Assembly: GCF_015207035.1 (NCBI RefSeq)
Contig: NZ_JADEXQ010000053.1
Span: forward strand, 1-43,075
Source of the DNA: Romeriopsis navalis LEGE 11480
GTDB taxonomy: Bacteria; Cyanobacteriota; Cyanobacteriia; Leptolyngbyales; Leptolyngbyaceae
DNA length: 43,075 nt
Direction: 5' to 3'
A program made the translations under genes and the position numbers. This document shows positions 1 through 43,075 of this stretch, one piece after another (position 1 is the first letter of the stretch; every line of letters starts with the position of its first letter). Under the pieces are notes generated by a model. It was not told where the DNA came from, ran no database searches, and worked only from the letters and a program-made list of their open reading frames with translations.

Positions 1-431
1 CTGAAGACAATCCCCACACCGCGCATTTGTCCGGCCACGTAGGTGAGCGAAACGAAAATTGCTGCGACGACCGCGACTAAGCGGGCGACATTGGAGTAAT
101 AGCGATCGCCCACAAAATCTGGCACGGTATATTTGCCAAACTTGCGTAGATAAGGCGCGAGCAGCAGGGCCAGCAGCACATAGCCCCCCGTCCAGCCCAT
201 GAGATAAATCGACCCGTCATAGCCCAGAAACGAAATCAGTCCAGCCATCGAAATAAACGAAGCGGCTGACATCCAATCGGCGGCAGTGGCCGCACCATTA
301 GCGATCGCCGGTACCCCTTGGCCTGCGACAAAGAAGCCCTTGGTATCCTTCACCCGCGATCGCCACCCAATGTAGCCGTAGAGCATAAACGAAATAATGA
401 CGAACAGCGTCGTCCAAACCTCAACCGTCAT
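1..431 (-). CDS. Sodium:solute symporter, ActP/VC_2705-like (partial)
   Basis: This is the N-terminal ~143 residues of a membrane symporter of the SSS family; the rest lies beyond the left edge. I read it by reverse translation from the ATG at 429-431. It starts [13 protein letters not shown], followed by a hydrophobic helix, then [17 protein letters not shown] and [14 protein letters not shown], which are typical of the acetate/monocarboxylate (ActP, VC_2705-type) branch, and further helices. It lies 52 bases downstream of a DUF4212 gene on the same strand, the usual partner of this subfamily, so the two probably form one operon and one transporter. The substrate is probably a small carboxylate such as acetate, but that is inferred from the family only. 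Confidence 0.9.
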
Positions 432-483
432 TCACCCAACCTCAACTTAAAAAACTGTTTTGTGTCGATCTTGTTTCACTGGC

Positions 484-795
484 TTACTGGTCGCCGTCGC
501 GATTGCGGCCGCCACCGTAGCGCCGATCGAGGGTATCCATCTTGAAGGCATAGACAAAGATCAAAACGACAAAAACGTAGATCGAGCCTTGCTGGGCCAT
601 CCAGAACCCAAAGGGGACTTGGCCAATTTTGATTGTATTGAGCGGTTCGACGAGCAAGATACTCATCACCAGAGAGGCGATCGCCCAGATTGCGAGCAAT
701 GTGCCGATCAAGCGAGTATTGGCTCGCCAATAGGCACTGCGACCGTGGGATGAGCCGCTGGATGGTCGATTATTTTGTGTCATAGGTCCAATCAC
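484..795 (-). CDS. DUF4212 small subunit of a sodium/substrate symporter
   Basis: A protein of about 100 residues with two hydrophobic segments (roughly residues 27-50 and 70-88) and a charged C-terminus, matching the DUF4212 'sodium/substrate symporter small subunit' family. Features that fit are the YWRANTRL start of the first helix region and the IYVFVVLIFVYAFKMDTLD segment at the end. It directly precedes the large symporter subunit on the minus strand, the standard gene order. The start may be the GTG at 793-795 or the in-frame ATG at 781-783; neither has a convincing ribosome binding site. Confidence 0.88.
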   Translation of the reverse strand: MIGPMTQNNRPSSGSSHGRSAYWRANTRLIGTLLAIWAIASLVMSILLVEPLNTIKIGQVPFGFWMAQQGSIYVFVVLIFVYAFKMDTLDRRYGGGRNRDGDQ

Positions 796-989
796 AGGTG
801 GATTTTCAACAGGGATGGTTGGCTTGTGTTGATCAGCAACACCTGGCCCAAATCACCTTGAGACCAGCATACGGCAGCAGCTTCACCGCCCAAAGCTGCC
901 GTCATGGAACTTCAAACCGGGGATACATTTCATTCGTCGGAGATTTGCGCTAGATTTAAGCTGAGATTGCTTTAGGAGTCCTGTCCGTC

Positions 990-1364
990 ATGTCGCACTT
1001 TTCCACCGTCCGGGTTCAGATCAAAAACGGTACGGTGTTACATGAGGCACTGCTAGATTTGGGCCATAATGTTGTCCAAAATGCCGAAGTGCGGGGATAC
1101 CAAGGCAAAACCACCACGGCTGACTACGTAGTGCGTCAAGGTAATGGCTACGACCTGGGCTTCCGTAAACAAGCGGAAGCATACGAACTCGTGGCGGATT
1201 TCTGGGGCGCAAAAATCGACCAGCAGCAATTTATTAATTCCGTCACCCAAAAGTACGCCCACAAAATGCTGATGCAAACCGCATCACAGCAAGGGTTCAA
1301 TGTGGAAGAAGAAGAAATCATGCAAGATGGCACCGTCCGGGTTGTCGTCGGCCGTTGGGTTTAA
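990..1364 (+). CDS. ycf35: Ycf35 family protein (DUF1257)
   Basis: A 124-residue soluble protein recognised as Ycf35, a DUF1257 protein conserved in cyanobacteria and red-lineage plastids; its function is unknown to me. The start MSHFSTVRVQIKNG, the central YVVRQGNGYDLGF stretch and the end GTVRVVVGRWV are characteristic. The ATG at 990 has an AGGAG site at 973-977. It stands alone, divergent from the symporter operon, with about 195 bases between the two starts. A GC-rich hairpin follows directly after the stop. Confidence 0.93.
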   Translation: MSHFSTVRVQIKNGTVLHEALLDLGHNVVQNAEVRGYQGKTTTADYVVRQGNGYDLGFRKQAEAYELVADFWGAKIDQQQFINSVTQKYAHKMLMQTASQQGFNVEEEEIMQDGTVRVVVGRWV

Positions 1365-1366
1365 CC

Positions 1367-1392
1367 GTAGGGGCGCGCATCCCGCGCCTATG
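1367..1392. repeat. GC-rich hairpin repeat, copy 1
   Basis: Immediately after the ycf35 stop, GTAGGGGCGCG (1367-1377) is followed by a partial complement, with GGCGCG 1372-1377 pairing CGCGCC 1383-1388. The same 11-base opening occurs at 7135-7145, also exactly at a gene end. It looks like a small dispersed palindromic repeat that may also end or protect transcripts. Confidence 0.5.
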
Positions 1393-1733
1393 TAGATTCA
1401 CGCCCCCAACAATCACCTCAAAAAAACCGATCGCCCCACCGGCAGATCAGACACAGACGATCGCAATGTCTCCCCAATGGATTATCGTTGACAGACGATC
1501 GAAACGCCGTCTTTACTGATTATTCAATGGTTTTAAGGATGAGCAATCGTGTCTGAGGCGCGATCGTTTGATGTCAATGGTGGGTGTGGGCGCAGAAGGC
1601 TTGCCCCGACGGATATCGTTACGACCAACACACACAAATCAGTCTTGATCCACTAAACTGGAAAACTACCTTTAAGAAATCGCAACATTGCGCCAGAAAT
1701 CGCTTCTGGTGAACCTGTTTGGAGGGTGTCAGT
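1393..1733. other. Intergenic region upstream of the RND operon
   Basis: About 340 bases without a convincing ORF. It contains two similar stretches, CAGACGATCGCAATG near 1455 and CAGACGATCGAAACG near 1492. A TTGACA hexamer lies at 1488-1493, but no good -10 sits at the usual spacing, so I do not call a promoter. Confidence 0.4.
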
Positions 1734-3182
1734 GTGTTTCGTCCCATCGCGGCTATTTTGATCGGTTTGGTACTGCTTAGTGCCGCTGGCTGTCAGTCGG
1801 CCCAAACCCAAGCCCAACCATCATCGCGCCAAGGTCGATCGGGCAAGGGAAACAAGCCAGATCGACCCATCGCGGTCCAAACGGCGATCGCGAAGTCCAG
1901 CACCCTCAATACACCACTGCAATACACCGGCACCACCGCACCGGGTAAACTCGTGTCGCTGCGTTCCCAAGCCGAAGGCCGCTTGCTGACGCTGCGGGTA
2001 GATGTGGGCGATCGTGTCCTCCAAGGCCAAAAAATCGGCGAACTCGACGATCGACTCCCGCAAATCGCAATTAACCAGGCGCGGGCCGAACTAGCCAGTC
2101 GTCAGTCTGAAGTCGATCAGGCGAAATCCGAAGTGAGTGATGCCGAAGCCCAAGTGATCCAAACCCAAGTCGCATGGAAGCAAGCCCAAGCCGATGCCAA
2201 TCGGTTAAAAAACCTCGCGGCCAAGGGCGCAATTTCCCAGCAACAAGCGGAACAAGCAAAGACGGCGGCAGATAGTGCCTTTCAGGTGATGCGATCGGCC
2301 CAAAAGCGGGTGCGCACCCGCGAGCGTAGTGTCCAAGCAGCGGAAGGCCGGGTAGCAGCTCAGTTTGCCACCGTCTCTGAAGAACAAGCTAGACGCAACT
2401 ATGCCAGCTTAAATGCACCGATTTCGGGGGTGATTACCGAGCGCCTAACCGAACCGGGAAACCTGATTCAACCCGGCAACGAAATTCTCAAAATCGGTAA
2501 CTTCAACACCCTCAAAATCGCGGTCCAAGTGTCGGAGCTGGATTTAGCCAAAATCCAAGTGGGTCAGTCAGTCAAAGTGAAATTCGATGCTTTTCCAAAG
2601 CTCGATTTCCAGGGTCGGATTAATCGCATTGCCCCGACTGCCGATGCCACAACCCGGCTTATCCCAGTCGAGGTGACGGTGGCGAATGTGGGAGATCGGA
2701 TCACCGGCGGTCTATTGGCCCGGGTCGAATTCCAAAATTCCAATGGACCCGGTATCGTCATCCCCACATCAGCCTTAAAGCCCGCAGGGAATCGCGGTGG
2801 TCGCTCTAGGAAGCCTGGTGGCAAACGTCCACAAGCGTCGGGCCAAGCGAGCGGTAAACCCCAGGCTCAAACCCCTCGCGCCCCAGCCTCAGATAAAAAT
2901 ACACCCCGCGTGAGTGGTGATCAGTCTCGAGCACCAGATAAAAATACACCACGTGTGAGTGGTGGTCAGGTTTATGTGATTGAGCAAACTGGCGAGCAGC
3001 AAACGGTGGCCGTTCGTTCCGTCACCCTCGGTCAAACCCGCAACGGTCAAGTCGAAGTGCTATCCGGCCTCCAGGCCGGTGATAACTATGTTGTTCGCAG
3101 TGACAAACCCCTGAAAGCCGGACAATCCGTGCGGCAAAGTGTTTTATCCGAATCCCGCCCGTCTGAGGCACCGTCGGAGTAA
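1734..3182 (+). CDS. RND efflux periplasmic adaptor (membrane fusion protein), lipoprotein
   Basis: A periplasmic adaptor of the AcrA/MexA (HlyD_D23) type that links the inner-membrane RND pump to an outer-membrane channel. The N-terminus is a lipoprotein signal peptide ending LLSAAGC. Then come a barrel-sandwich half (TAPGKLVSLRSQAEGRLL), a long Ala/Gln-rich coiled-coil hairpin (about residues 110-215), the second lipoyl half (LNAPISGVITERLTEPG) and a beta-barrel domain. I chose the GTG at 1734 because GGAGG at 1721-1725 lies 8 bases upstream; a TTG at 1719 is also in frame but overlaps that site. An unusual Pro/Gly/Lys-rich insert near the C-terminus holds a 45-bp in-frame tandem duplication. 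The stop is 3 bases before the pump gene, so the two are translated together. Confidence 0.93.
   Translation: MFRPIAAILIGLVLLSAAGCQSAQTQAQPSSRQGRSGKGNKPDRPIAVQTAIAKSSTLNTPLQYTGTTAPGKLVSLRSQAEGRLLTLRVDVGDRVLQGQKIGELDDRLPQIAINQARAELASRQSEVDQAKSEVSDAEAQVIQTQVAWKQAQADANRLKNLAAKGAISQQQAEQAKTAADSAFQVMRSAQKRVRTRERSVQAAEGRVAAQFATVSEEQARRNYASLNAPISGVITERLTEPGNLIQPGNEILKIGNFNTLKIAVQVSELDLAKIQVGQSVKVKFDAFPKLDFQGRINRIAPTADATTRLIPVEVTVANVGDRITGGLLARVEFQNSNGPGIVIPTSALKPAGNRGGRSRKPGGKRPQASGQASGKPQAQTPRAPASDKNTPRVSGDQSRAPDKNTPRVSGGQVYVIEQTGEQQTVAVRSVTLGQTRNGQVEVLSGLQAGDNYVVRSDKPLKAGQSVRQSVLSESRPSEAPSE
2890..2971 (+). repeat. 45-bp in-frame tandem duplication in the adaptor gene
   Basis: Units at 2890-2934 and from 2935 share CAGATAAAAATACACC and the following bases, encoding DKNTPRVSG twice at a 15-residue period. 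It lies in a low-complexity segment near the C-terminus. The few base differences show that the duplication is not brand new. Confidence 0.8.
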
Positions 3183-3185
3183 GTC

Positions 3186-6100
3186 ATGGCTGAATCAAAT
3201 TCCAATCGATCGTCCCGCTTCAGTCTGAGCCGCCTCGCCATCCGTCAACATATCGGCACCATGATGCTGACGCTGACGGTGATTGTTCTAGGCGTATTTT
3301 TTCTGTTTCGCATCCCGGTTGATCTGCTGCCGTCGATTACCTATCCCCGCATTGGTGTGCGGGTTGATGCGCCGGGGCTATCTCCGGAAGTTGCTGTGGA
3401 TGAAGTGACTCGCCCCTTAGAACGGGCGTTGTCAGCGACGGATGGAGTGGAGCAAGTCTTCTCTCAAACCCGCGAAGGCCGGATTAGTGTTGACTTATTT
3501 TTTAAGCCGGGTGGAGATCTCGATCGCGCCCTCAATGATGCAACAGCCTCGCTGAACCGCGCCAGATCGACCCTACCCGATGAAATCGATCAACCGCGTT
3601 TATTCCGCTTTGACCCATCACAGCTCCCAGTTTATGAATTCGCCCTCACCTCCCAGACGGTGCAAGGGGTGGATCTGCGCGTATTTGCCGAAGAGGAACT
3701 AGCCCGCGAACTGAATGTGATTCCCGGTGTGGCGAGTGTCAGCGTATCTGGGGGCATCGAGGAGGAAGTGCAGGTCAATCTCGATCTGGCCCGGTTGCAG
3801 GCCTTGGGCCTCGGGCTGAATTCAGTACTCGATGCCCTGCGCGATCGCAACCAAGATATTGCGGGCGGACGCCTTGAAGGGGGCCGCAATGAACCGCTGA
3901 CGCGGACGATCGGACAATTCGCCTCGGCGGATGAAATTCGCAATCTGGCCTTTGATTTGGGCAGTAGTGGTGCGGCCCGGCAGGTTTACCTGCGAGAATT
4001 CGCCGAAGTGATTGATGGCACGGCGAAACAACGGGTACGGGTAAACTTAAATGGCTCACCGGCAGTCAAAATCACCATTCAAAAGCAACCCGATGCCAAC
4101 ACGGTCACGGTGGTCGATCGGGTCAAACAAAAAATTGCCACATTGCAAGCGGCGAACAGCTTCCCGCCGGATACGTTACTCACGGCCACCCTGGATGAGT
4201 CCGTCTTTATTCGCAACTCGATTCGTAACCTGACGACTTCGGGATTAATCGGGGCAACTTTAGCGGCGATCGCCGTTCTATTATTCCTTGGCTCACTACG
4301 GCAAACGTTAATCATTGTCCTGGCAATTCCCTTGGCGACATTGGTGGCGATCGGTTGTATGAAACTGGCGGGGCTTTCGTTGAATGTGTTTAGTCTGGGC
4401 GGACTGGCCTTAGGGGTGGGCATTGTCGTAGATAACGCGATCGTCATGCTGGAAAGCATTGTGATCGGCACTGCAGCGATCGGTACCGCAGCGATCGGCA
4501 CTGAACGCCGGGGCCGCCTGTCCAAACAAGCCTTACTCGAACAGTCCCAGGTCAGTAGCCAAGAACTGGAATCCGCCCTCGTGGCTTCGACAACGACGAA
4601 TTTGGTGGCGGTGCTGCCGTTTTTGTTGATTGGCGGATTGATTTCGTTACTGTTTAACGAATTGATTCTGACCATTAGTTTTGCGGTGGCGGCATCGTTG
4701 GCGGTGGCACTCACGGTGGTGCCGATGTTGACCGCCCGGTTGCTCGGTGTGCGCTGGCGGAGCAATATTGGCAATTTGTGGCTCCTGAAGCAATTTCGGC
4801 AGCAGGTACTGGCCCTAAGGGGCGTCTATGGCCGCTGGCTCGATCGTTTGCTGCGCTGGCGGCTGCCGGTGATTATCCTGGCCTTGCTGATCCTGGGCGG
4901 TGGCAGTTGGCAATTGGGGCAAACCCTGCCCCAGGAAATTCTGCCGCGCATTAGTACGGGCCAAGCCCAGATGTTTGTTTCGTTCCCACCGGGGACGACA
5001 GTAGAGCAAAACCAGCAGGCCATGCAGGCGATCGATGCGGTGCTGACCGAGCAACCCGAACTAGATTATGTCTTTAGCACCGCCGGTGGCTTTCTCTTTA
5101 GCAACATCACGATTTCCAATCCGCTGCGGGGTTCCAGCACAATTACGCTGAAGCCGGGCACCGATGTGCAGGGCTTTACCGATCGAATGAATCGGGAATT
5201 GCAAAAACTGAATTTAGTCCAAACGCGGATTCGGTTATCGCCGGGTCGGGTCAGGGGTTTGTCACTGCGCAATTCACCGGTGCGGGCGGATATCGATGTG
5301 ATTTTGCAGGGCACAGACGATCGGACGCTGAGCCAAGCCGGTCGCCAAATTCTCAGTGCCCTCGATGAACAAGCCACCCTTGCAAGCTATCGCCCCGACG
5401 CCGATCGGCCCCAACCGGAGGTCCAGATCAAGCCCGATTGGGAACGGGCGACAACCCTGGGCGTGACGATTCCCAACCTCGGACGAACATTGCAAACGGC
5501 AATTACCGGGACGGTGCCAACCCGGTTGCAACGCGGCGATCGGCTAGTGGATATTCGTGTCCAACTGAAGCAAGGTCAACTCACGGAAACGGACCAACTG
5601 AATCAATTGCCCTTGTTTACTCGCAATGGTCAACTGGTGCGTCTTGGTGATGCGGCGACGATCGTCACGGGCCAGGCTCCGGGCGAAATACAACGGATTA
5701 ATCAACGCGAAGTTTTTATCATCACCGGCAGTCTCAAGAAAAATGCGAATCTCGGGGCGGCGGCGCAGGAAATGCAGCGAATTGCGAATGCGATCGATCT
5801 ACCCGAAGGTGTGCGCCTCCTGCCGAGTGGGGCGGCGGCCGGGAGCCGCGAAGTTCAGCGATCAATTTCCACTCTGGGCTTACTCGCTGCCTTTCTGGTG
5901 TTTGTGGTGATGGCGGTGCAATATAATTCGCTGATTGATCCGTTAGTGATTATGGTGACGGTGCCCTTGGCTTTGGCCGGTGGAATCTTGGGGCTAGCGA
6001 TCACTCAAACGGCGATCGGGGCAACCGTGCTCATTGGGGCAGTGCTGCTGGTGGGGATTGTGGTGAACAATGCGATCATCATGGTTGAGTTGGCCAACCA

Positions 6101-6395
6101 ATTGCGGACGCAGGAAGACATCAGTGCAACAGCGGCGATCCTGAAGGCTGCGCCGCAACGGTTACAGCCGATCCTGATGACGACGATTACGACGGTATTG
6201 GGCATGTTGCCGTTGGCCTTGGGGATTGGTGAAGGCTCCGAATTTTTGCAGCCGCTAGGAATTGTGGTTTTTTCGGGGCTTTCTGTGGCAACATTACTCA
6301 CACTCTTTTTGATTCCCTGTATTTATAGCCTCAGCCATGACGGATTTATCCGCAAACAGCGAATTCCGAAACCGGACAAGTTGATTGTGAAGTGA
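3186..6395 (+). CDS. RND efflux pump, AcrB/HAE1-type permease
   Basis: A 1069-residue proton-driven inner-membrane pump of the AcrB/AcrD/AcrF family. Its architecture is complete: an N-terminal helix (TMMLTLTVIVLGVFFLFRIPVDLLP), a first periplasmic porter domain, a block of six helices, a second porter domain (about residues 580-870) and a final helix block. The helix-4 proton-relay region reads VGIVVDNAIVMLES, where HAE1 pumps usually have one or two Asp. The loop after it carries a triplicated IGTAA segment caused by a 15-bp tandem repeat. The gene follows its adaptor by 3 bases. No outer-membrane channel gene is present in the window, so a TolC-like protein must be encoded elsewhere. The substrate is unknown. 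Confidence 0.95.
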   Translation: MAESNSNRSSRFSLSRLAIRQHIGTMMLTLTVIVLGVFFLFRIPVDLLPSITYPRIGVRVDAPGLSPEVAVDEVTRPLERALSATDGVEQVFSQTREGRISVDLFFKPGGDLDRALNDATASLNRARSTLPDEIDQPRLFRFDPSQLPVYEFALTSQTVQGVDLRVFAEEELARELNVIPGVASVSVSGGIEEEVQVNLDLARLQALGLGLNSVLDALRDRNQDIAGGRLEGGRNEPLTRTIGQFASADEIRNLAFDLGSSGAARQVYLREFAEVIDGTAKQRVRVNLNGSPAVKITIQKQPDANTVTVVDRVKQKIATLQAANSFPPDTLLTATLDESVFIRNSIRNLTTSGLIGATLAAIAVLLFLGSLRQTLIIVLAIPLATLVAIGCMKLAGLSLNVFSLGGLALGVGIVVDNAIVMLESIVIGTAAIGTAAIGTERRGRLSKQALLEQSQVSSQELESALVASTTTNLVAVLPFLLIGGLISLLFNELILTISFAVAASLAVALTVVPMLTARLLGVRWRSNIGNLWLLKQFRQQVLALRGVYGRWLDRLLRWRLPVIILALLILGGGSWQLGQTLPQEILPRISTGQAQMFVSFPPGTTVEQNQQAMQAIDAVLTEQPELDYVFSTAGGFLFSNITISNPLRGSSTITLKPGTDVQGFTDRMNRELQKLNLVQTRIRLSPGRVRGLSLRNSPVRADIDVILQGTDDRTLSQAGRQILSALDEQATLASYRPDADRPQPEVQIKPDWERATTLGVTIPNLGRTLQTAITGTVPTRLQRGDRLVDIRVQLKQGQLTETDQLNQLPLFTRNGQLVRLGDAATIVTGQAPGEIQRINQREVFIITGSLKKNANLGAAAQEMQRIANAIDLPEGVRLLPSGAAAGSREVQRSISTLGLLAAFLVFVVMAVQYNSLIDPLVIMVTVPLALAGGILGLAITQTAIGATVLIGAVLLVGIVVNNAIIMVELANQLRTQEDISATAAILKAAPQRLQPILMTTITTVLGMLPLALGIGEGSEFLQPLGIVVFSGLSVATLLTLFLIPCIYSLSHDGFIRKQRIPKPDKLIVK
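4463..4507 (+). repeat. 15-bp tandem repeat (three units) in the RND pump gene
   Basis: Units at 4463-4477, 4478-4492 and 4493-4507 are variants of GATCGGCACTGCAGC and encode IGTAA-type repeats in a loop after transmembrane helix 4. The unit contains the core GCGATCGG, one base from HIP1. The period is a multiple of three, so the frame is kept. Confidence 0.85.
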
Positions 6396-6431
6396 CCATT
6401 ATGGCCGATTAAAAATTCATTCCTGTGCATC

Positions 6432-7100
6432 ATGCTTAAACGTCTCATCCCCCTGCTTATCGGCACGGCACTGCTCACAGGCAGTAGTTTCGCCGCCCAA
6501 GCTAAGCCCGTTTTTCAGCTCAAGCCGAAGCCCGGTGTAGCCCAGCCCTATTGCGTTGACAAAGGCCAGATCTTTCTCAATCGTTGTGCGGCCAATTGGT
6601 ACAACACGGCTGATTTCCTGCGTCAGCAACTGGTCAAAGACTATACGGTGGGCTTTGACCCTGAAACGACTGCCGAGTTTACCGCGATCCAAGCCAATTG
6701 GACGGCGTTTCGGGATGAGCATTGTGAGTTAGCGGCATTACAGGTGAAGGGTGGCTCGTTGCATCCATTGGTGTACAACAGTTGCCGGGCCAAATTGACC
6801 AACGATCGGATTGCGGATTTGCAAAAGTGGGCTCCGTATCAGCGCCCGGATTTAATCGTTTTTCAACTGCTCGAAGGCAATGAGCAGAAGCTCTTACAAA
6901 AGCTCAAGGGTGGCGAACTGTATCGCAAATCGGAAACGCTATGGCGTAACTACCGAGATGCCCATTGCCAGTTTGAGCGTGCCCAAAGTACTGACGCAAC
7001 ACCAACAGGCGTGTTTGCTGCTAAACCGGCTAGCTGTGAAAATCGTTTGGCGCAGTTACGATCGAAACAAATTGAACCGTTGATTGATTTGGATTGGTAA
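6432..7100 (+). CDS. Secreted protein with two LprI-like (DUF1311) domains
   Basis: A 222-residue protein with an N-terminal signal peptide (cleavage near AAQA-KP). It contains two copies of the LprI/DUF1311 pattern 'W..yRd.hC...': NWTAFRDEHCELAALQ with a later NSCRAKLTNDRIADLQ, then LWRNYRDAHCQFERAQ with a later ASCENRLAQLRSKQI. DUF1311 proteins are exported and small; some are linked to lysozyme inhibition, but the role here is unknown. The second domain is less canonical. It starts 36 bases after the RND pump stop, so it may share that transcript and act in the same envelope context. It ends just before a strong hairpin at 7135-7161. Confidence 0.75.
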   Translation: MLKRLIPLLIGTALLTGSSFAAQAKPVFQLKPKPGVAQPYCVDKGQIFLNRCAANWYNTADFLRQQLVKDYTVGFDPETTAEFTAIQANWTAFRDEHCELAALQVKGGSLHPLVYNSCRAKLTNDRIADLQKWAPYQRPDLIVFQLLEGNEQKLLQKLKGGELYRKSETLWRNYRDAHCQFERAQSTDATPTGVFAAKPASCENRLAQLRSKQIEPLIDLDW

Positions 7101-7134
7101 ATTGATTGGGCTTTGATTTGATGTTTGGGATGTC

Positions 7135-7161
7135 GTAGGGGCGCGGGAATCGCGCTCCTAC
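7135..7161. terminator. Perfect hairpin between convergent genes
   Basis: An 11-bp stem (GTAGGGGCGCG with CGCGCTCCTAC, one G-U pair) and a 5-base loop. It lies between the convergent LprI-like and WD40 genes and includes the WD40 stop codon (7158-7160). There is no T-tract on either side, so it is more likely a dispersed palindromic repeat acting as a transcript end or barrier. It shares its first 11 bases with the element at 1367. Confidence 0.6.
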
Positions 7162-8360
7162 TGCCAAATTTTGATGGTTTTGTCGTCGCTGGCACTGATG
7201 ATGGTTTTGCCATCATGGCTCACGACGACTGCGGTGGTGGCCCAGCGATGCCCTTCGAGTTTGCCGACGAACCAGCCGGTGGGTTGATGCCAAATATTAA
7301 TTCCGCTACCGCAGGTTTGGAAAATCATTTCACCATTCGCACTCGGGACAATCTGATGTGTGGCGCGATAGGTCCAGGATGGTAGGGTGTCGAGATGCTC
7401 GCCAGTTTGAGCATGCCACAGCGAAAGACGCGATCGACTGTCCCCACTCAATAAAATTGGCTGGGTTGGATGGACGGCTAATGCTTGGACGATGGTTTTA
7501 TCCAGTTGTACGGCCCACTGTGGTTGGCCCGATCGTCGATCCCAAGACCGCATCACTCCATCACCATCGGCGCTAAAAATTGTCTGACCATCGGGGCTGA
7601 TTGCCACGGTATAAACTTGCCTGCGATGGCCCGTGAATCGATCGATCAATTGCCCTTCGCTCAAATCCCACAGGCCAACGGTGTGATCCCAACTGCCGGT
7701 GATTAAGTTATTGCCAGTCGGTGCGAGGACCAGTGAAACGATACGATCGTCATGCCCTTCAAGCTGTTTCACGCACTTTCCGGTAGCAATATCCCAAACG
7801 TAAACTCGATTAGTATGATGATTACTAAAAACATATCGACCATCTCGATTGAAAATTGCTTTACTAATGCCAGAATCAACATCTGCAAAAGTTTGAACGA
7901 GTTCACCGCTGACTAAATCCCACAAATAAATTACACCACCACTACCAACGCTCAAACATTGCTGCTGATCAGGACTAATATCGAGCGCGGTGATTGTTTG
8001 ATTATGATGTTTGAGAGTTTTCTGACATCGAAAATCGCGATACTGTGATGCCGCAAAAATCGGCTGCACATCGGGGTGGTCTGGGAAAATTGATAAGCAC
8101 TTTGCGGCCAATTCCCGCACTTTCCCATTCGGGTCACGCAATGCCTCCAGCAAAAGCGGTATACCCGCATCACGTAACTCAAAAAAATCGGTAATGGCAA
8201 GTAATCGATCACGATAATCCCTGGCATAGAGCTGGTGTTGCAAACCGCCAAAATCTGACTTCTCGGGCTGCTTCAAAAGCAACAGCGATCGCTGCGTCCA
8301 TCGGGGTTGCTGACGACAGTGAATCAGTTTATTCGGCTTTGGGGCAAACATCGACCGCAT
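7158..8360 (-). CDS. HEAT-repeat plus WD40 beta-propeller protein
   Basis: A 400-residue protein. Residues about 40-105 look like HEAT/PBS-type helices (RDAGIPLLLEALRDPNGKVRELAAKCLS). From about residue 115 to the end there are about seven WD40 repeats, with recurring ISPDGQTIFS, GSWDHTVGLWD and SASDDKTIKIW patterns, enough for one closed propeller. No enzymatic motif is visible, so it is probably a scaffold for protein interactions. It lies downstream of pgi on the same strand, but a terminator for pgi ends right at its first ATG (8358-8360), and no ribosome binding site is visible there. The in-frame ATG at 8349-8351 is an alternative start. Independent expression is therefore likely. Confidence 0.85.
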   Translation of the reverse strand: MRSMFAPKPNKLIHCRQQPRWTQRSLLLLKQPEKSDFGGLQHQLYARDYRDRLLAITDFFELRDAGIPLLLEALRDPNGKVRELAAKCLSIFPDHPDVQPIFAASQYRDFRCQKTLKHHNQTITALDISPDQQQCLSVGSGGVIYLWDLVSGELVQTFADVDSGISKAIFNRDGRYVFSNHHTNRVYVWDIATGKCVKQLEGHDDRIVSLVLAPTGNNLITGSWDHTVGLWDLSEGQLIDRFTGHRRQVYTVAISPDGQTIFSADGDGVMRSWDRRSGQPQWAVQLDKTIVQALAVHPTQPILLSGDSRSRLSLWHAQTGEHLDTLPSWTYRATHQIVPSANGEMIFQTCGSGINIWHQPTGWFVGKLEGHRWATTAVVVSHDGKTIISASDDKTIKIWQ

Positions 8361-8390
8361 AAAAAAGAGACGCCCTCAAGGAACGTCTCT
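8361..8390 (-). terminator. Rho-independent terminator of pgi
   Basis: On the minus strand AGAGACG (8384-8390) pairs with CGTCTCT (8366-8372) and is followed by a run of T (8361-8366). It lies between the pgi stop (8423) and the WD40 gene and touches the putative WD40 start codon. Confidence 0.75.
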
Positions 8391-8422
8391 ACCATAAAAC
8401 AGAATTAGACCGATTAACGCAC

Positions 8423-10051
8423 CTAACTCATGCTGGCGGTCAGCTGCCCCGGATGGCCTAACTCACCATGTAAGACAACACGCGGATCATTGTTCGCTAA
8501 GTGCCGCAGAATTTTATACACCATTTCGATCTGGTCCGGTGCCCCCGCCTTCGTAGCCAAATCAGCGATCGGCAATGGCGTGGAATGTGACTGCAAGACT
8601 TCCACAACACGACTTTGCAAGTTTAGAACCTGTGCGGCAGCTTTCTTCCCGGCTTCTACCCCAGGCTGGTGATAAGCATTGATATTGACCAAGAAGCCGT
8701 ATAGTCCCACCGCCCGCTCATAAAGCGCAATCAAGGAACCCACGATCGCAGGTGTTACTTCTGGAATCGTCAATGTAATCGAGTCGCGATTATTTTCATA
8801 AATCGCACTGCGCGTCCCCTGGAGCAAGCCCGATAGATAGTCACCCGACGTTACGCCTGGTTCAACTTCGATCGATCCACCATTGCGATCCTTCAACACT
8901 TCAATGAAAGTGATAAAGAAGTTGGGTACCCCTTCACGTAACTGCTGCACGTAGGCATGTTGGTCCGTTGTCCCTTTGTTGCCGTAAACCGCAATTCCTT
9001 GATAAACCGGATTCCCATCCAGGTCAAACTGTTTACCAATCGATTCCATCACAAGCTGTTGCAAGTAACGGCTAAACAACAGGAGGCTGTCCTTATAAGG
9101 CAGCATTACCATATCCTTATCGCCCTTACCATTCCCAGCGTAGTACCAAGACATCGCCAGTAAAGCCGCAGGATTCTCCTTCAGCGACTGCTTCCGAGTC
9201 GCAATATCCATCAAACGGGCACCTTCAAGCATTTCGCGGACATTGATTCCTTGCAACTCAGCTGGCAATAAGCCCACCGCTGACAGTTCCGACGTCCGAC
9301 CACCAACCCAGTCATACATCGGAATCATAGCCAACCAACCATCCGTTTTCGCCACGTTGTCGAGCTTACTTCCCGGCATCGTGATTGCGACGGCATGCTT
9401 GGAGAAATCCAATCCGGCTAATTCAAAAGCGTTGCGCGCTTCCAACATACCGTTGCGGCTTTCTGGGGTACCACCGGACTTGGAAATCGTAATAACTAAC
9501 GTCCGATCGAGCCGATCGCGCAATTGAGACAGCACCTTATCAAAACCGGCCGGATCAGTATTATCCATAAAGTGGATATTCATCGGCGCATCGATTTCCC
9601 CCAAGGCTTCCGCAACAAATTGCGGCCCTAAGGCTGATCCACCAATCCCGATCGAGAGGACTTCGGTAAATTTCGGGGCATTTGGCGGCTTAATTAACCC
9701 GCTATGCACCTTCTGGACAAAGTCATCGGTTAATTCCAAGGTATCCGCAATCTCTTGCCGCAATTCCTGGGTCGGAGCAAGTTCTGGCGCGCGCAACCAG
9801 TAGTGACCCACCATCCGATTTTCATCCGGGTTAGCAATTTTACCCGCTTCCAATGCCGCCATCTCCGCAAACGCAAAGTCAAATTTGGGAGCGATTTTTT
9901 CTACAAATGCATCATCAAAGCGCATCCGGCTGATATCAAGGTAGAGATCTAAATCCTTGTGATAAAACAGCCAATCTTGGTAACGCTGCCACAGTTGAGC
10001 GGTCATTTTTTGGTTATCCATGCTTACGTCGTTTGCTAAAGCAGCATTCAT
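8423..10051 (-). CDS. pgi: Glucose-6-phosphate isomerase
   Basis: A 542-residue cytosolic enzyme that interconverts glucose 6-phosphate and fructose 6-phosphate, linking glycolysis, gluconeogenesis and the oxidative pentose phosphate pathway. Family signatures are clear: [18 protein letters not shown] in the sugar-phosphate-binding region, [33 protein letters not shown], and a C-terminal half that includes [16 protein letters not shown]. Length fits cyanobacterial Pgi. The ATG at 10049-10051 has GAGG ten bases upstream; later in-frame ATGs (residues 11 and 16) are closer to the usual N-terminus of the family. A terminator follows the gene at 8361-8390. Confidence 0.97.
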
Positions 10052-10174
10052 AGAGCAATTACCTCACTCATCCGATCCATTTTATAGTGTTAGTGAACAG
10101 ATTACCCAGGCAATCCCCTGGGAAAAGTTTACGGTGTACAAAGAAACTATCTGGCTATTTAAATCACCAAGAAA

Positions 10175-10375
10175 TCATACGTAATGACAATTGCGAGATT
10201 TACATGCATCAACCGGCTGTAATTGATGGCAATACTGACAGATGCGTTGATTAGTGCTCGCTTCTACGTACTTGCCTTGTCGCATAGGATACCCGAAAAA
10301 CCTCACTCCAACACATTCAGGCAACCGGCGAGGCTTGAATGTGCCGGAGCCGGGAAATGACTGGAGTGGCCTCAT
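10175..10375 (-). CDS. Small Cys-rich protein, possible zinc ribbon
   Basis: A 66-residue ORF that I do not recognise. The C-terminus has four Cys in a CxxC-x7-CxxxxC arrangement (ICQYCHQLQPVDACKSRNCHYV region), which suggests metal binding. Its ATG at 10373-10375 is preceded by GGAG with a 7-base spacer, which favours a real gene. It sits alone between pgi and the phosphoribulokinase gene, on the same strand. The N-terminal half has no clear fold, and a shorter form starting at MRQGKYVEAS is also possible. Confidence 0.45.
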   Translation of the reverse strand: MRPLQSFPGSGTFKPRRLPECVGVRFFGYPMRQGKYVEASTNQRICQYCHQLQPVDACKSRNCHYV

Positions 10376-10584
10376 CAATTATCTCCAGTGCTGACGAACT
10401 AGTTCAGTCCAGATGTAATCAAGTCGTTATTTCCGCGCACATATCAAAATTCGTTTAGTTAAATACGTCTAAATACGTCGCAGCAGCAAGCAAGGCTCAG
10501 GCTGATCATCAAACTCATCAAACGGTGGGACGACTTCGCTGCATCCAGCTACAAACAACAAGATGTAATACTCCATCACCAAAA
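10376..10584. other. Intergenic stretch with a short tandem repeat
   Basis: No gene seen between the small Cys-rich ORF and the phosphoribulokinase terminator. It contains TAAATACGTC twice in tandem (10460-10479). Confidence 0.4.
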
Positions 10585-10619
10585 AACTTCCCGAGAAACA
10601 AGACATTTCTCGGGAAGTT
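10585..10619 (-). terminator. Rho-independent terminator of the phosphoribulokinase gene
   Basis: A perfect 14-bp stem (10585-10598 with 10606-10619) and a 7-base loop. On the minus strand it is followed by a run of T. It lies about 40 bases after the phosphoribulokinase stop. Confidence 0.9.
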
Positions 10620-10659
10620 TATCGTCTGCCGACAAAGGCATTCAAGTGATTGAGTCAAA

Positions 10660-11568
10660 TTAAGCTAATTTCTTGGATTCCGCCACCATTTGATCAATGA
10701 TCGGCGAAAGGATGATTTCCATCGCAAACCCCATTTTTCCACCAGGAATCACTAGGGTTGTATGACGCGACATGAAGGAGCCCGCAATCATACTCTGTAA
10801 ATAGGTGAAATCAATGTCAAAGCGTTCACGGAAGCAGCGATTCGTATGAACGATAACAAAGCTTTCGTCCGGTGTCGGAATATCGCGAGCAATAAACGGG
10901 TTGGAGGTATCAACCGTCGATACCCGTTGAAAGTTGATATGGGTGCGCGAGAACTGCGGTGTGATGTAATTCACGTAATCGGGCATCCGGCGCAAAATTG
11001 TTTTGACCGTTGCTTCTGCACTGTAACCGCGCTCAGCATTATCCCGCGAGATCTTCTGAATCCACTCTAGGTTAACGATGGGCACAACGCCAACTAGAAG
11101 ATCAACATGCTGCGCCACATTCAGATTCGTTTTCTCATCAACTACACCACCATGTAGTCCTTCGTAGAAAAGGATCTCGCTGGATGGAGCCAAATCTTCC
11201 CAAGGCGTAAATTCACCTGATTGACAGCTTGTTTTGAGCCGTGCGTTGTGATGCTCTGCTTCCTCGGCGTTATGGAGATAGTAGCGTTTCTTGCCAGTCC
11301 CAGATTCGCCGTACTCCTTAAATAAAGCCTCTAACTGATCCAGAATATTGGCATCGACACCAAAATGACTTAGATCACGACCTTCAGCCAAGGCCTTAGT
11401 CATTACTTCACGCATTTCTAAGCGATTATATTTGTGGTAACTATCACCTTCAACCACAACCGGATTAATTTTTTCGCGCGCAAAAATATGTTCAAAGGCG
11501 CGTTTCACAGTACTTGTACCGGCACCGGAGGAACCAGTAACTGCAATAATGGGGTGTTTTTTTGACAT
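10660..11568 (-). CDS. prk: Phosphoribulokinase, class I (proteobacterial type)
   Basis: A 302-residue ATP-dependent kinase converting ribulose 5-phosphate to the CO2 acceptor ribulose 1,5-bisphosphate. It starts MSKKHPIIAVTGSSGAGTST, with the P-loop at residues 12-20. It then shows VVEGDSYHKYNR, LSHFGVDAN, FKEYGESGTGKKRYY, LFYEGLHGGVV, GVVPIVNLEWIQKI, YITPQFSRTHINFQRV, VDTSNPFIARDIPT and LVIPGGKMGFAMEIIL. These match class I enzymes (Rhodobacter CbbP, E. coli PrkB) and not the class II enzyme standard in cyanobacteria, whose P-loop reads roughly GDSGCGKSTF. I chose the ATG at 11566-11568 by family alignment; an upstream in-frame extension to 11631 looks spurious. The ribosome binding site is weak. 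It is monocistronic with its own terminator. Confidence 0.93.
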   Translation of the reverse strand: MSKKHPIIAVTGSSGAGTSTVKRAFEHIFAREKINPVVVEGDSYHKYNRLEMREVMTKALAEGRDLSHFGVDANILDQLEALFKEYGESGTGKKRYYLHNAEEAEHHNARLKTSCQSGEFTPWEDLAPSSEILFYEGLHGGVVDEKTNLNVAQHVDLLVGVVPIVNLEWIQKISRDNAERGYSAEATVKTILRRMPDYVNYITPQFSRTHINFQRVSTVDTSNPFIARDIPTPDESFVIVHTNRCFRERFDIDFTYLQSMIAGSFMSRHTTLVIPGGKMGFAMEIILSPIIDQMVAESKKLA

Positions 11569-12291
11569 CAGATCTACTTTGAATATTATCGATACAATGC
11601 TGGGCAGGCAATAAACTACTGTCGCGCTCATGCAAATGCTTAACCCCGAACAGCCGCTCCAACATTTCAGTTAATCTTGGGGGCCTTAAGGCAATCAGCA
11701 GGAGATTATGGATGAGATAGCTGGCTTGATTCCAACACATTGTTATGGTGATTTTAACTCCTAAGCGACACGGTTTTATCAATTGGCCGTAGCGCTTAGA
11801 CGCGATTTGGCTTGCACTTGAAGCCTATATGAAACACTTAGACGTAATTTTTATAGCAATCAAGTATAAGTATATTTACTTATACTTGATATTGCCACCA
11901 GCGCTCCGCCGCAATCCTAGATCAAACCCGTCAGGATCGATCACGCACCGCGGATTGAAGCCAATCCAGCGCAGCGCAATCACCGCCATGCAACTGCCCC
12001 GTCGCGGCTCCCTAACGCACGACAATTTCGATCGAAGTCAAGCATCCCGAATGAATTCGACCGCCTGAGGGAACACCAGAAAAGATTTTGCGGAATTGCC
12101 GCAGTTGCAACTGAAGTTATTAGCACTGAGGAAAATCAGTTAATTGGTGGAGTTGAACCATCGATACGGAATTACCCCACATCGGATCAGCCAAAGCTCG
12201 ACAGCAGCGACTGGTTCAAAGCAGTGAATCCGCATCCGTCCCAACAAATCACTTCAAATCGTTTGATTGGCACACGGCCAGGAGTATTGCA
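11569..12291. other. 720-bp gene-poor region
   Basis: No convincing gene on either strand. It holds the upstream region of the phosphoribulokinase gene, an AT-rich perfect palindrome at 11859-11890, and the leader of the broken L,D-transpeptidase gene. The weak ORF at 11829-12068 runs through the palindrome, and I do not support it. Confidence 0.5.
11859..11890. repeat. AT-rich perfect inverted repeat
   Basis: ATCAAGTATAAGTA (11859-11872) and its exact reverse complement (11877-11890) flank a TATT loop. The 14-bp stem has no T-tract on either side. It could be an operator, a cruciform or a remnant of a mobile element. Confidence 0.75.
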
Positions 12292-12855
12292 ATGAGTCGT
12301 TTCACTAAATTTTCCTGCTTCAAATTTTTCTATTTCAAATTTTCGCGTTTATTCAGTCTGAGCACCCTCATCGCCATTCTGAGTATTGCCGTTGCTCCAG
12401 CGCTCGTCACGCCAGAACAAGTCCCAGCCCAAGCGGCAAAATCAACCGCCATTGCCCAATCCAAAACGATTCGCACTGCCATTAGCCAGCTAAAGTGATC
12501 GCCACAGCGCTGGATCGAAGTTAACCTCACGACACAGCGGGTAATTGCCTGGGAAGGTAAACGTTGGGTCGATGCCATGATCGTCTCCACTGGCAAAAAA
12601 TCAACGCCCACAGTGACTGGTGTGTTTAACATTTACCTCAAATATCGCAAGTCCAGCATGCGCGGCGACGATTACAACGTCCCGAATATGCCGCACATCA
12701 TGTATTTTCACCGCGGCTATGGGTTACATGGCGCTTACTGGCACAACCGGTTTGGCACCCCCGTCAGCCACGGCTGTGTCAACTTGGCCTTGGATAAAGC
12801 GAAATGGCTCTATAACTTTGCCACTGTCGGCACACCGGTTGTTGTCCATTACTGA
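12292..12855 (+). pseudogene. L,D-transpeptidase (YkuD) interrupted by an in-frame TGA
   Basis: A secreted YkuD-fold L,D-transpeptidase that would cross-link or modify peptidoglycan. The ATG at 12292 has AGGAG 7 bases upstream and opens a signal-peptide-like N-terminus (about 50 residues). The frame stops at TGA 12496-12498, then continues without any shift as SPQRWIEVNLTTQRVIAWEG, through HGAYWHNRFGTPVSHGCVNL with the catalytic His and Cys, to a stop at 12853-12855. Everything else of the family is intact, so a single substitution has broken it. The ATG at 12577 could only start a form lacking the first strands of the domain. The TGA lies in GTGATCGC, one base from HIP1. It could be a recent mutation, a sequencing error or a read-through codon. 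Confidence 0.85.
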
Positions 12856-13037
12856 TCGCACAGATTCACGCAATCGGCCAGTCGTGAATTGTTGATTCTG
12901 AAGCCGACACATCATCACAGCGGATGACGCGTCACCAATTGCCCCCAGGCCACAACCGATAAACCCAACAAAACCGTTAGAATAATAGCGAACGGCTCAC
13001 ATCACCCGGCCGTCTTGTTTCCTTATGCTGTACCAAT

Positions 13038-14333
13038 ATGACTGCAACCGCTACGCCGATCGCGACTAGCCTGAACAATCCGGTTATTCACCACCTGCCC
13101 AATGGCTTAACGATCATCGCTGAGCAAATCCCGGTCAATGCAATTAATCTCAACCTCTGGTTGAACATCGGTTCTGTAGTCGAATCGAATGACATCAACG
13201 GTATGGCACACTTCCTGGAGCATATGATCTTCAAAGGAACCCAGCGGCTTCAGAGTGGTGAATTTGAAGCCCGAGTTGAAGCCCGTGGAGCAGCGACCAA
13301 TGCGGCCACAAGCCAAGACTATACCCACTATTACATCACCACAGCCCCACAGGATTTTGCCGACCTGGCACCGTTACAACTCGATGTACTCTTGAATCCG
13401 GCCATTCCTGACGATGCGTTTGATCGAGAACGCCAGGTCGTTATGGAGGAAATTCGCCGATCAGAGGACAATCCCCGGCGCCGCAGTTACCAACACCTCG
13501 CAAATATGGCGTTCGAGACGCTCCCCTACAATCGCCCCGTGCTAGGACCAATCGAGGTGATCGAACAGCTCAAACCACAGCAAATGCGTGATTTCCATCG
13601 TGGCTGGTATCACCCTGATCGCGTTGTCGCAGTTGCCGTGGGGAATCTCCCAGTAGAAGAGCTGATCGCCACAGTCGAACGGAGCTGCCTCCAATCCATG
13701 GAAGATCGTCGCGGTGAACCCCATATCCGCCATCAGCGACAGAGCCTCGGCCAGGAGTCTGCTTTTGCACAAGTCATCCGCGCCGAACACATTGACCCAA
13801 CCTTGCAACAAGCCCGGATGATGATGCTCTGGCGGGTACCCGGCTGCATGAATCCGCAAGAAACCTATGCCCTTGATATGCTGGCAAATATCCTCAGTCA
13901 TGGTCGGACCTCGCGCCTGGTGCAAGACTTGCGCGAACAGCGCCAGCTTGTCAATGGCATCGGTGCTAGCAACATGACGTACCAGCATCAAGGCATCTTC
14001 TGCATCTCAGCCAACCTCGACAGCGACAACATCGCCGCAACAGAGCAAGCAATCCGCGAACAGGTCGATCGCTTGCACAATGAATTAGTGCCCATGGCTG
14101 ATCTGACAAAAGTCGCAACCCAAGTGGCCAACCACTTTGTCTTTAACAATGAAACCCCGAGTGCCCGTGCCAACCTTTATGGCTACTATTACGCACTGAT
14201 GGGGGATTTGGCCCCCGCTTTCAGCTATACCGACGCAATTCGATCGCTGACCCCACAAGATCTGCAAACCGCTGCGCAGAAATACTTGTCCACAGAGGCT
14301 TATGGTACTGTCACTATTAGACCGGAAACCTAG
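13038..14333 (+). CDS. M16 family zinc peptidase
   Basis: A 431-residue protease of the pitrilysin/processing-peptidase family. The inverted zinc motif HFLEH is at residues 58-62, preceded by GSVVES and followed by FKGTQRL, and a downstream VVMEEIRRSED supplies the distal glutamate region. The C-terminal inactive half has HGRTSRLVQDLREQRQLV. The length fits a two-domain bacterial M16B enzyme. No signal peptide is apparent. Cyanobacteria often carry two such genes side by side, but only one is present here. It is followed 51 bases later by the fructosamine-kinase-family gene and the two may be co-transcribed. The substrate is unknown. Confidence 0.93.
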   Translation: MTATATPIATSLNNPVIHHLPNGLTIIAEQIPVNAINLNLWLNIGSVVESNDINGMAHFLEHMIFKGTQRLQSGEFEARVEARGAATNAATSQDYTHYYITTAPQDFADLAPLQLDVLLNPAIPDDAFDRERQVVMEEIRRSEDNPRRRSYQHLANMAFETLPYNRPVLGPIEVIEQLKPQQMRDFHRGWYHPDRVVAVAVGNLPVEELIATVERSCLQSMEDRRGEPHIRHQRQSLGQESAFAQVIRAEHIDPTLQQARMMMLWRVPGCMNPQETYALDMLANILSHGRTSRLVQDLREQRQLVNGIGASNMTYQHQGIFCISANLDSDNIAATEQAIREQVDRLHNELVPMADLTKVATQVANHFVFNNETPSARANLYGYYYALMGDLAPAFSYTDAIRSLTPQDLQTAAQKYLSTEAYGTVTIRPET

Positions 14334-14384
14334 CGTTAAACGCCATACAACAACGCCAAAGCACTACTCTGCAAAGCTCCGAAC

Positions 14385-15251
14385 ATGTGGAAACAAATCA
14401 GCGACCGAATTAGCTTAGCGATCGGTGAAAATTTTGCCGCTCGATCACCCCGTTCCGTCAGTGGTGGTTGCATCAACGAGGGTTATAAAGTCACCGATGG
14501 CCGCTTGGAGTTTTTCGTCAAAATCAACCGCGCCGATCGCGTATCGATGTTTGAAGCCGAGGCCGCCGGACTCGAACAAATGGCCGCGACCCAAACCATC
14601 CGTGTGCCCAAGCCAATTTGCTGGGGCGTCGCCAGTGATGCGAGCTACATCGTGCTCGAATGGCTCAACCTCGGACAGGGTAATACCAAGGCGCAGCGCA
14701 AAATGGGACGCCAGCTCGCAAAACTTCACCAGTACAGTGGCTCCACCGCTTTCGGCTGGACCCAAAGCAATACAATCGGTTCAACCCCACAAATCAATTA
14801 TTGGAAAAGTGACTGGATTAAGTTTTGGCAGGAGCATCGCATCGGTTATCAGCTCGAACTGGCACACCGGCAAGGCGGCAACTTCCCACAAGCCAATGCG
14901 ATCATGGCGGCAATTCCCCAACTGCTGACCCACCATGAACCACAGCCGTCATTTGTGCATGGTGACCTCTGGGGCGGCAATGCCGCCGTCACCGACGAGG
15001 GTGAACCGGTCATATTCGATCCCGCCGCTTACTGGGGCGATCGCGAAGTCGATCTGGCGATGACCGAGCTATTTGGCGGTTTTTCCAGTGCATTTTATGC
15101 GGGCTACAATGAAGTCGCACCAGTCGATGCGGGTTATGAACGCCGCAAGATTTTGTATAACCTGTACCACATTCTGAATCACTATAATCTCTTCGGTAGT
15201 GGCTACGCTGGCCAAGCCAATCGGATGATTGAACAACTGCTGCAGTTCTAA
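14385..15251 (+). CDS. Fructosamine-3-kinase family protein
   Basis: A 288-residue kinase of the fructosamine/ketosamine-3-kinase family (aminoglycoside-phosphotransferase fold). These enzymes phosphorylate sugar adducts on protein amines so that they fall off, a repair of glycation. It shows GGCINEGYKV in the nucleotide-binding loop, FVKINRADR with the ATP-binding Lys, the catalytic loop FVHGDLWGGN, and the metal-binding IFDPAAYWGDREVDLAM. The length is normal. It ends 28 bases before a strong hairpin and faces a glycosyltransferase gene on the other strand. Confidence 0.93.
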   Translation: MWKQISDRISLAIGENFAARSPRSVSGGCINEGYKVTDGRLEFFVKINRADRVSMFEAEAAGLEQMAATQTIRVPKPICWGVASDASYIVLEWLNLGQGNTKAQRKMGRQLAKLHQYSGSTAFGWTQSNTIGSTPQINYWKSDWIKFWQEHRIGYQLELAHRQGGNFPQANAIMAAIPQLLTHHEPQPSFVHGDLWGGNAAVTDEGEPVIFDPAAYWGDREVDLAMTELFGGFSSAFYAGYNEVAPVDAGYERRKILYNLYHILNHYNLFGSGYAGQANRMIEQLLQF

Positions 15252-15278
15252 AGCCAACGATGTTAGCGCCATAAAAAA

Positions 15279-15304
15279 CGGGACAAGCTCAACAGCTTGT
15301 CCCG
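15279..15304 (-). terminator. Hairpin terminator between convergent genes
   Basis: CGGGACAAGCT (15279-15289) and its exact complement (15294-15304) with a CAAC loop. On the minus strand it is followed by TTTTTT, so it terminates the glycosyltransferase gene. On the plus strand it could also stop the kinase transcript, though the T-tract is poor there. Confidence 0.85.
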
Positions 15305-15329
15305 GCTTTGACGCTTAAAAAATTTGGCT

Positions 15330-16829
15330 TTAGCTGGCGCGATCGCGCACGTCGGCATAGGGCAATCCCATGGGTGCCGGACGATTCGATGAACCACGGG
15401 CCGTCACAACCCATTCACGATCGCCCATAAAGTGATCGTAAATTGCAATAATCGCAATGACGTTCTTGAAAATGCAGTAGAACGGAATCGCAATGCAATA
15501 AAACACATAATCGAAGAATGTCTGCTTGGTGGAACGGCTACGTACGGCCCAAGCGGCTAATGCCTGAATCGGCCCACTGAGCAAAGTCATCCCGGTCGTA
15601 AACCAGACATATTCCTGCGCCACCGTCGGCGCTTCCAACTGGCTCAAGGTCAAACCAATAAACATCGGGAAGACCTGTAGCGCGATGAAGTGGAAGGCCG
15701 CACTATAAATCAGCAGCATGCTCCAGTAGACCTTCTGCCACCCATCAAGTTTGCGTGATCGAATCAGCGGCATCTGGTGCTTTAATGCCACCTCCAACCA
15801 ACCTTGAGCCCACCGCTTCCGCTGGGACCAAAAGGCCTTGAGACTCTCCGGAGCCAGCTCCGTCGTAATAATGTTGGGGTCATGCATGATGTTATGCCCC
15901 CGCAACAACGCCCGCAATGTGGCATCAATATCCTCGGTCAACATCCGGTGGGAGAACTTCACACGGCGCAAAATACTCGTCCGCCAATACCCGTTCGATC
16001 CACAGAACATCCCGGTATCAACCAACAGCGACTTCGCCGGATGGCTGACACCATACATACATTCAAACTCCACCCCAATTAGGCGCGCCAGCAAATTTTC
16101 ATTGTAGTTACGAATCACGTTGCGACCTTGAACAGCAGCATATTGCCCTGTCGCCAACCAGCGCCAAGCCCGCTCAAAACAATCGGGATTCGGTCGATGG
16201 TCAGCATCCAGAATGCCGGTCACGTCGCCCGTCACAATTTTCAGCGCTTCATTAATATTCTCGGCCTTCGATCGACTCCCTTCAACGTTCAGCAGCACCA
16301 ACTCGGGGTACTTTTCCGCCATCGCCTCAAGCTCAGCTTCGATCGCCAATCGTTCTGGACGGTTATAGGCCAGAATCAGCTCAAATCCGGCGGGTGGACG
16401 GTGAATTGTCCCGAGAATATACTCCAGCGTCTCGAAAATAATATCTTGCTCATTCGGCAGATAAGCCGCCACAATCAGCGAACTTCGCGGTGGCTGCAAC
16501 TCGGGAACAGTTACGGCTGGAGCTTGCGTCACACGACGATGCTGTCGATCCTGGCCAATCCACTTTTGCAGTAGCCCCCGCTGGGGTTTATAGCGCCGAA
16601 AGCTGCGATAAGCCGTCAGTGTCGCCAACGCCTCTCCCATCACCACCACAGAGGTCACGACGTATAGGATCGGAATTAACAGATGCAACACGACTAAATC
16701 GCCACCGTTGACCAACACACAGTAATAAAGAATAGTTGGCAGACCCAGCACAAGTACATGGGTAAAAATAATCTTGTCTAAAATCGCACCAAACAGGACA
16801 AACGGCTTGTGCAGCAGTTCCTTTTTCAT
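15330..16829 (-). CDS. Processive family 2 glycosyltransferase (cellulose/hyaluronan-synthase-like)
   Basis: A 499-residue membrane glycosyltransferase. It has two N-terminal helices (about residues 20-70), a cytosolic GT-A domain (about 110-350) and three or four C-terminal helices. The catalytic set of processive enzymes is present: SSLIVAAYLPNEQD, the DADHRP metal motif, the TEDIDATLRALLRG acceptor region, and QRKRW (QxxRW). It would extend a polysaccharide from a nucleotide sugar and move it across the inner membrane. The sugar is not predictable, and no BcsB or other export partner lies nearby. No good ribosome binding site precedes the ATG. It is divergent from the carotenoid-isomerase-like gene. 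Confidence 0.9.
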   Translation of the reverse strand: MKKELLHKPFVLFGAILDKIIFTHVLVLGLPTILYYCVLVNGGDLVVLHLLIPILYVVTSVVVMGEALATLTAYRSFRRYKPQRGLLQKWIGQDRQHRRVTQAPAVTVPELQPPRSSLIVAAYLPNEQDIIFETLEYILGTIHRPPAGFELILAYNRPERLAIEAELEAMAEKYPELVLLNVEGSRSKAENINEALKIVTGDVTGILDADHRPNPDCFERAWRWLATGQYAAVQGRNVIRNYNENLLARLIGVEFECMYGVSHPAKSLLVDTGMFCGSNGYWRTSILRRVKFSHRMLTEDIDATLRALLRGHNIMHDPNIITTELAPESLKAFWSQRKRWAQGWLEVALKHQMPLIRSRKLDGWQKVYWSMLLIYSAAFHFIALQVFPMFIGLTLSQLEAPTVAQEYVWFTTGMTLLSGPIQALAAWAVRSRSTKQTFFDYVFYCIAIPFYCIFKNVIAIIAIYDHFMGDREWVVTARGSSNRPAPMGLPYADVRDRAS

Positions 16830-17151
16830 AGTTTTTTAAAGCGTCATGGAGTCATAAACCGCTAACTTGCAGGGGGCGCAGGTCAACGTGAACTGGTCAA
16901 AATCAAAAAGGTCAAGTCAAACCCAAACAGCGATCGCACCGAATACACATCGATTAACTGGTGACTGGAAGTTCTCCCAAGCCAACCAGGCTCCGAATTG
17001 TACTCGAACATTAGCCACCACATCTAGCGTCGTTGGATAATCCCAATGGGATGATCGCCCGACCCTATCCTGCTGCAGCTATATGCACTCCACAGTAAGA
17101 TACGACAGAATTCCACCGATTTACTGAAACCCGCAAACTGAAATATCAGCT
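16830..17151. other. Divergent intergenic region
   Basis: About 320 bases between the divergent glycosyltransferase and oxidoreductase genes. It should hold both promoters, but I could not pick out a convincing -35/-10 pair. One HIP1-like GCGATCGC is present near 16930. Confidence 0.4.
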
Positions 17152-18735
17152 ATGTCACCATCGCCACGATCATCAACCACAGCGAACCCAACGGCAAAAC
17201 CGCTGGAAGACATCGATATTCTAGTCATTGGGAGCGGGATTGGGGGATTAGTTGCCGCCGCACTGCTGGCGCATTACGGTCAGCGGGTCGTGGTCTGTGA
17301 GAGTCATAGCATCCCGGGTGGGGCAGCTCATGCATTTAGCCGGGATGGATTTCATTTCGATTCGGGCCCCTCATTCTATTGTGGACTCGCGGATCCCAAA
17401 TCGCTCAATCCGCTGCGACAAGTCTTAGATCTGCTAGACGAACCCATTGCAGCCCAGCCTTACGATCCACTGGGCTATTATCATTTTCCCGACCGCACAA
17501 TCCCAATTTTTGGCAATCTCGATCGCTATCAAACCGAGCTCTCGAAATTTACCCCAACGGGTGCTAGAGAGTTTGGCAATCTCGTCGATCGCTTTCTCCG
17601 CCTATATCATGGACTCTCTGGCATTCCCACATTAGCCCTGCGATCAGACTGGAAACTCTTCCCCTTTTTGCTCCAGCACTATTCCCAAGCACTGCTCAAA
17701 TTACTCGGGCAACTCCAGGATATTCAAGGCTCTGCAGGCCACATCCTCGATGCTACGGTGCAGGATCCGTGGGTACGGACGCTCTTTAACTTAGAGTGCT
17801 TCTTACTATCCGGTATGTCAGCAGCCGATACCGTCGCGCCCGAAATGGCGTTTATGTTTGGCGAACGCACGACATCCGTGATCGACTATCCGATCGGCGG
17901 CAGCGGTGCAATCATTGCCGCACTCGTCCGTGGACTGGAAAAATTTGGTGGGCAATTGCGGCTCCGTAGCCATGTTCAACAAATCCTCGTCGAGCAGAAC
18001 CAAGTCACCGGCGTCCGCCTCCAATCTGGTGAAGTGATTCAGGCACCGATCGTCATCTCAAACGCCACGCTGTGGGACACTTATCAACACCTACTCAAGC
18101 CAGAAGATTTGCCGAATCGCTACCGGGCCAGTCAACTCGAAACACCGGCGATCGAAAGCTTTATGCACCTTCACCTGGGGATTCGCGCGGATGACTTAGA
18201 GGCCGAACTGGGGCATCCGCTCGCAGGCCACCATGTTGTCGTACATGATTCAAGTCAGCCTGTGACAGTTCCTAACAATGTCTGCATGATTTCAATTCCT
18301 TCCGTTTGGGACAAAACACTTGCACCGACCGGCCACCATACAATCCACGCTTATACATTAGAGCCCCATGAAAATTGGCAAAATATCAGCGATTACACGC
18401 AACAAAAACAGCAGAAAAGCCGAATTCTTTATAAAGCTCTGGAGAGAGTAATTCCAGACATCAAACGCCGAGTCACATTGGAATTAATTGGCACACCAAC
18501 CACGCATGCTCGATTTTTACATCGGTATCATGGCACCTATGGTCCAGGAATCGCGGCGGGGCAAGGGATGTTTCCCAGTTGTCGCACGCCGATCCGTGGC
18601 CTATATCGCGTCGGGGACAGCACCATACCAGGGATTGGCGTGCCAGCTGTTGCAGCATCTGGCATCCTGTGCGCAAATGCATTGGTTAAACCAGCGCAGA
18701 CACGCACCGCCCTCAAGCAATTACACCTTCTGTAA
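17152..18735 (+). CDS. Carotenoid isomerase/phytoene desaturase-like FAD oxidoreductase
   Basis: A 527-residue flavoprotein of the CrtI/CrtISO superfamily. The Rossmann motif DILVIGSGIGGLVAAALLAHYG (in part) sits at residues about 22-45, followed by VVVCESHSIPGGAAHAF and DSGPSFYCG, and the C-terminal FAD motif GLYRVGDSTIPGIGVPAVAASG. These fit carotenoid isomerase and retinol-saturase-like enzymes. The N-terminal ~20 residues are low complexity and may not be conserved. Cyanobacteria usually have several paralogs, so this need not be the main CrtH; the substrate is uncertain. No carotenoid gene lies next to it. Confidence 0.85.
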   Translation: MSPSPRSSTTANPTAKPLEDIDILVIGSGIGGLVAAALLAHYGQRVVVCESHSIPGGAAHAFSRDGFHFDSGPSFYCGLADPKSLNPLRQVLDLLDEPIAAQPYDPLGYYHFPDRTIPIFGNLDRYQTELSKFTPTGAREFGNLVDRFLRLYHGLSGIPTLALRSDWKLFPFLLQHYSQALLKLLGQLQDIQGSAGHILDATVQDPWVRTLFNLECFLLSGMSAADTVAPEMAFMFGERTTSVIDYPIGGSGAIIAALVRGLEKFGGQLRLRSHVQQILVEQNQVTGVRLQSGEVIQAPIVISNATLWDTYQHLLKPEDLPNRYRASQLETPAIESFMHLHLGIRADDLEAELGHPLAGHHVVVHDSSQPVTVPNNVCMISIPSVWDKTLAPTGHHTIHAYTLEPHENWQNISDYTQQKQQKSRILYKALERVIPDIKRRVTLELIGTPTTHARFLHRYHGTYGPGIAAGQGMFPSCRTPIRGLYRVGDSTIPGIGVPAVAASGILCANALVKPAQTRTALKQLHLL

Positions 18736-18900
18736 ATCTACGGAGACATGGATGTTGTTCACCTCAAAAATCAGTAGAGATGCCGATAGACGGGACAGGC
18801 TCACATCTTCAAGAATGGTCACAAGCAAGCAGTTCGATCAACGTAATTGCGGCCTTCCCTTGTTAAGCTGTGTTTCCTGAAATAGGAGTCTTGATCAATC

Positions 18901-19167
18901 ATGCAATTACTGACTTTTAGTCTGTTGGCTTTGTATACCGTTGTGATGCCCTTGCTATTCTCCAACTGGTATGGACTCTATCTGAATGAGCCGGGCATGA
19001 ATGCCAGCCAGCGCCAGACGTCTCGGATCGTGCTAATGCTTGCCACGTTGCTTTGGCCGATCGTCCTACCCATGTCGTATCTCGAGCTACTCAAAAAGGT
19101 GAAGCGCTACGAACGGCAAAACCTGATGACTCAGCCGAATTTTGTGTCCTTACCCGAAATGTACTAG
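18901..19167 (+). CDS. Small membrane protein, unknown function
   Basis: An 88-residue protein with two hydrophobic helices (about residues 2-20 and 44-62) and a basic C-terminal tail (KKVKRYERQN). I do not recognise a named family. The ATG has AGGAG about 11 bases upstream. It stands alone, 165 bases after the oxidoreductase gene and before a 1-kb gap. Confidence 0.75.
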   Translation: MQLLTFSLLALYTVVMPLLFSNWYGLYLNEPGMNASQRQTSRIVLMLATLLWPIVLPMSYLELLKKVKRYERQNLMTQPNFVSLPEMY

Positions 19168-20160
19168 GGCCATCACTCGCGCAATTTAGGACGAATCACT
19201 ATCACAAATACTCAAAATTCAGTTAATTAGCTCATAGGGTTCGTTAATCGACTTATATATAAGTCGATTAACAAGTCGCCGCGTTACATCTAGCCAAACC
19301 ATCACCGAAGTGACAGCTGGGTTGTGTTCAGCAAACCAGGCATCGCCATAACTGCCAGCATTTAGGTACAGCACATCCGAGAAAAATTCGCCGCAATCAG
19401 AAACATTTGTAGTTTCAGAAAACAGTTGTCATTGTTACAAAACCCATCAAATCTTGTAAACATTTATCAACGAACTACAGCCCTGGCGATTGGCATAAAG
19501 TCTGAAGCGTAAAGCGAGCCACCGCTTCTAAAATAAGCCTCGAAATATAATTATTGGCATCGCCAGAACTGCCATTGTGAAGTTATTCAAAGCTCTAGTA
19601 AAGCAGTATCGTAATTCTTCTAAGAAACTCGAATCTTGCGATATATTAGTAAAGGCAAACGAATGATTTAACCCTTGGCGCTGTAACATCGCCGCGCCAT
19701 CGTGCAAGTCTCGTAGCACGCAAATGAGCTAGTCGAATTGCTCATCAACGAGCAGCACTAGGTACTAACCCTGGTTTGGTTCTATTCGATTCATTTAAGT
19801 GCGAAAACCAATTAACAGCAAAGCTGTGTGTGGGTCGCTTGAGTTTAGGAGTTATAGCGCATCAATTAGCGCTTAACCGGAACGGAGAAACACAATTTGC
19901 GCTTAAAGTAGCCAGCATTACGGATGTTGGATGTCCCGCGTTACTTGTTATCTAGAGTCCACAATCGTTCTCCCAACGTAAGTCGTCTTTTACCATTCAA
20001 GGCATAATCCATTGCCGCAATGGTAGATCTAAATGTTGCATTCCCCGAGCGCATTATTCAGTCAGCCGAACGGATAATGATCATTTAGTTATATAACTTA
20101 CATATTTGGTGTCCCCATTCTCCTAATATGGCAGCGCACGACCTTGGTGCGGTATGACCC
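19168..20160. other. 1-kb gene-poor region
   Basis: No supported gene on either strand. The base composition is more AT-rich than the surrounding genes and the ORFs are short and unlike proteins. It contains a perfect 30-bp palindrome (19243-19272) and, at the right end, the leader of the Usp-like gene. It could hide a small RNA or the remains of a degraded gene, but nothing specific can be shown. Confidence 0.5.
19243..19272. repeat. Perfect 30-bp palindrome
   Basis: GTTAATCGACTTATA (19243-19257) is followed at once by its exact reverse complement (19258-19272). It lies about 75 bases after the small membrane protein gene and has no T-tract. It could be a regulator binding site, a cruciform or a mobile-element remnant. 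Confidence 0.85.
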
Positions 20161-20190
20161 ACCTCTCGTTCAAGTTCTTTTTTGAGAGGT
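20161..20190 (+). promoter_or_regulatory. Leader hairpin covering the ribosome binding site of the Usp-like gene
   Basis: ACCTCTC (20161-20167) can pair with GAGAGGT (20184-20190). The second arm is also the likely Shine-Dalgarno sequence, 7 bases before the GTG start at 20198. Pairing would hide it, so translation may depend on temperature or another melting event. Confidence 0.4.
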
Positions 20191-20197
20191 CTCTATA

Positions 20198-20812
20198 GTG
20201 AATATTTCGTCAATGTTAGCTCGACTTCAAGCTAATCTCGGCGTTCCACATTTAGCTGAACAGTTATTACTGATTCCGCCCCGTCCGCAGCATCTAGCGC
20301 AAGAACTCTCGGCAATTAATTTATTAGTTGGCTATTCGCATTCCGAAAGCAGTCAGTTAGCCCTTGACTTAACTCTATGGATCGCCTTGCAGACGCGCCT
20401 GGCCACCAATACACCGGTCACAGTGCAGGTCGTCTATGTCACCGAGGAAATTAGCCCATCCGTTCTCCAATCAAGCAATACCAGTAAACCTTTCAATCCA
20501 GCCCGCAAAACCAGTGGCAGTATTGCGACGCTGGCCCCGGCAAAAGTCACAGCCATGAATCGTGCGGATCAATTTGAACAAGCCGATCGAATTCTCTGGC
20601 AGGCGCGATCGCTCGCAACGGAATGGCGGGGCTCACTCAAAACCCACCTTCGCTTTGGCGATGTTGCGTTGGAACTCAATCAAGTCGCCCAAGCAGAAGC
20701 TGCAACCCTCTTGATCCTTGGTTGTAAATCCCGTGAAGATGCGCTGATCCAACGGCTGGGAAAAAAATTCCCTTGTGCCGTGCTCGGAATTCCCGATGAG
20801 CTTGAAGCCTAG
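20198..20812 (+). CDS. Universal stress protein (UspA) domain protein
   Basis: A 204-residue soluble protein with one Usp-like alpha/beta fold. After a ~35-residue N-terminal extension comes INLLVGYSHSESSQLALDLTLWIA (in parts), matching the first strand and helix of Usp. The end VAQAEAATLLILGCKSREDALIQRLG-KKFPCAVLGIP matches the last strands. The usual G-2x-G-9x-G(S/T) ATP-binding motif is not clear, so nucleotide binding is doubtful. The start is GTG at 20198, with GAGAGG upstream; an ATG at 20213 is the alternative. It converges with the alpha/beta hydrolase gene, 19 bases apart. Confidence 0.75.
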   Translation: MNISSMLARLQANLGVPHLAEQLLLIPPRPQHLAQELSAINLLVGYSHSESSQLALDLTLWIALQTRLATNTPVTVQVVYVTEEISPSVLQSSNTSKPFNPARKTSGSIATLAPAKVTAMNRADQFEQADRILWQARSLATEWRGSLKTHLRFGDVALELNQVAQAEAATLLILGCKSREDALIQRLGKKFPCAVLGIPDELEA

Positions 20813-20831
20813 ACCAAACCGTTTAGTCGTG

Positions 20832-21845
20832 CTAACGAACACATTGGACAGTCTGTTTGGCAATCCAATCGAGGAGGATGCGATTCATCGCATCAGGACA
20901 TTCATCATGGGCACAATGCCCAACATTATCTAGCTCAATCAACTCGATTTTCGAATTGTATTGCAGGAATTTCGGTGCCAACAAAGGGGGTACCGCTTTA
21001 TCCTGCTTCCCCCAAATCAGCAGCATTGGCATTGTCAATCGTGGCAACACCGCACGAGCGCTAAACCGCTCAGCATCAAGATTTTTCGCATTAATCATTG
21101 AGGCTAAGGCCCGCGTTGCACCGCGATCATAGGCTGGACTGGAAAATACATCCACCAATTCCTCATCCACCACCTCGGACATCATATAGGCCGACTTCGC
21201 CCATTTCTGAATGACTTGAGGCCGCCGAATCAACCGAAAGAGTGGTGCGAAGATTAACGGGGCGGTCAGTAAACGCTTCAATCCGGCCAAAGGGAGATTC
21301 ACAAACGGCTTGAGCTGGGTCGATCGTAGCCAAGCGGGCAAATCGAGCACTGATGCATCCGGCAGCGTAAACATCACCAAACTTGCTAGCATTTCTGGAT
21401 GCCGCGCCGCGATCGTCAACCCCACAGTTGATCCGAGCGAATGCCCCACCAACACAACGGGGCGCCCAATAAACGCCCGCCAAAATTCATACACCTGGTC
21501 CACCCATAAGGCTGTATCGTAGTTGGCCATGGCCTTCGCTGATTGACCGAAGCCCAGCAAATCGAGTGCATAGACCGGATGTGTCTGACTCAAAACCGCA
21601 ATATTTTTCCGCCAATGGCCGATCGACGCGCCAAATCCATGCAAGAGAAGCATTGGTGTCTGATCCACCAGTGCTCCGGTTACCGCAGCAGGTTCAACGG
21701 GTGGCATCGGATTTTCAATTGGCTGGGCATAACTGTAGTGAATCGGCCAACCACGCCATAACCAAGTCCGACGCTGCCCCACTCGATGGGTCCAATGTGG
21801 CAAACCAGGCACAGAAGCATTAGCAGACATAAAACACGTTTCCAC
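20832..21845 (-). CDS. Alpha/beta-fold hydrolase
   Basis: A 337-residue hydrolase. It shows LLLHGFGASIGHW (oxyanion-hole region), VLVGHSLGSTVGL with the nucleophilic Ser, LLIWGKQDKAVP with the acid Asp, and DNVGHCAHDE with the catalytic His, so the triad is complete. The N-terminal ~45 residues (TWLWRGWPIHYSYAQP) resemble plant and cyanobacterial chlorophyll-pathway-type hydrolases, but the substrate cannot be assigned. The GTG at 21843-21845 has GGGAG 7 bases upstream and is preferred over the ATG at 21828-21830, which has no such site. It converges with the Usp-like gene. Confidence 0.92.
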   Translation of the reverse strand: METCFMSANASVPGLPHWTHRVGQRRTWLWRGWPIHYSYAQPIENPMPPVEPAAVTGALVDQTPMLLLHGFGASIGHWRKNIAVLSQTHPVYALDLLGFGQSAKAMANYDTALWVDQVYEFWRAFIGRPVVLVGHSLGSTVGLTIAARHPEMLASLVMFTLPDASVLDLPAWLRSTQLKPFVNLPLAGLKRLLTAPLIFAPLFRLIRRPQVIQKWAKSAYMMSEVVDEELVDVFSSPAYDRGATRALASMINAKNLDAERFSARAVLPRLTMPMLLIWGKQDKAVPPLLAPKFLQYNSKIELIELDNVGHCAHDECPDAMNRILLDWIAKQTVQCVR

Positions 21846-22198
21846 GAAAGCTCTCCCATTTTAATCAACTGCCACCAGAAGCGGGAATACGGCAATCCTC
21901 CCGAGCCAATCATGAGCATGACAACACCCCATGATGCTCGGTCGATTTATCGATTCATTTAAATTGGTGAGATTTTCAGCCACCTTCCGTAAATTCGCTA
22001 GTACAATAACGGACGAACGTCCCCTTTGCGATCATGATTTGAGAATGTCGGATTTCCCCATCTGAAGAAGCCTCGACAGTCCCTGGGAAAATTTTGTATT
22101 CTGTCTGTAGTGAAACATTGGTTTGGCTATGTGCTTGTGGCGAAGTGCTTCAGGCTTTTCGGATCGTTCACTTATCGTCTATTTATCGTTTACTTAAG
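21846..22198. other. Divergent intergenic region with the infC leader
   Basis: About 350 bases between the hydrolase and infC starts. No ORF is convincing, although the infC frame is open back to 22094. It presumably holds both promoters; no terminator or clear binding site was recognised. Confidence 0.4.
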
Positions 22199-22735
22199 GT
22201 GCCTGTGGCAGACAAAAGATATACACCGCGCGAAATGCCCATGATCAATGAGCGCATTCGCTTTCCCACTGTGCGATTGCTCGACAGCGATAGCGCACAG
22301 ATCGGCATTATGTCCTCCCGCGAAGCGCTCCAACTCGCGGAGGAAAAAGAGCTGGACTTGGTGTTAATGAGCGACAAGGCGGATCCGCCGGTTTGCAAAA
22401 TTATTGACTACGGCAAGCACAAGTTCGAGCAGGAAAAGAAGGCCAAAGAGGCCAAGAAGAAACAGCATACGGTTGATGTCAAAGAAGTGAAGATGCGCTA
22501 TAAGATTGAGGAGCACGATTACAATGTGCGCCTGAGTCAGGCTCAACGCTTTATCAAAGCGGGGGATAAGGTCAAAGCGATCGTCACTTTCCGCGGTCGT
22601 GAGATCCAGCACAGTAGCTTAGCGGAAGTCCTGCTAAAACGTATGGCGAATGACATGAAGGAGCTGGCGGAAGTCCAACAGCGCCCTAAGCGTGAAGGTC
22701 GTAATATGACGATGTTCTTAGCACCGAAAAAGTAA
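22199..22735 (+). CDS. infC: Translation initiation factor IF-3
   Basis: IF-3 binds the 30S subunit, blocks early 50S joining and checks the start codon. Both domains are present: the N-terminal [16 protein letters not shown] and [21 protein letters not shown], the Lys-rich linker [15 protein letters not shown], and the C-terminal [37 protein letters not shown] and [14 protein letters not shown] chose the GTG at 22199 (178 residues, start [20 protein letters not shown]) because it aligns with other cyanobacterial IF-3 proteins. The ORF is open 105 bases further upstream, but that part is not conserved. The ribosome binding site is weak. A strong terminator follows. No rpmI-rplT follows, so the E. 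coli operon order is not kept. Confidence 0.97.
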
Positions 22736-22777
22736 GTTCAGAACAAAACACTTAGTTGTGGTTTGACAATTTCTTGG

Positions 22778-22814
22778 CAGTGAGGATGAGATAACTCATC
22801 CTCACTGTTTTTTT
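22778..22814 (+). terminator. Rho-independent terminator of infC
   Basis: A perfect 13-bp stem (22778-22790 with 22795-22807), an ATAA loop, then seven T. It lies about 40 bases after the infC stop. Confidence 0.95.
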
Positions 22815-23015
22815 GGGGCGGAATGCGGCTGGGAGAATCAATTTCCTGCATTTCCACTGGGACTTCACTCACAAGCATCAAGTCCATTCAATCGTCTCTG
22901 TCAGGTTTCGTTAATTCCACTGATCAGGCTTTGGTATTAGGGTGTAACTTGGGCATACTGATACGTAGGTCATACTTCCCCACTTACCCACAACTACAAA
23001 GAACGCAAACCTTAG

Positions 23016-26000
23016 ATGACATTGGGCTTACAAGAGTTTTCAAGTGATGACTTAGGGCGGCGGATTTTACGCTGGATGAATCTTCGTCCCGGTGAAATTG
23101 GTCGCACGAGCTGGATGTTTGCGTTTTACGTCCTGACCTCGATCGGGATCTTGTGGTTTGAAGCCACTTCAAGTGGCCTATTCTTGAAAGAATTCGGCGC
23201 CAACTATCTGCCCTACATCTACTTGGCCAGCATGGTCATTAGTAGTGCCTGGAGTGCCTTTTATACCTGGCTACAACGCTATATTCCTTTGCGCTGGGTC
23301 GTGGTGTTAGTCGCCGTGCTAATTGCCGTCCCAATTCCACTGTTACAGTTGGGCATGGCAACGGGCGGAGCCACACCACCAGCCGTCGGAATTGTCGGTC
23401 TCACGCTCTTGCAGAGCAGTGTGCTCGGCATGCGTCTATGGCTACAAACGATCTACGTGTTGAATGATCTCAACACCAGTATTACGGCCAATCAACTGTT
23501 CAATGTCCGCGAAGTCCGCCGGACCTATCCACTTATCAGTAGTGGGGTATTGGTTGCCGACGTTGTTGCGGGCTTTGCTCTACCAGTTCTGCTAAATCGG
23601 CTCGGAATATCGGTTGTTGTCCTCCTATCCGCCGGAATGATCATTGCCGGAGCGGCGATTCTTTTCTTACTCGGCCAATTTTACGAACGCTATTTTCCAC
23701 AATCAACGCTACGTCGGCGTGAGACTAAACCCGATACGACAACCGGCAAAATCAGCGGCGAACTCAATCGCTATCGACGTCTGCTTTTCACCTTCTTTAT
23801 CCTGGCGGAGATCGTCTTTCTCGTCGTTGACTTCCAGTTTATGAGTCAGCTACAGGAACCCACGCTACTCGGACTAGTGATCAGCAATCCCGCCGGCAAT
23901 AACCGTCAAGACGAACTCATTGCCGCGTTTATCGGTCGCTTTCAAGGGCTCCTTGGCTTCTTTGAGCTGAGTTTACAGTGGATCTTCTCCAGTCGCTTAA
24001 TTGAGCGGTTTGGCATCTTCTCGATCGCCTCTGTATTGCCGATTTCCGTGCTGGGTTTTGGCGGTTTGGGGGCAGTTAGTGCGGTTTTACCTGCCTCGGC
24101 TTATACCCAAATCAGTCAGGTTTTGCCGCTGATCACCGGTCAGGCACAGCTGCAATTTTTTATCATGCTGTGTCTTAAGTTCATTTACGAACTCTTTCAC
24201 TTCACGCTCCTCGCCAGTATTGGCCCGGTTCTCTTCCAACCGCTGCCAGATAGTGTCCGCAACTCAATTCAGTCAGTGGTCCGGGGTAATTCGGAACCGA
24301 TCGCCACTGGAGTCGTGGGCATTGCTTTAGCCGTCATTATTGCGTTCGGCACCGATAAGCTCCTGGGCATGCAATGGCAAACCACGCTCTTTTTTAGCAG
24401 TGTCACCATTGCTGGGCTCTGGCTCGTCACCAATATCTGGATTCGGGTTGACTATTTGCGACTATGGGTAATTCGCTCAGCCCGTACCAGCTTCCGGAAC
24501 TCCGACTTGCTACTCAAGGAATTCAAAAAAGATGCCGTCGCCGCACTCAACCAGCTGAAATCCGAAGCAGATTTGCGATCGTGCATCGAACTACTACACC
24601 GAATTGATCCCAAAGATACCGGCACAATTCTGACACCGATCTTGCCACAACTACCGGTAACACTTCAACAGCGGGTTTTAGAAATCATTGTCAAAGACGC
24701 AAATCCAGACCCACAACAGACAATCATCGTCAATCAGATTTTGGCCCGTTCAACTTGGCCTGATCTCACGGCAAGTGCGCTGAAGTACATCTATCTCACG
24801 ACCGAAAACGCGGATTATAAAAAACTCCAGCCCTATCTCTTGCCAAGTATTCCCCCAGTGGTTCGGGGTACCGCCGCGGCGCTGTGTTTGGAAAAGGGGG
24901 ATAACCGACTCAAAGGCGAAGCGACCAATGTGCTGCGGCTGATGCTGACCAACACCAAAAAGTATGAAAAAATGCTGGGGGCCAAGGCACTCACCAACTT
25001 AAAATTTCTCCAAGCATTGCAACTGTACATTCCAGCGCTACTGAGTGATCCAGACATTGATGTGCAATGTGCAGCCCTCGAAGTCGTGAGTGCCACCCAC
25101 TTTGAAAAATCTTATCCGGCCTTGACTAAAGGCCTATACGACCAACAAACCCGTAGTGCCGCAAGTGCCGCATTAGTCGCACTGAACGATGAGGCCATTC
25201 CCTTACTCCAACGCATCGTCGATGACTGGCGCAAACCTGATCCAGTGAAAGCCGCAGCCTGGAATGCCATTGGTCAAATTGGCACGATCGATGCGATTGA
25301 CTTAATGATTAGTCGTCTGAGTATGGTGTGGGGCGATGATCGGCGTAACGTCCTCCGAGCACTGGTCAAAATTCCCGATGACCGGGGGATTGAAGCTACA
25401 CTCGATCGACTTGATCGCAAAGGCATTGAAGCGCTAATCGATCAAGAACTGATGCTCATGGGCCAAACCACTGCTGGCATTGTCGATATGACCAAAGGGC
25501 AGAAGTACAGCGATAAAATCGACATGCTACGCCGCGCTTTGCAAAATATTCAGGATGACAGCCTAGAACGTTTGTTCCTGCTAATGCAATTTCTGTACGA
25601 TCCTTACACCATCCAAGCCGCTTCTTTCAATCTCCAATCCGGCAATCTGGTGACCATGGCTCAGGGATTAGAAATTCTCGATAACCAATTAGACATCCCC
25701 AACAAACGGGCAGTTCTAACACTGCTCGATCGCAATCCTGAACTCGATAAACAAACCAAACAACTGCAAGTCCAGCTGCGCCAGGCCCGCGATAAGCATA
25801 ACGCGGCAAACGAACGACAAATCCTCAATTCCCTCGACAAAATCGCCAAACAGCAGCAGGCAGATCTAACCAAACAACTTCAAGCACTTTCGGGCATTCT
25901 CACCTACGAACCACTCCCCCCCCAGGAAAGACTCTGTCAGCTACTTGATCTACGGCATTTCTTCTCAGATTGGTTGATGGCTTGTTGTTTCTACTTGGCC

Positions 26001-26282
26001 AGTGAAGCCCGATGGAATCTCACCCGCCACCATGTGCTTGGGGGCATTCGCAGCGCGAAAGGATTTGTCCGGGAAGCCGCTTTGCTGTATCTGCGGGACG
26101 TCTATCCCCAAGCCTTTGAGAACGTTGTGCCCAAACTGCGCAATGACCCGGATCGGTTAGTTCGCGCCCAAGTCAAGGAAATTCTGGATATCTGGGGCGT
26201 CAACCAAGCTCGCCGTTCAATGTTCCCGGATAATGATGATGACGACGATATGAATACCGCGGCCTTGGGGCCAATGCGATAG
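23016..26282 (+). CDS. NTT/MFS-like membrane domain fused to HEAT repeats
   Basis: A 1088-residue protein. Residues about 30-490 form about 12 membrane helices resembling the nucleotide transporter (NTT, ADP/ATP translocase-like) branch of the MFS: SWMFAFYVLTSIGILWFEATSSGLFLKEFG (in parts), YIYLASMVISSAWSAFY, and LCLKFIYELFHFTLLASIGPVLFQPLP. Residues about 500-1075 are soluble and helical with HEAT-like repeats (DIDVQCAALEVVSATHFEKSYPAL, DPVKAAAWNAIGQIGTIDAI and others). A Gln/Lys-rich coiled-coil (about 910-960) and an acidic DNDDDDDM tail follow. NTT-HEAT proteins, sometimes fused to a cyclic-nucleotide-binding domain, are known in free-living bacteria with unclear function. Here that domain is the next gene, 168 bases downstream. 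ATP/ADP exchange should not be assumed. Confidence 0.85.
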   Translation: MTLGLQEFSSDDLGRRILRWMNLRPGEIGRTSWMFAFYVLTSIGILWFEATSSGLFLKEFGANYLPYIYLASMVISSAWSAFYTWLQRYIPLRWVVVLVAVLIAVPIPLLQLGMATGGATPPAVGIVGLTLLQSSVLGMRLWLQTIYVLNDLNTSITANQLFNVREVRRTYPLISSGVLVADVVAGFALPVLLNRLGISVVVLLSAGMIIAGAAILFLLGQFYERYFPQSTLRRRETKPDTTTGKISGELNRYRRLLFTFFILAEIVFLVVDFQFMSQLQEPTLLGLVISNPAGNNRQDELIAAFIGRFQGLLGFFELSLQWIFSSRLIERFGIFSIASVLPISVLGFGGLGAVSAVLPASAYTQISQVLPLITGQAQLQFFIMLCLKFIYELFHFTLLASIGPVLFQPLPDSVRNSIQSVVRGNSEPIATGVVGIALAVIIAFGTDKLLGMQWQTTLFFSSVTIAGLWLVTNIWIRVDYLRLWVIRSARTSFRNSDLLLKEFKKDAVAALNQLKSEADLRSCIELLHRIDPKDTGTILTPILPQLPVTLQQRVLEIIVKDANPDPQQTIIVNQILARSTWPDLTASALKYIYLTTENADYKKLQPYLLPSIPPVVRGTAAALCLEKGDNRLKGEATNVLRLMLTNTKKYEKMLGAKALTNLKFLQALQLYIPALLSDPDIDVQCAALEVVSATHFEKSYPALTKGLYDQQTRSAASAALVALNDEAIPLLQRIVDDWRKPDPVKAAAWNAIGQIGTIDAIDLMISRLSMVWGDDRRNVLRALVKIPDDRGIEATLDRLDRKGIEALIDQELMLMGQTTAGIVDMTKGQKYSDKIDMLRRALQNIQDDSLERLFLLMQFLYDPYTIQAASFNLQSGNLVTMAQGLEILDNQLDIPNKRAVLTLLDRNPELDKQTKQLQVQLRQARDKHNAANERQILNSLDKIAKQQQADLTKQLQALSGILTYEPLPPQERLCQLLDLRHFFSDWLMACCFYLASEARWNLTRHHVLGGIRSAKGFVREAALLYLRDVYPQAFENVVPKLRNDPDRLVRAQVKEILDIWGVNQARRSMFPDNDDDDDMNTAALGPMR

Positions 26283-26450
26283 GTCATTGGTTGTTGGAGA
26301 TTGTGGCAAATCCGTGATCGCTACACCATTGCAGGGGTACAATTAAGTGAAATTTGCTCGTGAGCTGTTAGTTTTGACGGCTTGGCGAGGCAACCTGAAT
26401 CTAAGTGAGCCTGATTTTTTCACTGAATCAGGTGTAGAACGAAACCCGGA

Positions 26451-26945
26451 ATGCTAAATAATTTCGATCGATTGCTTCTATTGCGCGGTGTTTCCATCTT
26501 CCGAGAACTCCGAGATGACTTTCTCATCCGGCTATCGGCAGTGATGGAAGAACGTGCCTATCCATCGAAAGGCGGGATTTTTAAGCAGGGTGATGAAGGG
26601 CAATCTTTGTATATTGTGGCAGCCGGACAAGTTCGAGTCCATATTGGTCGCCAAGAACTAGCGCGGCTCGATCGGGGTGACTTCTTTGGTGAAATGTCGC
26701 TGTTTGATACGGAACCACGATCGGCATCCGTCACCGCAATAAATACTTGTACTTGTCTTGAATTGACCCAGTCACAACTCTACGAAGCGATTAATGAGAC
26801 ACCGGAAATTGCCCTGAAGCTGATTGGGATTTTATCGGGTCGAATTCGCGAACTGAACTTAGAAAATAACCAATTGCGATCGCAGCTTGGTGAGTTGCCC
26901 ACCGCGTTTCCAGCGACACCCAAAAAAACATCTGGTCGTCGTTAG
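26451..26945 (+). CDS. Cyclic nucleotide-binding domain protein
   Basis: A 164-residue protein that is almost entirely one cNMP-binding domain (about residues 10-135). FKQGDEGQSLYIVAAGQVRVHI is the beta-roll, and FGEMSLFDTEPRSASVTA is the phosphate-binding cassette, with the Glu and Arg that bind the cyclic phosphate kept. There is no DNA-binding helix-turn-helix after it, only a short helical tail (SGRIRELNLENNQLRSQL), so it is not a CRP-type regulator. It follows the NTT-HEAT gene on the same strand; in related proteins the same domain is fused to that transporter, so it is probably its regulatory subunit. Confidence 0.9.
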   Translation: MLNNFDRLLLLRGVSIFRELRDDFLIRLSAVMEERAYPSKGGIFKQGDEGQSLYIVAAGQVRVHIGRQELARLDRGDFFGEMSLFDTEPRSASVTAINTCTCLELTQSQLYEAINETPEIALKLIGILSGRIRELNLENNQLRSQLGELPTAFPATPKKTSGRR

Positions 26946-27837
26946 TGGATTAGTAATTGATTGATCTGTGTTGGTGATGAGTATATGTTTGTGCTTCTAT
27001 AATGGTGCATCCAAGTGGGTTAACTCGCTGGAAATCATAACGCTCCGTGGCAGATATTTTCGCGCTGTACGGCTGAAATTGCAGCGCAGCGTGACATTGG
27101 AACGTAAAGTTTTAGCCGAAACAGTGGGCAACCCATAATCGCATTCGTTAGCATAATCTTATATAGATCAGTTGTTGAGTTACTAATTGGACACTTCAGA
27201 GCCATTTGTAACATGTAAATTGAATCGAACTTCGATCGTGCAAAGTGAATACTGTGGATACATATCTACGATCACTTCTTTAGCTAGATGATTGTGCTCA
27301 AATCTAACTGAGCTAGCCGCAAGAAAACAGCCGTGTGAGTAATGCGCAATTCGCTCAGAAACTATTGCTCACCGCACCGAGATTGCAAAGATGTTTAAGA
27401 CAACTCTAGCTCAATGGGTTGATTGCTTGCTAGGTCATGATTGCTAGCGATATTACTGTATTTCACTCGATCGCCGACAACTTTATGGCGATTGGTTTTA
27501 AGGCGTTGGACATGGGATTCACCGGCATGATCTAGATCAATTTTTTGTCTCAGATTAGGCTGGAATATTGAGTCAACGCCGCATCTAATCAATTTAGCCA
27601 ACCACTGTTACTTAGTAAAGGCGTTGACTAAGTAAATTGTTGACTGAGAAATGATTGAGAAAGTGTTGGCTGAGAAATCATTGTCTGCACAAATCGTTGA
27701 CCGAGTTAATCAATTAACCTAACGGTTTCCAGGGCACTTGCCACTGGCACCGCCGCGATCGGCTCACTAACGATTAGCACTGCGCCAATTAGCATTGCGC
27801 AACTTTTGCACCGTAATTTATCCTCACAATTCTTGCC
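26946..27837. other. 890-bp gene-poor region upstream of the lipid-degradation operon
   Basis: No supported gene. ORFs such as 27395-27601 (minus) have no recognisable motif or ribosome binding site. The last 220 bases contain four spaced copies of a GTTGACTGAG-like sequence (27622-27713). The region presumably holds the operon promoter, but I cannot place it. Confidence 0.45.
27622..27713 (+). repeat. Four degenerate GTTGAC-type direct repeats
   Basis: CGTTGACTAAG (27622), TGTTGACTGAGAAATGATTG (27639-27658), TGTTGGCTGAGAAATCATTG (27664-27683) and CGTTGACCGAG (27695). The middle two match at 18 of 20 bases. They lie 125-220 bases before the lipid-degradation operon and could be regulator sites or a decayed tandem duplication. 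Confidence 0.6.
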
Positions 27838-30800
27838 ATGAATGGTCAGTTTATGGGCGGACTCGCTATGAAACATCGAGAAGGTACATTTAAAGGCTTT
27901 GGTGACTGTAATCTTTACTTTCAAAGCTGGTATCCCAAAACTCCTAGTCAGGCGATCGTTGCCTTAGTGCATGGTTTAGGGAGTCATAGTGGGGCACTGC
28001 GGAATGTGGTGGAATACCTGGTGCGCCAGGGGTATGAAGTCTATGCGATGGATTTGCGCGGCCACGGTCGCTCCATGGGACAACGGGGCCATATCAATTC
28101 ATGGCAAGAGTTTCGTGGCGATCTCCAAGCCTTTATTCAGCAAATTCGGGCCCAACATGCGCGCTGTCCTCTGATTCTGTGGGGTCATAGTATGGGGGGC
28201 ACGATCGCCTTGGACTATGCATTGCGATCGCCCGATGCGATCCAGGGCTTAATTGTCAGTGCCCCCGCCCTCGGACAAGTCAAAATCCCACTGCACAAAT
28301 TGTGGGTGGGGAAATTACTTTCAACCTTTTTGCCCCACTTCAGTCTCCCCGCCGGATTGAGTAAACAACTGGCGAAGCGCAGCCCTGCTGCTTGGGCGGC
28401 CTATCGACAGGACCCATTACGGCATGAATTGGGGACTGCGCGATTAGTCACAGAGTTTTTTCGCACGGTGAATTGGATTAATTACCATGCGGCGGAGTTG
28501 CGGGTGCCCTTGCTGATTCTGCATGGCACGGCGGATGGCGTCACGTCACCTAACAGTAGTCGGGCCTTTTTTCACCGCATCTTGTTCCCGGATAAACAGC
28601 ACTACGAATATCCTGGGGCGTATCATGATCTTGACCAGCTCACCCAGTTTAATGATGTTGAGGTCTGGCTTGATCAACATTTAGATAATGCGGAACGCTG
28701 TTCCCCCTATAGTGGCTGTTTGTTGGTGCATAAAACGGCACCACTGCACCCTGGCAATATTTTGGGCCACACTATTCCTGGCTTACTTGATCAAGCCTGT
28801 GCAGCGCATCCGAATGCCACAGCCTTCAATCAGTGGACCCGCGATGGCTGGCAAACCACCTCGAACCAAGCTCTCCAACAGCAAGTCGAGAATTTTGCCT
28901 TAGGTCTACAGCTCGCTTTAGATCGACAACTTGTTTTGGATCGACAACTTGTTTTGGATCGACAACCAAGTGACCGGGCAAATGGCGATCGCGTGGCTTT
29001 GTTAATGCGGTCGAATCTACACTTTGCCGTTGCTGATCTGGGTTGTTTGCTCGCGGGTTTTGTCGATGTCCCGATCGATTTAACGCAAACCTTAGAAAAT
29101 ATCGTCTTTGCCCTCCGTCATAGTGGAGCGAAAGCCCTGGTCGTGACTGATTTGGGATTGCTGCAAGCGCTCCAAGCCTACCTCGTTGATTTACCGGCTT
29201 TAACTTTGATTGTGGTGGCGCAGACCGATCAAGATTGGCCCCAGGCAAAGGTTGCGATTGACTTGCCGACGACGCTCCAGGTGACTTCGCTGGAAGCACT
29301 ACAGCAGCGGGGCGCAGCCGCTCGAACACCGCAGCGATTAGTCCAACTGCGCCAAGCGATTCAGCCGACCGATCACGCAACGATTATCTATATTCCCGGT
29401 GTCACCGGCGAACTGGCCGGGGTGATGCTTAGCCATGAAAATATTACGGGTAATGCGCTAGCGACCTTTGGGGAGTTGCCCAACCTCGGCTGGGGCAATG
29501 CGGAAACCGCTTTAGCATTTCTGCCGCTCACCCATATCTTTGCGCGTCATTTACTCTATGGTCATATCTACTATGGTCACAGCGTTTACTTTTCGAGTCC
29601 GCGCTATGTGATGAAACATCTCCAATCACTGCAACCGACGGTGTTGGCCACGGTCCCACTGCTGTTGGAGAAAATCTATGATCAAATTCGCGATCGGGGA
29701 CACAAACTCAAGTCGCGCCGCGCCCGAATTAGTTTTGCCTGGGCTTTAGACATTGCGCAACGCCATCAACTCGGACAACCGATCGATGACTTTTATGCGG
29801 TCTTACTCAAAGCTGCCGATCGTTTAGTGCTACACCATTGGCGAGCTGTCTTTGGGGGACGGATGAAATATCTGCTCTGTGGTGGGGCGGCGCTCAGAGC
29901 AGATGTGGCGAATGTCTTAACCGCTGCTGGCATCCCGATTTTGCAAGGCTATGGCTTAACTCAAAGTGCGGGTGTTGTTTGTTTTAATCGACCCACGGCC
30001 AACCGATCGGGCAGTGTTGGGACGCCGATTCCGGGGGTGGAACTGGCAATTGCCCCGGATCAAGAAATCCTGATCCGAGGGCCTTATATCAGTTCTGGCT
30101 ATTACCGCGATCCTACTGCGACGGCGCAACTGATTGATCAACAAGGTTGGCTGCATACGGGTGACTTTGGCAGCATGACGATCGATGGACATCTGCAAAT
30201 TACCGGCCTGAAGAAGTCGCTGTTTAAGTTATCGACGGGTAAATATATTGCCCCCGAACCGATCGAAGCCAGGCTGCTAGCCTCTCCCTTAATTGCGCGG
30301 GTGATGCTGGTGGGAGCCGATCGCAAATTCTGCGGCGCATTGATTTTCCCACACTTACCCGTCTTACGCGCCCGAGCGAAAGCCTTGTCACTGTCGCTTG
30401 CTGACGCCGACTTGCTCCAACATCCCTGCATTTTAGCCTGGTACCAGATTGCTGTTGATCAAGCCAATTGCCATCTGCCTTACTGGTCGGTGGTCAAACG
30501 GTTTCGGCTGATCAATATGGAACTGTCGATCGACAATGGTTTGCTCAATCACCAACAGGAAATTCATCGCTACCGCATTCACCAACGCTTCTCGTTTGAG
30601 ATCGCACTACTCTACGGCGATGAGTTACCCCTCCTACCTTCGGTTAAACCGGATCGAGTTAAACCGGAGCCGGATCAGCTCGATTCGGCCTCATCCAGCC
30701 AACCTCGTCTAACTAGCCCAACTGAGCAACCCACACAGATCGCGGACATTGACCCAGCAATTCCCCCTCTGCATTGTCCGCTACCACCAGCGGCGAGTTG

Positions 30801-30843
30801 CCCGGTTGAAGCCCAGTCACTACATCCACGCTTTACCGCGTAA
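27838..30843 (+). CDS. Monoacylglycerol-lipase-like hydrolase fused to a long-chain acyl-CoA-synthetase-like domain
   Basis: A 1001-residue two-domain protein. Residues about 11-285 are an alpha/beta hydrolase of the monoacylglycerol lipase type: LVHGLGSHSG, RGHGRSMGQRGHI, the nucleophile in LWGHSMGGT (Ser118), LILHGTADGVTSP and YPGAYHDL. Residues about 315-930 resemble long-chain acyl-CoA synthetases: FLPLTHIFARHLLYG, LLCGGAALRADV, LQGYGLTQSAG, GWLHTGDFG and KLSTGKYIAPEPIE. The fusion would release a fatty acid and pass it to activation. The ligase motifs are altered: the phosphate loop reads YIPGVTGELAG, without the usual Thr/Ser and Lys; the Glu after GYGLT is Gln; and the C-terminal catalytic Lys region is not recognisable. 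Ligase activity is therefore doubtful. The in-frame ATG at 27868 (MKHREGTFKGFG) fits related hydrolases better as the start. Confidence 0.88.
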   Translation: MNGQFMGGLAMKHREGTFKGFGDCNLYFQSWYPKTPSQAIVALVHGLGSHSGALRNVVEYLVRQGYEVYAMDLRGHGRSMGQRGHINSWQEFRGDLQAFIQQIRAQHARCPLILWGHSMGGTIALDYALRSPDAIQGLIVSAPALGQVKIPLHKLWVGKLLSTFLPHFSLPAGLSKQLAKRSPAAWAAYRQDPLRHELGTARLVTEFFRTVNWINYHAAELRVPLLILHGTADGVTSPNSSRAFFHRILFPDKQHYEYPGAYHDLDQLTQFNDVEVWLDQHLDNAERCSPYSGCLLVHKTAPLHPGNILGHTIPGLLDQACAAHPNATAFNQWTRDGWQTTSNQALQQQVENFALGLQLALDRQLVLDRQLVLDRQPSDRANGDRVALLMRSNLHFAVADLGCLLAGFVDVPIDLTQTLENIVFALRHSGAKALVVTDLGLLQALQAYLVDLPALTLIVVAQTDQDWPQAKVAIDLPTTLQVTSLEALQQRGAAARTPQRLVQLRQAIQPTDHATIIYIPGVTGELAGVMLSHENITGNALATFGELPNLGWGNAETALAFLPLTHIFARHLLYGHIYYGHSVYFSSPRYVMKHLQSLQPTVLATVPLLLEKIYDQIRDRGHKLKSRRARISFAWALDIAQRHQLGQPIDDFYAVLLKAADRLVLHHWRAVFGGRMKYLLCGGAALRADVANVLTAAGIPILQGYGLTQSAGVVCFNRPTANRSGSVGTPIPGVELAIAPDQEILIRGPYISSGYYRDPTATAQLIDQQGWLHTGDFGSMTIDGHLQITGLKKSLFKLSTGKYIAPEPIEARLLASPLIARVMLVGADRKFCGALIFPHLPVLRARAKALSLSLADADLLQHPCILAWYQIAVDQANCHLPYWSVVKRFRLINMELSIDNGLLNHQQEIHRYRIHQRFSFEIALLYGDELPLLPSVKPDRVKPEPDQLDSASSSQPRLTSPTEQPTQIADIDPAIPPLHCPLPPAASCPVEAQSLHPRFTA
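28921..28966 (+). repeat. 18-bp tandem repeat in the lipase/ligase fusion gene
   Basis: GATCGACAACTTGTTTTG is repeated at 28921 and 28939 with a partial third copy at 28957, encoding DRQLVL repeats. It is in frame, near the start of the ligase-like domain. Two copies are identical, so the duplication is recent. Confidence 0.9.
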
Positions 30844-30897
30844 GGCCAAGTTGTCCCCTCAGTTATGCCTTCAAAATTAGTGCAGGGGAAGTCGTTC

Positions 30898-30934
30898 AAA
30901 GTCCCCCTTTTGAAGGGGGATTTAGGGGGATCAC
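30898..30934. repeat. 37-bp repeat, intergenic copy
   Basis: Identical over 37 bases to 32420-32456 inside the next gene. It includes the hairpin CCCCCTT-TTG-AAGGGGG. It lies in the 163-bp gap before the dehydrogenase/hydratase gene and may act as a transcript-processing or stabilising hairpin. Confidence 0.9.
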
Positions 30935-31006
30935 CAACTGTAGCAATCACAAGTTGATTTGGGATTAGTCATCCCTCAGTCATTATCCAAGCAAGGAGTT
31001 AGCATC

Positions 31007-33526
31007 ATGTTAAAAGCCTTTAGAACCGTTGCTGTCCTCGGTGCCGGTATCATGGGGAGCCAAATTGCCGCTCACCTTGCCAATGCTGGGCTATCGGTGC
31101 ACCTGCTCGATCGGGCCCATGATGGCGAATCGAAAAATCATCACGTCGAAGCTGCCTTTAAACGGGCGATGAAACTTTCACCCCCGATTTTCTTCACAGA
31201 CAAAATTGCTCGGCGCATTACTCTGGGTAACTTCGATCAGCATTTCGATCGGCTGAAGCAAGCGGATTGGGTGATTGAAGTCATCATTGAAGACTTAGCG
31301 ATTAAGCAAGAGATGATGGCCCGGATTGAAGCCGTTGTGCGTCCGAATACGATTGTCTCGACGAATACGAGTGGGTTGCCCGTAGCGGCGATTGCGGCGG
31401 GACGATCGGAGGCTTTCCGGCGGCATTTCCTCGGTACCCATTTCTTTAATCCACCCCGCTATCTCAAACTGCTGGAACTGATTCCCACGGAGGATACCGC
31501 ACCATCAACGCTGGCGCGGGTGCAGGAATTTGGGGCAATGCGTTTAGGCAAAGGCATTGTGATTGCGAAGGATACACCGAACTTTGTGGCAAACCGGATT
31601 GGTGTCTATGCGACGATGCTTGGCCTACAGGCATTGGAGCAAGGCTATACAATTGCTGAGATTGATACCCTCACAGGGATATTGGTAGGCCGCCCCAAAT
31701 CGGCGACCTTCCGCACGGCGGATCTCGTTGGTTTGGATACGCTGAGCGCGGTCTTGCAGCATCTGCACGGCGCGATTCCGCAGGATGAAAGTCCGGCGAT
31801 GTTTGCGATTCCGGATGTGCTACGGAACTTAGTCGCGGCGGGGGCTTTAGGAGCGAAAACTAAGCGCGGATTTTACCAAAAAGTCAAAGGCGAGATTTTA
31901 GCGCTCGATCCGAGGACGATGGAATATGCCTTGCCCGCACCGATCGACTTTGGCCCAGCGATGGCGATCGCGAAGGTGAAAGATCTCGGCGATCGGTTGC
32001 GCTTACTTTATAAGGATCAGGGCCGGGCCGGGCAATTTTTCCGCAACTATATGCGCCGGTTATTTGCCTATTGCATTAATCGCATTCCCGAAATTACTGA
32101 CGACTTTAGCGAAATCGATCGGGCTTTGCGTTGGGGCTTTGGCTGGCAAATGGGACCATTTGCGATTTGGGATCGGCTGGGATTCTCGATGGTGCTGGCG
32201 GATATGGAATCCCATAGCATGACGATTCCGGCTTGGGTGATGAAGATGAAAGAGGAAGGTGCAGCGGGTTTCTATACCAGTGCTGCGGTTCCTACGCGTG
32301 AGATGTCGGTGCATGGAGAAATGGACGGTGGTCGATCTGCAAGAAGCAATGTTGTGATCCCCCCCAGCCCCCCTAACTCCTACGGAGAGGCTACGCCAAC
32401 AAACGGGGGGAGTGATGATAAAGTCCCCCTTTTGAAGGGGGATTTAGGGGGATCACAACCCGAATATCCCAACGACCATATCGATCTAGACGCGATCAAA
32501 GCTGATCACCATAATCTCCTCTGGCGCAACGCCGAAGCGGCTCTGCTAGATCTAGGTGATGGCGTAGCGCTGTATGAATTCCGCTCTAAGGGAAATACCC
32601 TCAGCATGAAAGTGCTGGAGGGACTAGACGAAGTGATGACCTTAGTCGAGCGGGGGGAATTCCGGGGTTTAGTCATTGGTAATGGTCGTGATCACTTCTG
32701 CGGTGGGGCCAATCTGATGGAAATGGCCGCCATGGCCCAAGCGGATATGGCAAGATTCGGCAATGTCTCCGCCACAGAATTAGTCGAACAATCGGCGATC
32801 AGTGGGCTAATTGAAAAATTCCAAGGCTTACTCAACCGGATTTATTACTCGCCCTATCCGGTCGTGGCAGCGGTGCAAGGTCGCTCGCTGGGGGGTGGGG
32901 CCGAACTTGTCCTGGCTTGCCCGAAGATTGTGGCGGCAGCCGAAAGCTACATTGGCCTGGTTGAAGTCAGTGTGGGGTTGATTCCGGGCGCTGGGGGGAT
33001 TATGCGCATGGTTAGCCGTGCGACCCACCGAGCCGCGACTGAAACACCGGCCCATATCTTACCGTTCCTGAAAACTGTGTTTGAGACGATCGCCACTGCG
33101 AAAGTTTCCAGCAGCGCCTTGGAAGCGCAGGAACTGGGTTTTCTGCCGGACGATGCCGTAATCATCATGGATGGTGATCGCCGCCTTGATGTGGCGAAAG
33201 CGGAAGTGCTACGGCTGGACCAAATCGGCTACGTGCCACCCGCCGCACACAACACGTTTATGGTGCTGGGTAAACCGGGCCGCGCCATGTTTGACTATGC
33301 CGCCTATGTGTTTGAGCAGGGGGGATTTGCGACGGCTTATGATCGCTTCCTTGCCGGTAAGTTGGCCTATGTGATGACGGGTGGCGACCTCACGGCACCG
33401 ACGATCGTTCCCGAAAGCTATCTGCTGGATCTCGAAAAGCAGACCTTTGTGCCATTGCTCCAGCAGCCGAAGACCCAGGCCCGCATTGAATCGATGCTAA
33501 CTCGGAAAAAGCCACTGCGGAATTAG
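31007..33526 (+). CDS. fadN: 3-hydroxyacyl-CoA dehydrogenase/enoyl-CoA hydratase fusion (FadN-like)
   Basis: An 839-residue bifunctional beta-oxidation enzyme: hydration of enoyl-CoA and NAD-dependent oxidation of 3-hydroxyacyl-CoA. The dehydrogenase comes first: VAVLGAGIMGSQIAAHLANAG (in part), STNTSGLPV, GTHFFNPPRYLKLLELIP and KDTPNFVANRIG, with two C-terminal HAD lobes to about residue 430. The hydratase is at about 505-700: FCGGANLMEM (oxyanion hole), GGGAELVLACP and GLVEVSVGLIPGAGG, with both catalytic Glu kept. This domain order is that of Bacillus FadN, the reverse of E. coli FadB. The ATG at 31007 has AAGGAG 8 bases upstream; the frame is open 48 bases earlier without a site. Residues about 449-485, between the domains, are encoded by an inserted palindromic repeat. 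The thiolase gene starts 78 bases downstream. Confidence 0.92.
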   Translation: MLKAFRTVAVLGAGIMGSQIAAHLANAGLSVHLLDRAHDGESKNHHVEAAFKRAMKLSPPIFFTDKIARRITLGNFDQHFDRLKQADWVIEVIIEDLAIKQEMMARIEAVVRPNTIVSTNTSGLPVAAIAAGRSEAFRRHFLGTHFFNPPRYLKLLELIPTEDTAPSTLARVQEFGAMRLGKGIVIAKDTPNFVANRIGVYATMLGLQALEQGYTIAEIDTLTGILVGRPKSATFRTADLVGLDTLSAVLQHLHGAIPQDESPAMFAIPDVLRNLVAAGALGAKTKRGFYQKVKGEILALDPRTMEYALPAPIDFGPAMAIAKVKDLGDRLRLLYKDQGRAGQFFRNYMRRLFAYCINRIPEITDDFSEIDRALRWGFGWQMGPFAIWDRLGFSMVLADMESHSMTIPAWVMKMKEEGAAGFYTSAAVPTREMSVHGEMDGGRSARSNVVIPPSPPNSYGEATPTNGGSDDKVPLLKGDLGGSQPEYPNDHIDLDAIKADHHNLLWRNAEAALLDLGDGVALYEFRSKGNTLSMKVLEGLDEVMTLVERGEFRGLVIGNGRDHFCGGANLMEMAAMAQADMARFGNVSATELVEQSAISGLIEKFQGLLNRIYYSPYPVVAAVQGRSLGGGAELVLACPKIVAAAESYIGLVEVSVGLIPGAGGIMRMVSRATHRAATETPAHILPFLKTVFETIATAKVSSSALEAQELGFLPDDAVIIMDGDRRLDVAKAEVLRLDQIGYVPPAAHNTFMVLGKPGRAMFDYAAYVFEQGGFATAYDRFLAGKLAYVMTGGDLTAPTIVPESYLLDLEKQTFVPLLQQPKTQARIESMLTRKKPLRN
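32351..32459. mobile_element. MITE-like palindromic element inserted in frame
   Basis: A 109-bp element with perfect 13-bp terminal inverted repeats, GTTGTGATCCCCC (32351-32363) and GGGGGATCACAAC (32447-32459). It is C-rich on the left and G-rich on the right, which is odd for coding DNA. It adds a Pro/Gly/Asn-rich peptide (VVIPPSPPNS...LLKGDLGGSQ) to the linker between dehydrogenase and hydratase domains without breaking the frame. No target duplication is visible. Its right part recurs at 30898-30934. Confidence 0.85.
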
Positions 33527-33604
33527 CGGGCGATAAATTACACCAACCGCGATCGCGATTCATTAATTCCGCGCCTTCATTGCGCCACGACAGGAGACCA
33601 CATT

Positions 33605-34792
33605 ATGACTATGCAAACCGCCTACATTATCAGCACTGTCCGCACCCCGATTGGCAAAGCGCCACGGGGGACACTGCGCCAGATGCGACCCGATGACCTC
33701 GGCGCGATCGCCGTCAAAGGGGCGATTGATCGGGTGCCGAACCTTGATCCGGCGATAATTGATGATTTGATCATCGGCTGTGCCATCCCGGAAGCGGAGC
33801 AAGGCTTTAATCTGGGGCGGGTGATTGGCCAACGCGCGGGTTTACCCAGCTCCGTGGCGGGTATGACCGTCAATCGCTTTTGTTCTTCGGGCTTACAAAC
33901 TATCGCCATGGCAACCCAAGCGATCGTCACCGGCCAAGCCGAGATGATCATCGCGGGGGGAGCCGAATCGATGAGCCTGATCCCGATGGGTGGTCATCTA
34001 ATTGCGCCGAACCCTGAACTGCTCGCTGAGGCTCCGCAAGCCTATTGCACAATGGGCTTGACGGCTGAGAATGTGGCAGCGGCGTATCATATTTCCCGTG
34101 AAGATCAAGATGCCTTTGCCCTACGATCGCATCAGCGGGCGCTCACCGCGATCCAGGCGGGTCGGTTTGAGTCAGAGATTGTGCCAGTCCCGATTCAATC
34201 GACTAACTATGTCGATGGTGCCTTAGAAACGCACCAACAACTTTTCCAACAGGACGAAGGGCCGCGCCCTGATACCAGCCTCGAAGCCCTAGCCAAATTA
34301 CCAGCGGTGTTCCGCATTGGAGGGAGTGTCACGGCGGGCAATTCCTCTCAAATGTCCGATGGCGCAGCCGCAACGATCGTCGTCAGTGAAGCGATGCTCA
34401 ATCAACTCGGGGTGGCACCGATGGGCCGTTTAATCGGCTTTGCGGTGGCGGGTGTGCCCCCGGAAATTATGGGCATTGGGCCAGCGGCGGCAGTGCCGAA
34501 GGTGCTGGCTCAGGTGGGGTTGACGCTGCATGATATTGGCTTAATCGAATTGAATGAAGCCTTTGCCTCGCAGTCTTTAGCAGTGATTCGGAAGCTCGGA
34601 CTCGACGAAGATATTGTGAATGTGAATGGCGGGGCGATCGCCCTGGGGCATCCGCTCGGCTGTACAGGCGCAAGGATGACGGCGACGTTGCTCGCCGAAA
34701 TGCAGCGGCGGGGCATTCGCTATGGGCTAATTACGATGTGCGTCGGCGGTGGCATGGGTGCGGCCGGGGTGATTGAGAACTTAATGGTCTGA
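33605..34792 (+). CDS. fadA: Thiolase (acetyl-CoA C-acyltransferase)
   Basis: A 395-residue thiolase that cleaves 3-ketoacyl-CoA with CoA to release acetyl-CoA, the last beta-oxidation step. Catalytic residues are all visible: the nucleophile Cys93 in NRFCSSGLQ, His349 in [16 protein letters not shown] and Cys379 in CVGGGMG, plus the ELNEAFA motif at about 315-321. The length and the start [14 protein letters not shown] are standard. AGGAG lies 8 bases before the ATG. A biosynthetic acetyl-CoA acetyltransferase (PHB-type) has the same motifs, but the neighbours, a dehydrogenase/hydratase before it and an acyl-CoA dehydrogenase after it, argue for degradation. Confidence 0.95.
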
Positions 34793-34846
34793 GGTTGATG
34801 GTGTGAGGTTGGGGCAATTTGGCGTGAAGCGATCGGAGGTGTGGTT

Positions 34847-37171
34847 ATGATTTCCCATTTTTTGGGGTTATTTGTTGTTGCAATATTGGGATTGCTGATT
34901 CTGATGTTTAATCCGTTGGCACTGCGGCGGATGCTTGTGACAACGCCAATTATGCAAGTGATGCAGGCAATGCAGATATTGCCGCAGATTTCGGCGACGG
35001 AGCAGGCAGCGATCGAAGCTGGTTCGGTGTGGGTCGAGCGCGAATTCTTTGGGGGAAATCCGGATTATGGGTGGATTCAGCAGCAGCCCTATCCGACAGT
35101 CACACCTGAGTTGCAAGCACTGTTGGATGGACCGATCGAGCACATCTGTCGTATGGCGACGGACTGGGAAATCTATCAGCAACAGGATTTACCCGCAGCC
35201 GTCTGGGATCAGCTGAAGTCATCGGGCTTACTCGGCATGATGATTCCAACGGAATATGGGGGATTGGGACTGTCGAATTTTGAGTACAGTACGATCATGG
35301 CCAAGTTGGCCTCACGTTCCTTTATCTACACCGCCACGGTTGGTGTGACGAATTCCCTCGGCCCGGCCAAGCTGTTGCTGCACTATGGTACAGCGGCGCA
35401 AAAAGCCCATTATTTGCCTCAGCTGGCACGGGGGGAAATCATTCCCTGCTTTGCGCTGACGGAGCCATCTGCCGGTTCTGATGCGGCGAGTATTGCGGCT
35501 CAGGGGCATGTTTTCCGAGGCGCGGACGATCAACTCTATATCCGGCTGAATTTTAGTAAGCGCTACATTACCTTGGGGACGATCGCCAATCTGATTGGGT
35601 TAGCCTTTAAGCTCTACGATCCGGAATATCTGCTGGGCCAAACCGAAGATTTGGGGATTACCTGTGCGCTGGTGCCGACTGACTTGCCGGGTGTGAGCAT
35701 TACCCAACGTCACGATCCGATGGGGGTGCCGTTCTACAACTCCCCGATCGTTGGTCAGGATGTCGTGATTCGGGCGGACAATATCATTGGGGGCATCGAG
35801 CAAGCCGGTCAGGGGTGGCCCATGCTGATGCAGGCATTAGCCGCCGGGCGCGGTATTAGCTTCCCTGCTAGCTGTACGGGCGTAGCGAAATTTGCAGCCC
35901 GTGTGGTGGGGGACTATACGGCAGTGCGCCGCCAGTTTGGCCTCGCGATCGGCAAATTTGAGGGGGTGGAGGAACCACTGGCCCGGATTGGTGGTTTGAC
36001 CTATCTGCTCGAAGCGGCGCGTACCTACACCTGTAGTGCTGTGGACCAAGGTGAGAAACCGGCAGTGGTAGCGGCGATCGCCAAGTACCAATTCACCGAA
36101 TTAACGCGCCAAATTGTGATGGATGGCATGGATGTATTGGGTGGTGCAGGCATTTGCCGGGGACCCCGCAACCTACTGTCTAATCTCTACACCGCAATGC
36201 CGATTCCAATTACGGTCGAAGGGTCGAATATCATCACGCGCACGATGATGATTTTCGGCCAAGGCGTGATGCGGGCGCATCCCTATCTCTACGATGAGGT
36301 GATGGCGTTGCAAAATCACGATGCTGTGGCCTTCGATCGTCTACTGTGGCAGCATATCCGGTTTATCTTGAGCAATCGTTTGCGGATGGTCCGTTTGGGC
36401 TTAACGCGGGGCTACGGGAGCAAGGCCCCGGAGCATGATGCCACGCGGCGCTACTACCAAAAACTCACCTGGGCTTCGAGCAACTTTGCCTGTCTGACGG
36501 ATCTGGTGCTGCTCCGCTTTGGGGGTGGCTTGAAGCGGCAGGAAAAAATTACGGGTCGCTTAGCGGATGTCGTTTCTTGGCTGTATTTAGGCACGGCGAC
36601 ATTGCGACGATTTGAAGCCGAAGGTCGGAATCCCGATGATTTACCGTTTGTCCATTGGGCCTTGCAATACAGCTTAAGTCAGGTGCAACAGGCATTTGAA
36701 GGCACATTAGCGAATCTACCACTGCCAGCGATGCTGCGGCTGCCCGTGCTGTGGATCTGGCGGATGAACCCGATCGCCCAGATGCCGAGTGATCACCTCG
36801 GTGGCATGATTGCCAAGCAACTGCAAACACCAGGGGCGATGCGCGATCGGCTGACGGCGAATATGCATATTCCGGCTGAGCCAGAAGAAGCCTTGGGGCG
36901 TTTGGAAAATGCCTTCCAGTTAAGCCATCAAGCGGCACCGCTACTGAAAAAGATCAAACTGGCAATGCGCGCGGGCCAACTGCCCAAGGAACGACCCGAA
37001 CGCATGGCACATACTGCATTAGAACATGATGTGATTACTCGGGATGAGTTTGAGTTGATTCAAATGGCCCAGGAAGCCAGAACTGATGCTGTGCAGGTTG
37101 ATGCCTTCTTCCTGCCGGAATACTTAGAAGTAGACGATCTACCCAGCGACGTGGCTGACGTATTGGCATAA
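34847..37171 (+). CDS. fadE: Acyl-CoA dehydrogenase, FadE type
   Basis: A 774-residue FAD enzyme that makes trans-2-enoyl-CoA from acyl-CoA, the first beta-oxidation step. It is the long proteobacterial FadE form: an N-terminal hydrophobic segment (residues about 3-20), the acyl-CoA dehydrogenase core with GMMIPTEYGGLGLSNFEYS, CFALTEPSAGSDAAS and ALAAGRGISFPA, then VEGSNIITRTMMIFGQG with the likely catalytic Glu, and a C-terminal DUF1974-like region of ~250 residues (LYLGTATLRRFEAEGRNPDDLP). I chose the ATG at 34847 because GGAGG at 34835-34839 has the right 7-base spacing; the GTG at 34841 would leave one base. It starts 54 bases after the thiolase and ends the operon. Electrons would go to an electron-transfer flavoprotein not encoded here. 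Confidence 0.95.
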   Translation: MISHFLGLFVVAILGLLILMFNPLALRRMLVTTPIMQVMQAMQILPQISATEQAAIEAGSVWVEREFFGGNPDYGWIQQQPYPTVTPELQALLDGPIEHICRMATDWEIYQQQDLPAAVWDQLKSSGLLGMMIPTEYGGLGLSNFEYSTIMAKLASRSFIYTATVGVTNSLGPAKLLLHYGTAAQKAHYLPQLARGEIIPCFALTEPSAGSDAASIAAQGHVFRGADDQLYIRLNFSKRYITLGTIANLIGLAFKLYDPEYLLGQTEDLGITCALVPTDLPGVSITQRHDPMGVPFYNSPIVGQDVVIRADNIIGGIEQAGQGWPMLMQALAAGRGISFPASCTGVAKFAARVVGDYTAVRRQFGLAIGKFEGVEEPLARIGGLTYLLEAARTYTCSAVDQGEKPAVVAAIAKYQFTELTRQIVMDGMDVLGGAGICRGPRNLLSNLYTAMPIPITVEGSNIITRTMMIFGQGVMRAHPYLYDEVMALQNHDAVAFDRLLWQHIRFILSNRLRMVRLGLTRGYGSKAPEHDATRRYYQKLTWASSNFACLTDLVLLRFGGGLKRQEKITGRLADVVSWLYLGTATLRRFEAEGRNPDDLPFVHWALQYSLSQVQQAFEGTLANLPLPAMLRLPVLWIWRMNPIAQMPSDHLGGMIAKQLQTPGAMRDRLTANMHIPAEPEEALGRLENAFQLSHQAAPLLKKIKLAMRAGQLPKERPERMAHTALEHDVITRDEFELIQMAQEARTDAVQVDAFFLPEYLEVDDLPSDVADVLA

Positions 37172-37263
37172 TCCACTGCGATCTGATAGAGCGATTGCTA
37201 AGGTGCGGTTGCCCAGAAGTGTTGCTCCAGACGCCGCAAAACAAGATTGAACTGTGACTCCAT

Positions 37264-37292
37264 GCCCCGACTTTTTAGTCGTGGGCTTTTTT
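37264..37292 (+). terminator. Terminator of the lipid-degradation operon
   Basis: GCCCCGACT (37264-37272) pairs with AGTCGTGGGC (37277-37286, one bulged T) across a TTTT loop, followed by TTTTTT. It lies about 90 bases after the FadE stop and before the convergent ABC exporter gene. Confidence 0.85.
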
Positions 37293-37339
37293 CTGGCACG
37301 GGCTTTTCTGGTACAGGCTTTTTTGCCATATGCAATAAA

Positions 37340-38989
37340 TCAATTCTGCTTGTCATACTCCAATTGCCCATACTCCAGCTTGATCACCCGATCGGCCACA
37401 TGGAAGTAATGATCATCGTGACTAATCACAAACACGGTCTTACCGCGCGATCGTAAATCCGGCAGAAACTCGGTATAAAACAACCGACGAAACGTCGGAT
37501 CTTGATCAGCCGCCCACTCATCAAACAAATACATAGGCCGATCTTCTAGCCAAGCCGTAAGCAGCGCCAAACGCTTACGTTGTCCGGTTGATAAATCTGT
37601 GGTGGAAAATCGATCGCCCTCTAGACTCACCTTGTGATCAATTTTCAACTCTTTGAGGTGACTTTGGATTCTCGACTCTAAAGTCTCTGTATCTAATCCC
37701 AGCAATCGATCAAACAAAAAGAACTCCGCAAAAATCGCCGTGAAATATTGCCGATACGATTCACGAGTTGTGTCTTCAATCACTTCACCATCGAGCAAAA
37801 TCTTGCCATTCTCTGGTGGATAGAGCCCCGTCAAAATCTTGGCCAGCGTTGACTTGCCACTCCCATTCCCCCCAACAATAAATACCAACTCCCCCGGCTG
37901 AAAGTCTAACGAAATCGGCCCCAAGGTAAATAAGCTGTCATCCCGCTCTCCCGGATAACTGTGATGCACATGCTGAAGCTGCAATGAGTCCCAACGCGGA
38001 TTGATTGCAGTCGGTGGCTGAAGTTGCTCAGCGCGATCGCTCAGCGACAAATTCAATGACTCCATTTTTTCTAATGAAACACTGGCCTGAGTCAACGTTG
38101 GCAGCCGGGCGATTAGACTTTCTAAGGGCTTTGAAACAAATAGAAACGTCAGCAGGTAACCCGATAATGTCGAACGCTCAATATTCAAGAAATTTGGTAG
38201 GACAAACAACAACATGCCGAATGAAAAGAAAAATGCAAACTTACCAAAATTATCAATCAAGACAAACCAACTCAGTCCGGCTGTTTGATGCTGCTTAAAC
38301 TTTGCCGACGTCCCCTGCAAATCCTCATTGAGAAACGCCTGCCGCCGTGGGTAATTCAGCTTTAGCTCCTTAATCCCATCCGTAATGGCCCGAAAATGCC
38401 GGAATAAAACATCCTGCTGTGCTCGCCCCTGCTTCAGTTCCGCCTTCGCTAACCGCAGAATCTTTTTATACACACCCAGAAACAGCAAAATCAGCGTCAC
38501 CACAAACAGCAACACCTGCCAGGACAGCCACAGAATATAGCCCAGTCCCCCCAGCACCATGGCAAAATCAATACAGATAAATGGCAATACCCACACTGCC
38601 GTTGCCAAGGCTTGGACATCATCCGTCAGTGCTGCCATAATTTTGGCTGAACCCGTTCGATCGAGGTGGGCTAACTCCGATGCCAAAATGCTGCGTCCCA
38701 GTTGCATCCGCAGATTAAAGATCGCCTGCTGGGCCAACCGAATCAACGATAACTGCGACGAAATCCCCGCCACCAAAGCTAACAATGCTAAACCCACAAA
38801 ACCGCCAATTACACCGGCACTCTGAGCCGCTCCCCACTGGCGCAGAATGTAGTTCATCATTGCCACGACACCGGCACTGCTCAAACCACTAATCAATCCA
38901 GACAACATAGCCAGAGCCATCATCTGCCAAGAAGATTGCAACAAAAAGCGAATTAGACCCATGGGGGAAGACCACTGTGGATAAAGCAT
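37340..38989 (-). CDS. ABC exporter, cyclic-peptide/siderophore type (SyrD/PvdE-like)
   Basis: A half-size ABC exporter with a six-helix membrane domain (about residues 15-310) fused to an ATPase (about 335-549). The ATPase has Walker A GGNGSGKST, the signature LSTGQRKRLALL, Walker B YLFDEWAADQDP and the switch His in VISHDDHYF. The DEWAADQDP string and VYKKILRLAKAELKQGRAQQDVLFRHF region are typical of the cyclic peptide/pyoverdine exporter family. Several starts are possible: a TTG at 39047-39049, an ATG at 38987-38989 (used here) and an ATG at 38960-38962 (MGLIRFLLQSSW, the usual family start). None has a good ribosome binding site. No peptide-synthetase gene is in the window, so the cargo is unknown. 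Confidence 0.9.
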   Translation of the reverse strand: MLYPQWSSPMGLIRFLLQSSWQMMALAMLSGLISGLSSAGVVAMMNYILRQWGAAQSAGVIGGFVGLALLALVAGISSQLSLIRLAQQAIFNLRMQLGRSILASELAHLDRTGSAKIMAALTDDVQALATAVWVLPFICIDFAMVLGGLGYILWLSWQVLLFVVTLILLFLGVYKKILRLAKAELKQGRAQQDVLFRHFRAITDGIKELKLNYPRRQAFLNEDLQGTSAKFKQHQTAGLSWFVLIDNFGKFAFFFSFGMLLFVLPNFLNIERSTLSGYLLTFLFVSKPLESLIARLPTLTQASVSLEKMESLNLSLSDRAEQLQPPTAINPRWDSLQLQHVHHSYPGERDDSLFTLGPISLDFQPGELVFIVGGNGSGKSTLAKILTGLYPPENGKILLDGEVIEDTTRESYRQYFTAIFAEFFLFDRLLGLDTETLESRIQSHLKELKIDHKVSLEGDRFSTTDLSTGQRKRLALLTAWLEDRPMYLFDEWAADQDPTFRRLFYTEFLPDLRSRGKTVFVISHDDHYFHVADRVIKLEYGQLEYDKQN

Positions 38990-39091
38990 CAAACAAATCA
39001 CGCTGAAAATCGCGCCAAGTTGCTGCGTCTTCAAGCGATTTGCCCTCAAAATACGGTAGCGTAAATATGGTGCGATCGGTGGTGAGACAGG

Positions 39092-40108
39092 ATGACAGTT
39101 TCAGCAAACCAAAACTTACAACAAAACTCATCGCGCAATCTGCCGAGTTTCTCGATCGTCGTCGAAACCGAAAACCTGGCAACGGCTGACTTACAAGGCT
39201 TACTGGATGCGATCGACTGCCTCGAACACCAAGATCCGCCCCCCAGCCAAGCCAACGAAATTCTGCTGATCGACAGCGGGGATATTCCCCCCCCGGTCAA
39301 ACAATCACTCCAAACGCAATATCCCTGGTTGACAATTCATCAAGCCCCACCGGGCATTACCTACTACGGCGCAAAAATGCTCGGTGCGGAAATTGCGACG
39401 GGGGATATCCTGGTTTATTACGATTCTGACTGTATCTACGAGCCAACCTGGTTACGCACAATTTTGCAGTCCTTTGCCAACCCAGAGATTTGCATTGTCG
39501 CGGGGGAAACCCGCACCCGAGGGATCGGGCTATATGGTACGGCGATGGCGTTAGCCTATATTTTCCCCCAATATTCCGGCCAAACCCAGCTCCAAACTGG
39601 CTCGCAGTATTACCTGAATAACGTCGCTTTCCGGCGGGAGTTTCTCCTAGAAAATCCAATTCCCACGGAGTTGCCATTGTACCGAGGCAACTGCGTCATT
39701 CACGCCAAGCAACTGACCTGCGACGGCATCACAATCTGGCGACAGCCGCAGGCCCGGGCCACCCATGCCCCACCCAACGGCTGGACGCATTTCTATTGGC
39801 GCTTTTTGCTGATTGGCTATGATTATTATTGGCAGAAGCGAGTGCTGAAAGAGTTGTCACTGGATGTCCAAAGCATCGGCCAAGAAGCTAAAGACCCTAC
39901 AGAATCAGGGATTTCGGGCAAGTTGAAAGTGTTAGACGATCGAGTCGGCAAACTTATCCGCAGTAATCCCTTGCATCTTTTATTTATGCCATTTTCGATT
40001 CCCGTAATATTTGTTTCGACAATGCTGATTTTAATCGGCTATCGCATTACCAAGCGACATCCGCACCGTTTGCTAAAGCGATTTGAAAGTTTAGAACAGT
40101 CATTTTAA
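39092..40108 (+). CDS. Family 2 glycosyltransferase, membrane-anchored
   Basis: A 338-residue GT2 enzyme. The GT-A domain covers about residues 20-260, with FSIVVETENL at the first strand, the metal-binding DSD in VYYDSDCIYEP, and NNVAFRREFL in the acceptor region. A hydrophobic segment near the C-terminus (LLFMPFSIPVIFVSTMLILIG, in parts) anchors it to the membrane. It would add a single sugar to a lipid or polysaccharide; donor and acceptor are unknown. It is divergent from the ABC exporter and convergent with a second glycosyltransferase. A short tandem repeat covers its stop codon. Confidence 0.87.
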   Translation: MTVSANQNLQQNSSRNLPSFSIVVETENLATADLQGLLDAIDCLEHQDPPPSQANEILLIDSGDIPPPVKQSLQTQYPWLTIHQAPPGITYYGAKMLGAEIATGDILVYYDSDCIYEPTWLRTILQSFANPEICIVAGETRTRGIGLYGTAMALAYIFPQYSGQTQLQTGSQYYLNNVAFRREFLLENPIPTELPLYRGNCVIHAKQLTCDGITIWRQPQARATHAPPNGWTHFYWRFLLIGYDYYWQKRVLKELSLDVQSIGQEAKDPTESGISGKLKVLDDRVGKLIRSNPLHLLFMPFSIPVIFVSTMLILIGYRITKRHPHRLLKRFESLEQSF

Positions 40109-40139
40109 CTGCGTTGACTTGTTTTAACTGCGTTGACTT
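40103..40139. repeat. 18-bp perfect direct repeat at a gene end
   Basis: TTTTAACTGCGTTGACTT occurs at 40103-40120 and 40122-40139, one base apart. The first copy contains the stop codon of the glycosyltransferase (40106-40108). The following bases (TTATATCGTTGATTTAAG) look like a further decayed copy. Confidence 0.9.
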
Positions 40140-40169
40140 CAGTTATATCGTTGATTTAAGTTATATCCA

Positions 40170-41324
40170 TCACTCGGTAATAATGCCGTCGCCTTGAATG
40201 CGTAGCTTACGTCCGCGCCAAAAAATCGTCCGGCCATAACCGCCGATCGCCCAAATCACAAAACTCAGCAGATCGCGCAAGGGCAGTAGCCAAAACCATC
40301 GCGATAGCCTGGGTGCGTCCATCATCATCGTGGCATTCTGCGCTTGCAAATAGCGGACTAAAAAGGTGATCACGGTTAACCCGATCGCCCACGATGCAAA
40401 CCCCGTCAACAGTAGCAAGGGCATACAAAACACCGTCCCAAAGCAAAAGATCTGCGTGTAGTAAATCGGTCCCTTATTAAACCGAATCGTGCGTGACCAG
40501 CGCAGCTCCCGCTCAAACACATCGGCGATCGATTCCTTGCCGGTATCCGACTCCAACACATAGCGCGACAACTCCACCCGATAACCCGCCGCATCAATCC
40601 GTTTACCCAAGTTGTAATCCGACCCAATCCGATTGAACACCAGATTCCCTGCCTGCTTCAGGGCAGTCTGGGTCACAGCCATGGTCACGCCGATTCCGAG
40701 CTTCACCCCGCCATCCAGTTGCCGCGCAATCAATACACTCGGTACAAAATCACAGCACCGCGCCAGCGAGGCCAAGGCCGAGCCAAAATAGCGGGGATTG
40801 CGGGCAATATAGCTGCAAGTCACCATCCCCACACCCGGCTGCTGCAACGGTGCCGTCACCCGCCGGATATAATCGGGCTCAACATAGATGTCACTGTCCG
40901 TAAAGATTACCCACTCGGTTTGTATCTGTTCGAGTAGGTAGCTGACATTGCTATCTTTGTGATTTGGCCCTCGGGGTGGTAGGTCAGTGGTCAAACTGGC
41001 GCGATCGGGATATTTCTCGACGATTTGTTCGAGGATGGGCACTGCTGGATCCGCTGGATCTAATACGCCGAAATAAACGCGATAATTTTCGTAATCTTGC
41101 TCACATAGCGATGACCAATTTTCCCAGGCCCCTGCATCAATGCCTCGGACGGGAACTAGTATGGCAACAGGCGCTTCAGAGTGACTCGGGACCGTCTCGC
41201 GCGTCCGGAAAAACTGCCAGGTGAAGATGGCCCCCGCCGTATAAAAAACGATCGCGCCAAGTATCAGGATCACGCATAAGATCGTGAGTACTATTATTGT
41301 ATTCGCGGCCAACCCACCTGTCAT
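40170..41324 (-). CDS. Glycosyltransferase, ceramide glucosyltransferase/HpnI-like (GT21)
   Basis: A 384-residue membrane glycosyltransferase. It has one N-terminal helix (about residues 8-30), a catalytic domain with VAILVPVRGID, VYFGVLDPADPA, FTDSDIYVEPDYI and FNRIGSDYNLGKRI, then RELRWSRTIR (a (Q/R)xxRW-type site), and two or three C-terminal helices. This set is that of ceramide glucosyltransferase and hopanoid HpnI enzymes, which add a sugar to a membrane lipid. Cyanobacterial members may use other lipids. The ATG at 41322-41324 has GAGG 6 bases upstream and is preferred over an in-frame TTG at 41375. Confidence 0.88.
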   Translation of the reverse strand: MTGGLAANTIIVLTILCVILILGAIVFYTAGAIFTWQFFRTRETVPSHSEAPVAILVPVRGIDAGAWENWSSLCEQDYENYRVYFGVLDPADPAVPILEQIVEKYPDRASLTTDLPPRGPNHKDSNVSYLLEQIQTEWVIFTDSDIYVEPDYIRRVTAPLQQPGVGMVTCSYIARNPRYFGSALASLARCCDFVPSVLIARQLDGGVKLGIGVTMAVTQTALKQAGNLVFNRIGSDYNLGKRIDAAGYRVELSRYVLESDTGKESIADVFERELRWSRTIRFNKGPIYYTQIFCFGTVFCMPLLLLTGFASWAIGLTVITFLVRYLQAQNATMMMDAPRLSRWFWLLPLRDLLSFVIWAIGGYGRTIFWRGRKLRIQGDGIITE

Positions 41325-41452
41325 ACTGCCCTCGTTACGCCATCCACGTGATGCCCCCGGAGCGCTGCGGCGCAACCAGTTAACTTAAATTTCAACCCGC
41401 AATCCAACTCAATCTCCGCCCTCAATCAAAATCTCGCCCTCAATCCAAGCCT

Positions 41453-41665
41453 ATGGTTGAACTACAAGCCACTACTCCACCGCCCCGGCAACCTACCTTA
41501 CCGCAACTGCGGACTTGCTTTGATCTGTGTCAGCGGTTAACGTTGATGTATCGATCGCTGTCCCTCGTTTGCATGGATGAGACATCCGGCAACATCTTTA
41601 TTTTGGCAGGGGAGGAAACAGAAATCCTGATTTTCCCCGACGGTCGATGGATGTTTAAAGTGTGA
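41453..41665 (+). CDS. DUF6888-like small protein
   Basis: A 70-residue protein. The region CFDLCQRLTLMYRSLSLVCMDE, then GNIFILAGEETEILIFPDGRWMF, matches my recollection of the cyanobacterial DUF6888 family. Such genes usually lie next to a DUF6887 gene, as here. Function is not established; the size and pairing recall toxin-antitoxin systems. It is divergent from the GT21 gene. Imperfect CCGCCCTCAATC-like repeats lie just upstream, and no clear ribosome binding site is seen. Confidence 0.75.
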   Translation: MVELQATTPPPRQPTLPQLRTCFDLCQRLTLMYRSLSLVCMDETSGNIFILAGEETEILIFPDGRWMFKV

Positions 41666-41674
41666 GCCTTAATC

Positions 41675-41723
41675 ATCGCGCATCATCTGAACCTTGCGCA
41701 TCGCGCATTATTTAACCTTGCGC
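41675..41723. repeat. Imperfect 24/25-bp tandem repeat between the two DUF genes
   Basis: Units at 41675-41699 and 41700-41723 share ATCGCGCAT, then TGAACCTTGCGC or TTAACCTTGCGC. A partial third copy (ATCACCTGACCTT) follows at 41724. It fills the gap between the DUF6888- and DUF6887-like genes. Confidence 0.8.
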
Positions 41724-41752
41724 ATCACCTGACCTTCAGCTTAGTGACCGGA

Positions 41753-41956
41753 ATGAAGCCTAATTTTCAAGGGATGTCCCGCCAAGAGCTGCGATCGTAC
41801 CTGCTTAAGCATCGTAGCGATTTGCAGGCGATTAGTGCCTACGTACAGAAGATCAGTGCGGAACCCGACTGGGTCACTTGTCCAGCCTTGACCTCACCCA
41901 CTGATTTGGACAACTATCCTGACTTCTTGGCCAAAGTCCGCCGCGAACCCTCGTAG
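41753..41956 (+). CDS. DUF6887-like small protein
   Basis: A 67-residue acidic/basic mixed protein. MKPNFQGMSRQELRSYLLKHR at the start (in part) and LDNYPDFLAKVRREPS at the end match my recollection of the cyanobacterial DUF6887 family, whose members begin with a 'MSR.ELR.Y.L.HR' helix. The ATG at 41753 fits the family better than the upstream GTG at 41744. It follows the DUF6888-like gene by 87 bases; the two are probably one functional pair. Confidence 0.75.
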   Translation: MKPNFQGMSRQELRSYLLKHRSDLQAISAYVQKISAEPDWVTCPALTSPTDLDNYPDFLAKVRREPS

Positions 41957-42052
41957 ACGTGTGAATCATCTTTTGCTCCCGACTTGACCCCTGCCTGTTG
42001 ATCTGGCGATCAGGCTAAATCTAAGCGCTACAGCAGCGGGCTATTGCTCCAT

Positions 42053-42097
42053 AATGTGCATTGATAGCAATCCGTATCGATTGCAATGTGCATTGAT
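42053..42097. repeat. Direct repeats flanking an inverted repeat before the EamA gene
   Basis: AATGTGCATTGAT occurs at 42053-42065 and 42085-42097. Between them GCAATC (42067-42072) and GATTGC (42079-42084) are inverted. This symmetric layout, 25-70 bases before the EamA start, could be an operator. Confidence 0.55.
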
Positions 42098-42122
42098 TTG
42101 GGGCAGCCCATTAGGACAAGCG

Positions 42123-43075
42123 ATGAATCAGATATTTGCCAAGATTTCCGGGCGGGCTTACCTGCTAGTCGCGATCGTGATTTTTGGGTTATCGAATGCC
42201 ATTACCCGCAAACTGACCGATCTCGGCGCAACGAATTTAATCGATGGTCGTAATCCGATCTCCTTTTGTAATCTCTTGTTTGTCGGCAATCTTGTGGCGC
42301 TCCTGGCGCTGTTAGCAATCTATGGTCGGCAGTGGAAATTTCGGACCCTGACCCAGTTGTCCAAATTCGACTGGCTGGCCCTGGTGCTAGTGGCGACGCT
42401 GTCGGGGGCGTTGGCTCCGGCCTTGATTTTTGCCGCCCTCGAACAAACTGCGGTGAATAATGTGGTGCTGATTGGTCGGGTGGAACCGCCGTTGGCCCTG
42501 GCCCTATCGGTGATATTTCTGCGTGAGCGGGTGAATCTATGGGTGATTCTCGGAGTACTGCTGTCCTTTATTGGGGTGGCGCTGACGGTTTTGATTCAGC
42601 CCTCGGGCATGATGGGGGCAGTTTCGATGATTGGCCGGGGTGAGCTGATGACGCTATCTGGTGCCGTGGCCTTAGCGGTGTCCTCGGTGATTAGCAAACA
42701 TACCTTGAGCAAAGTGCCCCTCGGTGTCTTCTCGATTTTCCGCATGTTGATGGGGACGGTGATTTTCTTCGCGATCGTCGTCAGACTCTTCGGCCCCGGT
42801 CACTTTATGGATGTCTTTTCGCCTTTCCTCTGGCAATGGATGCTGCTGTATAGTCTGCTGATTGTGGTCGGTGGTCAGCTATTTTGGTTCCAAGGCTTGA
42901 AAAAAGCCAGTGCCGGGGAAGTTTCGTTGATTAGCTCCTTTGGGCCGATCGTCGGGATTCTGGCGGCGCTGCTGATTCTGGGTGAAGTTCCCACAATGGC
43001 ACAATACATCGGCGGCAGCATTATTCTGCTGGGTGTCTTGCTGAACCAAATTGGGGTGGCCAAACAGCGTCAAAT
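42123..43075 (+). CDS. EamA/DMT-family transporter (partial at right edge)
   Basis: A membrane transporter of the drug/metabolite superfamily, read directly from the ATG at 42123 to the window end (317 codons, no stop). AGGA at 42113-42116 lies 6 bases upstream. It starts MNQIFAKISGRAYLLVAIVIF and shows two repeats of about five helices. The first contains LVATLSGALAPALIFAALEQTAVNNVVLIGRVEPPLALALS (in parts), the second FGPIVGILAALLILGEVPTMAQYIGGSIILLGVLL (in parts). These 'EP.....' and 'GE.....Q..G...I' signatures are typical of EamA domains. The protein is nearly complete; only a short tail is missing. The substrate is unknown. Confidence 0.93.
   Translation, partial: MNQIFAKISGRAYLLVAIVIFGLSNAITRKLTDLGATNLIDGRNPISFCNLLFVGNLVALLALLAIYGRQWKFRTLTQLSKFDWLALVLVATLSGALAPALIFAALEQTAVNNVVLIGRVEPPLALALSVIFLRERVNLWVILGVLLSFIGVALTVLIQPSGMMGAVSMIGRGELMTLSGAVALAVSSVISKHTLSKVPLGVFSIFRMLMGTVIFFAIVVRLFGPGHFMDVFSPFLWQWMLLYSLLIVVGGQLFWFQGLKKASAGEVSLISSFGPIVGILAALLILGEVPTMAQYIGGSIILLGVLLNQIGVAKQRQ

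What the first reader, a model, noticed from the sequence alone, without database searches (positions are those of the whole stretch)
27838..37171. Complete fatty-acid beta-oxidation operon in a cyanobacterium
Four same-strand genes cover lipid hydrolysis and activation (fusion), enoyl-CoA hydration and 3-hydroxyacyl oxidation, thiolysis and acyl-CoA dehydrogenation, ending at one terminator. Catalytic residues are intact in the last three proteins. Cyanobacteria are generally held to lack beta-oxidation. HIP1 sites lie inside the cluster (for example near 31963, 33705, 34637 and 36068), so it looks long resident, not freshly acquired or contaminating. The gene order after the fusion (HAD/ECH, thiolase, dehydrogenase) is that of Bacillus fadN-fadA-fadE, but the dehydrogenase is of the proteobacterial FadE type. 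This looks like a mosaic fatty-acid salvage or membrane-turnover system.
Basis: partly seen in the sequence, partly recalled or inferred. Interest (0 to 1): 0.88.

Follow-up and report, generated by a model that had tools for sequence, protein, structure and literature searches.

The report
Cyanobacterial fat-burning operon lacking its electron carrier
Many cyanobacteria, a group often said to be unable to burn fatty acids, carry one conserved set of genes for exactly that, and they seem to do it without the electron-carrier protein that this chemistry is usually thought to need.

Summary
Window 27838-37171 encodes a hydrolase/acyl-CoA synthetase fusion, a FadN-type 3-hydroxyacyl-CoA dehydrogenase/enoyl-CoA hydratase, a thiolase and a FadE-type acyl-CoA dehydrogenase on one strand, with intact catalytic residues in the last three. 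It is neither contamination nor unique. The FadE-specific domain occurs in 74 of 388 genomes drawn from the class, 19 of 217 of one further family and one more genome: 94 carriers. Synthetase-FadN-FadA-FadE is complete in 77 of 94; 15 others are cut by a contig end, one is decayed, one has a lone FadE. Cyanobacterial copies form one clade; nearest are MAGs labelled Rhodothermales, Balneolales and Bacteroidetes, so the 'mosaic' was probably not made here.

The unexpected part: none of 76 carriers tested has an electron-transfer flavoprotein (ETF), and only 2 of 76 have a full isocitrate lyase. FadE has an N-terminal hydrophobic segment and Tyr where ETF-dependent relatives have Trp/Phe. Most likely the operon oxidises the cell's own membrane fatty acids and FadE passes electrons straight to the quinone pool. 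How FadE is re-oxidised is open even in E. coli. Beta-oxidation genes in Chlorogloeopsis fritschii are already mentioned in print.

The parts
27838..30843 (+). Fused monoacylglycerol-lipase-like alpha/beta hydrolase (residues about 36-265) and long-chain acyl-CoA synthetase (about 382-928)
   Evidence: fusion also in G193 and G498; P-loop degenerate but A10 lysine in 58 of 59 aligned rows
31007..33526 (+). FadN-type 3-hydroxyacyl-CoA dehydrogenase then enoyl-CoA hydratase (the ORF opens at TTG 30959, likely start ATG 31007)
   Evidence: H161, E173, E649, E669 (numbered from 30959) conserved in 59 of 59 aligned rows
32351..32459 (+). In-frame palindromic insertion in the FadN linker between the two enzyme domains, 24-nt arms 83% complementary
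   Evidence: the window's FadN ORF is 855 aa, median 795 aa over 62 carrier FadN ORFs not open at a contig end
33605..34792 (+). FadA-type thiolase
   Evidence: C93, H349, C379 in 63 of 63 aligned rows
34841..37171 (+). FadE-type acyl-CoA dehydrogenase with ACDH_C C-terminal domain
   Evidence: catalytic Glu460 in 72 of 72 aligned rows and aligned with the EGTN glutamate of ACAD9 and VLCAD
34841..34915 (+). N-terminal hydrophobic segment of FadE, putative membrane anchor (approximate limits)
   Evidence: Kyte-Doolittle 19-residue mean of at least 1.6 near the N terminus in 71 of 71 full-length carrier FadE and in E. coli FadE
35558..35572 (+). Flavin motif K-R-Y-I-T of FadE (residues 240-244); the motif of acyl-CoA dehydrogenases is K-x-W/F-I-T
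   Evidence: motif named in PMC6017585 (passages)
37268..37281 (+). Weak terminator-like hairpin after FadE; number of such sites not above chance

Best explanation
The operon is a working beta-oxidation module for the cell's own acyl chains. The hydrolase frees fatty acids from glycerolipids (inferred); the synthetase makes acyl-CoA (inferred, weaker because of its degenerate P-loop); FadE makes trans-2-enoyl-CoA; FadN hydrates it and oxidises the 3-hydroxyacyl-CoA with NAD; the thiolase releases acetyl-CoA. Because the genome has no detectable ETF, FadE, held at the membrane by its N-terminal segment, most likely hands its electrons directly to the membrane (plasto)quinone pool shared by respiration and photosynthesis. 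Because a full isocitrate lyase is missing from nearly all carriers, acetyl-CoA goes to the TCA reactions and back into lipid synthesis, not to net growth on fat. Shown: gene content, order, conserved catalytic residues, distribution, absence of ETF in 76 carriers and of a full isocitrate lyase in 74. Inferred: activities, direction, membrane attachment, electron route, physiological role.
For: All four steps encoded; catalytic residues of FadE, FadN and thiolase conserved. Synthetase-FadN-FadA-FadE in one order and strand in 60 of 76 carriers, 15 of the other 16 cut by a contig end, plus 17 of 18 in family f7, while no flanking gene other than the hydrolase is shared by more than 7 of 76 loci. 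PF01012 (ETF) in 0 of 76 carriers, positive in the two class controls G177 and G332; PF00766 in 0 of 8 carrier handles and in 4 of 4 Rhodothermales/Balneolales/Bacteroidetes carriers. FadE is the only PF00441 match in 17 of 76 carriers, 11 of these at least 90% complete. FadE without ETF also in Pseudomonadota: 14 of 66 FadE+ genomes of 2.8 Mb or more have no PF01012 match. N-terminal hydrophobic segment in 71 of 71. KRYIT in 104 of 106 FadE rows. Independent expression evidence, if the genes are the same: beta-oxidation genes of C. fritschii are about 10-fold up after 48 h of far-red light (PMC6424891, passages).
Against: No biochemistry. The synthetase P-loop is degenerate in many copies (Lys at the usual place in 25 of 59), so activation is uncertain. 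A non-homologous electron carrier cannot be excluded; ETF-QO was not searched. Most other FadE hosts do have ETF: 51 of 66 Pseudomonadota above cut-off, 4 of 4 Rhodothermales/Balneolales/Bacteroidetes carriers and 4 of 4 FadE+ genomes of group f30; so FadE may use ETF there. E. coli has ETF homologues, though none is assigned to FadE (PMC9329746). FadE could pass electrons to oxygen. The AlphaFold model of FadE was too poor (pLDDT 60) to test a quinone site.
Confidence: 0.62

Rival explanations
1. FadE works as an acyl-CoA oxidase: electrons go to oxygen and H2O2 is made, which an oxygenic phototroph may tolerate.
For: No ETF in 76 carriers; E. coli FadE is reported as a source of H2O2 and its predicted structure resembles ACOX-1 (PMC11495604, passages); loss of the flavin Trp is one of three changes that made a dehydrogenase into an oxidase (PMC6017585, passages).
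Against: The threonine whose replacement gave significant oxidase activity in that work is kept in 72 of 72 aligned carriers (T244); a conserved membrane segment would have no obvious purpose.
Confidence: 0.15
2. Beta-oxidation with another, unrecognised soluble electron carrier in place of ETF (for example ferredoxin or a flavodoxin-like protein).
For: ETF families absent; cyanobacteria have many ferredoxins (recalled).
Against: [quoted passage not shown] A carrier encoded elsewhere is not excluded.
Confidence: 0.12
3. The enzymes serve a different end: chain shortening for lipid remodelling or natural products, PHA monomer supply, or reversed beta-oxidation.
For: Full isocitrate lyase in only 2 of 76 carriers; no hydrolase seen next to the operon in 23 of 60 complete loci; full degradation is not proven.
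Against: Synthetase, and often a hydrolase, at the head of the operon and a FadE of degradative type; flanks hold no shared biosynthetic genes; the own genome's other ACAD lies elsewhere beside NRPS-like ORFs (C8).
Confidence: 0.1
4. Contamination, or a chance acquisition with no function.
For: Patchy distribution; some copies decayed or lone (G1036; G625).
Against: Genome 99.5% complete, 0.19% contaminated; HIP1 sites inside; the same operon in named records Leptolyngbya sp. PCC 7375 and Adonisia turfae CCMR0081; one cyanobacterial clade; catalytic residues conserved.
Confidence: 0.01

Closest known systems
Beta-oxidation genes UYEDRAFT_05553 to 05556 of Chlorogloeopsis fritschii PCC 9212 (Ho and Bryant 2019, PMC6424891, passages read)
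   Same: A cyanobacterium; [quoted passage not shown] about 10-fold up in far-red light, 15- to 70-fold in rfpBC mutants.
   Different: The passages do not name the four products or their order and 'acyl-CoA' does not occur in the main text; I could not match the locus tags to a carrier genome. That they are this operon is my inference.
Rhodothermales / Bacteroidetes MAG operon ACS-FadN-FadA-FadE (L015, L018); Balneolales L017 and Rhodothermales L016 without a synthetase hit
   Same: Same gene order and same FadE type; nearest relatives in the FadE and FadN trees.
   Different: Those four genomes have ETF alpha; the synthetase is not fused to a hydrolase in L015 and L018.
Bacillus fadN-fadA-fadE operon (gene names recalled; loci L019-L021)
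   Same: Same order FadN-FadA-acyl-CoA dehydrogenase; same dehydrogenase-first FadN.
   Different: The Bacillaceae dehydrogenase matches only part of the window's FadE at 24-27% identity; Bacillus subtilis has ETF (control).
E. coli FadE (NC_000913, b0221)
   Same: FadE-type (PF09317 control positive), N-terminal hydrophobic segments, KRYIT motif.
   Different: Other side of the FadE tree; no other fad gene lies beside fadE in the stretch seen, and ETF homologues exist (control).
ACAD9 / VLCAD (8phe, 3b96)
   Same: Best solved-structure matches; catalytic Glu aligned.
   Different: They have W in the flavin motif and their alignments end at residue 590-591, before most of ACDH_C; mitochondrial enzymes, VLCAD ETF-dependent (recalled).

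Membership tests
FadE-type acyl-CoA dehydrogenase (ACDH_C) | ACDH_C domain after the ACAD core; score above NCBIfam NF007000 | tested here: met
   PF09317 321 bits; NF007000 981 bits, cut-off 600
FadE-type acyl-CoA dehydrogenase (ACDH_C) | Catalytic glutamate | tested here: met
   E460, 72 of 72 aligned carriers, aligned with ACAD9/VLCAD
E. coli FadE proper (NF038187) | Score above the curated cut-off of 1300 | tested here: not met
   829 bits; so a FadE-type enzyme, not E. coli FadE itself
ETF-dependent acyl-CoA dehydrogenase system | ETF alpha/beta in the same genome | tested here: not met
   PF01012 0 of 76 carriers; PF00766 0 of 8 carrier handles
ETF-dependent acyl-CoA dehydrogenase system | K-x-W/F-I-T flavin motif | tested here: not met
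   K-R-Y-I-T in the window and in 104 of 106 FadE rows
ETF-dependent acyl-CoA dehydrogenase system | ETF:quinone oxidoreductase in the same genome | not tested
Acyl-CoA oxidase | Loss of the active-site threonine that limits oxygen reactivity | tested here: not met
   T244 kept in 72 of 72 aligned carriers
Acyl-CoA oxidase | H2O2 formation with acyl-CoA | not testable with these tools
   needs enzyme assay
FadN / FadB (NF052272 Staph_FadB) | Dehydrogenase domain before hydratase domain, catalytic residues | tested here: met
FadN / FadB (NF052272 Staph_FadB) | Score above cut-off 999 | tested here: not met
   613 bits; Cytobacillus FadN 583 bits is also below
Acetyl-CoA C-acyltransferase (thiolase) | Cys, His, Cys catalytic residues; above TIGR01930 | tested here: met
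   457 bits, cut-off 241; 63 of 63 aligned rows
Long-chain acyl-CoA synthetase | AMP-binding fold with A10 lysine | tested here: met
   PF00501 178 bits; Lys in 58 of 59
Long-chain acyl-CoA synthetase | Canonical P-loop (motif recalled) with its lysine | tested here: not met
   Ala in the window; Lys in 25 of 59 aligned rows
Growth on fatty acids (glyoxylate shunt) | Isocitrate lyase | tested here: not met
   full match in 2 of 76 carriers (G334, G432). The window's genome (26.5 bits, cut-off 26) and G619 have only partial matches of about 83 of 526 positions in short frames, which pass the cut-off formally; I read them as other members of the superfamily

The most novel reading that the evidence does not exclude
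FadE-type acyl-CoA dehydrogenases as a family are ETF-independent, membrane-anchored enzymes that reduce quinone themselves, the ACDH_C domain and N-terminal helix forming the quinone contact. Cyanobacterial carriers, in 76 of which no ETF was found, are the natural proof, and there FadE injects electrons from membrane lipids straight into the plastoquinone pool of photosynthesis.
Probability: 0.5. Interest if true: 0.85.

Novelty: new variant of a known kind. Interest (0 to 1): 0.72.

Why it matters
Metabolic engineering of cyanobacteria rests on the statement that they cannot degrade fatty acids by beta-oxidation; here the gene set is found in 94 genomes of 11 family codes and is complete in 77 of them. 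The second point reaches further: papers on E. coli say that it is not known how FadE is re-oxidised and whether an ETF serves it (PMC9329746, PMC11495604, passages). Organisms with FadE and no ETF, 17 of them with no other PF00441 match, make that question testable now, and suggest a direct entry of lipid electrons into the photosynthetic quinone pool.

Tried and rejected
Contamination: rejected. PHA or other biosynthetic neighbours: none shared. The own genome's second acyl-CoA dehydrogenase as part of the pathway: it lies beside an AMP-ligase-like and very large NRPS-like ORFs (L054; types read from the translations, not from a family search). AlphaFold of FadE: mean pLDDT 60 with six sequences, core poorly built; no fold search was run on it. 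Promoter and terminator scans: not above chance. General paper searches gave mostly unrelated papers. PMC3369817 holds no mention of beta-oxidation. A paper cited by others for the absence of beta-oxidation (PMC8252387) is not held. Trees are quick ones with SH-aLRT support only and no AU test; two carriers with short FadE (G527, G565) and FadN of 600 aa or less were left out of them. FadN relatives were found with patterns taken from the window's own protein, so their sampling is biased. A first count of the KRYIT motif (102 of 106) used too narrow a stretch; the recount is 104 of 106.

Full report
What is there. Four + strand genes lie at window 27838-37171: a fusion of a lipase-like hydrolase and an acyl-CoA synthetase, a FadN-type two-domain enzyme, a thiolase and a FadE-type acyl-CoA dehydrogenase. 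Gaps are about 163 (to ATG 31007), 78 and 48 nt. Base composition is close to the surroundings (54.1% GC against 51.4% for the window), and 7 of the window's 21 HIP1 sites lie in the cluster; shuffles of the window gave a mean of 1.5 sites in all. The window's genome is 6.47 Mb in 251 contigs, 99.5% complete, 0.19% contaminated.

How common it is. PF09317, the C-terminal domain that marks FadE, was found in 10 of 386 genomes drawn over the phylum: 6 of the window's class and 4 of another group, f30. In a draw of the class it was found in 74 of 388 genomes, 44 of 160 genera. The two rates differ because the draws differ, so neither is a census of cyanobacteria. Family f7, searched as 217 genomes, had 19, including one with stops (G1036). 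Distinct carriers: 74 + G211 + G334 + 18 = 94, in 11 family codes. Two are named records: contig lengths and positions show that G499 is Leptolyngbya sp. PCC 7375 and G617 Adonisia turfae CCMR0081.

Gene order. In the first 76 carriers, synthetase-FadN-FadA-FadE stand together in that order and on one strand in 60; 15 of the other 16 are cut by the contig end, and G625 has a lone, diverged FadE with 5.5 kb free upstream. In f7, 17 of 18 have hits to all four in order; the 18th, G1036, is decayed (FadA in three pieces, FadE truncated) with 0.6 kb left upstream on its contig. A hydrolase of the same kind stands upstream on the same strand in 35 of the 60 complete loci, 34 of them within 1.3 kb; in two more it lies elsewhere close by (G420, G478), and in 23 none was seen, some of these with little sequence upstream. 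In f7 it is upstream in 16 of 18. Hydrolase and synthetase are fused in 3 of 76 (window, G193, G498). No other gene is shared by more than 7 loci in the stretches fetched: the operon looks like a self-contained unit in many places.

Are the enzymes intact? Over carriers long enough to align: FadE Glu460 72 of 72; FadN dehydrogenase His161 and Glu173 and hydratase Glu649 and Glu669 59 of 59; thiolase Cys93, His349, Cys379 63 of 63; synthetase A10 Lys 58 of 59. The exception is the synthetase P-loop, whose lysine is present in only 25 of 59. This argues for constraint on the oxidation steps and leaves some doubt about activation.

Where it came from. In a tree of 106 FadE, all 74 cyanobacterial rows form one clade (SH-aLRT 100); three rows of MAGs labelled Rhodothermales, Balneolales and Bacteroidetes are next (99; joint branch 100), and 26 Pseudomonadota rows including E. 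coli lie on the other side. A mixture-model tree of 41 rows agrees. FadN gives the same picture: 59 cyanobacterial rows in one clade (100), four rows of those MAGs nearest (their own grouping is weak, 36), Bacillaceae, Burkholderiales and Armatimonadota among those outside. L015 and L018 show the full order ACS-FadN-FadA-FadE; L017 shows FadN-FadA-FadE without a synthetase hit, and L016 is a short contig with FadN, FadA and the start of FadE. So the combination of a Bacillus-like FadN-FadA pair with an ACDH_C-type FadE exists outside cyanobacteria; direction of transfer is not shown. Over all 14 labelled groups the FadE tree needs 21 label changes (least possible 13; shuffled mean 67), so cyanobacterial families are clustered but mixed; the window's FadE groups with G498 of another family (98), which shares the fusion.

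The missing carrier. ETF (PF01012) is in 181 of 386 phylum genomes, but within the window's class only in G177 and G332, and these two have no PF00441 match. Of 76 carriers none has it; the two positive controls rang. By quality, one search counts 64 good genomes among the 79 searched; 61 of these are carriers. PF00766 agrees: 0 of 8 carrier handles (two of them the same strains as G499 and G617), 4 of 4 of the Rhodothermales/Balneolales/Bacteroidetes MAGs. Against a simple reading, the four FadE+ genomes of group f30 all have ETF. In Pseudomonadota 113 of 249 genomes have PF09317; of the 66 of these with at least 2.8 Mb, 51 have ETF above cut-off, one below it, and 14 none. Completeness was not told for these, so some absences may be gaps. 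Among the five genomes nearest E. coli in the FadE tree (G859, G675, G815, G836, G803), four have no match and one only a sub-cut-off match.

What FadE looks like. Nearest solved structures are ACAD9 and VLCAD, aligned up to residue 590-591; no solved protein among the 60 shown covers the rest of ACDH_C. All 71 full-length carrier FadE have an N-terminal hydrophobic stretch, as has E. coli FadE. Acyl-CoA dehydrogenases have a flavin motif K-x-W/F-I-T whose aromatic residue tunes transfer to ETF (PMC6017585, passages); ACAD9 and VLCAD show W there. FadE has K-R-Y-I-T in 104 of 106 rows, and the threonine whose replacement by glycine gave the engineered enzyme significant oxidase activity is kept in 72 of 72 aligned carriers. 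FadE of Pseudomonadota that have ETF share the Tyr, so the motif alone does not tell the acceptor. These facts fit a dehydrogenase that uses neither ETF nor, by design, oxygen; they do not prove a quinone site. The AlphaFold model was too poor to help.

Physiology. Isocitrate lyase is present as a full match in 2 of 76 carriers (G334, G432); the window's genome and G619 have only weak partial matches in short frames. Net growth on fat is therefore unlikely; turnover of membrane lipids for energy and acetyl units is the natural reading. Ho and Bryant report that beta-oxidation genes of C. fritschii with four consecutive locus tags rise about 10-fold after 48 h of far-red light and 15- to 70-fold in rfpBC mutants, and suggest membrane breakdown (PMC6424891, passages). 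A second study saw fatty-acid degradation genes rise in strain PCC 6912, but noted that a canonical pathway 'seems to be absent in cyanobacteria' (PMC10830646, passages). A MAG paper lists beta-oxidation among the capacities of Phormidium pseudopriestleyi (PMC8002359, passages). Others state that cyanobacteria lack it (PMC7379126, PMC6123915), have an incomplete one (PMC11546870), or, for Synechocystis, have no homologues although one report suggested some fatty-acid catabolism (PMC7133116) (passages).

Verdict. Observation confirmed, interpretation partly supported. The operon is a widespread, conserved, little-noticed beta-oxidation unit of cyanobacteria. The strongest new point is that its FadE stands in genomes where no ETF was found. 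In the passages I read, the literature leaves open how FadE is re-oxidised (PMC9329746, PMC11495604).

Noticed in passing
window 32351-32459: A palindromic element with 24-nt inverted ends sits in frame inside FadN, in the linker between its two enzyme domains, adding residues without breaking the gene; it looks like an interspersed repeat.
   Followed up: partly
L051 13335-13883 (G193), and loci of G453, G468, G516: A gene of one family lies upstream of the hydrolase in 4 of 76 loci; in L051 it is an Lrp/AsnC-type regulator, a candidate regulator of the operon.
   Followed up: partly
L147 4767-5270 and six other loci (cluster 4): A 23S rRNA intervening-sequence-type protein gene (Pfam checked for L147 only) lies antisense between FadA and FadE in 7 of 76 loci.
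   Followed up: partly
synthetase part of 27838-30843: The ATP-binding P-loop is degenerate in more than half of the aligned cyanobacterial synthetases while the A10 lysine is kept; its activity deserves a test.
   Followed up: partly
L149 (G633), L122 (G594), L171 (G583), L256 (G1036): Split or decaying copies, or assembly errors: FadN in two frames in G594 and G633, FadA in two frames in G633, an in-frame stop in the hydrolase of G583, broken FadA and FadE in G1036.
   Followed up: no
G177, G332: The only two genomes of the class with ETF in the phylum draw have no PF00441 match at all; what their ETF does is unknown.
   Followed up: no
FadN-FadA gap of G500, G519, G529, G567, G583: About 1 kb between the FadN and FadA matches, without a long ORF, in these genomes of the window's family.
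   Followed up: no
L054 (G000:C8): The own genome's second acyl-CoA dehydrogenase stands before an AMP-ligase-like and very large NRPS-like ORFs, probably a natural-product cluster (read from translations only).
   Followed up: partly
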